This document shows positions 1 to 36,330 of a DNA stretch of 36,330 nucleotides, piece by piece. How positions within the stretch are numbered: position 1 is the first letter of the stretch; every line of letters starts with the position of its first letter. The notes beneath the pieces are model-generated. The model worked only from the letters and a program-made list of their open reading frames with translations. It was not told the DNA's origin and made no database searches. Origin of the DNA: Bacteroidales bacterium Bact_11 (GTDB lineage: Bacteria; Bacteroidota; Bacteroidia; Bacteroidales; UBA932); the NCBI GenBank assembly GCA_001603505.1, contig LUZC01000030.1:1-36330 (forward strand), read 5' to 3'. Made by a program: the position numbers and the translations under genes.

Positions 1-30
1 TTTCTCGACGAAGATGCGGCGGCGGTCCAT
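1..30 (-). CDS. Start of a probable phosphoribosylformylglycinamidine synthase (partial, 10 residues visible)
   Basis: Only the first ten codons lie in the window and they read MDRRRIFVEK. A strong Shine-Dalgarno sequence, GGAGG, sits at 40-36 on the minus strand and overlaps the purE stop codon. There are two adjacent ATG codons, at 33-31 and 30-28. The second gives five bases of spacing from GGAGG and is preferred, although the first is possible. An N-terminus of the form RR(I/V)FVEK is what I recall for the long single-chain PurL of the clostridial type, and the gene directly follows purE. The PurL identity is therefore an inference from ten residues plus context. That an open reading frame starts here is much more secure. 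Confidence 0.4.
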   Translation of the reverse strand, partial: MDRRRIFVEK

Positions 31-39
31 CATCCCCTC

Positions 40-507
40 CTAGATTTCGGTTTGCAGCACCCTGTCAGCCTGTTCCTTACGGAATGCCGCCAGATGGGCG
101 GCCAGGGCTTCATCGTGGAGCGCCAGCATCGCCACGGCATAGAGCGCTGCGTTCTTGGCTCCGTCGATGGCCATCGTGGCCACGGGGATGCCACTGGGCA
201 TCTGCACGATGGAAAGCAGGGAATCCATCCCGTTCAACGCCTTGCTCTTAATGGGGATGCCGATCACCGGCAGCGTCGTCAGCGCCGCCGCCATGCCCGG
301 CAGATGCGCCGCTCCGCCCGCACCGGCGATCACGATACCGACCCCGCGGTCGCGGGCACCCGCCATATATTCCATGAAGAACTGCGGCGTGCGGTGCGCG
401 CTGATCACCTTCTTTTCATATTCGACACCAAACGATTCGAGGGTTTCGCAAGCGGCCTTCATGACATCCCAGTCGCTTTTCGAACCCATGATGATGCTGA
501 CTTTCAT
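40..507 (-). CDS. purE: N5-carboxyaminoimidazole ribonucleotide mutase PurE
   Basis: A 155-residue class I PurE, the cytosolic enzyme that converts N5-CAIR to CAIR in de novo purine synthesis. The family landmarks are all visible: GSKSDW close to the N-terminus, SAHRTP around residue 45, [11 protein letters not shown] in the middle and PVIGIP after it. Length is normal for class I. The reading frame is open further upstream, but residues before [13 protein letters not shown] have no family counterpart and would run through the palindrome at 520-558, so the ATG at 507 is chosen. It is the fourth gene after a promoter at 4050-4080, behind two nucleobase permeases, and its stop codon overlaps the ribosome-binding site of the next gene, which suggests translational coupling. 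Confidence 0.95.
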
Positions 508-519
508 AGCTTTTTTATC

Positions 520-558
520 TAATGCGAGATGCCCGGTCAAGCCGGGCATGACGCATTA
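520..558. repeat. Perfect-arm palindromic element upstream of purE
   Basis: A 39-base interrupted palindrome fills the gap between the AzgA-type permease and purE. The outer arms are TAATGCG (520-526) and CGCATTA (552-558). The inner arms are ATGCCCGG (529-536) and CCGGGCAT (542-549), around the loop TCAAG. Two short unpaired steps separate the outer and inner arms. It lacks a following T-run on the coding (minus) strand, so it is not a standard intrinsic terminator. Its arms resemble those of the larger palindrome at 19299-19397, which suggests a dispersed REP-like repeat. It ends 12 bases upstream of the purE start and could influence purE translation. Confidence 0.65.
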
Positions 559-577
559 CAAATTTAGTAAGAATATG

Positions 578-1897
578 TTAGATAAATATGTACCGCAGGA
601 TAAACAGGACTGCAAGGACCCACATGGTCGGGGTGATCTGCTTGGCCTTGCCGGAGAGGGCATAGAGGACCACGTAGGAGATCACACCGATGAGGATACC
701 GTCGGAGATGCTATAGGCCAGCGGCATGAGGATCACCGTCAGGAAGGCGGGGATGCTCTCGCGGTAGTTGGTCCAGTCGACCTTGGTGATCGGCTGCATC
801 ATCATCATACCCACGATAATCAAGGCCGGAGCGGTGGCTGCACCGGGGATGGCGAGGAAGACCGGCGAGAAGAACAGGGCGAGGGCGAAGCAGGCAGCGG
901 CGGCAAAGGCCGTGAGGCCCGTACGTCCACCCGCGCCGACACCGGCCGAGCTCTCCACATAGGTCGTGGTGGTGGAAGTACCGAGGCAAGCGCCGGCGAT
1001 GGTACCGATGGCATCGGCCATGAACACCTTCTCGGCGTCCTGGATATTGCCTTTCTCATCGACAAAACCGGCTTTCTGCGCAACGCCGATCACCGTGCCC
1101 ATCGTATCGAACATATCGATGAACAGGAAGGTGAACACGACGGCCAGCATGTCCCAGGAGAGAATCTTATCCCACTCAAACTGGCAGAAAATAGGCGCTA
1201 CGCTGTCGGGCATCGAGAGGACACCGCCGAATTTCGTGATGGCCTCACCCGTAGCCGGATCCTTGATGAACAGGCCGATGATGGCCGTGACGAGGATACC
1301 CAGCAGGATGCCGCCGCGGATGTGGAGCATCACCAGCGTACAGGAGATCACCAGACCGATGACGGCCAGCAGGCCGGTGCCTTCCGTCAATTTGCCGAGC
1401 GTGACCAGGGTCGCGTCGCTATTGACGATGATGCCCGCGTTCTGCAGGCCGATGAAGGCGATGAACAGGCCGATACCGGCACCGATGGCGTTCTTCAAGC
1501 TCAGCGGAATGGCATTCAGGATCCATGTACGGACCTTGGTGAGCGTCAGGATCACGAATATCAGACCTTCGATCAGGACGGCCGTCAGGGCGAACTGCCA
1601 GGTGTGGCCCATCGTCAGGCAGACCGTAAATACGAAGAAGGCATTCAAGCCCATGCCCGGAGCCAGGGCGAAAGGCTTCTTCGCCCAGAAGGCCATGACC
1701 AGCGTGGCGATGATGGCGGCAAGAGCCGTCGCCGTGAAGACGCTGCCGGCAGGCATGCCGGGGAGCGCGCTGAAGATGCTCGGGTTGACGGCCAGGATGT
1801 AGGCCATCGTCAGGAAAGTCGTCAAACCCGCCACAAGCTCGGTCCGGACGGTATTCTTCGCCGGATCGAAACCGAAAGCTTTCGTGAGAAAACTCAT
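578..1897 (-). CDS. NCS2 purine permease, AzgA type (guanine/hypoxanthine/adenine)
   Basis: A 439-residue polytopic inner-membrane protein of the nucleobase-cation symporter 2 family, AzgA branch (PbuG, GhxP and AdeP relatives). The start MSFLTKAFGFDPAKN and the helix-proximal APGMGLNAFF are typical. The branch signature TYVESSAGVGAGGRTG lies around residues 310-326, followed by a conserved EAIPAF-like stretch, here ESIPAF. Members import purine bases by proton symport. Specificity within guanine, hypoxanthine or adenine cannot be read from the sequence, so no symbol is given. It follows a Tsx-like outer-membrane gene and precedes purE, so it belongs to a purine acquisition operon. The start is an ATG at 1897, 22 bases after the preceding gene. 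Confidence 0.92.
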   Translation of the reverse strand: MSFLTKAFGFDPAKNTVRTELVAGLTTFLTMAYILAVNPSIFSALPGMPAGSVFTATALAAIIATLVMAFWAKKPFALAPGMGLNAFFVFTVCLTMGHTWQFALTAVLIEGLIFVILTLTKVRTWILNAIPLSLKNAIGAGIGLFIAFIGLQNAGIIVNSDATLVTLGKLTEGTGLLAVIGLVISCTLVMLHIRGGILLGILVTAIIGLFIKDPATGEAITKFGGVLSMPDSVAPIFCQFEWDKILSWDMLAVVFTFLFIDMFDTMGTVIGVAQKAGFVDEKGNIQDAEKVFMADAIGTIAGACLGTSTTTTYVESSAGVGAGGRTGLTAFAAAACFALALFFSPVFLAIPGAATAPALIIVGMMMMQPITKVDWTNYRESIPAFLTVILMPLAYSISDGILIGVISYVVLYALSGKAKQITPTMWVLAVLFILRYIFI

Positions 1898-1919
1898 AAT
1901 ATACGCTGTTTAGGATCGA

Positions 1920-2639
1920 CTAGAAAACCCACTTCATACCGAGGCAGGGACGGGCGCGGAAACCTCTGGTCGTGCCGAAGTCATAGCTCAGCTCGACCTC
2001 GCCGCCGAGGTTGAAGTGCTCGGTCCCGAAGCTGTACCAGAGCTGCGGCTCGGAGATGAACACGGTGTGCGACAGCTGGGCCGACATGGCTTCGCCGAAC
2101 ACAGTGTGGTCTTCCCACCAGAAATCAGCGAAACCGCTGAAGCGGAGACCCTTCGCACCGAAGAGATCCTGCATGCCCCAGACAACCGTGAACTGCATCG
2201 GAACCTTCTGGTTCGTATTGACGATGTGTTTATACAGCACTTTCAGGTTGAGGGTGTTGTTGAAATCGGCGCTATGCAGGAACCAGTCGACACCCGTCAG
2301 GAAGGCGTGGTTGATGCCGAATCCCTTGTATGCACCGCCGTTGTATTCCACCTGGAAACTCAGGGGAGCCAGAGCGCTGTTCTGCCAGAAGTTGAGGCAC
2401 CGGGCAACCTCCATATAGGTACCCGCAGGAGAACTCGTGTCACCCAGATCTTTGTTCAACGCAAAGTCATGGTCGACGAAGAAGAACGTGTTGCCCCAAT
2501 TGTCAACGTAGAATCCTTCGAGGGTCGTGGTAATCTGTTTGCGGTCTTTACCGAAATCATACATGATCTGGATGTTGGTCTGCGCGAAGGCAGTGAGGCC
2601 GCAGAGCAGGATGGCGGCGGAGAGGATAAGTTTTTTCAT
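1920..2639 (-). CDS. DUF5020 family outer-membrane protein, Tsx-like
   Basis: A 239-residue protein with a clear Sec signal peptide (MKKLILSAAILLCGLTAFAQ, cleavage after the last A-Q region). The mature part is rich in alternating aromatic and polar residues and contains WGNTFFFVDHDF and a C-terminal aromatic end (KWVF), as expected for an outer-membrane beta-barrel. I recognise the family as DUF5020, a Bacteroidetes group that resembles the nucleoside channel Tsx. The open frame extends some 100 codons upstream, but that part is a shadow of the uraA-type gene. The signal peptide fixes the start at 2639. Lying between two nucleobase permeases, it is well placed to carry nucleosides or bases across the outer membrane; that role is inferred. 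Confidence 0.85.
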   Translation of the reverse strand: MKKLILSAAILLCGLTAFAQTNIQIMYDFGKDRKQITTTLEGFYVDNWGNTFFFVDHDFALNKDLGDTSSPAGTYMEVARCLNFWQNSALAPLSFQVEYNGGAYKGFGINHAFLTGVDWFLHSADFNNTLNLKVLYKHIVNTNQKVPMQFTVVWGMQDLFGAKGLRFSGFADFWWEDHTVFGEAMSAQLSHTVFISEPQLWYSFGTEHFNLGGEVELSYDFGTTRGFRARPCLGMKWVF

Positions 2640-2655
2640 GTGTTTATAGAAGGTT

Positions 2656-4032
2656 TTAGTTTTCAGGTTGTTTGACTTTCTTGCCGGGCTTGTGCGTGCC
2701 GCCGAAGTTGACGGCCATGTCGCCGCGCTGGCTATGGTGGAACTCATAGGTATTGCCCGGCAGCACAGCATTGAGGATAATGCCCACCAGCGCCGCGACG
2801 GCCAGGCCGCTGAGCGAAGTGAAGCCGATGGTGATGGCGTCGTTCGCGCCGTACTTGATGCCGATGGCCAGCACGAGAATGAGGGCCGTGATGATGACGT
2901 TACGGCTCTCGGTGAGGTCGACGCGGTTCTCCACGAGGTTGCGCACACCGACTGCCGAAATCATACCGTAGAGCACGAGGCTCACGCCGCCGATGGTGGA
3001 GGCGGGCATGGCGCTGATGAGCGCGGCGAATTTCGGGCAGAAGCTCAGGAGGATGGCGAAGCAGGCGGCGATGCGGATCACGCGCGGGTCGAAGACGCGG
3101 GTAAGGTTGAGCACACCCGTGTTCTCACCGTACGTGGTGTTGGCCGGAGCGCCGAAGAGCGAGGCGAGGATGGTAGCCAGGCCGTCGCCCATCAGGGTAC
3201 GGTGCAGGCCCGGATCGCCCAGGTAGTTCTCACCCGTAGTCGAGGAGATGGCGCACATGTCGCCGATATGTTCGACCATCGTGGCCAGCGAAATCGGCAG
3301 GATGGCGATGATGGCCGCCACAATCAAGCCCCAGTTCGGCGACTTGAACACGGCGAAGGCAGTGTTCTGCATCTGGAACGGAGTTCCCAGCCAGGCAGCC
3401 TCTTTCACGCCGCTGAAGTCACACAGGCCGAAGCAGGCCGCGACGATGTAGGAACCGAGCACGCCGAGCAGGATCGGGACAATCTTGATCATACCCTTTC
3501 CCCAGATGTTGCAAACGACGATGATCACGATAGCCAGCAGGGCGATCCACCAGTTGGCCGAGCAACTCTGGATAGCAGTACCGGAGAGGCAAAGACCGAT
3601 GGCGATGATAATCGGACCGGTGACCACGGGCGGGAAGAAGCGCATGACTTTCTTCGGGCCGAAGGCTGCGAACAGACCTGCCAGCACAAAATACATCAGA
3701 CCCGCGCAAACCACGCCGATGCAGGCGTAAGGGAGCGATTCGGCCAGCGTGAGTCCCTGCTCCGTTCCCATCTGCGTCACAGCGGCATAACCACCGAGGA
3801 ATGCGAAGGAAGATCCGAGGAAGGCAGGTACTTTCCACTTGGTGAGCAAATGGAAGAGAAGGGTTCCCAAACCGGCAAAAAGAAGGGTTGCCGACACCGA
3901 CAACCCTGTAATGACTGGAACCAAGACAGTTGCTCCGAACATTGCAAACAAGTGCTGCAAACCGAGGAGGGTCATCTTGGGCTTTCCGAGCACACGGGCG
4001 TCGTAGATAGCTTGATTGTTGTTGGTAGACAT
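2656..4032 (-). CDS. uraA: Uracil/xanthine permease, NCS2 family, UraA type
   Basis: A 458-residue inner-membrane proton symporter of the UraA branch. Visible landmarks are FGATVLVPVITGL in the first helix, SFAFLGGY, VEHIGD (the glutamate equivalent to the UraA proton/substrate glutamate E241) and NTTYGENTGVLNLTRV (equivalent to E290). Both substrate-binding glutamates are therefore present. Some Bacteroidetes members are called uracil-xanthine permeases, and the base specificity cannot be fixed from sequence. It is the first gene of the operon: a good promoter (TTG-box and TATATTTG, 19-base spacer) lies just upstream at 4050-4080. It is followed by the Tsx-like gene after 16 bases. The C-terminus is lysine-rich (KPGKKVKQPEN), which is unremarkable. 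Confidence 0.92.
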   Translation of the reverse strand: MSTNNNQAIYDARVLGKPKMTLLGLQHLFAMFGATVLVPVITGLSVSATLLFAGLGTLLFHLLTKWKVPAFLGSSFAFLGGYAAVTQMGTEQGLTLAESLPYACIGVVCAGLMYFVLAGLFAAFGPKKVMRFFPPVVTGPIIIAIGLCLSGTAIQSCSANWWIALLAIVIIVVCNIWGKGMIKIVPILLGVLGSYIVAACFGLCDFSGVKEAAWLGTPFQMQNTAFAVFKSPNWGLIVAAIIAILPISLATMVEHIGDMCAISSTTGENYLGDPGLHRTLMGDGLATILASLFGAPANTTYGENTGVLNLTRVFDPRVIRIAACFAILLSFCPKFAALISAMPASTIGGVSLVLYGMISAVGVRNLVENRVDLTESRNVIITALILVLAIGIKYGANDAITIGFTSLSGLAVAALVGIILNAVLPGNTYEFHHSQRGDMAVNFGGTHKPGKKVKQPEN

Positions 4033-4049
4033 AAAAACAGAATTTGTCG

Positions 4050-4080
4050 CAAATATACGGCAACTGCCGGAATATGCAAC
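4050..4080 (-). promoter_or_regulatory. Bacteroidetes-type promoter for the uraA operon
   Basis: On the minus strand a GTTG box (4080-4077) is followed after 19 bases by TATATTTG (4057-4050), a full match to the Bacteroidetes -7 consensus TAnnTTTG. Expected transcription start is near 4045, some 10-15 bases before the uraA ATG at 4032. The 89-base gap around it is AT-rich relative to the surrounding genes. Confidence 0.7.
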
Positions 4081-4121
4081 ATTCTATCTGCAAAACTTTA
4101 TCAACGGATTATCAACAATCC

Positions 4122-5375
4122 CTACGGATCGATCGCAACGCGGTCAACCACAACCCCTTTGCGGTCGAGCAGCGTAACGATCATTTTTTTCGGCGTGACG
4201 GCCAGATGCAGCGCGCCCACCGTCTTGGGGCCCTCATTCCAGCGATAGTCGATCAGCGACTGGTTCTCAGTCAGCGGCCCGAAACGTTCCTGTCCGCGCT
4301 CGTCATCGCTCGAAGGAGTCTGGATATAGACCACGCCCTTGTGGTGCGCGCGTACGTAGATATGGTTGTTGCCGGCCAGTGCCAGGTCAACCCCGTATTT
4401 TTCGAAAAGTTCGTGCCACCGGTTGTACTGCGAGGCGCGGCCGTCGGTACCGAAGAACCATTGATAGTGCTCGCAGACCACCTTGTAGCGCACATCGGGA
4501 TGCTCCTGCAGCACCTGTTCCACCCACGCGGCAGCCGCCGCGAATCCCGTGCTATCGCGCATCGACTCATTGTTGAGCATGATGAAGAGCGCGTCGTTGT
4601 ACTTAAACCAGTAACACACGCCCTCCTCTCCCGGATAGCCGTTGAGCGGGTTGGCCGTCACGTTGCGGAAGAACTGGTTGGTCAGGCCATAGCGGCGCGT
4701 CATGTTGTCGTGGTTACCGTTGAGCGAGGCCCACATGTGATCGCGGAACGGTTGCTCCCGATAGAGGTCGACCCAGAACGAATAGCTGCCGCCCCAGGCG
4801 CACACGTCGCCCAGGTTGAGCACCCAGTCGTATGAGTCGTATTCCTTCACGGTCTCCATCATCGCCATGGCGGCTTCCATCCGGCCCGGCAGCGGCGGAT
4901 AACTGTGGAAATCGGAAATGATGCAGGCGTTCCAGGCTCGGGCGCCGGCCGTCTTGAAAGCATGGACCGGGCTGTTGGTCTTCTGCCCGTCGCGACCCTC
5001 ATAATGCACGACATACCGATATTCAGTATTCGGCTTGAGACCGTCGAGCGCCACGTCATATTTAAGGAAACGTGCGTCTTCGTGGAAGTTCTCTCCGGCA
5101 GCATTCTTCGACCAAACCGTATCGAAAACCGCACAGAAGCGGCCCTCAGCCGGATACTGCACCGCCCTGCGCCAGCGATTGTCACGTGCTTCCGTCAGCA
5201 AGACGTAACTGGCCTCCGCCAAGGTGTCGGTCGCCCAGCTGATGCGCATCTGCGTAGAGGCATCCTCCCCCGGGCAGGTCGTCACGCAGAAAAGGTCGAG
5301 CCCGTCAAGATTCTGGGAAAAAGCCGCCGCCCCGCACAGGAGCGCGGAGCAGAGGGTGAGCAGCCACTTCCGCAT
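4122..5375 (-). CDS. Secreted calcineurin-like metallophosphoesterase with N-terminal fibronectin-like domain
   Basis: A 417-residue exported protein with a signal peptide (MRKWLLTLCSALLCGAAAFS). Residues about 25-145 form the all-beta domain found at the N-terminus of purple acid phosphatases. The metallophosphoesterase domain follows, with SDFH (D155, H157), NLGD (D190), NGNHD (221-223), CEH (H303) and a final GNNHIYVR around 336-343. In purple acid phosphatases the last motif is GHxHxYxR, so the first histidine is replaced by asparagine. I believe this variant is common in Bacteroidetes members, so activity is likely retained. It probably hydrolyses phosphoesters in the periplasm. It is the last gene of the long signalling operon, one base after the STAS gene. 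The substrate is unknown. Confidence 0.88.
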   Translation of the reverse strand: MRKWLLTLCSALLCGAAAFSQNLDGLDLFCVTTCPGEDASTQMRISWATDTLAEASYVLLTEARDNRWRRAVQYPAEGRFCAVFDTVWSKNAAGENFHEDARFLKYDVALDGLKPNTEYRYVVHYEGRDGQKTNSPVHAFKTAGARAWNACIISDFHSYPPLPGRMEAAMAMMETVKEYDSYDWVLNLGDVCAWGGSYSFWVDLYREQPFRDHMWASLNGNHDNMTRRYGLTNQFFRNVTANPLNGYPGEEGVCYWFKYNDALFIMLNNESMRDSTGFAAAAAWVEQVLQEHPDVRYKVVCEHYQWFFGTDGRASQYNRWHELFEKYGVDLALAGNNHIYVRAHHKGVVYIQTPSSDDERGQERFGPLTENQSLIDYRWNEGPKTVGALHLAVTPKKMIVTLLDRKGVVVDRVAIDP

Positions 5376-5376
5376 A

Positions 5377-5679
5377 CTACACGATGGTGATGATGTGCGA
5401 GAAACCCGTGATGTCGAAAACTTCTTTTACGTGAGGTTTCATGTTGCGCAGCACCAGCTTCGCACCCCGGGCAGAGACGTTCTTCTGCAACATCAGGAAC
5501 ATACGGAGGCCCTGGCTGCTGGTGTATTCCATGTCCGTGCAGTCCACATCGATTTCTTCGTGGGCGCCGTTCATCAGCGGCGTAATGTCCTTCATGAACT
5601 GGTCGGCATTCGTGGTGTCGAGCCTTCCTTCCAGTTTCACAAGCGCCTTTGCGCCATCTTCATTGATCGTAACGTTCAT
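5377..5679 (-). CDS. STAS-domain anti-anti-sigma factor (SpoIIAA/RsbV type)
   Basis: A 100-residue single-domain protein: MNVTINEDGAKALVKLEG is the first beta hairpin and EGRLDTTNA the usual next element. The phosphorylation loop reads YTSSQGLRMF; by alignment with the DS(S/T)G loop of SpoIIAA and RsbV the phospho-acceptor is Ser55. Known family members bind an RsbW-type kinase when unphosphorylated, are phosphorylated by it, and are reactivated by a SpoIIE-type phosphatase. All three partners are encoded within this operon: the phosphatase is immediately upstream at 5701-7599 and the ATPase domain is at 8543-9847. What the released kinase partner then controls is not evident; no sigma factor gene is present here. 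Confidence 0.92.
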   Translation of the reverse strand: MNVTINEDGAKALVKLEGRLDTTNADQFMKDITPLMNGAHEEIDVDCTDMEYTSSQGLRMFLMLQKNVSARGAKLVLRNMKPHVKEVFDITGFSHIITIV

Positions 5680-5700
5680 CTTTATCTCAATTTTAAAATG

Positions 5701-7599
5701 TTATTTCATAAGGAGTGACATGATGGTGATGTCGTCGTTCTGATCAGCACCACGCGTAAAATTTTTCACATGGGCATACAAATCCAGTACCGCGGATGTC
5801 GACGAAACCGAAGGATTCAGTTTGCCGGCCCACTCGAGAAGCCGGTCTTCGCCGAACTGGCTCTTGTCTTCGCGCTCGGCCTCGGTCACGCCGTCGGTGT
5901 AAATCACAAGCCGGGAGCCCCGCTCCACGACAATCGTCTCGTCCTCATAGGGGAAATTCTCGAAAAGTCCGACCGGCAGATTCGACTTGGCCCGCAGGAA
6001 AGAAGCCTTCCCGTCGGGTCCGACAATCACGATCGGATTGTGGCCGGCGTTGCAGAATCTCATCTCGCCAGTCTTCAGGTCGAGATGTCCCGCAAAGATG
6101 GTAACGAACATCTCGTTCTTGTTGCCGTCGCACAGGCAATTGTTAACGCGGCCCATAACTTCGGCCATCGACAGGCCCAGGGATCCGATAAAACGGAACG
6201 CGGCTCGGGCAATGGCCATGAAGAGTGCGGCAGGCACGCCCTTGCCCGACACATCACCCACCATGAAGAAGATCGAATCCCCTACCTCGATGAAATCGTA
6301 GAGATCGCCACCCACCTCCTTGGCAGGCTGCACCATCGCGTGGAGCGAACAGTCATCGCGCTGGGGAAAATTCTGGGGCAGCAGGCTCATCTGGATGTCG
6401 CGTGCAATGTTCAACTCGCTTTCATAGCGCTCGTTGGCAGCAGTCGTGCTCTTGAGCTCCACGATGTACTCGTTGATGGACTGCTGCATGTAAGCCAGCG
6501 AATCGCGCAGCTTCTTCAACTCATCCTTGCTTTTGACCTCGGGTATGCGGGCATTAAAGTTGCCTTTGGCTATGGTCATCGCCGAATTGGAGAACTCCAC
6601 GACCGGCATGGTCTGCTTGCGGATGAGGCTGCGGATGCCGAAGAACAGCGCCACCAGGCCGATCAGCAGCAGAAAGGCCAGAATCACAATCACCACATTC
6701 ACATTGTGGTAGATATCCTTGTAGGTACAAACCACGCCCATCGACCAGCCGTTGCTGAGCGGGCCATAAACCATGAACGACTCTTCGTTGTCGTTCAAGA
6801 ACATTTCCATGCCCCGATGCCCGGCGATCATTTCGCGCCCGATGCGCATGGCTGTCGTGTCGGTCATTTCCAGGGCAGAAGTAAAGATGGTCTCGTTGAG
6901 CACCTTATTGGGATCGGGATGCGCGATGTATGATCCATTACGGCCGATCAGCAGCGTATAGGAATTCTCGTAAGGCTTGATCGAAGCAACTCGCTCGGAA
7001 AGCCAGTCGAGCGAAATGTCGGCCGTCAGGATGCCGATCAACTGTCCGTCCCCATCCTTGAGCGGCATGGAGTAGGTGGACATCCGCTGTCCGGCACCGC
7101 CGTCGTCGTAATAGGGTTCGCTCCAGTAAGGCCGGCCCAGCAGCTTGGGAATCTGGTACCAGTCGAGCGTCGGATAGTCATATTGTTCATTGCCCATCTG
7201 CAGCGAATGAATCTCATGGGATTCGTCCCCTTCATAGGAATACGGAGCGAAATAAGGCCGTCCCTTGAAGTAACCGGGTTCGAAGGCCACGGCGCTGCCG
7301 ATAACGTTCGGATTGGACTGGACCAGCTCCCGAGTCACGGTAAACAGGAACTCTTCGTCATTGAGATGCTGCTCGACCATCCAGTCCACATTGTCCACGG
7401 CCCGCTCCACCTCCGTAATCACCTGTTCGATTTCAAGAATGGCGTTGTCCAGTACTTTTTCGGCCACGGTGTCGGCCTCCCGCATAACCGTCGCCGCCGC
7501 GAACAGCGCCGAGAGCAATGTAACGGTGAACATGAGTCCGGCCGTTACCAGCATCACGCGAAGGCTGAGCCTGGAGGCAAAATTCTTCTTCAAGTTCAT
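5701..7599 (-). CDS. Membrane sensor phosphatase: dCache-HAMP-SpoIIE (RsbU-like)
   Basis: A 632-residue membrane protein. A first transmembrane helix (about 15-37) and a second (about 302-322) flank a periplasmic double-Cache-type sensor with typical elements such as WYQIPK, YSMPLKDGDGQLIGILTADIS and LLIGRNGSYIAHPDPN. A HAMP linker (about 325-375) and short coiled coil follow, then the PP2C phosphatase: ARDIQMSLLP, GGDLYD (D432), GDVSGKG (D449), NAGHNP, YTDGVTEAE (D569) and NDDITI (D622/D623). All metal-binding aspartates are present, so it should dephosphorylate the STAS protein encoded 21 bases downstream. The start ATG overlaps the stop codon of the upstream binding-protein gene by four bases (ATGA), so the two are probably translated in a fixed ratio. 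Confidence 0.95.
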   Translation of the reverse strand: MNLKKNFASRLSLRVMLVTAGLMFTVTLLSALFAAATVMREADTVAEKVLDNAILEIEQVITEVERAVDNVDWMVEQHLNDEEFLFTVTRELVQSNPNVIGSAVAFEPGYFKGRPYFAPYSYEGDESHEIHSLQMGNEQYDYPTLDWYQIPKLLGRPYWSEPYYDDGGAGQRMSTYSMPLKDGDGQLIGILTADISLDWLSERVASIKPYENSYTLLIGRNGSYIAHPDPNKVLNETIFTSALEMTDTTAMRIGREMIAGHRGMEMFLNDNEESFMVYGPLSNGWSMGVVCTYKDIYHNVNVVIVILAFLLLIGLVALFFGIRSLIRKQTMPVVEFSNSAMTIAKGNFNARIPEVKSKDELKKLRDSLAYMQQSINEYIVELKSTTAANERYESELNIARDIQMSLLPQNFPQRDDCSLHAMVQPAKEVGGDLYDFIEVGDSIFFMVGDVSGKGVPAALFMAIARAAFRFIGSLGLSMAEVMGRVNNCLCDGNKNEMFVTIFAGHLDLKTGEMRFCNAGHNPIVIVGPDGKASFLRAKSNLPVGLFENFPYEDETIVVERGSRLVIYTDGVTEAEREDKSQFGEDRLLEWAGKLNPSVSSTSAVLDLYAHVKNFTRGADQNDDITIMSLLMK

Positions 7600-8543
7600 C
7601 GTATCATTTCTTCGTATTTGACATCGGTCTTTAAGTAACCCATCTCGCGCATCATGGCAACGAGCGAGGCGAACACATCGCGGCGCACCGGCGCAAAATC
7701 TACCACGCCCGTGGCCGGGTTGACCTGAAGATTCAGCATTTCATCGAGCATCATCCGCTGAAAAGGAAGGTTTGTTGCCACATTGTAGCTGCTGATGATC
7801 CTCATGGAAATTTCGAGCGCCTCTTCGCGGTGCTGCGCCGCATACTCCCATCCCCTCCGGGAAGCACGCACGAATTTATCGACCCGATCCTTGTTTTTCA
7901 AGTAGTATTGCTCCGTCACATAGAGCCCGTCTTCCGGGTAATCGAAACCATAATCCCGAAAACGGATCACGTTCTTGGGCGAAATCCCCCCCGTAGCCAA
8001 CACGAGCTGGAGGTACTCGCTGTAACTGTAGCAGAGCAGGGCATCCACGGCGCCCGACACGAACAGGTTGATCCCATGGATGTACGGAATCCACTGCACC
8101 TCCAACCCGTTCTTGTAACAGAACATGTCGCATACCTCACCGAACCCCACTTTCCATCGCCCGATTTTCGATCCGTCGAGGTCCTGCGGCGATTCGATGG
8201 GGAATTGCGCCACGCACATCAGGCCGTTGACCTGTGAGGTTTGCAGCACATTGACCAATTTGATCCCCTTTTCCCGCGCCAGCAACGCCGTTACCAACTG
8301 GGTCGTGATGATGTCTTCCTGCCTGTGTACGAGCTTGTCGATGACGCTCTCCGTGGAACTGCCACCGAAATGATCGATGACCACTTCCAGGCCTTCTTCC
8401 GCATAGAAGCCCTTCTCCAGAGCCACATAATACCCTGCAAACTGGGTTTGCGGCGTCCACTGCGGCATGAAGTAGATTACTTCCTGCGCCCGTGCCGGAA
8501 GGAAGAAGAAACAAAGCAGCAATGCAAGGGAAATCTTTCTCAT
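7596..8543 (-). CDS. NMT1/THI5-type periplasmic substrate-binding protein (orphan)
   Basis: A 315-residue exported protein with a signal peptide ending near ARAQ (MRKISLALLLCFFFLPARAQ). The sequence right after, with FAGYYVALEKGFYAEEGL, is the hallmark opening of the NMT1/THI5-like binding proteins (relatives of ThiY, SsuA and TauA). A further conserved region is around WKVGFGEVCD. Such proteins normally feed an ABC importer, but no permease or ATPase gene is nearby. The frame is open upstream, yet the signal peptide and a TAATG overlap with the preceding gene fix the start at 8543. Coupled on both sides to signalling genes, it may present a ligand to the dCache phosphatase that follows; that is inference. 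The ligand is unknown. Confidence 0.88.
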   Translation of the reverse strand: MRKISLALLLCFFFLPARAQEVIYFMPQWTPQTQFAGYYVALEKGFYAEEGLEVVIDHFGGSSTESVIDKLVHRQEDIITTQLVTALLAREKGIKLVNVLQTSQVNGLMCVAQFPIESPQDLDGSKIGRWKVGFGEVCDMFCYKNGLEVQWIPYIHGINLFVSGAVDALLCYSYSEYLQLVLATGGISPKNVIRFRDYGFDYPEDGLYVTEQYYLKNKDRVDKFVRASRRGWEYAAQHREEALEISMRIISSYNVATNLPFQRMMLDEMLNLQVNPATGVVDFAPVRRDVFASLVAMMREMGYLKTDVKYEEMIR

Positions 8544-9847
8544 TACGCCACTTTCTTTTTCATGATGAGGACATTGCATCCATCCTCATATTTATACTCG
8601 ATATGGTCCATCATCTGCTTGCACAGGAAGATGCCCAATCCTCCGATCTCCCGGTCCTCCGCCGACAGGGTAATGTCGGGATCAGGCTTGTCGAGGGGAT
8701 TGAAGGGAACGCCGGCATCGCGCAGCAGAATGGTGAGCATCACACCCTCCGGATCGAGTTCCGTGCCGACCTCAATCCAGCCCATACCCCCTGCATAGGC
8801 ATATCGGACCACATTTTCCACGGCTTCCTCGATGGAAAGCCGGATTTTGAACTGCAGGGCTTCATCCTGCGGAATATCGGGCGAAGACATCAGGTAATCG
8901 ATGATTTCGCCGCATTTGTCGATGATGGGTTCGAATCTCTTTTTCATGGTGACAAGCGAAGGAAGGATCAGATGTATGGCTTTGGGTAAGATATCGATTT
9001 GAAAGGTATGGCTGGCCAGCAACTCGCCGTCGAGGGCGATATCGATCAGGTTGCGGGAAATGACTTCCACGTGCCTGGCCCGCTTGTAGCGCAGCAGGCG
9101 ACGGGCCCAGGGCGTATCGAGATGATCGCCCCGGCGGTAGACCGGAAACAGGCGCAGGAAACTCAGGAGCAGCATCCAACGGACAAGGCAGACCTCCATC
9201 CACCCGTCATCGATTTCCGCACGCGGTGCGCAAATGTACTCACCGCCGCAAACGCGGCCGTTGGCCACCGTACAGAGCAGCAACCGACGCCGGTTCAGCT
9301 TTTCTCCATCGGCAATCACCTTGATCTTGTTGTTGCGCCCGACAAAAATGGCCTTGACAACGCCCCATCGGTAGGCGTTCTTCGCGTGGCCTGCTTCCAT
9401 GGCCTGATAGGCGAACGACGCGACCACCGCATCAAACCCGATGTTGATGACGTTGATGGCGTAGTCGTCGTTGACTTTCATGACGTCGACCTGGCGGGTC
9501 TCTCCTTCCAGGATCTTCCGAAGGGAGGTAAAATCGCGGTCCGGAAAACACTTCAAAAAGTCGTTGGTTTCACCATAAGCCAGGATCGCCAACGACTTGT
9601 TCGACGAGCCCACCATGCCCGAAACCACTTCATTCAATGTTCCCGATCCGCCGCACGCCACAAAACAGACCTTCTCGTTCGGATGGAGATCACAGTAAAT
9701 CTTGACGAAACGGGTACCGTCACCCACACCGCGCGTGAGATAAGTCTGATACTCCAGGTTGGGACCCGCTGCCCGGATCTGCCGGAACACGTCGTCCGCA
9801 ATGGCCGCCTTGTCGTCCCTCCCGTTGATGATGAAAATATAAAGCAT
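8543..9847 (-). CDS. Diacylglycerol-kinase-like domain fused to an RsbW-type histidine-kinase-like ATPase
   Basis: A 434-residue cytosolic protein with two domains. Residues 1 to about 295 follow the DAGK/LCB5 catalytic fold: GGSGTLNEVVSGM (66-78), YGETNDF (91-97), NIGFDA (135-140), ANGRVCGGEYICAPRAEIDD (195-214) and IALDGE (270-275). The usual GGDGT has become GGSGT (Ser68, codon TCG), which removes an aspartate considered essential for phosphoryl transfer, so this half may bind ATP or lipid without catalysis. Residues about 303-434 are an RsbW/SpoIIAB-type GHKL ATPase with N box EEAVENVV (340-347), G1 box DAGVPFN (377-383) and G2 box GGLGIFL (402-408), all intact. The second half should phosphorylate the STAS protein at 5377-5679. 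I do not know this fusion from characterised systems. Confidence 0.88.
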   Translation of the reverse strand: MLYIFIINGRDDKAAIADDVFRQIRAAGPNLEYQTYLTRGVGDGTRFVKIYCDLHPNEKVCFVACGGSGTLNEVVSGMVGSSNKSLAILAYGETNDFLKCFPDRDFTSLRKILEGETRQVDVMKVNDDYAINVINIGFDAVVASFAYQAMEAGHAKNAYRWGVVKAIFVGRNNKIKVIADGEKLNRRRLLLCTVANGRVCGGEYICAPRAEIDDGWMEVCLVRWMLLLSFLRLFPVYRRGDHLDTPWARRLLRYKRARHVEVISRNLIDIALDGELLASHTFQIDILPKAIHLILPSLVTMKKRFEPIIDKCGEIIDYLMSSPDIPQDEALQFKIRLSIEEAVENVVRYAYAGGMGWIEVGTELDPEGVMLTILLRDAGVPFNPLDKPDPDITLSAEDREIGGLGIFLCKQMMDHIEYKYEDGCNVLIMKKKVA

Positions 9848-9850
9848 ACG

Positions 9851-11263
9851 TTATTTGAGGAGAGTATTTTCGATATGTGCGCGCCAGGGCGGCAACAAGG
9901 CCTCCCGATTGGCGAAATGAATCATATAGAGGGCACCGTACGGCGCGATGAGGCGATTCGCCTCTTCGACGGTCGTACCGTCGTCGAAATAATGGCGCAC
10001 GAAGGCCTCCCATACCTTCCGCATCTGTGCCTGAGAGATATGGAAAATCTGCTGCGAGAGTTCGTCACTGTCATTACCGGCACACACGAACCAGAGCATG
10101 CCCAGGTCGAAGAAAGGATGCCCGTACCGGAAATCGGCCAGGTCGATCCAATAGGTTTTCCCTTCGGCCTCAATGATATTGCCGGTGTGCATATCGCCGT
10201 GCAGGCAGGTGGTTGCATCAGGCGCATCGTTCACAAAGGCGTGCAGGCGGGCCTTCTGCGCATCGTCGAAATCATGGCTCGCTTCGATGACGCCGTGGAA
10301 ATGGTCTTTCACGCTGGAAAAGACCGACGTATTGCAGGGGATTGCGTGAAGTTTGCGGCACTCCCGGGCGAAGGCCGCCACATACTCTTCCAACCGCTGC
10401 GGTTCCTGCGAAATGGCTCGGGCGAAAGAGCGCTTTCCCTCAATCCGTTCAAATTCGACACCCACCCGCTTGCCATCGGTCACCAGGCGGAAAGCCCGGG
10501 GAATCCGGAGTCCCAGGTCCATGATGGCCCAGGTCATTCGGAGCTCCTGCTCCGGTACGGAAAGCGGCATATAGCCGGCGTAAAGCTTGATCATCCGGCA
10601 GGCACGGCGATGGTTGTAACTCACAGCCGTGTATCCGTCGCCGCTCACCTCATAGTCTTCCAGATCGATCCATTCCGGACGGGGACGGCCGAACACATGT
10701 TCAATGTGCGCCACGAATTCCGAGAAGGCAGGTGTTCCCGCCAGTTCGCTGAGCGACTGAGCCAGGCCGCGATAATGCCACTCGTGGTCAGCCCGGCCGC
10801 CGGGCGCATGAAACCTTTCCCACAGTTTGTCGCCCAGTTCGTCGTAATCGCGGGCAATGGCACGCATATTTGAGAGCTTGTCGCCCAGCGCCACCATCTT
10901 CGCATCGAGCGAAGCTGTTGCAAGACGGTCGATGGCCGCCTGCTTGCGCTCCCGCCAGCTGTCGGCCTCGCTCAACCCTTCAACGGATTTGTCGCTCTCC
11001 TTCTCCACCAGGGAGGCCACACGATCCCCGAATTCGCGGCGGAGATCGCCGAGCGTCACTTCGGTATCTTCCACCACGTCGTGCAGGACGGCCGCGGCCA
11101 GAAGCTCCTGGTCCGGCGTAAGGGTGGCCACGATGGCCACCGCTTCAAGCGGGTGGACAATGTAGGGGAAGCCTTTCCCACGGCGTTCCACGTTGTGATG
11201 GGCCTTTACGGCGAATTCAATGGCCCTGTCAAGCAATGTACTGTCGATAAACTTCTTCGGCAT
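9851..11263 (-). CDS. HD-domain (p)ppGpp hydrolase-like domain fused to an APH-type kinase domain
   Basis: A 470-residue cytosolic protein. Residues 1-195 match the HD hydrolase of RelA/SpoT and MESH1-like enzymes: KGFPYIVHPLEAV (H37), AAAVLHDVVEDT (H61, D62, E65, D66) and ALGDKLSNMR (D128), so the metal-binding set is complete. Residues about 200-470 match the aminoglycoside/choline-type phosphotransferase fold, close to the family I know as TIGR02172. It has the catalytic loop CLHGDMHTGNII (D357, N362) and the metal-binding WIDLADF (D374), followed by GHPFFDLGMLWF. The first half may degrade alarmones made by the synthetase encoded two bases upstream; the small-molecule or protein substrate of the kinase half is unknown. 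The fusion is, to my knowledge, uncharacterised. Confidence 0.88.
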   Translation of the reverse strand: MPKKFIDSTLLDRAIEFAVKAHHNVERRGKGFPYIVHPLEAVAIVATLTPDQELLAAAVLHDVVEDTEVTLGDLRREFGDRVASLVEKESDKSVEGLSEADSWRERKQAAIDRLATASLDAKMVALGDKLSNMRAIARDYDELGDKLWERFHAPGGRADHEWHYRGLAQSLSELAGTPAFSEFVAHIEHVFGRPRPEWIDLEDYEVSGDGYTAVSYNHRRACRMIKLYAGYMPLSVPEQELRMTWAIMDLGLRIPRAFRLVTDGKRVGVEFERIEGKRSFARAISQEPQRLEEYVAAFARECRKLHAIPCNTSVFSSVKDHFHGVIEASHDFDDAQKARLHAFVNDAPDATTCLHGDMHTGNIIEAEGKTYWIDLADFRYGHPFFDLGMLWFVCAGNDSDELSQQIFHISQAQMRKVWEAFVRHYFDDGTTVEEANRLIAPYGALYMIHFANREALLPPWRAHIENTLLK

Positions 11264-11265
11264 GG

Positions 11266-12354
11266 CTACATATCATGGATTTTACTGATTTGTTCGAAAA
11301 TACGGGCAGCCCGTTCCGTATTGTACCGGGATGGCCCGTTCAATCGTTCGAGGAACAGCTCGACTTCTTTTTCGCCTCCCTGCTCTGCGGCATACACGAG
11401 GCAGACGTTCTGCAATCCGAGGGTCGAGGCAATGATGTCGAGATCAGTTCCGCTAATCTGGTGGAGAGCCAGCTGATAGGCTTTTACTGAGTACTTCTTG
11501 CGCATGTTCTCCACGTCACCCAGCGTCCGGAGCCCCATTTTGAGCATCGGCTCCAGATAAGGCATCCCGCTGAGCGGCTGGACTTCGGCCTGGTTGATGG
11601 CGGCGATCTTCGCGTTTAGCGAAGCAAACGGGTCGAGCGCCAGATAACTGCGGAGCGTGTCGACATTCAGCGAAACATCTTCGAAACTGCCGTCCTTGAC
11701 CAACTGTTCCACCTTACGACGGTAGTCGGTGAGATCTTTCCGGATCCGGCTGAATTCGTTGTCGGCCAGCTCCAGGAGTCCCGCCAGACGGGAAAGGCTC
11801 CGGATATATTCGGTCGGGACTTCGAAGCCGCTCTTGTAGCCTGTGTCGTGATTCATATTGGCCCACACGTGCTGAAGCGACGTACGCATCTGCACCTCGA
11901 AACGGAATTCGTTGATCTGGGGGCACTCCGGATCGAAATAGAGCGATTTCGGAATCCGGCAGACATAGTGAAGCGACATGTAGCCGAACGTATCGATCCC
12001 CAAAAGCTTGCGCTTGTCCACCGAATTGTCCCAGTCCACTTCGAATATACCATCGACCATGGCCGCGATCTTGTCGACCTCATCGCTGTAAAAAGTGATG
12101 ATCCGGGCGCCCACCAGGTCGGTGATGTCGGAAAGGGTCTGATATTTCTGCCCTTTCAGCTCCAGCTTGCCCACCAGGCTGGCTTCCTGTTTGACTCGGG
12201 CCTCAATGCCCGACACCACCAGATTGGCCCGGTCGATACAGGCAAGCAATTGCTCGAGCACAAGTGTCTTCATCTTGGAAAACACGGGAAGCATCTCGCG
12301 GTATTCCTCCAGCATCATCATGCAGTGCAGATCCAGTCCGTAGTCCTTATCCAT
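11266..12354 (-). CDS. RelA/SpoT-type alarmone synthetase with C-terminal extension
   Basis: A 362-residue cytosolic protein. Residues about 35-220 form a RelA/SpoT synthetase domain: DLVGARIITFYSDEVDKI (79-96), GIDTFGYMSLHYVCRIP (119-135, with the GY.SLH motif) and EVQMRTSLQHVWANMNHD (153-170) followed by TGYKS. These cover the expected catalytic and nucleotide-binding positions, so (p)ppGpp-type synthesis is likely. There is no N-terminal hydrolase and no TGS or ACT domain, so it is a small alarmone synthetase rather than a long RSH enzyme. About 140 further residues follow, with a helical repeat-like character that I do not recognise. The ATG at 12354 overlaps the end of the antiporter gene by eight bases (ATGGATAA). 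The hydrolase-like gene follows after two bases. Confidence 0.9.
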   Translation of the reverse strand: MDKDYGLDLHCMMMLEEYREMLPVFSKMKTLVLEQLLACIDRANLVVSGIEARVKQEASLVGKLELKGQKYQTLSDITDLVGARIITFYSDEVDKIAAMVDGIFEVDWDNSVDKRKLLGIDTFGYMSLHYVCRIPKSLYFDPECPQINEFRFEVQMRTSLQHVWANMNHDTGYKSGFEVPTEYIRSLSRLAGLLELADNEFSRIRKDLTDYRRKVEQLVKDGSFEDVSLNVDTLRSYLALDPFASLNAKIAAINQAEVQPLSGMPYLEPMLKMGLRTLGDVENMRKKYSVKAYQLALHQISGTDLDIIASTLGLQNVCLVYAAEQGGEKEVELFLERLNGPSRYNTERAARIFEQISKIHDM

Positions 12355-13963
12355 TGCTTGTCGCGTTTTGGTTGAGATAGAGCACGTCGTCGGCAAGCAG
12401 CACCGTGTCGCCGTGCGGAATGAATGTCGTTTTGCCGCGCTTGACCAGAATCAGCTGGACTTTGCGGCGCTTGGGATGCTCGCGCACTTTTTTCCCGACC
12501 AGCGGATCGTCGGGGGCAAGCCGCTGCTCCACAATATTGAGGTTTTGTCCGCCCTTGTACGACATGGAACTCATGACCACCTTGTCGCCCTCCAGGATGT
12601 AGGTGTCGCCATTGGGCACGACCCGGTCGCCGTTGGCGCGCACAATGATGCACAGCAACATATTCTTCGGAATGCCCAGGTCACGCACGAGCTTGTCTTT
12701 CCACGGGCTGTCGGCCGAAACGAGAATCTCGCTGAAGAGCATATCGGTCTCTTCGGAAAAATCGTTGAACGTACGCATCACGTCGGCATCCTTGTCAATC
12801 ATGTCGAGTTTTCGGGCGGCCCAGGGGATAAGGGACCCTTGCAAGGCAATCGATATGAGCACGATGCAGAACACTACACTGAAAATATCGTGCTGGGGCA
12901 CCACTGTCCCCACCGTAGCCATGATGGCAAACACGATGGACGAGGCGCCACGAAGCCCCATGAACGAGATGAGCACCTGCTGCTTGAAGCCATATTTGCC
13001 AAAGGGCGTCAGCACGGCGCCCACGGCCAGCGGACGGGCCACGAAAAACAGCACGGCAAAGAGGATGAGTGCCGGCATGATACTGCCGCCCATCGTCGCA
13101 GGACGCGCGATCAAACCCAGCATGAAGAAAATCAGCACCTGCATCAGGCCGGTAAAACCGTCGAAAAAGTGCACCAGTTCCTTTTTATCCTTGAAGTCCG
13201 CATTGCCGAGGATCATGCCTACCAGATAGGCGCTCAAGTAGCCGTTGCCGCCCACCATCGCGGGGAAGGCGTAGGACGCCACGGCAATGGCCACGATGTA
13301 AAGAGAGTCGAATCCGGACGTGGCGAAACGCATACGCTTCATTCCGAAGACGGCCAGCCAGGCGATCGCCAGGCCGATAACCGCTCCGAAAACAATCTGT
13401 GAGAAAAGGATCCAGGCCACGCTGCCGGCGGAAGTGGATCCCTGAAGCATCGACAGCAGCACCGCCGTCAGCATATACGACATCGGGTCGTTGGATCCGC
13501 TTTCCACCTCCAGAAGCGGTGCCGTGTGGTTTTTGAGGCCGAGCTTGCGGGAGCGCAGCACCGAGAACACGGAAGCAGCATCGGTCGAAGCCACCACAGA
13601 GCCCATCAGCAGGCTCTCGATCCAACCCCACTTCAGCAGAAAGTGGCAACCCGCACCTGTGATGCCCGCCGTAATGGCCACACCTATGGTCGAAAGCAGG
13701 CCCGCTTCCACCACCACCGTTTTAGCCGTCCGCCACGACGTGCCGAAGCCACCGTAAAACATGATGAAAAGCAGCGCCACCGTGGCAATTTCCTTCGCAA
13801 AGGAATAGTCCTGAAAGGGTATCGGAATCAAACCATTGTTGCCGAAGGCGATACCCAGCAGGATGAATGCGAGCAGCACCGGCACACCGATCTTGTACGT
13901 GACATCATTCAGAATCACGCAGATAAAGATAACGACGGCGATCAGGACAAGGAAGAGGGTCAT
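12347..13963 (-). CDS. Potassium/proton antiporter, NhaP2/CvrA type (CPA1) with C-terminal TrkA-C-like domains
   Basis: A 538-residue protein. The first 400 residues are a polytopic CPA1 exchanger with 12-13 membrane segments, including MFYGGFGT, ASTDAASVFSVL and ESGSNDP, the ion-binding aspartates of this family. After residue 400 there is a cytosolic part containing VRANGDRVVPNGDTYILEGD and a second similar unit VKRGKTTFIPHGDTVLLADD, typical of TrkA-C/RCK-C regulatory domains. NhaP2 homologues exchange K+ (and Na+) for H+ and act in ion and pH balance. The start overlaps the upstream amidohydrolase stop by four bases (ATGA), and its own end overlaps the alarmone synthetase. Co-translation with alarmone genes hints at stress-linked control of K+, which is inferred. 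Confidence 0.93.
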   Translation of the reverse strand: MTLFLVLIAVVIFICVILNDVTYKIGVPVLLAFILLGIAFGNNGLIPIPFQDYSFAKEIATVALLFIMFYGGFGTSWRTAKTVVVEAGLLSTIGVAITAGITGAGCHFLLKWGWIESLLMGSVVASTDAASVFSVLRSRKLGLKNHTAPLLEVESGSNDPMSYMLTAVLLSMLQGSTSAGSVAWILFSQIVFGAVIGLAIAWLAVFGMKRMRFATSGFDSLYIVAIAVASYAFPAMVGGNGYLSAYLVGMILGNADFKDKKELVHFFDGFTGLMQVLIFFMLGLIARPATMGGSIMPALILFAVLFFVARPLAVGAVLTPFGKYGFKQQVLISFMGLRGASSIVFAIMATVGTVVPQHDIFSVVFCIVLISIALQGSLIPWAARKLDMIDKDADVMRTFNDFSEETDMLFSEILVSADSPWKDKLVRDLGIPKNMLLCIIVRANGDRVVPNGDTYILEGDKVVMSSMSYKGGQNLNIVEQRLAPDDPLVGKKVREHPKRRKVQLILVKRGKTTFIPHGDTVLLADDVLYLNQNATSNG

Positions 13964-15150
13964 AATTCGTGGTGTTCCATCAGAATCCGGCCCTGGCAGA
14001 CCACCGAGTCGATGCAGCTGCTGTCGGCTGCATATACCCAGTTAGAAAGGAAGTTGTGGCACGGCTGCATCTTTTCGCAGCGCATATCTATCAGAAGGGC
14101 GTCGGCCAGTTTCCCGGGAGCGATCACGCCGGCGTCGATGCCGAAGGCCTCGGCGCCATTGCGGGTGGCCATGGCAAAAGCTTCCGCCGCAGGCATGGTT
14201 TCGGGATCACCGCTGCTGACCTTGGCCAGCAGGGCGGCGAATTTCATCTCCTCGCGCATGTCGAGGTTGTTGTTCGAGGAATCGCCGTCAGTGCCCAGCG
14301 TGATGCGGCAACCCGCCTGGTGCAGCATCTTGTACGGGAAAATACCCGACGACAGTTTCATGTTCGAGCAGGGGCAGTGCGAAAGGGTCACCCCCCGCTC
14401 CGCCAGGATGGCGGCTTCTTCTTCGTCCACGTGGACCACATGGGCCGCTATGACATCCGGACCCAGAACCCCCAGGCGGTCGAGATAGCGCACCGGCGTG
14501 GTGCCGTGGTCCCGCAGGCAGTCTTCCACTTCCCTGCGCGTCTCCGACAGGTGGATGTGCAGCTTCAGACCCAGTTCCCGGGCGGTTTCCGCACAGCGGA
14601 CCAAGAGGTCTTCGCCCACCGTATAGATGGCGTGCGGGGCCACGGTCAGGGAGACCATCCCGCCGGTCGGATCGCTCCAATGACGGAGGATGTCGAGCTT
14701 CTCCTCCCGCTGCGACTTGGAATGTGCATCGACGAAAGTCACGCCGATAGCGGCACGAAGGCCATATTCCCGGACGATGTCGATGGTCTGGTCGATGTCG
14801 AAATACATGTCGGAGAAGAACACCGAGCCCGTGCGGATCATTTCGCGGACGGCCAGGCGCGAGCCTTCGCAAATGTCGGCCGACGTCATCCGGTTCTCAA
14901 AGGGCCAGATGAAATCCTCCAACCACTTCTGCAGCGGCATGTCGTCGGCATAGCCGCGCAGCAGGCTCATCGCCGCATGGGTGTGCGTGTTGTAGAACGG
15001 CGGGACGATGGCCATCCCGTCCGCCTCGAGAACACGGTCGGCCAGCGCATCCGGCGCCGCCGACAGATCCTTGAAGCGGCCCCCTTCCACGAGGATATTC
15101 GTGGTGCGGCCGTCCAGCCATGCATTGCGGATCAACAGGCTGTCCATCAT
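13960..15150 (-). CDS. Amidohydrolase, MtaD/SsnA family (adenosine-type or S-adenosylhomocysteine deaminase-like)
   Basis: A 396-residue cytosolic metal-dependent hydrolase of the MtaD/SsnA/TrzN group. It shows HTHAAMSLLRGYADD (metal histidines and the family RGYADD stretch), SDMYFD, HIHLSETRREVED, HVVHVDEEE, CPCSNMKL and GTDGDSSNNNLD (catalytic aspartate). Members deaminate 5-methylthioadenosine, S-adenosylhomocysteine or related purine nucleosides; the exact substrate cannot be read here. The frame is open about 75 codons upstream, but those residues are a shadow of deoC. The start ATG at 15150 overlaps the deoC stop (TGATG), with an alternative ATG directly after. Pairing with deoC fits nucleoside salvage or breakdown. 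It ends overlapping the antiporter start. Confidence 0.9.
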   Translation of the reverse strand: MMDSLLIRNAWLDGRTTNILVEGGRFKDLSAAPDALADRVLEADGMAIVPPFYNTHTHAAMSLLRGYADDMPLQKWLEDFIWPFENRMTSADICEGSRLAVREMIRTGSVFFSDMYFDIDQTIDIVREYGLRAAIGVTFVDAHSKSQREEKLDILRHWSDPTGGMVSLTVAPHAIYTVGEDLLVRCAETARELGLKLHIHLSETRREVEDCLRDHGTTPVRYLDRLGVLGPDVIAAHVVHVDEEEAAILAERGVTLSHCPCSNMKLSSGIFPYKMLHQAGCRITLGTDGDSSNNNLDMREEMKFAALLAKVSSGDPETMPAAEAFAMATRNGAEAFGIDAGVIAPGKLADALLIDMRCEKMQPCHNFLSNWVYAADSSCIDSVVCQGRILMEHHEL

Positions 15151-15941
15151 CAATAGTATTTGATTTCGCGTCCTTCGAGCGCCGAAAGCAGGTTGTTGGC
15201 CATCCGGCTGGCACCGAAGCGGAAATATTTCTTGTTGAGCCAGGCCTCGCCCAGCGAATCGGCAACGATGTTCCAGTAGGTCACGGCATCTTCCGGCGTG
15301 GCGATGCCGCCGGCCGGCTTGAAACCCACCATCCGTCCCGTCTTCCCGTAGTACGCCTTGATGCAGCGGCACATGATCTGCGCGGCTTCCGGCGTGGCGG
15401 CCGGCTGCATCTTGCCGGTGGAGGTCTTGATGAAATCGGCACCGGCTTCCATGGCCAGGAACGAGGCCTGCTCGATGAGGGCGGGTTCCTTCAGCGCGCC
15501 GGTCTCCAGGATGACCTTCAGCACGACCTTCGGGTTCAGCGCCCGGATGGCCCAGCCGATTTCCACGATCTCGCGCGCGGCCTCTTCCGGACGGTTCTCC
15601 AGAAAAGCGTTCAAGGCAAGTACGATATCTACCTCGTCGGCTCCGTCGCGAACCGCGGCTTCACATTCCGCGATCTTGACCGCAAGCGGACTCTGCGAGG
15701 CGGGAAAACAACCACCTACCACAGTGACGTCCACATCCGCTTCTGTGCGCGTGCCCGCCACCGTCGCGGCGAAATTGGGATACACGCAGATCGAGGCCGG
15801 CAGCGGATAGTCGGGGAACGATTCGTGGAAACGGTTCACTTTTTCGGTCATCGCGGCGACCTTGGTGTAGGTGTCCGTGCTGTTGAGGGTGGTCAGGTCG
15901 ATCATCCCAAGCACAGCTTTGTAGATTGCTTTGTTGTCCAT
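15150..15941 (-). CDS. deoC: Deoxyribose-phosphate aldolase
   Basis: A 263-residue cytosolic class I aldolase that splits 2-deoxyribose 5-phosphate into glyceraldehyde 3-phosphate and acetaldehyde. Visible landmarks: IDLTTLN near the N-terminus, SICVYPNF, GADEVDIVLALNAFLENR, LKVILETG (with the catalytic-site lysine) and DFIKTSTGK, whose lysine forms the Schiff base, then MVGFKPAGGI. Length is close to that of the E. coli-type enzyme. It follows dtd after 12 bases and overlaps the nucleoside-type amidohydrolase gene by one base, which fits degradation of deoxynucleosides. Nothing unusual was noted in the active site. Confidence 0.96.
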   Translation of the reverse strand: MDNKAIYKAVLGMIDLTTLNSTDTYTKVAAMTEKVNRFHESFPDYPLPASICVYPNFAATVAGTRTEADVDVTVVGGCFPASQSPLAVKIAECEAAVRDGADEVDIVLALNAFLENRPEEAAREIVEIGWAIRALNPKVVLKVILETGALKEPALIEQASFLAMEAGADFIKTSTGKMQPAATPEAAQIMCRCIKAYYGKTGRMVGFKPAGGIATPEDAVTYWNIVADSLGEAWLNKKYFRFGASRMANNLLSALEGREIKYY

Positions 15942-15953
15942 ATCGTAAGATTC

Positions 15954-16406
15954 TTATTTTCTGTCTTTACTGTCGATGCAGATGGTTACCGGGCCATCGT
16001 TGACCAGAGCAACCTGCATTTCCGCTCCGAACACGCCGGTCGGAACCGGACGGCCGAGCAGTGCGACGAGCGCATCGTGGAACTTTTCGTAGAGGGGAAT
16101 GGAAATCTCCGGGCGGGCGGCAGCCACATAGGAGGGCCGGTTGCCCTTTTTCGTGGAGGCCATCAGCGTGAACTGGCTTACCAGCAGGATCTCCTCTTCC
16201 ACATCCACCACCGAGCGGTTCATCACGCCCGCTTCGTCATCGAAAATGCGGAGACCCGCGATCTTTCGGGCCGTCCAGTCGAGGTCTTCCGGACCGTCGG
16301 CCTCCTCGAAGCCACACAGCACCATCATGCCGGGACCGATGGCGGACACCCGTGACCCGTCGATAGTCACGGATGCTTCGCGTACGCGTTGAATGACTAC
16401 CCGCAT
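15954..16406 (-). CDS. dtd: D-aminoacyl-tRNA deacylase
   Basis: A 150-residue cytosolic enzyme that removes D-amino acids mischarged on tRNA. It begins MRVVIQRVREASVTIDG, the standard opening of the family, and has SQFTLMASTKKGNRPSY and NDGPVTICID, the two signature motifs (SQxT and the cross-subunit GPVT containing the Gly-cisPro). Length is that of the usual single-domain homodimer. Seven in-frame residues upstream are not family-like, so the ATG at 16406 is used. It starts one base after the stop of the DUF4296 gene and is followed by deoC, so it is carried in the long minus-strand operon without an obvious functional tie. Confidence 0.96.
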   Translation of the reverse strand: MRVVIQRVREASVTIDGSRVSAIGPGMMVLCGFEEADGPEDLDWTARKIAGLRIFDDEAGVMNRSVVDVEEEILLVSQFTLMASTKKGNRPSYVAAARPEISIPLYEKFHDALVALLGRPVPTGVFGAEMQVALVNDGPVTICIDSKDRK

Positions 16407-16407
16407 A

Positions 16408-16971
16408 TCACCGGAGCTCCTCCTCAAGCTGTTTGATATCTTTCCGCGTCATCTTTTTGCGGGTGGGCTTCTTCAGCTCCTTCTCCATTTCCATCTTTCT
16501 TTTGACCGTATCGGGATCCAGTTCTATGGCCGGTTCCGTTCCTTCGCGGATTTCCCTTTCCAGCACTTCTCCAACCGTCAGGTTTTCTTCATCATCCGCT
16601 CCGTGATCCACGGCATCACGATCACCGGCCTTGAGACCGTTCGCCTCCTGGGCCAGGCGCGACTGCACCTTCCGGAAGATCCTCTCCATCTCGCCGGGAT
16701 GCACCAAGTAATAATCGAGCGAAGAGCGAAAAACCTCTTTCGTGTAGCCGTGATTCTCGACAATAGGCAGATATACCCGCAACGAATCGAGGCCTTTGAT
16801 CGGGGATCCCGTGGATTGAATCACGTCGATACAGGCATCCGCTTCATAGAATTCACAGAACATCGCAATCATGTCGTCGGGGGAGATGATACCCTCCGGC
16901 CGGCAGCCCGTCGGCAACAGCAGGAGAAAGAGCCCGCAGGCCCACGCAAGTTTTTTCTGATGAAAACGCAT
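16408..16971 (-). CDS. DUF4296 domain lipoprotein
   Basis: A 187-residue exported protein. The N-terminus MRFHQKKLAWACGLFLLLLPTGC is a lipoprotein signal peptide with cysteine 23 as the probable lipidated residue; the lipobox has a proline at -3 and is not perfect. The next 90 residues, including ISPDDMIAMFCEFYEADA and HGYTKEVFRSSLDYYLVHPGEMERIF, match the Bacteroidetes family DUF4296. The C-terminal third is charged and rich in Glu and Lys, ending in probable coiled coil (KKPTRKKMTRKDIKQLEEELR region). Function is unknown. A TTG further upstream at 16986 is in frame but lies inside the promoter box, so the ATG at 16971 is chosen. It is the first gene of a twelve-gene run. Confidence 0.85.
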   Translation of the reverse strand: MRFHQKKLAWACGLFLLLLPTGCRPEGIISPDDMIAMFCEFYEADACIDVIQSTGSPIKGLDSLRVYLPIVENHGYTKEVFRSSLDYYLVHPGEMERIFRKVQSRLAQEANGLKAGDRDAVDHGADDEENLTVGEVLEREIREGTEPAIELDPDTVKRKMEMEKELKKPTRKKMTRKDIKQLEEELR

Positions 16972-16983
16972 AATACTAAACTT

Positions 16984-16991
16984 CAAAGTTA
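16984..16991 (-). promoter_or_regulatory. Minus-strand -7 box for the DUF4296-to-metallophosphatase operon
   Basis: On the minus strand the sequence TAACTTTG (16991-16984) matches the Bacteroidetes -7 consensus TAnnTTTG, 12 bases before the ATG at 16971. The -33 position falls on TTAG at 17014-17011, a poor match to TTTG that overlaps the -7 box of the divergent promoter. Confidence 0.5.
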
Positions 16992-17011
16992 TAAAATTTT
17001 GTGTATTTATC

Positions 17012-17019
17012 TAACTTTG
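17012..17019 (+). promoter_or_regulatory. Plus-strand -7 box for the divergent membrane-protein genes
   Basis: The plus strand reads TAACTTTG, again a full match to TAnnTTTG, ending seven bases before the ATG at 17027. Transcription starting at the usual distance would give an almost leaderless message. The -33 region falls on the minus-strand -7 box (about 16989-16992) and is not a good TTTG. Confidence 0.45.
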
Positions 17020-17026
17020 TACCGCA

Positions 17027-17953
17027 ATGAGAAGGACAATTGGTGAATTCGCGACTTTTCTCGCCGTCATTTTGCTGCTGGTGCTCTACGAGTGGGCTGG
17101 GTGGCAATGCGGCACAGCCCCTGAGAGGCCCTTTTCCGCCGGCCTGCTGGCAGCGATTCTCCTTATAGCAACAGCCCTGGTCCTGCACCTTACGGCCGAC
17201 CGTGCCTTGTGCGAGATGAGCCTCGTTGTCCCCTTCTCATTCCTGATCCTGGCAACAGCCAATCCCGCAGCCTTGTACTACACTCCGCTGCACACCGCCG
17301 CACTGCTGCTGGCACTCAGCCTGTTCTTCCTCCTCGATTACTGTGCTTCCCACCCCACGATGGGCAACCTCATCGCAACCGGACTCACGCTGGGTGCAAG
17401 TGCCCTGTTCTTCCCCCCGCTGCTGTGGCTTGCGCCTTTTTACGGAGCCCTGGCCATCGGCCGGACCGAAGACAAAGTAAGATTCTTCGTCGCCGGAGTG
17501 CTGGCGGTTGCTTTGCCGCTGGCAGCCGGCATCGGGGTGCAATCGCTGTTGAGGACGGGCACTCCCGGCGCTTTCCTGCCAGATTTATGGCTTCGGATGA
17601 CGGATGTCGTACGCCCGGTATTCCTCTATTCAGCAGCTACGCTCTGCCGCATTTTCCTGACAGTGCTCGTGGCGGTCCTCGCCATCGTCCGAATGCTGAA
17701 ACGCACCCACACCTATCGCACGGCGCAATTCCGTGCGATGAATCGGCTCATCCTGCTGACACTGCTCATCGCACTGCTTGCACTGCTGTTCCTCTCCGAC
17801 GGAAAGCAGCCCGCAGGACTCATCACCACACTGCCCGTGGCCCTGCTCCTCAACGACCTGCTGGGCCATCCCGACCATCGGAAAGGTACGTTTACCCTGA
17901 TTATCACCCTCATCCTTTTGCTCGTGGCCGAGCGCATCTCCTATTTCGTATAA
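17027..17953 (+). CDS. Unrecognised polytopic membrane protein
   Basis: A 308-residue hydrophobic protein that I cannot assign to a characterised family. It contains about eight to ten probable membrane helices (for example FATFLAVILLLVLYEWAGW, PFSFLILATANPAALYY, LLALSLFFLLDYC, LFFPPLLWLAPFYGALAIG, FLTVLVAVLAIVRML and LILLTLLIALLALLFL) joined by short loops. A basic segment KRTHTYRTAQFRAMNRL lies between late helices. The overall style resembles the uncharacterised polytopic proteins common in Bacteroidales. No catalytic or transport motif is visible. It is the first of two plus-strand genes in a window otherwise transcribed leftward and is divergent from the DUF4296 operon. Confidence 0.75.
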   Translation: MRRTIGEFATFLAVILLLVLYEWAGWQCGTAPERPFSAGLLAAILLIATALVLHLTADRALCEMSLVVPFSFLILATANPAALYYTPLHTAALLLALSLFFLLDYCASHPTMGNLIATGLTLGASALFFPPLLWLAPFYGALAIGRTEDKVRFFVAGVLAVALPLAAGIGVQSLLRTGTPGAFLPDLWLRMTDVVRPVFLYSAATLCRIFLTVLVAVLAIVRMLKRTHTYRTAQFRAMNRLILLTLLIALLALLFLSDGKQPAGLITTLPVALLLNDLLGHPDHRKGTFTLIITLILLLVAERISYFV

Positions 17954-17969
17954 TCAACTCATTCCCTAT

Positions 17970-18428
17970 ATGAAAAAGATCATTCGCATCCTGATCATCA
18001 TTGCAGTGCTGGCACTGGCCATCTTCTGCTATTTCCGCTTCTATTTCGTGTTCGGCGAAGGGGTCCGCAGCGGAGAACTCAACTACGTGGTCCACAAAGG
18101 CCTGATCTGGAAAACCTATGAAGGCAAGCTGATCCAGACCGGCATTAAGGCGCACACCACCGGTGTTCAGTCCAACACATTCGATTTTTCCATCGTCGAC
18201 GAGGAAATCGCACAAAGACTGATGACCGAAAGCGGCAAGGTGATGGATCTCCACTACAAGGAGTATTTCGGCCGTCTTCCCTGGCGGGGCCATACGAAGT
18301 ACATCGTCGACGACATCCTCAGCATCAAGGAGAAAAACACCACCATCGACGACCAGAACATAGATGTCCTGAGCACCATCGCACCGGGTACCGACGGCTC
18401 CGACACGGTGATCCCCGGATTATACTAG
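17970..18428 (+). CDS. Small membrane-anchored conserved protein, function unknown
   Basis: A 152-residue protein with one N-terminal membrane helix (MKKIIRILIIIAVLALAIFC) and a soluble, probably periplasmic, domain. Features that look conserved are FGEGVRSGELNYVVHKG, WKTYEGKLIQTG, NTFDFSIVDEEIA and WRGHTKYIVDDI. I have seen proteins of this look in many Bacteroidales genomes without a known role. It lies 16 bases after the polytopic membrane protein, so the two probably form one transcript. Its TAG stop shares the CTAG palindrome with the stop of the convergent UbiA gene, an overlap of three to four bases. Confidence 0.75.
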   Translation: MKKIIRILIIIAVLALAIFCYFRFYFVFGEGVRSGELNYVVHKGLIWKTYEGKLIQTGIKAHTTGVQSNTFDFSIVDEEIAQRLMTESGKVMDLHYKEYFGRLPWRGHTKYIVDDILSIKEKNTTIDDQNIDVLSTIAPGTDGSDTVIPGLY

Positions 18429-19291
18429 AGCAAGACCGAAAGGTAGACCATCACGCAGAAAACGAGGGATGCCAGGCCGTTGGCGGTAAAGAAAGCCGCG
18501 TTGAGCCGCGAGAGGTCCTTCGGTGAGATGATGCGATGCTGATAGACGAGCATCGCCATGAAGAAGACGCCGGCAGCGATGCCCCAGGCGTCCGTAAGGC
18601 CGGCCTGTATCAGGAACAGCGGCACCAGTGCGAATTCCGGCAGGTGCACGCACCGGGCAATGACCATAGCGCGCCTGCGCCCGAACCGCTGCGGGATGGA
18701 ATGCAGCCCCTGCGCGCGGTCAACCTCCTCATCGGCGAGCGCATACAGGATGTCGAAACCGCTCGACCAAAAAAATACCATCAGGGCCAGCAGGGCCACG
18801 GGCCAGGTCAGAAAGCCCGTCACGGCAATGAACGCACCCACCGGCGCGATGCAGAGCGCCGCCCCCACGCCGAAATGGCAGAGCCAGGTGAAACGCTTCA
18901 AGTAGCTGTAGCCCAGCAAAAACACCAGCGCCACGAACGACAACCCGCCACAGAGCGGATTGATGGTAAAGGCCACCGCCACGAACAACACGACATTGAT
19001 AAGGGTGAATACCAGCGCCTGCCGCGGCGATATCCGGCCGGCGGGGATATCACGGCTCTCCGTGCGCGGATTGCGCGCATCGATTTCCCGGTCGGCGTAG
19101 CGGTTGAATCCCATGGCCGCACTGCGGGCAAAGACCATGCAGCCCAGGATCTGAAGCAGCAGCACCCACGTGAAGTGCGCGTCAGGCTCCTGCAGCGCCA
19201 GAACGAAACCCACCAGCGCAAACGGCAGGGCGAAGACCGTATGCGCGAACTTCACCAGCGAGGCGTAGCGTTGTATTCCTGAAAAAGCCAT
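18425..19291 (-). CDS. UbiA-family polyprenyltransferase (probable menaquinone pathway, MqnP-like)
   Basis: A 288-residue membrane prenyltransferase. Two aspartate-rich motifs are visible: NRYADREIDARNPRTESR, holding NxxxDxxxD after the second helix, and DILYALADEEVDRAQGLHS, holding the second DxxxD. About eight hydrophobic segments follow the usual UbiA pattern. The sequence style matches the group labelled UbiA-like 4-hydroxybenzoate prenyltransferases in organisms that lack ubiquinone, where the enzyme is thought to act in the futalosine route to menaquinone (MqnP); the substrate is inferred. Sixteen upstream in-frame residues fall in the palindromic element, so the ATG at 19291 is taken as start. 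It ends overlapping the convergent plus-strand gene at CTAG. Confidence 0.9.
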   Translation of the reverse strand: MAFSGIQRYASLVKFAHTVFALPFALVGFVLALQEPDAHFTWVLLLQILGCMVFARSAAMGFNRYADREIDARNPRTESRDIPAGRISPRQALVFTLINVVLFVAVAFTINPLCGGLSFVALVFLLGYSYLKRFTWLCHFGVGAALCIAPVGAFIAVTGFLTWPVALLALMVFFWSSGFDILYALADEEVDRAQGLHSIPQRFGRRRAMVIARCVHLPEFALVPLFLIQAGLTDAWGIAAGVFFMAMLVYQHRIISPKDLSRLNAAFFTANGLASLVFCVMVYLSVLL

Positions 19292-19298
19292 TGTTGGT

Positions 19299-19397
19299 AA
19301 TAATAAGCGATTGTCCCTTTCAAGACCGTCTGCGCCCACGCAGTCGTGAGCGGGAGGGGCCCAAAACGCAGTTTTGGGAAGGACATCGCTTATTATT
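19299..19397. repeat. 99-base palindromic element with two internal hairpins between pheT and the UbiA gene
   Basis: Outer arms AATAATAAGCGATTGTCC (19299-19316) and GGACATCGCTTATTATT (19381-19397) pair over 17 bases with one bulged T. Inside are two perfect hairpins: CTGCG-CCCA-CGCAG (19330-19343) and CCCAAAAC-GCA-GTTTTGGG (19360-19378). Folded as RNA this is a three-way junction; as DNA it looks like a small element with terminal inverted repeats. The right arm touches the pheT stop codon. It has no T-run and so is not a standard terminator. The outer arms align with those of the palindrome at 520-558 (TAAT..GCGA..), suggesting one repeat family. No target-site duplication was found. Confidence 0.7.
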
Positions 19398-21856
19398 CAT
19401 CGCAAAATCGCGCCGAATTTATTCTCGAAGGTCTTCAGCAGTTTGGCCATCGTGGCCTCGACGGCGGCGTCGGTGAGGGTCTTCTCCTCGTCCTGCAGCG
19501 TGAAGCTGATGGCATACTGCTTCTTGTCGGAGAGAATCTTCGGGCCACGGTACACGTCGAACAGGTTCACCTGCCGCAGGATGCCGCGGGCCGTCTGGAA
19601 CGCCGTCTTGCGGATGTCGGCAAACGACACGTTCTCGTCGAGCAGCAGTGCCAGATCGCGACGCACCTCCGGGAAGCGCGGCAGCTCCTTGTACTTGATC
19701 TTGTCGCGCCTGACCAGCTCGAACAGCACCGGCCAGTCGATTTCGGCAAGGAACACCGGCTGCTTGATGTCGAACTTCTTGAGTAACGGCGTAGCCACCG
19801 TGCCGGCCACGGCAAGCCGCTTGCCCTGCAGCTTGTAGGTCAGGCCCTCGGCGAACAGGTCGGCCGGAGCCGCCTCCGTCTCCAAGTCGTAGATATTGGC
19901 CTTGAAACGCTGAAGCAGCAGTTCCAGATAACCTTTGAGCGCGAAATAGTTCCCCGCCCCAATCTCGTTTCGCCACGACTTGGCGCCCGGTCCGGTGACC
20001 ACCATGCAGAGCCGCATGGCCTCGTGATAGCTGCGCAAGTCGGCCACCGGATTCTCGGCGCCGTCCTTCGGGCTGAATGCATAGCAGTTGCCGATCTCGA
20101 AGAGCTTCAGGTTGTTGTTCTGGTGGTTGATGTTGCGCGCCACCACTTCGAGCGCGTTGAAAATGAGCGTCTGGCGCATCACGTTCAAGTCGCTGCTGAG
20201 CGGATTGACGATGTACACGAGGGCGTCGGCCGGATAAGTCTTGAGCTTGTCGTAGTACTCCCCTTTCGTGAGCGAATTGTTCATGATCTCCACGAATCCG
20301 CGGTCGGCGAGCAGGTCGGACATGGTCTTGCGCACCGCTTCCGGATCGGGGTGGGCCGAAGGATTGATGGAAGCCTTCATGCTCACCGGGAGCTCGATAT
20401 TGTTGTAGCCGTAGATGCGGAGCACTTCCTCCACCACGTCGCATTCGCGCGTCACGTCGACGCGATAGGCAGGAACGGCAACTTCGCATCCGGATGCCGT
20501 TGCGGAGAGGATTTCGAAATCGAGGCTTTCCAGGATAGCACGGTAGGTGTCTGCCGGCAGTTCCTTGCCGATGAGGCCGTTCATCCGTCCATAGGAAAGG
20601 TCGATGCGATGTTTTTCGAATGGCTTCGCGCAAATTTCCTGCGGATGGCCCACCACCCGGGCACCGGCCAGTTCCTGGATAAGCAGGGCGGCGCGACGGC
20701 CGGCCGTCATCGTGGCGGTCGGGTCGATGCCACGCTCGTAGCGGAACGAAGCGTCGGTCTTCAGGCCGTGGCGCTTCGACGTCTTGCGGATCGACACGGG
20801 ATTGAAATAGGCCGCCTCGAGGAACACCTCGGTGGTCGCCTCCGTCACACCGGAATCTTCACCGCCGAACACGCCGGCGATGCACATCGGCTTCACGGCA
20901 TCACAGATCATCAGGTCGTCGCCGCTGAGGGTGCGTTCCACGCCGTCGAGCGTGGTGAAGAGACATCCGGGCTTGCTGCGCCGCACCACCACCTTGCGAC
21001 CGGCAATCTTAGCCGCGTCGAACGCGTGGAGCGGATGGCCCATCTCATTGAGCACGAAATTGGTGATGTCCACGATATTGTTGATCGGCCGCTGGCCGAT
21101 GGCCACGAGCCGTTCCTTGAGCCAGTCGGGCGAAGGACCCACCTTCACGTCGGTGAGCGTTATGCCGATGTAGCGAGGCGCCAGGTCGGGATCTTCCACC
21201 GACACGGGGATTTCCTCGCCCGCACCGGGCTTGAAACCGCTCACGTCGGGCAGCGACCATTCCACCGGGATGCCGTTCTGCCTGCAATAGGCATACAGGT
21301 CGCGCGCCACGCCGATATGGCTCGCACCGTCGACGCGGTTCGGCGTCAGACCGATCTCGAACACGGTGTCTTCCTTTAGTTGCAACTGCTCTTTGGCAGG
21401 CGTGCCGGGCACGGCGGCCGGATCGAGCACGAGGATGCCCGAATGGTCGTTTCCGATGCCGAGCTCGTCTTCGGCGCAGATCATGCCGAGGCTCTCCACG
21501 CCGCGGATCTTGGAGCGTTTGATCTTGAACGTGCTGCCGTCGTCGGTCGGGAGTTCTGTGCCCACGGTGGCCAGCAGGACTTTCTGTCCCTGCGCCACAT
21601 TGGGCGCGCCGCACACGACCTGAAGCAGGTCGGGAGCACCTGTGTTGAGCCGGGTAATGTGCAGATGGTCAGAGTCGGGATGCTCCACGCATTCCACGAC
21701 TTCAGCGACGATGACGCCGGCGAGGCCGCCCGGAATCTGTTCGACGGTTTCCACGTGTTCGACTTCCAGACCTGTGGAGGTCAGGATCTCCGCCACCTTT
21801 TCAGCACTGAGGTCGAACTTCAGGTAATCTTTAAGCCAATTGAATGATATAGTCAT
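19397..21856 (-). CDS. pheT: Phenylalanine-tRNA ligase beta subunit
   Basis: An 819-residue subunit of the cytosolic (alpha-beta)2 enzyme. The N-terminal ferredoxin-like part (MTISFNWLKDYL, typical) is followed by a tRNA-binding EMAP-like domain (about 40-150; VECVEHPDSDHLHITRLN, LQVVCGAPNV). The B3/B4 editing domain spans about 210-400 (INNIVDITNFVLNEMGHPLHAFDA region), the B5 domain about 405-475 and the catalytic-like core follows. An anticodon-binding FDX-ACB domain closes the protein (about 725-819; FPEVRRDLALLLDE). Length is normal for a bacterial PheT. The alpha subunit gene is not in this window. It starts 11 bases after ftsY and its stop abuts a palindromic element. Confidence 0.97.
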   Translation of the reverse strand: MTISFNWLKDYLKFDLSAEKVAEILTSTGLEVEHVETVEQIPGGLAGVIVAEVVECVEHPDSDHLHITRLNTGAPDLLQVVCGAPNVAQGQKVLLATVGTELPTDDGSTFKIKRSKIRGVESLGMICAEDELGIGNDHSGILVLDPAAVPGTPAKEQLQLKEDTVFEIGLTPNRVDGASHIGVARDLYAYCRQNGIPVEWSLPDVSGFKPGAGEEIPVSVEDPDLAPRYIGITLTDVKVGPSPDWLKERLVAIGQRPINNIVDITNFVLNEMGHPLHAFDAAKIAGRKVVVRRSKPGCLFTTLDGVERTLSGDDLMICDAVKPMCIAGVFGGEDSGVTEATTEVFLEAAYFNPVSIRKTSKRHGLKTDASFRYERGIDPTATMTAGRRAALLIQELAGARVVGHPQEICAKPFEKHRIDLSYGRMNGLIGKELPADTYRAILESLDFEILSATASGCEVAVPAYRVDVTRECDVVEEVLRIYGYNNIELPVSMKASINPSAHPDPEAVRKTMSDLLADRGFVEIMNNSLTKGEYYDKLKTYPADALVYIVNPLSSDLNVMRQTLIFNALEVVARNINHQNNNLKLFEIGNCYAFSPKDGAENPVADLRSYHEAMRLCMVVTGPGAKSWRNEIGAGNYFALKGYLELLLQRFKANIYDLETEAAPADLFAEGLTYKLQGKRLAVAGTVATPLLKKFDIKQPVFLAEIDWPVLFELVRRDKIKYKELPRFPEVRRDLALLLDENVSFADIRKTAFQTARGILRQVNLFDVYRGPKILSDKKQYAISFTLQDEEKTLTDAAVEATMAKLLKTFENKFGAILR

Positions 21857-21867
21857 AGCGCAAATTA

Positions 21868-22821
21868 TTATTCAAACAACGATTCAACGAATTCTTTCTT
21901 GTCGAACAGCTTCAGGTCGTCGATCTTTTCGCCGACGCCGATGAATTTGATCGGGATCTTGAACTGGTCGCTGATGCCGATCACCACGCCGCCCTTGGCG
22001 GTGCCGTCGAGCTTGGTGACGGCCAGTGCCGTCACGTCGGTGGCACGGGTGAACTCCTTCGCCTGCAGGAACCCGTTCTGGCCGGTCGAACCGTCAATCA
22101 CCAGCAGCACCTCGTGCGGGGCGTCGGGCACGACCTTCTTCATCACGTTCTTGATCTTGGTCAGCTCGTTCATCAGGTTTACCTTGTTGTGCAGGCGGCC
22201 GGCCGTGTCGACAATCACCACGTCGGCATCGCGGGCCACGGCGCTCTTGACGGTGTCATACGCCACGGAGGCGGGATCGGAACCCATCTCCTGCTTGACG
22301 ATGTCGACGCCTGCACGCTCGGCCCAGATGACGAGCTGGTCAACAGCGGCGGCACGGAACGTATCGGCGGCGCCCAGCACCACCTTCTTCCCCTGCGCCT
22401 TGAGCTGGGAAGCCAGCTTGCCGATGGTCGTGGTCTTGCCTACGCCATTGACGCCCACCACCATGATCACATAGGGCTTCTTCGAAAAATCAAAAGGCTC
22501 GGCACTCTTCCCGTCGGCCGCCGCGTCGAGCAGGGCGATGATCTCTTCGCAGAGATAGCGGTTCACCTCTTCCGCGTTGAGATACTTGTCGCGGGCCACG
22601 CGCGCTTCCAGCCGTTCGATGATGTTCTGCGTGGTCTCCACGCCGACATCCGAGGCGATGAGCACCTCTTCGAGCGAGTCGAGCACTTCGTCGTCGACCA
22701 CGCTCTTGCCGGCGATGGCATAGGAAAGTTTCTCGAACAGCGACCGCTTGGTTTTCTCCAGGCCGCCTTCGAGCGCGCTTTCCGGCTCCTTATCCTTTTT
22801 CTTCCAATTGAAAAGTCCCAT
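21868..22821 (-). CDS. ftsY: Signal recognition particle receptor FtsY
   Basis: A 317-residue SRP-family GTPase that receives ribosome-SRP complexes at the inner membrane. It starts MGLFNWKKKDKEPE; the N domain occupies residues to about 100 and the G domain follows with GVNGVGKTTTIGKL (P-loop), DTFRAAA, DTAGRLHN and TKLDGTAKGG. The long acidic A domain of E. coli FtsY is absent, which is usual in Bacteroidetes and several other phyla. The open frame continues some 79 codons upstream but those residues are a shadow of the racemase gene, so the ATG at 22821 is used. It begins one base after the racemase stop. Confidence 0.97.
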   Translation of the reverse strand: MGLFNWKKKDKEPESALEGGLEKTKRSLFEKLSYAIAGKSVVDDEVLDSLEEVLIASDVGVETTQNIIERLEARVARDKYLNAEEVNRYLCEEIIALLDAAADGKSAEPFDFSKKPYVIMVVGVNGVGKTTTIGKLASQLKAQGKKVVLGAADTFRAAAVDQLVIWAERAGVDIVKQEMGSDPASVAYDTVKSAVARDADVVIVDTAGRLHNKVNLMNELTKIKNVMKKVVPDAPHEVLLVIDGSTGQNGFLQAKEFTRATDVTALAVTKLDGTAKGGVVIGISDQFKIPIKFIGVGEKIDDLKLFDKKEFVESLFE

Positions 22822-22822
22822 A

Positions 22823-23530
22823 TCACAAAGGTTTATAGAGTTCTCTAAGGCAGCCGTCGGCCAGGGCTTCCAGCGAGGAAATGCCCATTTCCGGCGGAAG
22901 GCCCGCCTGCTGGTAGGCCACGGGAAGTTCCGTACAGGCCTGTACCACGGGAATGCGTTCCTGCTGCCAGAGTTCTTCCACGATGACGCGGTAGCGCGCT
23001 CCCGCTTCCTGCTGCTTCCCGGCCTTGACCAGGTCGGTGACGGCGTGGATGCGTTCACGCATCGCCGTATCAGGGATGCAGAATCGGTAGCCGCAGGCCT
23101 CGGCGTGGCGCTGGTAAATGCCGGTGTTCATGGTACCGAGGGTGGCGGTGAGCCAGGCTCCCTGCGGACTACGCTCACGGCAGGCGCGCACCGTCTCATC
23201 CACGATGTGGACGAGCGGACGCTCGATCAGCCCCTGCTCCAGGAATTTATCGAGGAAAAAATGGGCCGTATTGCAGGTTACTGCCAGCAGATCGGCGCCC
23301 CAGCCCACGAGCGTGCGCAATCCGTCGAGCAGGTAGGGTTCCGGATCGGGGCCCTTGCCCAGCAGGAAAGTTGTGCGGTCGGGCGTAATCGTATGCGAAT
23401 ACACGATCATCCGCGGATGCTCCTGATCGCAGTCGGCAGGCGCTTTCACGGCCAGCAGGCGCTGGAATTCCGCCGTCGCGGCCGGTCCCATGCCACCCAA
23501 TACACCCAATGTCAATCCATTATTCTTCAT
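22823..23530 (-). CDS. Aspartate/glutamate racemase family protein
   Basis: A 235-residue cytosolic protein of the cofactor-independent Asp/Glu racemase superfamily, aspartate-racemase branch. It begins with LGVLGGMGPAATAEF, the typical first strand and loop, and contains both catalytic cysteines in VTCNTAHFF (around residue 94) and QACTELP (around residue 200). Aspartate racemization to D-aspartate is the commonest activity for this branch, but glutamate or broad amino-acid racemization cannot be excluded. The start overlaps the end of the EamA transporter gene by eleven bases and the ftsY gene follows at once, so it is in the same operon. Confidence 0.9.
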   Translation of the reverse strand: MKNNGLTLGVLGGMGPAATAEFQRLLAVKAPADCDQEHPRMIVYSHTITPDRTTFLLGKGPDPEPYLLDGLRTLVGWGADLLAVTCNTAHFFLDKFLEQGLIERPLVHIVDETVRACRERSPQGAWLTATLGTMNTGIYQRHAEACGYRFCIPDTAMRERIHAVTDLVKAGKQQEAGARYRVIVEELWQQERIPVVQACTELPVAYQQAGLPPEMGISSLEALADGCLRELYKPL

Positions 23531-24437
23531 AATTCATCTCCTGTTTTTGATACTGCGCCATCACCACGCCCGCCATCGCGACCAGGATTCCCACCATCTG
23601 CAGCGGCAGAAGCGTATCCTGCCCCATCAGGGAAGCCGCCACCGCCGATACGATGGCCACCAGCGGCAGGAACACCGTGGTACGGGTCATGCCGATGCGG
23701 TCGACGCAGGCCGCATAGAGCACGAACGCCACGCCCGAACAGAGCAGCGCCAGAGCGAGAATCGGCCGCAGCACCGACCACGACAGGAAGGCCGGCGTCC
23801 AGGTCGGGGCATCCCAGATCAGGAACGGAACCAGGAAAAAGCCCACGGCCAGGATAAACTGCCAGGTGACGATGGTGAAGGCATTGTAGCCCTTGTCGAC
23901 CAATTTCTTGCAAATAGCCGTGTAGCCCGTAGATCCGGCCACGGCCAGGAAAAGCACAGCAATGCCGTAGAGGTAATTCGTGTGGAGGCTGCCACCGATC
24001 AGGATGAACAGGACCACGCCTGCCACGGCCAGGAAAATGCCTACCCGGTTCAGATGGGAAAGCTTTTCCTTGAAGAAGATTTGCCCGACAATGAGGGTAA
24101 ACACCGGAATCGTGGCGATGATCACCGAACAGAGCGTTGGAGAGCCCGTGATTTTCAGGCCGAACGTCTCACCGAGGAAATACAGGAAAGGTTCGAACGC
24201 CGTCATCGCGACAAACCACTTCAAGTCGCCCTTGCGGATACGCTGCAAGCGCCCCGTCACCAGGCTGAACAAAGCCAGGCCAGCGGCGGCAAAGACCATT
24301 CGGGTAAAAATGAACGTAAAAACGGGGACATCCTGGTCCAGTACAGAATCACTCCAGAGGAACGACATCCCCCAGAAGAAAACGGTCACCATGATCGCCA
24401 GATACCAGATCCAGCCCTTGCCCCCGTCCTGGCTCAT
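23520..24437 (-). CDS. EamA-family (DMT superfamily) transporter
   Basis: A 305-residue inner-membrane protein with ten predicted helices in two EamA repeats: the first from about residue 10 to 140 (VTVFFWGMSFLWSD, SPTLCSVIIATIPVFTLIVG, then GVVLFILIGG) and the second from about 155 to 295 (YTAICKKLVDKGYNAFTIVTWQF, RTTVFLPLVAIVSAVAASLMG). Drug/metabolite transporters of this type mostly export amino acids or other small metabolites; the substrate is not evident. It lies between a glycosyltransferase gene, with a four-base overlap, and the racemase gene. An exporter next to a racemase raises the possibility of D-amino acid export, but this is only contextual. Confidence 0.92.
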   Translation of the reverse strand: MSQDGGKGWIWYLAIMVTVFFWGMSFLWSDSVLDQDVPVFTFIFTRMVFAAAGLALFSLVTGRLQRIRKGDLKWFVAMTAFEPFLYFLGETFGLKITGSPTLCSVIIATIPVFTLIVGQIFFKEKLSHLNRVGIFLAVAGVVLFILIGGSLHTNYLYGIAVLFLAVAGSTGYTAICKKLVDKGYNAFTIVTWQFILAVGFFLVPFLIWDAPTWTPAFLSWSVLRPILALALLCSGVAFVLYAACVDRIGMTRTTVFLPLVAIVSAVAASLMGQDTLLPLQMVGILVAMAGVVMAQYQKQEMNYEE

Positions 24438-25159
24438 TTGCGTGGACGGATTTTACGGAAACGCAGTTTAAGCACGCCCCAGAAGGCTTCGCCGAATATG
24501 CTGGAACTCATCTTGGAGGTTCCCTCTTTCCGGTCTTCGAAAATGATGGGCACTTCCGCAATCTTGAAACCCAGCTTGTAGGCATTGTATTTCATCTCGA
24601 TCTGGAAGCCGTAGCCGCGCATCTTGATGCGGTCGAAGTCGATAGTCTCCAGAACCTTGCGGGAATAGCACTTGAAGCCCGCCGTGGTGTCGTACACCTT
24701 CATGCGCAGGACAGTCCGGACATAGGCCGAAGCGTAGTACGACATGATGACGCGACCGATGGGCCAGTTGATCACACTGATGCCGTTGCAATAACGCGAG
24801 CCGATGGCCAGGTCTGCACCGCCTTCGCTGCATGCGGCATAGAGGCGCGGCACGTCAGAGGGTTTGTGCGAAAAGTCGGCATCCATCTCGAAGATGTAGT
24901 CATACCCATGGTCGAGCGACCAGCGGAAACCAGCCAGGTAGGCGGTTCCGAGGCCCTGCTTCCCGGAGCGCTCCACCAGATGGAGTGATTCCGGAAACTC
25001 TTTCTGCAGCGATTTTACGATTTCGGCGGTACCATCGGGCGAACCGTCATCGATAATCAGGATGTGATAGTCGCCGTCGAGCGCACGGAGCGCACGGATC
25101 ATCTTTTCGATGTTTTCCTTCTCGTTGTAGGTAGGGATGATGATGACTTTCTTGTCCAT
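24434..25159 (-). CDS. Family 2 glycosyltransferase, polyprenol-phosphate mannosyltransferase (DPM1) type
   Basis: A 241-residue GT2 enzyme, using the ATG at 25159 (MDKKVIIIPTYNEKENI); an ATG three codons earlier, at 25168, is also possible but would leave almost no leader after the -7 box. The catalytic signatures are IIDDGSPDGT (nucleotide binding), MDADFSHKP (metal-binding DxD-like), DTTAGFKCYSR and MRGYGFQIEMKY. The sequence is the single-domain DPM1-like type, without the C-terminal membrane helices of the GtrB class. Such enzymes make dolichol- or polyprenol-phosphate mannose or a similar activated sugar at the inner face of the membrane for envelope glycans or protein glycosylation. 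Sugar specificity is unknown. Confidence 0.93.
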   Translation of the reverse strand: MDKKVIIIPTYNEKENIEKMIRALRALDGDYHILIIDDGSPDGTAEIVKSLQKEFPESLHLVERSGKQGLGTAYLAGFRWSLDHGYDYIFEMDADFSHKPSDVPRLYAACSEGGADLAIGSRYCNGISVINWPIGRVIMSYYASAYVRTVLRMKVYDTTAGFKCYSRKVLETIDFDRIKMRGYGFQIEMKYNAYKLGFKIAEVPIIFEDRKEGTSKMSSSIFGEAFWGVLKLRFRKIRPRK

Positions 25160-25181
25160 AGTGCCCATTTTTGCTATCTTG

Positions 25182-25189
25182 CAAAAATA
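25182..25189 (-). promoter_or_regulatory. Probable -7 box for the glycosyltransferase-ftsY-pheT operon
   Basis: TATTTTTG on the minus strand (25189-25182) matches TAnnTTTG and sits in the AT-rich gap between the DUF4249 stop and the glycosyltransferase start. A good -33 TTTG at the usual 19-21 base distance is not present, so the call rests on the -7 match and position. Confidence 0.45.
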
Positions 25190-25200
25190 GTAATTATTTT

Positions 25201-26115
25201 CTACAATTCGACCGCAACGGACACAGAAGAAGAAGCACAGACCACCCCGTAACCGCCTTTCACGTTGCTGTAGATTGAAACGCCCTCACCGAACAGGCCA
25301 CCGGTGCTGTTCCGAAGGGTTTCAAGTGAGGTGACATACCAGAAGAAACTGTCGGTAACCGTCTTAAGTTCCAAACAGAGACGGTCTGCATCCCCTCCCC
25401 ATTTGATCTTGAAGCTATAGGACTTCCCCCTGATCAGCGTATCGTGGAACAGGTAGTAGTTCACCCATTCCGACGATTCCATAAAAGTGTCGAATCCACT
25501 GACAGACAGTTGCGAAGCGACATCGCGAAACAGCACGTCGCCGGATGTGACCGGCATCTCCATTTCGAACAGGGTCCCATCAGGGTTCTCCTGACGCGTT
25601 AAAAGATGCAGAAAGTAGTTTTTTTCAAACGCAGCGTCGTCATCGATGCGGATGGTCATCTCATGGTTGTCCAAAGACACGGAAACCACTTCGAACCGGG
25701 GAAGCGGCAGCACGTCCGTTTCAGCCGTGACGGCGTCATAGCCGGGGAATTCCGCCTCGATACGGATCCGGTCGCCCGGAGCGGGGACATAGTCGCATCC
25801 GTAACAGAGACTGTATCTGCCCTCATCCGGAATCAGTCTCGTCTCCCAGGCAACCTTGCCGTCGTTCACGAATACGCGGACGCGTCCGCGCTCCGTGTCG
25901 AGATTGCCGGTATATGCCGACTCCTGAAACTTACTGCTGTTCAGGAAGAAGACGGAAGACGCCACATTAATTTTCAGCGGTGTGCCGGCATCGGCAATGG
26001 CCGAGACCGTCAGCCGCGACGCGAGTTCATCCCCGTCGAATTCGATCTCTTTCTCACATGCCGTGCCCGACATCAGCAGGATCAGGCAGGCCAGAATATT
26101 CCATAGTCTTCTCAT
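25201..26115 (-). CDS. DUF4249 lipoprotein, partner of the TonB-dependent receptor
   Basis: A 304-residue exported protein with a lipoprotein-type signal sequence (MRRLWNILACLILLMSGTAC); cysteine 20 is the likely lipidation site. The mature region starts EKEIEF and has the layout of the Bacteroidetes family DUF4249: an early strand-rich part with LASRLTVSAIAD and VRVFVNDG, a middle immunoglobulin-like part (APGDRIRIEAEFPGYD) and the diagnostic end with EGVSIYSNVKGGYGVVCA. These proteins are nearly always encoded beside a TonB-dependent receptor, as here (11 bases after it), and probably act as its surface-exposed lipoprotein partner. No ligand is known for the family. Confidence 0.9.
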   Translation of the reverse strand: MRRLWNILACLILLMSGTACEKEIEFDGDELASRLTVSAIADAGTPLKINVASSVFFLNSSKFQESAYTGNLDTERGRVRVFVNDGKVAWETRLIPDEGRYSLCYGCDYVPAPGDRIRIEAEFPGYDAVTAETDVLPLPRFEVVSVSLDNHEMTIRIDDDAAFEKNYFLHLLTRQENPDGTLFEMEMPVTSGDVLFRDVASQLSVSGFDTFMESSEWVNYYLFHDTLIRGKSYSFKIKWGGDADRLCLELKTVTDSFFWYVTSLETLRNSTGGLFGEGVSIYSNVKGGYGVVCASSSVSVAVEL

Positions 26116-26126
26116 GATGCTTCCTC

Positions 26127-28529
26127 CTAGAAATAAAACGCATATGAAACCGAAGGCATGATCGGGAAGATCGACAACTGCATGAGCCTCGAGCCGTCAC
26201 GATATACCACGAAAGGATTCTGCCGATTGTAGGCATTATAGACACTCACGCTGATGGTCCGGTGGTTTCCGTTGCGCCAGTAGCGATGGAAATTCACTCC
26301 CGCATCCAGCCGATGGTAGGAAGGCAGCCGGTAATTGTTCCGTCCTTCCAGATAATCCGTCGGATACGGGTCGGTAAAACTCCCGTCAAACATGATATTG
26401 AACAGCGGCACCGCAACCGTCTGGAGTGCCAGCGACCCGCAGACGCCCGTTCCGTACACGAAGGTCGCTGCCACGTCGATGCGCTTGCTGAACTCGTAAG
26501 AGGCCGTGACGCTCAGGTCGTGGCGCCTGTCGTATTTGGCAGGGAACGGCTCGCCGAAATTGATGACGTTGCCCTCCCGGTCGAACTTCCGCATGGATTT
26601 CGACCAGGTATAACCGATCCAGCCTGTCAGTTTCCCCACTTTCTTTTGCGCCAGAAACTCCACGCCGTACGACCATCCGCGGCCAATGGCCACTTTCTGT
26701 TCCCAGCCTGTCGTGGAGCCGAGGAACGACGCGCCGTCGCGGTACTCCAGCACGTTGTCCATGGTCTTGTAGTAGCCTTCCAACGAGAAATCCACCGGAC
26801 CCAGACTGTAGAACAGGCCGGCGGCCGCCTGCCGGGAGCGCATGGGCGGAATGGCCTCCGTAGAGGGTACCCACAAGTCGGTCGGCAGCGAAATGTTGCT
26901 GTTGCTCAGCATGTGGACCGACTGGCTCATTTCCGACCAGGAAGCCTTCAGCGAGAGGTCCTGTGTCAAGAGGGCGCGAAGGCTGATACGGGGTTCCAGC
27001 GAGTGATAGGTCTTTCCCTCCGTGGCATACAGGCCGTAGCGCAGGCCGGCGTTTATTTTCAGCCAGGGCGTCAGTGACCAGTTGTCCTCCACATAGGCCG
27101 CCGCCTCGTTTGTGAAGAGATTCTTGTCGCCGAACGTTGTGTCGAGCGCCGCCTGCTCCGACGAGGCCTCCTGATAATGCACGGTCGTGACCGAGGGCTT
27201 GAACGCGTGCCGGATGAAGGTTGCGCCGAACCGCACTTCGTGGGCAGGGGATGGATTGTACTCGAAGTCGGCCGCTGCGGAAAGATCGTTGATGAGGGAA
27301 TTGTATAGCAGCGATATGTCGTTTTTCTTTTCCTGGCCGGACTGATTGAAGATCTCCGTTTCCTTCAGGGACAGCTTGTGCCGGTACTGGGTATAATTGA
27401 CGGTCGTGTTGACGAACAGCTGCGGCCCGAACGTATGGTTCCAGCGCAGGGAACCCACGATGTTGCCCCAGTGCCAGCCCAGCCGCATCTTGTTTTCATA
27501 CTCGTCATTCTTCTGGTTGATCCGGACATACACATCGTCGTCACCCATGTAGTAGCTCGCATAGAGCTTGTCGCGGTTGTTGAAGGTATGGGTCAGCTTG
27601 GCATTGACATCGTAGAAATAGTAGCCGCCCATTCCGCCGAGATCGTCGATTTCCTTGTGCAGGTACCATGCGATCAGCGGCTGCGACAGGACATCGAAAT
27701 ACGTACGGCGCGCCGAAACGTTGAACGTCGTCTTGCCCTTGACGATCGGTCCTTCCAGGTTGACCTTGGCCGCCAGCAGTCCGATCGAAGCGCCGCCATG
27801 GAATTCCTGGTCATTGCCGTCCTTCATCCGGATATCCAGGATGCTGGAGAGCCGGCTGCCAAACCGGGCCGGGAAACTGCCCTTATAGAGCGTCACGTTC
27901 TTGATGGCGTCGGCATTGAACACGGAGAAGAAGCCCATCATGTGGTTGACGTTGTAGATGGGCACGCCGTCGAGCAGTAGCAGGTTCTCGTCGGGACCGC
28001 CGCCGCGCACATACATGCCCGCAGAGCCTTCCGTGCCCGACTGCACGCCCGGCAGCAGCTGGATGGCCTTGATCACATCCACCTCTCCCGCCAGGGCCGG
28101 TATGCGCTGGATCTGCCGCACTGGAATCTCGATGGCACTCATCTGCGTGCCGCGCACACCGATTTCGGAACGCGTAGCGGTGACCGAAGCTCCCGCCAGC
28201 ATTTCCGGAACGAACTGCAACCGGATGTGGATCACCGTGTCGCGGGTCAGCTTGAATTCCTGCCGGACCGTTTCGTAGCCGGTGTAGGAATACTCCAGGG
28301 AGACCTCGCCGGCAGGCAGGGTCAACGAATAAAAACCGTAATTGTTGGTCACAGTGCCCAGCCCGGAGCTACGCTCCACCAGGGCTGCGCTGATCAGCGA
28401 CTCGCCCGACGCGACATCGGTCATATAGCCGCTGACCGTGAACTTCTGTGCGGCAGCCTCTTCCGCCGACAAAAAAAGAAGGGCTGCAATCCACACAGCC
28501 ATCCATTGATTGATAAATCTACCTTTCAT
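26127..28529 (-). CDS. TonB-dependent receptor with carboxypeptidase-D-like regulatory domain
   Basis: An 800-residue outer-membrane receptor. Signal peptide to about residue 28 (AAEEAAAQ-type end, here SAEEAAAQ), then a CarboxypepD_reg-like domain (about 29-115; VSGYMTDVASGESL, NNYGFYSLTLPAGEV), a plug domain (about 130-240; LLPGVQSGTEGSAGMYVRGG, LLLLDGVPIYNVNHM) and a 22-strand-type barrel to the end, which closes with YAFYF. There is no SusD partner; the accessory gene is a DUF4249 protein, so it belongs to the DUF4249-linked receptors rather than a polysaccharide-utilisation locus. The substrate is unknown. The start overlaps the tex stop by four bases, which is unusual for an inducible receptor and suggests steady co-expression. 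Confidence 0.95.
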   Translation of the reverse strand: MKGRFINQWMAVWIAALLFLSAEEAAAQKFTVSGYMTDVASGESLISAALVERSSGLGTVTNNYGFYSLTLPAGEVSLEYSYTGYETVRQEFKLTRDTVIHIRLQFVPEMLAGASVTATRSEIGVRGTQMSAIEIPVRQIQRIPALAGEVDVIKAIQLLPGVQSGTEGSAGMYVRGGGPDENLLLLDGVPIYNVNHMMGFFSVFNADAIKNVTLYKGSFPARFGSRLSSILDIRMKDGNDQEFHGGASIGLLAAKVNLEGPIVKGKTTFNVSARRTYFDVLSQPLIAWYLHKEIDDLGGMGGYYFYDVNAKLTHTFNNRDKLYASYYMGDDDVYVRINQKNDEYENKMRLGWHWGNIVGSLRWNHTFGPQLFVNTTVNYTQYRHKLSLKETEIFNQSGQEKKNDISLLYNSLINDLSAAADFEYNPSPAHEVRFGATFIRHAFKPSVTTVHYQEASSEQAALDTTFGDKNLFTNEAAAYVEDNWSLTPWLKINAGLRYGLYATEGKTYHSLEPRISLRALLTQDLSLKASWSEMSQSVHMLSNSNISLPTDLWVPSTEAIPPMRSRQAAAGLFYSLGPVDFSLEGYYKTMDNVLEYRDGASFLGSTTGWEQKVAIGRGWSYGVEFLAQKKVGKLTGWIGYTWSKSMRKFDREGNVINFGEPFPAKYDRRHDLSVTASYEFSKRIDVAATFVYGTGVCGSLALQTVAVPLFNIMFDGSFTDPYPTDYLEGRNNYRLPSYHRLDAGVNFHRYWRNGNHRTISVSVYNAYNRQNPFVVYRDGSRLMQLSIFPIMPSVSYAFYF

Positions 28530-30643
28530 CGATTCAATCCTTTGAGAGAAAGCCCGATCCGGCGACGGTCCAAATCCACGCTCACCACCCGGGCTTCCAG
28601 TTGTTGATGTACTTTCAAAATCTTGGACGGATCGGACACATATTTATCGGCCATCTGCGACACATGGATCAATCCGTGCTCGTGGATACCCAGGTCGACG
28701 AACGCGCCGAAAGCGGTCACATTGGTCACGATGCAGGGCAGCACCATGCCCACCTGCACATCCTCGATCGACTGGATTTCCTTCGAGAACTCAAAAACGC
28801 TGATCGCCCCGCGCGGATCGCGCCCCCGCTTGGCGATTTCCGTCATGATGTCGGTGAGCGTGGGCATGCCCACCTCGCCGGACACATAGCGCTGCAAGTC
28901 GACGCCTTCCCGGACCGACGCATCGGAGATAAACCGGTCCACCGGGACGCCCGCATCGGCGGCCATCCGCTCCACCAGCGTATAGCGCTCCGGGTGCACG
29001 GCGCTGTTGTCGAGCGGATTGGCGGCATCGGGAATCCGCAGGAAACCCGCACTCTGCTCAAACACCTTGGGGCCGAGCCTGCCGACCCTCAGCAGTTCCT
29101 CGCGTGAGGAGAACGGACCATGCTCCGTGCGGTAGTCCACGATGTTGCGCGCCAGCACCGGGCCGATGCCCGACACGTAGCGCAGCAGCCAGCTGCTGGC
29201 GGTATTCAGGTTGATACCCACACTGTTGACGCAGCTTTCTACCGTCTCGTCGAGGCGCTCCTTGAGCAGCGCCTGGTCCACGTCGTGCTGATACTGGCCT
29301 ACCCCGATACTCTTGGGATCGATCTTCACCAGTTCCGCCAGCGGGTCCATGAGCCGGCGTCCGATCGAAACCGCACCACGCACCGTGACGTCGTAGTCGG
29401 GGAATTCTTCGCGCGCCACCTCCGAGGCGGAATACACCGATGCGCCGTCCTCGCTCACCGAATACACACGCACCCCTTCGGGCAGTGCGATTTTCTGGAT
29501 AAATGCTTCTGTCTCCCGGCCGGCCGTTCCGTTTCCGATGGCGATGACTTCGATATGGTAGGCTTCCACCAGTTGCGAAATCTTCCGCATGGCGGCCATC
29601 TTTTCGTTCACGGGCGGGTGCGGATAGATGGTGTCGTTGTGCAGCAGCGAACCCTGTGCGTCAAGGCACACCACCTTGCAGCCGGTGCGGAAGCCCGGAT
29701 CGATGGCCAGCGTACGCTTCTGCCCCACCGGCGGAGCCAGCAGGAGTTGCCGCAGGTTGTCGCCGAACACGCGGATGGCCTCGATGTCGGCCTTTTCCTT
29801 GGCCAGCGCCAGCACCTCGTTCTCAATCGAGGGATGCAGCAATCGCTTATAGGCGTCTTCCATCGAAACCTCCACCTGCTCCCGGCAGGACGGCGACGGA
29901 CGACGTTTCTTTTCGTATGCAAACCGGGACATGCGCTCCAGCGCATGGTCTGGATTGACTTCCACACGAATGGTCACAAAACCCTGTTCGCGGGCGCGCA
30001 GCATGGCCAGCAGGCGGTGCGAAGGAATGCGGTCAAGCCGCTCGGCGAAGTCGAAGTAATTGCGATAATTCTGCGCATCTGTCTCCTCTTCCTTGCCTTT
30101 GACCACGCGGGAGACCACTTTCCCCCAGCGCTGATAGAGGTCGCGCAGACTTGCACGAACGGGCTGGCTCTCAGAGAGCATCTCCGCCACGATGTCCCGC
30201 GCCCCTGCAAGCGCTTCTTCGCTTTCCCGCTCCGGATGGTCGAGCGTCATGTTCCAAAGTTTCAGCGCCAGCGGCTCGTATCCCTTCTCACGAGCAATGG
30301 AAGCCCGCGTGCGACGCTTGGGACGATACGGCAGATAGAGGTCTTCCACCGTCTGCGCATCTACCTCTCCTTCGATGGCAGCCTGCAGTTCCGGGGTGAG
30401 TTTCCCCTGCTCCCCGATGCTTTTGAGGATGGCGGCCTTGCGCTTCTCAAGCTCGGCGAACCGAAGGTAATAGTGCCGCACGGCAGCCACCTGCACCTCG
30501 TCGAGGGCGCCGGTGCGCTCCTTGCGGTAGCGGCTGATAAATGGCACGGTGGCCCCCTCTTCGAAGAGTTCAATGCAATGTTCCACCTGCCAGGCAGCCG
30601 TTTGAAGCTGGCTGGCTATGTAATCCGTATACAGTTTATTCAT
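28526..30643 (-). CDS. tex: Tex family RNA-binding/transcription accessory protein
   Basis: A 705-residue cytosolic protein. It begins MNKLYTDYIASQLQTAAWQV and shows the Tex layout: an N-terminal helical region with VPFISRYRKERTGALDEVQV and DLYLPYRPKRRTRASIA, a YqgF-like RNase-H fold (TLAIDPGFRTGCKVVCLD, GNGTAGRETE), a helix-hairpin-helix region (SGIGPVLARNIVDYR) and a C-terminal S1 domain (about the last 70 residues; VTAFGAFVDLGIHEHGLIHV). Tex proteins bind RNA and affect transcription, in some bacteria toxin expression. Nineteen in-frame residues upstream are not family-like. The ATG at 30643 overlaps the chloride-channel stop by eight bases (ATGAATAA). Confidence 0.96.
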   Translation of the reverse strand: MNKLYTDYIASQLQTAAWQVEHCIELFEEGATVPFISRYRKERTGALDEVQVAAVRHYYLRFAELEKRKAAILKSIGEQGKLTPELQAAIEGEVDAQTVEDLYLPYRPKRRTRASIAREKGYEPLALKLWNMTLDHPERESEEALAGARDIVAEMLSESQPVRASLRDLYQRWGKVVSRVVKGKEEETDAQNYRNYFDFAERLDRIPSHRLLAMLRAREQGFVTIRVEVNPDHALERMSRFAYEKKRRPSPSCREQVEVSMEDAYKRLLHPSIENEVLALAKEKADIEAIRVFGDNLRQLLLAPPVGQKRTLAIDPGFRTGCKVVCLDAQGSLLHNDTIYPHPPVNEKMAAMRKISQLVEAYHIEVIAIGNGTAGRETEAFIQKIALPEGVRVYSVSEDGASVYSASEVAREEFPDYDVTVRGAVSIGRRLMDPLAELVKIDPKSIGVGQYQHDVDQALLKERLDETVESCVNSVGINLNTASSWLLRYVSGIGPVLARNIVDYRTEHGPFSSREELLRVGRLGPKVFEQSAGFLRIPDAANPLDNSAVHPERYTLVERMAADAGVPVDRFISDASVREGVDLQRYVSGEVGMPTLTDIMTEIAKRGRDPRGAISVFEFSKEIQSIEDVQVGMVLPCIVTNVTAFGAFVDLGIHEHGLIHVSQMADKYVSDPSKILKVHQQLEARVVSVDLDRRRIGLSLKGLNR

Positions 30644-32384
30644 GGGAAACGGCTTTGAGCTGGTCTCTGTAGGAGGTAAAAATCTTGCTCTTCGACACAA
30701 AACCCAGATACTTGTTTTCGTCGTCGAGCACAGGCAGGTTCCACGCCTGCGTGGATTCGAATTTATCCATCACACTATCCATCTTTTCATCCATATAGAC
30801 AAATGCCGGCGCACTCTTCATCAGGGAATAGATCTTCACCCTGTCGTAGCGTGAATGGTCGAACATGACGCTGCGTACGTCGTCGAGCGACACGAGGCCC
30901 TGGAAGTGGTCCTCGTCGTCGAGCACAGGGAACAGGCTGCGGCGCGACGTGGAAATCACCTTCACCAAATCGCCCAGGGTGCCTTTGTAGCGCACAGGCG
31001 TAAAGTCATGCTCCACCAGGTCGGACGTCTTGAGCAGGGTGAGCACCGCCTGATCGCTGTCATGCGTGAGGAGTTCGCCCAGTGCTGCGATGCGCTTTGT
31101 ATAGATGGAATATTGTTCAAAAAACCGGATGGTACCGTAACTCACGGCCGCCGTCACGATGAGGGGGATCAGGAGTTCGTAGCCGCCCGTGATCTCTGCG
31201 ATAAGGAAGATGGCCGTCATCGGGGCCTGCATGACGCCCGCCATGAGGCCACCCATCCCCACCAGCACGAAATTCGCCTCCGGCACAACGGCAATGCCCG
31301 TCAGGTTGATGAGCCGCGCGATGACGAAACCCGCAAGGCCTCCGCTCACCAGCGTCGGACCGAACGTACCACCCACGCCGCCCCCCGCGTTGGTAAACGC
31401 GGTAGCGAACACTTTGAACAACAGGATGGCCGCAAAGTAGAGCAGGAACAGCCAGGCATTCGACTGCAGCCTGTCACCGAAAACCGCCACCGGCACATCG
31501 CCCGGATTGTTGTTGAGCATCATCGAAAGGGAACCGTATCCCTCGCCGAACAGCGGCGGAAAAAGAAAAATCAATATGCCCAGCATCACTGCGCAAAGCG
31601 CCCAGCGCCAGAACGGGCTGCGGAAGTGACGCATCCTGTCTTCCACCTTCAGGGTCACTCGGATGAAGTATAGCGACATGAAGCCGCAGAACACGCCGAG
31701 CACCAGATAGAAGGGAATGTTGGCCATCCGGAAAGCCTCGATGGAACCCGCGAACTGTACATCCGTGCCCATGAACAGATAAGTCACCACCGTAGCCGTG
31801 ACCGATGAGAGCAGGAGCGGCAGTATGGCGCTCATCGACATGTTGAAAAGCAGGATTTCGAGCGTGAACAGCACGCCGGCCAGCGGAGCCTTGAAGATGC
31901 CGGCAATGGCGGCGGCCGCGCCGCAGCCCAGCAGCATCGTCATGTTCTTGTATGAGAGGCCAGCCTTGCGGCCTACCAGCGAACCGATGGCTGCGCCGGA
32001 ATACACGATCGGCGCCTCGGCTCCCACGCTGCCGCCAAAGCCGATGGTCACGGAACTGGCCACGATACTCGACCACGTGTTATGGGACTTGATGTTGGAA
32101 TCATTCTTGGACACGGCCTGCAACACTTTGGTCACACCATGGCCGATGTCATCCTTGATGATGTAGCGCACGAACACTAGCGAAAGCAGCATACCGATAC
32201 CGGGATACACCAGGTAAAGCAGGCTGTCGGCCGGTGTATCGAACCACGAAGTCAAGCCTCGTTGGATCCAATGGATCAGCGTTTTGAGCAGGATGGCAGC
32301 ACAGCCGCACAACACTCCCACCCATACCGCGAGCAGCAGCAGTTTGGTTTTTTCTGAAAGGATTCCTGTTCGATCAGTCCTCAC
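30636..32384 (-). CDS. ClC-type chloride channel or H+/Cl- exchanger with two CBS domains
   Basis: An inner-membrane ClC protein of about 582 residues. The channel part shows IGFGGSVGAEAPIVYSGAAI (the gating glutamate is present in GAEAP), LGCGAAAAIAGIFKAPLAGV and GGVGGTFGPTLVSGG, and the cytosolic end has a pair of CBS domains (LFPVLDDEDHFQGLVSLDD and WNLPVLDDENKYLGFVSKS). The GSGIP motif of classical ClCs reads GHGVT, as in a known subgroup. The start is uncertain: I use the GTG at 32384, which overlaps the upstream gene by 11 bases. An ATG at 32453 gives 23 extra basic residues but an overlap of 80 bases. It probably balances chloride and acid stress. Confidence 0.9.
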   Translation of the reverse strand: MRTDRTGILSEKTKLLLLAVWVGVLCGCAAILLKTLIHWIQRGLTSWFDTPADSLLYLVYPGIGMLLSLVFVRYIIKDDIGHGVTKVLQAVSKNDSNIKSHNTWSSIVASSVTIGFGGSVGAEAPIVYSGAAIGSLVGRKAGLSYKNMTMLLGCGAAAAIAGIFKAPLAGVLFTLEILLFNMSMSAILPLLLSSVTATVVTYLFMGTDVQFAGSIEAFRMANIPFYLVLGVFCGFMSLYFIRVTLKVEDRMRHFRSPFWRWALCAVMLGILIFLFPPLFGEGYGSLSMMLNNNPGDVPVAVFGDRLQSNAWLFLLYFAAILLFKVFATAFTNAGGGVGGTFGPTLVSGGLAGFVIARLINLTGIAVVPEANFVLVGMGGLMAGVMQAPMTAIFLIAEITGGYELLIPLIVTAAVSYGTIRFFEQYSIYTKRIAALGELLTHDSDQAVLTLLKTSDLVEHDFTPVRYKGTLGDLVKVISTSRRSLFPVLDDEDHFQGLVSLDDVRSVMFDHSRYDRVKIYSLMKSAPAFVYMDEKMDSVMDKFESTQAWNLPVLDDENKYLGFVSKSKIFTSYRDQLKAVSHE

Positions 32385-32724
32385 CTTCTTCCTGGGCAGC
32401 TTCCGCCGCGGCGATGTCGTCGTCCGATGCAGGGAAACTTCCGCCTTCTCCATCCTCATCATCTCCATCCTCGTTTTTGAAAACATCCTCAGCATCTTCA
32501 TAATCGTCCACCTTCACCTTGATTTTCACCAGGTAGAGCGCGTCCGGAATTTCCAGGGTGACGGCGTAGAAAGAGGTGCCGTCCGGTTTGTCCACCTTGA
32601 AGATATCGCCCATATAGTCGGCATAGCCGTGCGGATACTTTTCCTTGAAAGCATCCAGCAGCTCTTCCGACATGTTCTCGTAGCTGATGACAGCACGCTT
32701 CTTAGGGATATTTTGTCCTAGCAT
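32374..32724 (-). CDS. Small conserved protein with an acidic C-terminal tail, function unknown
   Basis: A 116-residue protein. The first 75 residues look like a compact folded domain (KKRAVISYENMSEELLDAF, KYPHGYADYMGDIFKVDKP, FYAVTLEIPDALYLVKIKV). The last 40 are strongly acidic (VDDYEDAEDVFKNEDGDDED region) and probably disordered. I have met near-identical proteins in other Bacteroidales, sometimes with misleading names, but know no function. It has its own good promoter 23 bases upstream and starts the run that continues with the ClC channel, Tex and the TonB receptor. The tail resembles those of transcription-associated or nucleic-acid-mimicking proteins, which is only a composition argument. 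Confidence 0.82.
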   Translation of the reverse strand: MLGQNIPKKRAVISYENMSEELLDAFKEKYPHGYADYMGDIFKVDKPDGTSFYAVTLEIPDALYLVKIKVKVDDYEDAEDVFKNEDGDDEDGEGGSFPASDDDIAAAEAAQEEGED

Positions 32725-32746
32725 AGTCCGTATTAATTTGGTTCTG

Positions 32747-32777
32747 CAAGTATAGGAGATTTTTTCGAGCGAACAAA
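32747..32777 (-). promoter_or_regulatory. Bacteroidetes-type promoter for the acidic protein-ClC-tex operon
   Basis: On the minus strand TTTG (32777-32774) is followed after 19 bases by TATACTTG (32754-32747), one mismatch from TAnnTTTG. The predicted start lies about 15-20 bases before the ATG at 32724. The whole gap to the stop of the radical SAM gene is AT-rich. Confidence 0.65.
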
Positions 32778-32782
32778 AAAAA

Positions 32783-34321
32783 TCAACGTTTCTTGAAGAA
32801 AAAAGACTTCTGACGCTGCTTTTTCGCGATATCGCGCTCCACGAAGATCTTTTTCCCGGTACGCGGGTCGCGTCCGGTATGGAACATTTCTGTCGAGACG
32901 GTCATCGGCGTGGGCGTGAAATCCTGCACCTGTTCCGTCCGCACACCCCGCAGTGCAGGATGACGTGCGAGCGCCTCCATGTCCTGCAGCGTGCAGCCCG
33001 GATGTGCCGACATGAAATACGGAATGATCTCGTATTTGAGGCCCCTTGCCCGCACCAGCCTGTAGAATTCCTTTTCCAGCCTTTCGAAAAGGCGGAATGA
33101 AGGTTTCCCCATCGCCGCGAGCACATGGTCTTCCGTATGCTCGGGAGCGATCTTGAGCCGCCCGCCGGTATGACGGGTCACCAATTGCTCGAAATAGGCG
33201 CGACCCGTCGCGTCGAGAAAGCCGTTCTCGTCGAGGAAGAGGTCATAGCGGATGCCGCTGCCGATGTACACATGCTTGACGCCGGGCACTTTGAGCACCT
33301 TCTCATAGAGACGCAGCAGGGGCGCATGATCGTGGTCGAGGTTGCGGCACAGATTCGGGAAGAGACACGAAGGACGCTTGCACTTCTCACAGAGACTCCG
33401 GTCGCGGCCGCCCATCCGGTACATGTTGGCGGTAGGGGCGCCCAGGTCTGATATCGTCCCTTTCCACTCGGGATGCCGCGTAAGCGCTTCCACCTCGCGC
33501 AGGATGGAGGCTTCGCTGCGCGACTGGATCCGCTTGCCCTGATGGGCGGTGATTGCGCAGAAATTGCAGCCGCCGAAGCACCCGCGGTGGGTGGTTATCG
33601 AGAATTTGATCATATCGTAGGCCGGGATGCGCTTGCCCTTGTAGCGGGGATGCGGCAGCCGCGTGAACGGCAGGTCGTACACCCAGTCGAGTTCCTCGGT
33701 GGTAAGCACCGGCCCGTACAGAATGCGGGGCAGCGTTTCGACGCGACCCGCAGCAAGGGCTTCTGCAATCTGAATCATAGGCTTCTCGCCCATTCCGGCG
33801 ACCAGATAGTCGGCCCCGCTCTCCTCGAGAATGGGAGGCTTCATACAGTCGTCCCAATAATCATAATGGCGCTCACGGCGCAGCGAGGCCTCGATACCGC
33901 CGATGACCACCGGCACATCGGGCCAAAGCTGCTTGAGGATCTTCGTGTAGACGACCGTGGCGCGGTCCGGGCGGGCGCCGGGACGGGCTTCGGGCGTATA
34001 GGCGTCATCGCTGCGGAGGCGCTTGGCTGCGGTATAGTGGTTGACCATCGAGTCCATCGCCCCGGCGCCCACCCCGAAGAACAGGCGCGGCCGTCCAAGT
34101 TTGCGGAAGTCCCGCAGATCGTCACGCCAGTTGGGTTGCGGCACCACCGCCACACGCCATCCCCGGGCTTCAAGCACACGGGCGATGACCGCAACGCCGA
34201 ACGACGGATGGTCCACATAGGCATCGCCCATGAATAGGATCACGTCGATATAGTCCCAGCCCAGCGCCTCGACTTCCTTCTTCGAGGTCGGCAGGAACGG
34301 GGATGGTTTCGACGGCGTCAT
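32783..34321 (-). CDS. YgiQ family radical SAM protein
   Basis: A 512-residue cytosolic protein of the YgiQ/UPF0313 family. A B12-binding-like N-terminal part (DVILFMGDAYVDHPSFGVAV, WPDVPVVIGGIEASLRR) precedes the radical SAM core with THRGCFGGCNFCAI, in which C248, C252 and C255 form CX3CX2C for the 4Fe-4S cluster. A second cysteine group, CEKCKRPSC and LC (around 315-330), may bind another metal centre. The end is lysine-rich (AKKQRQKSFFFKKR). It is shorter at the C-terminus than the E. coli form, as is common. The reaction is not known. It follows argS after 18 bases and precedes a promoter for the next operon, so it probably ends a transcript. Confidence 0.93.
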   Translation of the reverse strand: MTPSKPSPFLPTSKKEVEALGWDYIDVILFMGDAYVDHPSFGVAVIARVLEARGWRVAVVPQPNWRDDLRDFRKLGRPRLFFGVGAGAMDSMVNHYTAAKRLRSDDAYTPEARPGARPDRATVVYTKILKQLWPDVPVVIGGIEASLRRERHYDYWDDCMKPPILEESGADYLVAGMGEKPMIQIAEALAAGRVETLPRILYGPVLTTEELDWVYDLPFTRLPHPRYKGKRIPAYDMIKFSITTHRGCFGGCNFCAITAHQGKRIQSRSEASILREVEALTRHPEWKGTISDLGAPTANMYRMGGRDRSLCEKCKRPSCLFPNLCRNLDHDHAPLLRLYEKVLKVPGVKHVYIGSGIRYDLFLDENGFLDATGRAYFEQLVTRHTGGRLKIAPEHTEDHVLAAMGKPSFRLFERLEKEFYRLVRARGLKYEIIPYFMSAHPGCTLQDMEALARHPALRGVRTEQVQDFTPTPMTVSTEMFHTGRDPRTGKKIFVERDIAKKQRQKSFFFKKR

Positions 34322-34339
34322 AGGACTGGGCGCCGCGGT

Positions 34340-36118
34340 CTACATTCTTTCAGGAAGCGTAATGCCGAGGATGTCCATCGCATGCCGCAGGGTACGGGCG
34401 ATGACCGAGATCAGGCAGAGCCGCTGGTCGCGTGCGACCGCATCTTCTTCACGCAGGATCTGCGTATCGTGGTAATACTGGTTGAATTCCTTGGCCAGGT
34501 CGTAGGCGAAATTGGCCACAAGCGCCGGGGAGTGCGCGGCACCCGCCTCGCGGATCTTGTCGGGATAGCCGCTGAGGATCTGCACGATCGCCTCTTCTTT
34601 CGGCAGCAGAACGGCATCGGTCACGACCGGCCGGTAACCGGCTTCGGCAGCCTTGCGCAGGATCGAGCAGATGCGGGCGTGCGTGTACTGGATAAAAGGT
34701 CCCGTATTGCCGTTGAAATCGATGGATTCCTTCGGGTCGAAGAGCATGGTCTTGCGCGGATCGACCTTCAGGATGAAATACTTGAGCGCGCCCAGCGACA
34801 GCATCGTGAAGAGCGCGTCCATTTCCTGCTCCGACATCCCCTCAAGCTTGCCCAGCTCCAGCGAAGTCTCCTTCGCCGTAGCATACATGCGGTCGAGCAG
34901 GTCGTCGGCATCGACCACCGTGCCTTCACGCGACTTCATCTTCCCTTCCGGGAGCTCCACCATGCCGTAGGACATGTGGTAGATGGTATCGGCCCAGTCG
35001 AATCCCAACTTGCCCAGCACAAGCTTCAGCACCTGGAAGTGGTAATTCTGCTCATTGCCCACCACGTAGATCATCTCGTCGAATCCGTATTCGTCGTGGC
35101 GCTGCTTGGCCGTGCCGAGATCCTGCGTCATATAGACCGACGTGCCGTCTTTGCGCAGCAACAGTTTCTCGTCGAGGCCGTCGGCACGCAGGTCGCACCA
35201 CACGCTGCCGTCGTCGCGTCGGTATAGCACACCCTTGGCCAGGCCTTCCTCCACGAGCGACTTGCCATCTTTATAGGTCTGGGATTCGTAGTAGATGCGG
35301 TCGAAGGAGATGCCGAGCCGGCGGTAGGTTTCGTCGAAGCCGGCATACACCCAGCCGTTCATTTTTTCCCAGAGTGCACGGACCTCGGGATCGCCCTGCT
35401 CCCATTTGACCAGCATGGCCTGGGCTTCCTGCAGGATCGGCGCGTTCTTTTCGGCCTCCTCCTCGGACATGCCGCCCGCCACGAGTTCCGCAACCTCGGC
35501 CTTGAGCAGGTCGTTGAATCTCACGTAGTAGTCGCCCACCAGATGGTCGCCCTTCTTTCCGGAGGACTCCGGCGTTTCACCGTTTCCGCACTTGAGCCAG
35601 GCGAGCATCGACTTGCAGATATGGATGCCGCGGTCATTGACCAGGTTGACCTTCCACACCTTATGGCCGCATGCAGCAAGCAGGCGGCTCACCGACCAGC
35701 CCAGCAGGTTGTTGCGGATGTGGCCCAGGTGGAGCGGCTTATTGGTGTTCGGGCTCGAAAACTCGACCATCACCGTCTTGCCCGTGGCAGGGAGTTGGCC
35801 GTAATCGGGCCGCTTCGCAATGGCAGCCAGCGTCGACGTCCAATAGGAACCGGACAACTTGATGTTGAGAAATCCCTTTACGACATTGAAACCGGCCACC
35901 TGCGGGTCGTTCTCCTGCAGCCAGGCGCCGATTTCGGCGGCAGTGGCTTCGGGGGCCTTATGGCTGGTTTTGAGCAACGGGAAGACAACGAGGGTGACGT
36001 CGCCTTCGAATTCCTTGCGGGTGGGCTGCACCTGGATCAGATTGTCGGCAGGTTCCATGCCGTAGAGCGCAGCGACGGCCTTCCTGGCAGCCACGGAAAT
36101 ATATTCAAGCGGATTCAT
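34340..36118 (-). CDS. argS: Arginine-tRNA ligase
   Basis: A 592-residue cytosolic class I aminoacyl-tRNA synthetase. The N-terminal Add1 domain (about 1-105) is followed by SSPNTNKPLHLGHIRNN, with the HIGH motif as HLGH at 130-133. The KMSKS-like motif appears in GKMKSREGTVVD, as is usual for ArgRS, and the C-terminal DALR anticodon-binding domain ends LRHAMDILGITLPERM. Characteristic FIQYTHARICSIL and NQYYHDTQIL are present. Length is typical for Bacteroidetes. Its start overlaps the stop of the upstream symporter gene by four bases (ATGA). No T-box or other leader is visible since it has no room for one. Confidence 0.97.
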   Translation of the reverse strand: MNPLEYISVAARKAVAALYGMEPADNLIQVQPTRKEFEGDVTLVVFPLLKTSHKAPEATAAEIGAWLQENDPQVAGFNVVKGFLNIKLSGSYWTSTLAAIAKRPDYGQLPATGKTVMVEFSSPNTNKPLHLGHIRNNLLGWSVSRLLAACGHKVWKVNLVNDRGIHICKSMLAWLKCGNGETPESSGKKGDHLVGDYYVRFNDLLKAEVAELVAGGMSEEEAEKNAPILQEAQAMLVKWEQGDPEVRALWEKMNGWVYAGFDETYRRLGISFDRIYYESQTYKDGKSLVEEGLAKGVLYRRDDGSVWCDLRADGLDEKLLLRKDGTSVYMTQDLGTAKQRHDEYGFDEMIYVVGNEQNYHFQVLKLVLGKLGFDWADTIYHMSYGMVELPEGKMKSREGTVVDADDLLDRMYATAKETSLELGKLEGMSEQEMDALFTMLSLGALKYFILKVDPRKTMLFDPKESIDFNGNTGPFIQYTHARICSILRKAAEAGYRPVVTDAVLLPKEEAIVQILSGYPDKIREAGAAHSPALVANFAYDLAKEFNQYYHDTQILREEDAVARDQRLCLISVIARTLRHAMDILGITLPERM

Positions 36119-36330
36119 TTTTTCTTTTTCGAAGTTTTGGCAAAGTAGCGGTCCATTTCCTTGCGGGCCTTGGGGGCAAGCATGAAGAGCGTGAACATCG
36201 TCGGGAACGCCATCAGGGCATAAGCGGTATCAATCAGGCTGACCGCCACCTTGAGCGGAATGACGGCGGCAACCACCAGCATCGCCAGGAAGAAGTAGTT
36301 ATAGTAGGGCGCATAGCGGGATCCGAACAG
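36115..36330 (-). CDS. Sodium:alanine symporter family protein (AGCS), C-terminal end only
   Basis: Translation of the last 71 codons before the TGA at 36117-36115 gives a protein end with two hydrophobic segments (YNYFFLAMLVVAAVIPLKVA and AYALMAFPTMFTLFMLAPKA), then KARKEMDRYFAK and a lysine-rich tip. The stretch DTAYALMAFPTMFTLFMLAPKA corresponds to the last helix of AGCS symporters, where a similar D.A.GLMA.PN pattern occurs. Such proteins import alanine or glycine with sodium. Identification rests on this tail only; the rest lies outside the window. The stop overlaps the argS start (ATGA). Confidence 0.65.
   Translation of the reverse strand: MFGSRYAPYYNYFFLAMLVVAAVIPLKVAVSLIDTAYALMAFPTMFTLFMLAPKARKEMDRYFAKTSKKKK

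Follow-up and report, generated by a model that had tools for sequence, protein, structure and literature searches.

What does a partner switch control when its genes are joined to those of alarmone enzymes and no sigma factor is encoded nearby? This question is raised by an operon of Bacteroidales bacterium Bact_11, a gut Bacteroidales with an 81% complete genome (G000). The operon lies in a stretch of 36,330 nt (contig LUZC01000030.1, assembly GCA_001603505.1) analysed here as a whole and referred to as the window. ORFs and domain profiles confirmed the coordinates and domains that a sequence-only reading had given for seven genes on the minus strand, and also the tight packing it had described, with gaps of at most 21 bases and several overlaps: between the longest ORFs, in the order of transcription, the spacing is 2, 3, -37, -4, 21 and 1 bases. 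The run exceeds seven genes, since a gene for a K+/H+ antiporter (12347..13963, minus strand; Na_H_Exchanger and TrkA_C profiles), a possible effector, overlaps the start of the first of them by 8 bases and is itself overlapped by an amidohydrolase gene by 4 bases. Neither an ECF- nor an RpoD-type sigma factor was found in a profile search of the window's six-frame ORFs of at least 60 aa, in which some of the ORFs picked were in the wrong frame while the profiles still matched the true ones; the earlier statement that no sigma factor gene is nearby therefore stands. Likewise, no GGDEF domain was present in the window genes scanned with profiles. The window genes scanned against Pfam resemble ordinary metabolism and transport.

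The first of the seven genes (11266..12354) codes for a small alarmone synthetase (SAS), assigned by its RelA_SpoT profile, by alignment and by a structural model; its checked catalytic residues are kept in 79-80 of 81 aligned rows. The best Foldseek matches of the model are the small alarmone synthetases of B. subtilis and S. aureus, and CapRel is matched as well, lower in the list. The protein carries a conserved all-helical C-terminal domain (approximately residues 230-362, window 11269-11667), modelled with high local confidence (pTM 0.52) and covered by no clear match among the 50 Foldseek matches listed, all of them synthetases, long Rel proteins or CapRel. The second gene is a fusion of an HD_4 small alarmone hydrolase domain (10679..11263), identified by profile, residues and its match to solved hydrolases, and an APH-like kinase domain (9851..10678; TIGR02172) with HGDxxxxN and the later D present. 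Counting only rows that cover the checked residues, here and for the switch proteins, the H...HDxxED...D metal and catalytic motifs of the hydrolase are kept in 73/73 and the checked residues of the kinase in 63/63.

The three components of a partner switch are equally intact. The RsbW/SpoIIAB-type serine-kinase domain HATPase_c_2 (8543..8953; PF13581, 70.8 bits) keeps its N-box Glu/Asn and G-boxes in 72/72 rows, the dCache-HAMP-SpoIIE membrane sensor phosphatase (5701..7599; PF07228, 166 bits) its five metal-binding Asp positions in 75/75, and the STAS-only switch protein (5377..5679; TIGR00377, 70.7 bits versus a cut-off of 53.45) its adjacent serines S54 and S55 in 70/70, S55 being the expected phosphorylation site because it aligns with RsbV S56. 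The only HATPase_c_2 match found in the 81% complete host genome is the operon's own, and three more SpoIIE genes and a second STAS gene lie outside the operon.

The remaining parts are lineage-specific. The N-terminal half of the ATPase fusion (8954..9847) is a DAGK/YegS-like domain by profile and fold, the fold being that of the DgkB/YegS lipid kinases. The Asp of GGDGT is generally taken to be needed for catalysis. A presumed catalytic role of the GGDG motif in these kinases is mentioned in PMC8553519. In the window the motif reads GGSGT; across the 15 fusions examined the Asp is replaced by Ser in 9 and by Thr in 6. Hence, the earlier claim that all key residues are visible is correct for the switch proteins and alarmone enzymes and fails for the DAGK domain, which, judged by this motif, is probably a pseudokinase peripheral to the system. 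A DAGK gene was found in only 11 of 74 relatives' SAS loci; with the motif Asp absent from all 15 fusions, we rejected DAGK as a core output part, and the proposal that this domain is the output of the switch is not supported. An unfused DAGK in one SAS cluster (L077) keeps the Asp, and DAGK genes adjoin SpoIIE away from SAS in five loci (L078, L082, L084, L086 and L087), so that the domain may be part of the sensing arm of such switches. The gene for an NMT1-type binding protein with a signal-peptide-like start (7596..8579, by profile), found in 10/74 SAS loci, adjoins the dCache-SpoIIE gene in several loci and is likely a co-sensor. The secreted metallophosphatase (4122..5375; profiles for a purple-acid-phosphatase N domain and Metallophos, signal-peptide-like start) is a lineage-specific rider, present in 1/74 SAS loci and seen only in L097 and L069 among all fetched loci.

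The SAS subfamily was detected in 67 of 249 genomes of the family and in 9 of 393 of the order. Leaving out the window and G325 (L169), we compared 74 relatives' SAS loci, 66 from family and 8 from order matches, including two weak or broken matches (L157 and L158). HD was present in 68 of these loci, APH in 59, HATPase in 58, SpoIIE in 57 and STAS in 59. The 57/74 for SpoIIE, counted within the stretch fetched, compare with about 1.8% expected by chance within 10 kb, a rate derived from SpoIIE gene numbers in 20 genomes, and switch genes share the strand of SAS in 171/174 cases. A related STAS was found in 66 of 67 family genomes with SAS versus 48 of 182 without it. The recurring unit is therefore not the exact set of seven genes first proposed; it consists of SAS, HD, APH, sensor-SpoIIE, HATPase and STAS, joined in 15/74 loci by an antiporter matching that of the window (the one scanned shares both of its Pfam domains). 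The antiporter occupies three positions in the gene order: after STAS, after HD and, in the window, before SAS.

Among 58 complete sets, gene arrangement changed at least 15 times on the SAS tree, although in some cases the only difference is that HD or APH is absent or that a further SpoIIE is present. The tree, made by a quick method without a mixture model, gave long-branch warnings and omits L157, which was too short. The rearrangements indicate that the linkage between SAS and the switch outlives gene order. STAS directly adjoins SAS in 8/74 loci. In G371 and G502 the sole STAS-only gene is paired with SAS, and the sole HATPase_c_2 over the cut-off lies on a different contig, together with SpoIIE and NMT1, no STAS being present in the stretch fetched; since these are sister genomes, the pairing counts as one event. 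In each of G342, G415 and G420, the one STAS, the one HATPase_c_2 over the cut-off and the one SpoIIE all lie within the SAS cluster, and each genome has one Sigma70_r3 protein. Mirror-tree partial distance correlations over 53 loci (STAS-HATPase 0.41, STAS-SpoIIE 0.28, STAS-SAS 0.21, SAS-APH 0.46) are too weak to decide the partner of STAS.

The sequence-only reading had considered that the homologues might occur mostly apart from each other. Around SAS they do not, but switch genes also occur without it. Complete close-kin switches without SAS nearby were found in L095, L096 and L098 and, with a DAGK gene, in L078; the genome of L096 (G318, 95% complete) gave zero SAS matches genome-wide, so the switch must have another output there. 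Conversely, G325 (98% complete) retains SAS, HD, DAGK-HATPase and SpoIIE and has lost STAS and APH. Nineteen of the 74 SAS loci, several of them at contig ends, lack one or more of HATPase, SpoIIE and STAS. In seven loci (L104, L105, L108, L121, L138, L143 and L156) none of the three was present in more than 6 kb downstream, and each of the genomes concerned has at least one of them elsewhere. For distant SAS relatives outside the order, switch genes were found in 0/10 loci, two of which are short (L163, 8.4 kb; L168, 14 kb).

It is unlikely, in our view, that the switch targets a sigma factor of the ECF type encoded elsewhere, with the alarmone enzymes just co-regulated or feeding the switch. 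Such a target would fit the classical logic of SpoIIAB/RsbW, and the related switches without SAS are compatible with it. There is also room for it, since Sigma70_r2 genes number 10 in G000, where ECF-type genes are present elsewhere, and 2-18 per genome in eight genomes, housekeeping factors included. However, the window lacks a sigma gene, and an ECF match occurs in just 5 of 96 loci (L063-L158), always upstream of SAS and never between SAS and STAS; moreover, a sigma target leaves the kept linkage to SAS and HD unexplained. Eighteen of 20 genomes have one Sigma70_r3 protein, so that no SigB/SigF-type factor is visible there. The single one in G000 (81% complete) is presumably the housekeeping factor, with no group-3 sigma factor seen. 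On these grounds, and with no sigma gene in the window, an output of the SigB/SigF type was rejected.

STAS and HATPase might instead have the APH kinase or the antiporter as their target, with the alarmone made by SAS and removed by HD serving as an input signal that adjusts the switch or the antiporter. Despite the frequency of APH (59/74) and antiporter (15/74, in three positions) at SAS loci, and a SAS-APH correlation (0.46) that is the highest for SAS, we find this improbable: the two-gene SAS-STAS loci L109 and L110 have neither APH nor antiporter (L109 with 1.5 kb of contig downstream), and an APH match is absent in L077, L079, L085, L141 and L144. Least probable is that SAS acts as a toxin of the toxSAS type or in phage defence, HD being its antidote and the partner switch an unrelated neighbour. 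A PADLOC match (PDC-S33, 49.6 bits), the match of the SAS model to CapRel and the existence of SAS-HD pairs with no switch nearby point that way. Against it, the linkage between SAS and the switch is found in most loci and persists through rearrangements, the SAS model matches the small alarmone synthetases of B. subtilis and S. aureus best, and the Pfam-scanned window genes are of ordinary appearance, the PADLOC scan covering four window proteins.

The explanation we favour, with a probability of about 0.57, is a sensor-gated alarmone circuit run by the partner switch. The evidence is best read as an alarmone output, because the linkage around SAS is conserved, persists when the genes are rearranged and includes no sigma factor; in these respects the original idea, in which a partner switch is coupled to alarmone enzymes, is upheld, while the DAGK output and the exact seven-gene set are not supported. 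In this circuit, a signal would cause dCache-HAMP-SpoIIE, here likely with the NMT1 protein as co-sensor, to dephosphorylate STAS, and the HATPase_c_2 domain would put the phosphate back. The phosphorylation state of STAS would then set the co-encoded alarmone cycle: unphosphorylated STAS most likely binds SAS, probably at the C-terminal helical domain, altering its activity, and the HD domain would degrade whichever nucleotide SAS makes. The response may be carried onward by the same or another co-encoded protein, such as the APH kinase or the antiporter. More tentatively, at somewhat below even odds, STAS may directly gate a dedicated SAS via this family-specific C-terminal domain and turn an outside signal into an alarmone pulse, with hydrolase, APH kinase and antiporter as further members and the dead DAGK as a membrane- or ligand-sensing add-on in the window lineage; this would be an undescribed class of stringent-response control. 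Taken together, the data suggest that the operon is a sensor-controlled trigger of a stringent-type response, with a physical link, and a direction of control from switch to synthetase, that we infer. Alarmone synthesis is usually seen as an answer to internal cues, such as stalled ribosomes; if the circuit operates as proposed, gut Bacteroidales could convert the presence of an extracellular ligand directly into a change in a growth-control nucleotide. Our searches of open-access PubMed Central papers found no description of a partner switch with alarmone output.

Several known systems share parts of this arrangement. DgkB/YegS resemble the DAGK domain in fold and differ in the GGDGT Asp lost from the fusions. 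RelP/RelQ share the fold (5dec, TM 0.81 on target) and the checked residues of the window SAS, which differs in its extra conserved C-terminal domain and scores 42.9 bits against the YjbM equivalog profile, below the cut-off of 320. Tde-SAS/Tde-SAH of Treponema denticola also comprises an SAS with an all-helical C-terminal domain, reported to repress its SAS, and a separate hydrolase, as far as the available text describes them (PMC10434055); unlike the window protein, whose domain has no clear match among the 50 Foldseek matches listed, Tde-SAS has TPRs, and the words STAS and operon are absent from that text. The Bacillus systems SpoIIE-SpoIIAA-SpoIIAB and RsbU-RsbV-RsbW draw on the same three protein families, whose active-site residues are conserved, whereas the window has no sigma factor and phosphatase and kinase are one protein in 38/74 SAS loci (one such protein was scanned with Pfam). 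The assumption that known switches end on a sigma factor proved too narrow: the accessible portion of PMC8457831 describes c-di-GMP synthases under STAS partner switches (SiaC/SiaD, HsbA/HsbD and BgrV/BgrR). SiaABCD of Pseudomonas aeruginosa, like HsbA/HsbD and BgrV/BgrR, combines a phosphatase, a kinase and a STAS-type protein whose phosphorylation state controls a nucleotide second-messenger synthase, as STAS phosphorylation would do here, and control of SiaD runs through a helical stalk, according to the same portion (PMC8457831). The window SpoIIE protein scores 69 bits versus a SiaA cut-off of 700, and the output there is a diguanylate cyclase, while here it would be a RelA_SpoT synthetase paired with a hydrolase of its own; if so, non-sigma partner switching extends from c-di-GMP to alarmones.

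Nine genes run together on the minus strand of the window, which is contig C30 of a genome (G000) of 1.88 Mb and 81% completeness. In transcription order, these encode an amidohydrolase, a K+/H+ antiporter (12347-13963), the small alarmone synthetase (SAS; PF04607; 11266-12354), an HD_4 alarmone hydrolase (HD) fused to an APH-like kinase (APH; TIGR02172), a DAGK/YegS-like domain fused to an RsbW-type HATPase_c_2 kinase (HATPase), an NMT1 binding protein, a dCache-HAMP-SpoIIE sensor phosphatase, a STAS-only protein and a metallophosphatase with a purple-acid-phosphatase N domain, with successive gaps of -4, -8, 2, 3, -37, -4, 21 and 1 bases. Gene run and domain matches bear out the seven genes, SAS to phosphatase, named by the sequence-only reading, although that extent omitted the antiporter, which overlaps the start of SAS. 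Most named relatives of the DAGK-HATPase protein come from Bacteroidales MAGs, and ruminant guts are the source of many of these. Genes for nucleobase or nucleoside use lie on both sides of the cluster: a PurE-like AIR carboxylase (40-549), two xanthine/uracil-family permeases (578-1897 and 2656-4032), an amidohydrolase with weak adenosine-deaminase similarity (13960-15276) and a DeoC-family aldolase (15150-15941). A permease cluster is also found downstream in the loci of 12 relatives, and all of this could be plain synteny. SAS itself gave a PADLOC match to the candidate defence family PDC-S33 (49.6 bits).

With membership set at E of at most 1e-40, the SAS subfamily was found in 67 of 249 genomes of the same family and in 9 of 393 of the same order, G000 being included in both. 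The neighbourhoods of 74 matches (66 family and 8 order; window and genome G325 excluded) were surveyed, presence being scored anywhere within the fetched stretch. HD was present in 68 loci, APH and STAS in 59 each, HATPase in 58 and SpoIIE in 57, followed by an antiporter (15), DAGK (11), NMT1 (10) and the secreted phosphatase (1). Among the 53 loci that extend 6 kb or more downstream and 3 kb or more upstream, the numbers were 52 for HD, 47 each for HATPase and STAS, and 45 each for SpoIIE and APH. The chance of a SpoIIE gene within 10 kb is about 1.8% (45 SpoIIE genes in 20 genomes), and the three switch genes (SpoIIE, HATPase and STAS) share the strand of SAS in 171 of 174 cases. A related STAS gene occurs in 66 of the 67 family genomes with SAS versus 48 of the 182 without it. 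None of ten distant SAS relatives (27-37% identity) from a phylum sample outside the order had a switch gene nearby.

Gene order is variable. The commonest, SAS-HD-APH-[sensor-SpoIIE-HATPase]-STAS with or without an antiporter (brackets or a tilde marking fused domains), accounts for 31 of the 74 loci; the order in the window's clade is SAS-HD~APH-DAGK~HATPase-(NMT1)-SpoIIE-STAS. HATPase-SpoIIE-STAS-SAS-HD~APH, STAS-SAS-HD~APH-[SpoIIE~HATPase], [SpoIIE~HATPase]-STAS-SAS-APH-HD, HATPase-SpoIIE-STAS-DAGK-SAS-HD and further orders were also observed. Mapped on the SAS tree, the 58 complete sets, among them the window, L077 and L079, were rearranged at least 15 times, although some of these steps amount to no more than the absence of HD or APH or the presence of an additional SpoIIE. 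Conserved gene order does not explain the cohesion of the cluster. Na+/K+:H+ antiporters with 34-37% identity to that of the window recur at three positions within SAS clusters (L111, L114, L115, L118, L121, L123, L125, L128, L129, L130, L132, L135, L139, L144 and L145); the one relative scanned has Na_H_Exchanger and TrkA_C. In seven loci, including L146 (6126-6827), SAS is immediately preceded on its own strand by a gene that looks cytidylate-kinase-like, as judged by eye.

The bond has exceptions on both sides. At least one switch gene is missing in 19 of the 74 loci, seven of which have more than 6 kb downstream yet contain none of the three. The cluster of G325 (98% complete; L169, 12020-14100) is otherwise retained but no longer has STAS or APH, and a permease comes after its SpoIIE. 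Complete switches of close kin were found with SAS absent from the fetched stretch in L095, L096, L098 and, together with a DAGK gene, L078 (10001-12810); no SAS match was found anywhere in G318, the genome that holds L096. Another output must therefore exist there, and the tie is one-sided: SAS mostly occurs with the switch, whereas the switch also occurs without SAS. In G000, a second SpoIIE gene is directly followed by a STAS gene (C70, 1151-1992), and a second HATPase_c_2 was not found. Even so, the linkage of a full partner switch to a dedicated pair of alarmone synthetase and hydrolase is real and recurrent, has withstood rearrangement and includes no sigma factor.

The checked active-site residues are invariant in every covering row of HATPase (72), SpoIIE (75), HD (73) and APH (63), as are the STAS serines (70), and those of SAS are kept in 79-80 of 81 rows. 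The DAGK half has a DgkB/YegS/sphingosine-kinase fold. Of the 27 aligned rows, 6, all from unfused proteins, have the Asp of GGDGT; the 15 fusions have Ser (9) or Thr (6) instead. We interpret the domain in these fusions as a pseudokinase, perhaps one that binds a lipid or nucleotide and modulates the attached kinase or directs it to the membrane. Stand-alone DAGK-like genes beside SpoIIE and away from SAS (L082, L084, L086 and L087) also lack this Asp.

No sigma factor is encoded in the window, in line with the sequence-only reading, which saw none near the seven genes. A possible target of the switch is an ECF-type factor encoded elsewhere, since such genes are present in the genome; ECF matches were found in 5 of 96 loci (L063-L158), all upstream of SAS. 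A single Sigma70_r3 protein is present in 18 of 20 genomes, G000 among them, so that no SigB/SigF-type factor is visible there; G286 and G101 have two. The evidence, genomic rather than physical, points to STAS having SAS as its partner. G342, G415 and G420 each have a single SpoIIE, a single STAS and a single HATPase_c_2 over cut-off, and every one of these lies inside the SAS cluster. In G371 and G502 the sole STAS-only gene is paired with SAS (L109, L110), the remaining STAS matches sitting in frames of 577-652 aa, and the sole HATPase_c_2 over cut-off adjoins NMT1 and SpoIIE on a different contig (L099, L100), with no STAS in the fetched stretch. Since these genomes are sisters on the tree, their pairing counts as one event. 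Several gene orders, covering 8 of the 74 loci, place STAS right beside SAS, while by distance correlations SAS is tied more to APH than to STAS. We give a probability of roughly 0.57 to the alarmone cycle being the output of the switch; that STAS gates SAS directly is a more tentative proposal, somewhat on the doubtful side.

In the proposed circuit, a ligand would act on the dCache sensor, perhaps via the NMT1 protein, SpoIIE would remove phosphate from STAS and HATPase would reset it; the state of STAS would gate SAS, whose product HD would remove. The SAS model (pLDDT 84, pTM 0.52) matches RelQ/RelP in its synthetase part. Residues 230 to 362 or so make up a confidently modelled helical domain, for which the 50 structure-search rows listed include no clear match. 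This domain is conserved across the family and in the window's clade usually ends in IHDM or nearly so. A useful parallel is the Treponema denticola SAS, described as having a helical C-terminal domain that represses synthesis (PMC10434055). For eight Bacteroidia taxa, a 2011 RSH survey lists Rel and RshB but no SAS (PMC3153485), and a partner switch with alarmone output was not found in the literature searched. The view of the sequence-only reading that known systems act on a sigma factor is too narrow, since SiaABCD, HsbA/HsbD and BgrV/BgrR are known partner switches whose output is a nucleotide synthase (PMC8457831). In SiaABCD, as described there, SiaC in its unphosphorylated form attaches to the diguanylate cyclase SiaD at the helical stalk, and once SiaB has phosphorylated SiaC this contact is blocked. 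The circuit proposed here would follow the same logic, with SAS in place of the diguanylate cyclase.
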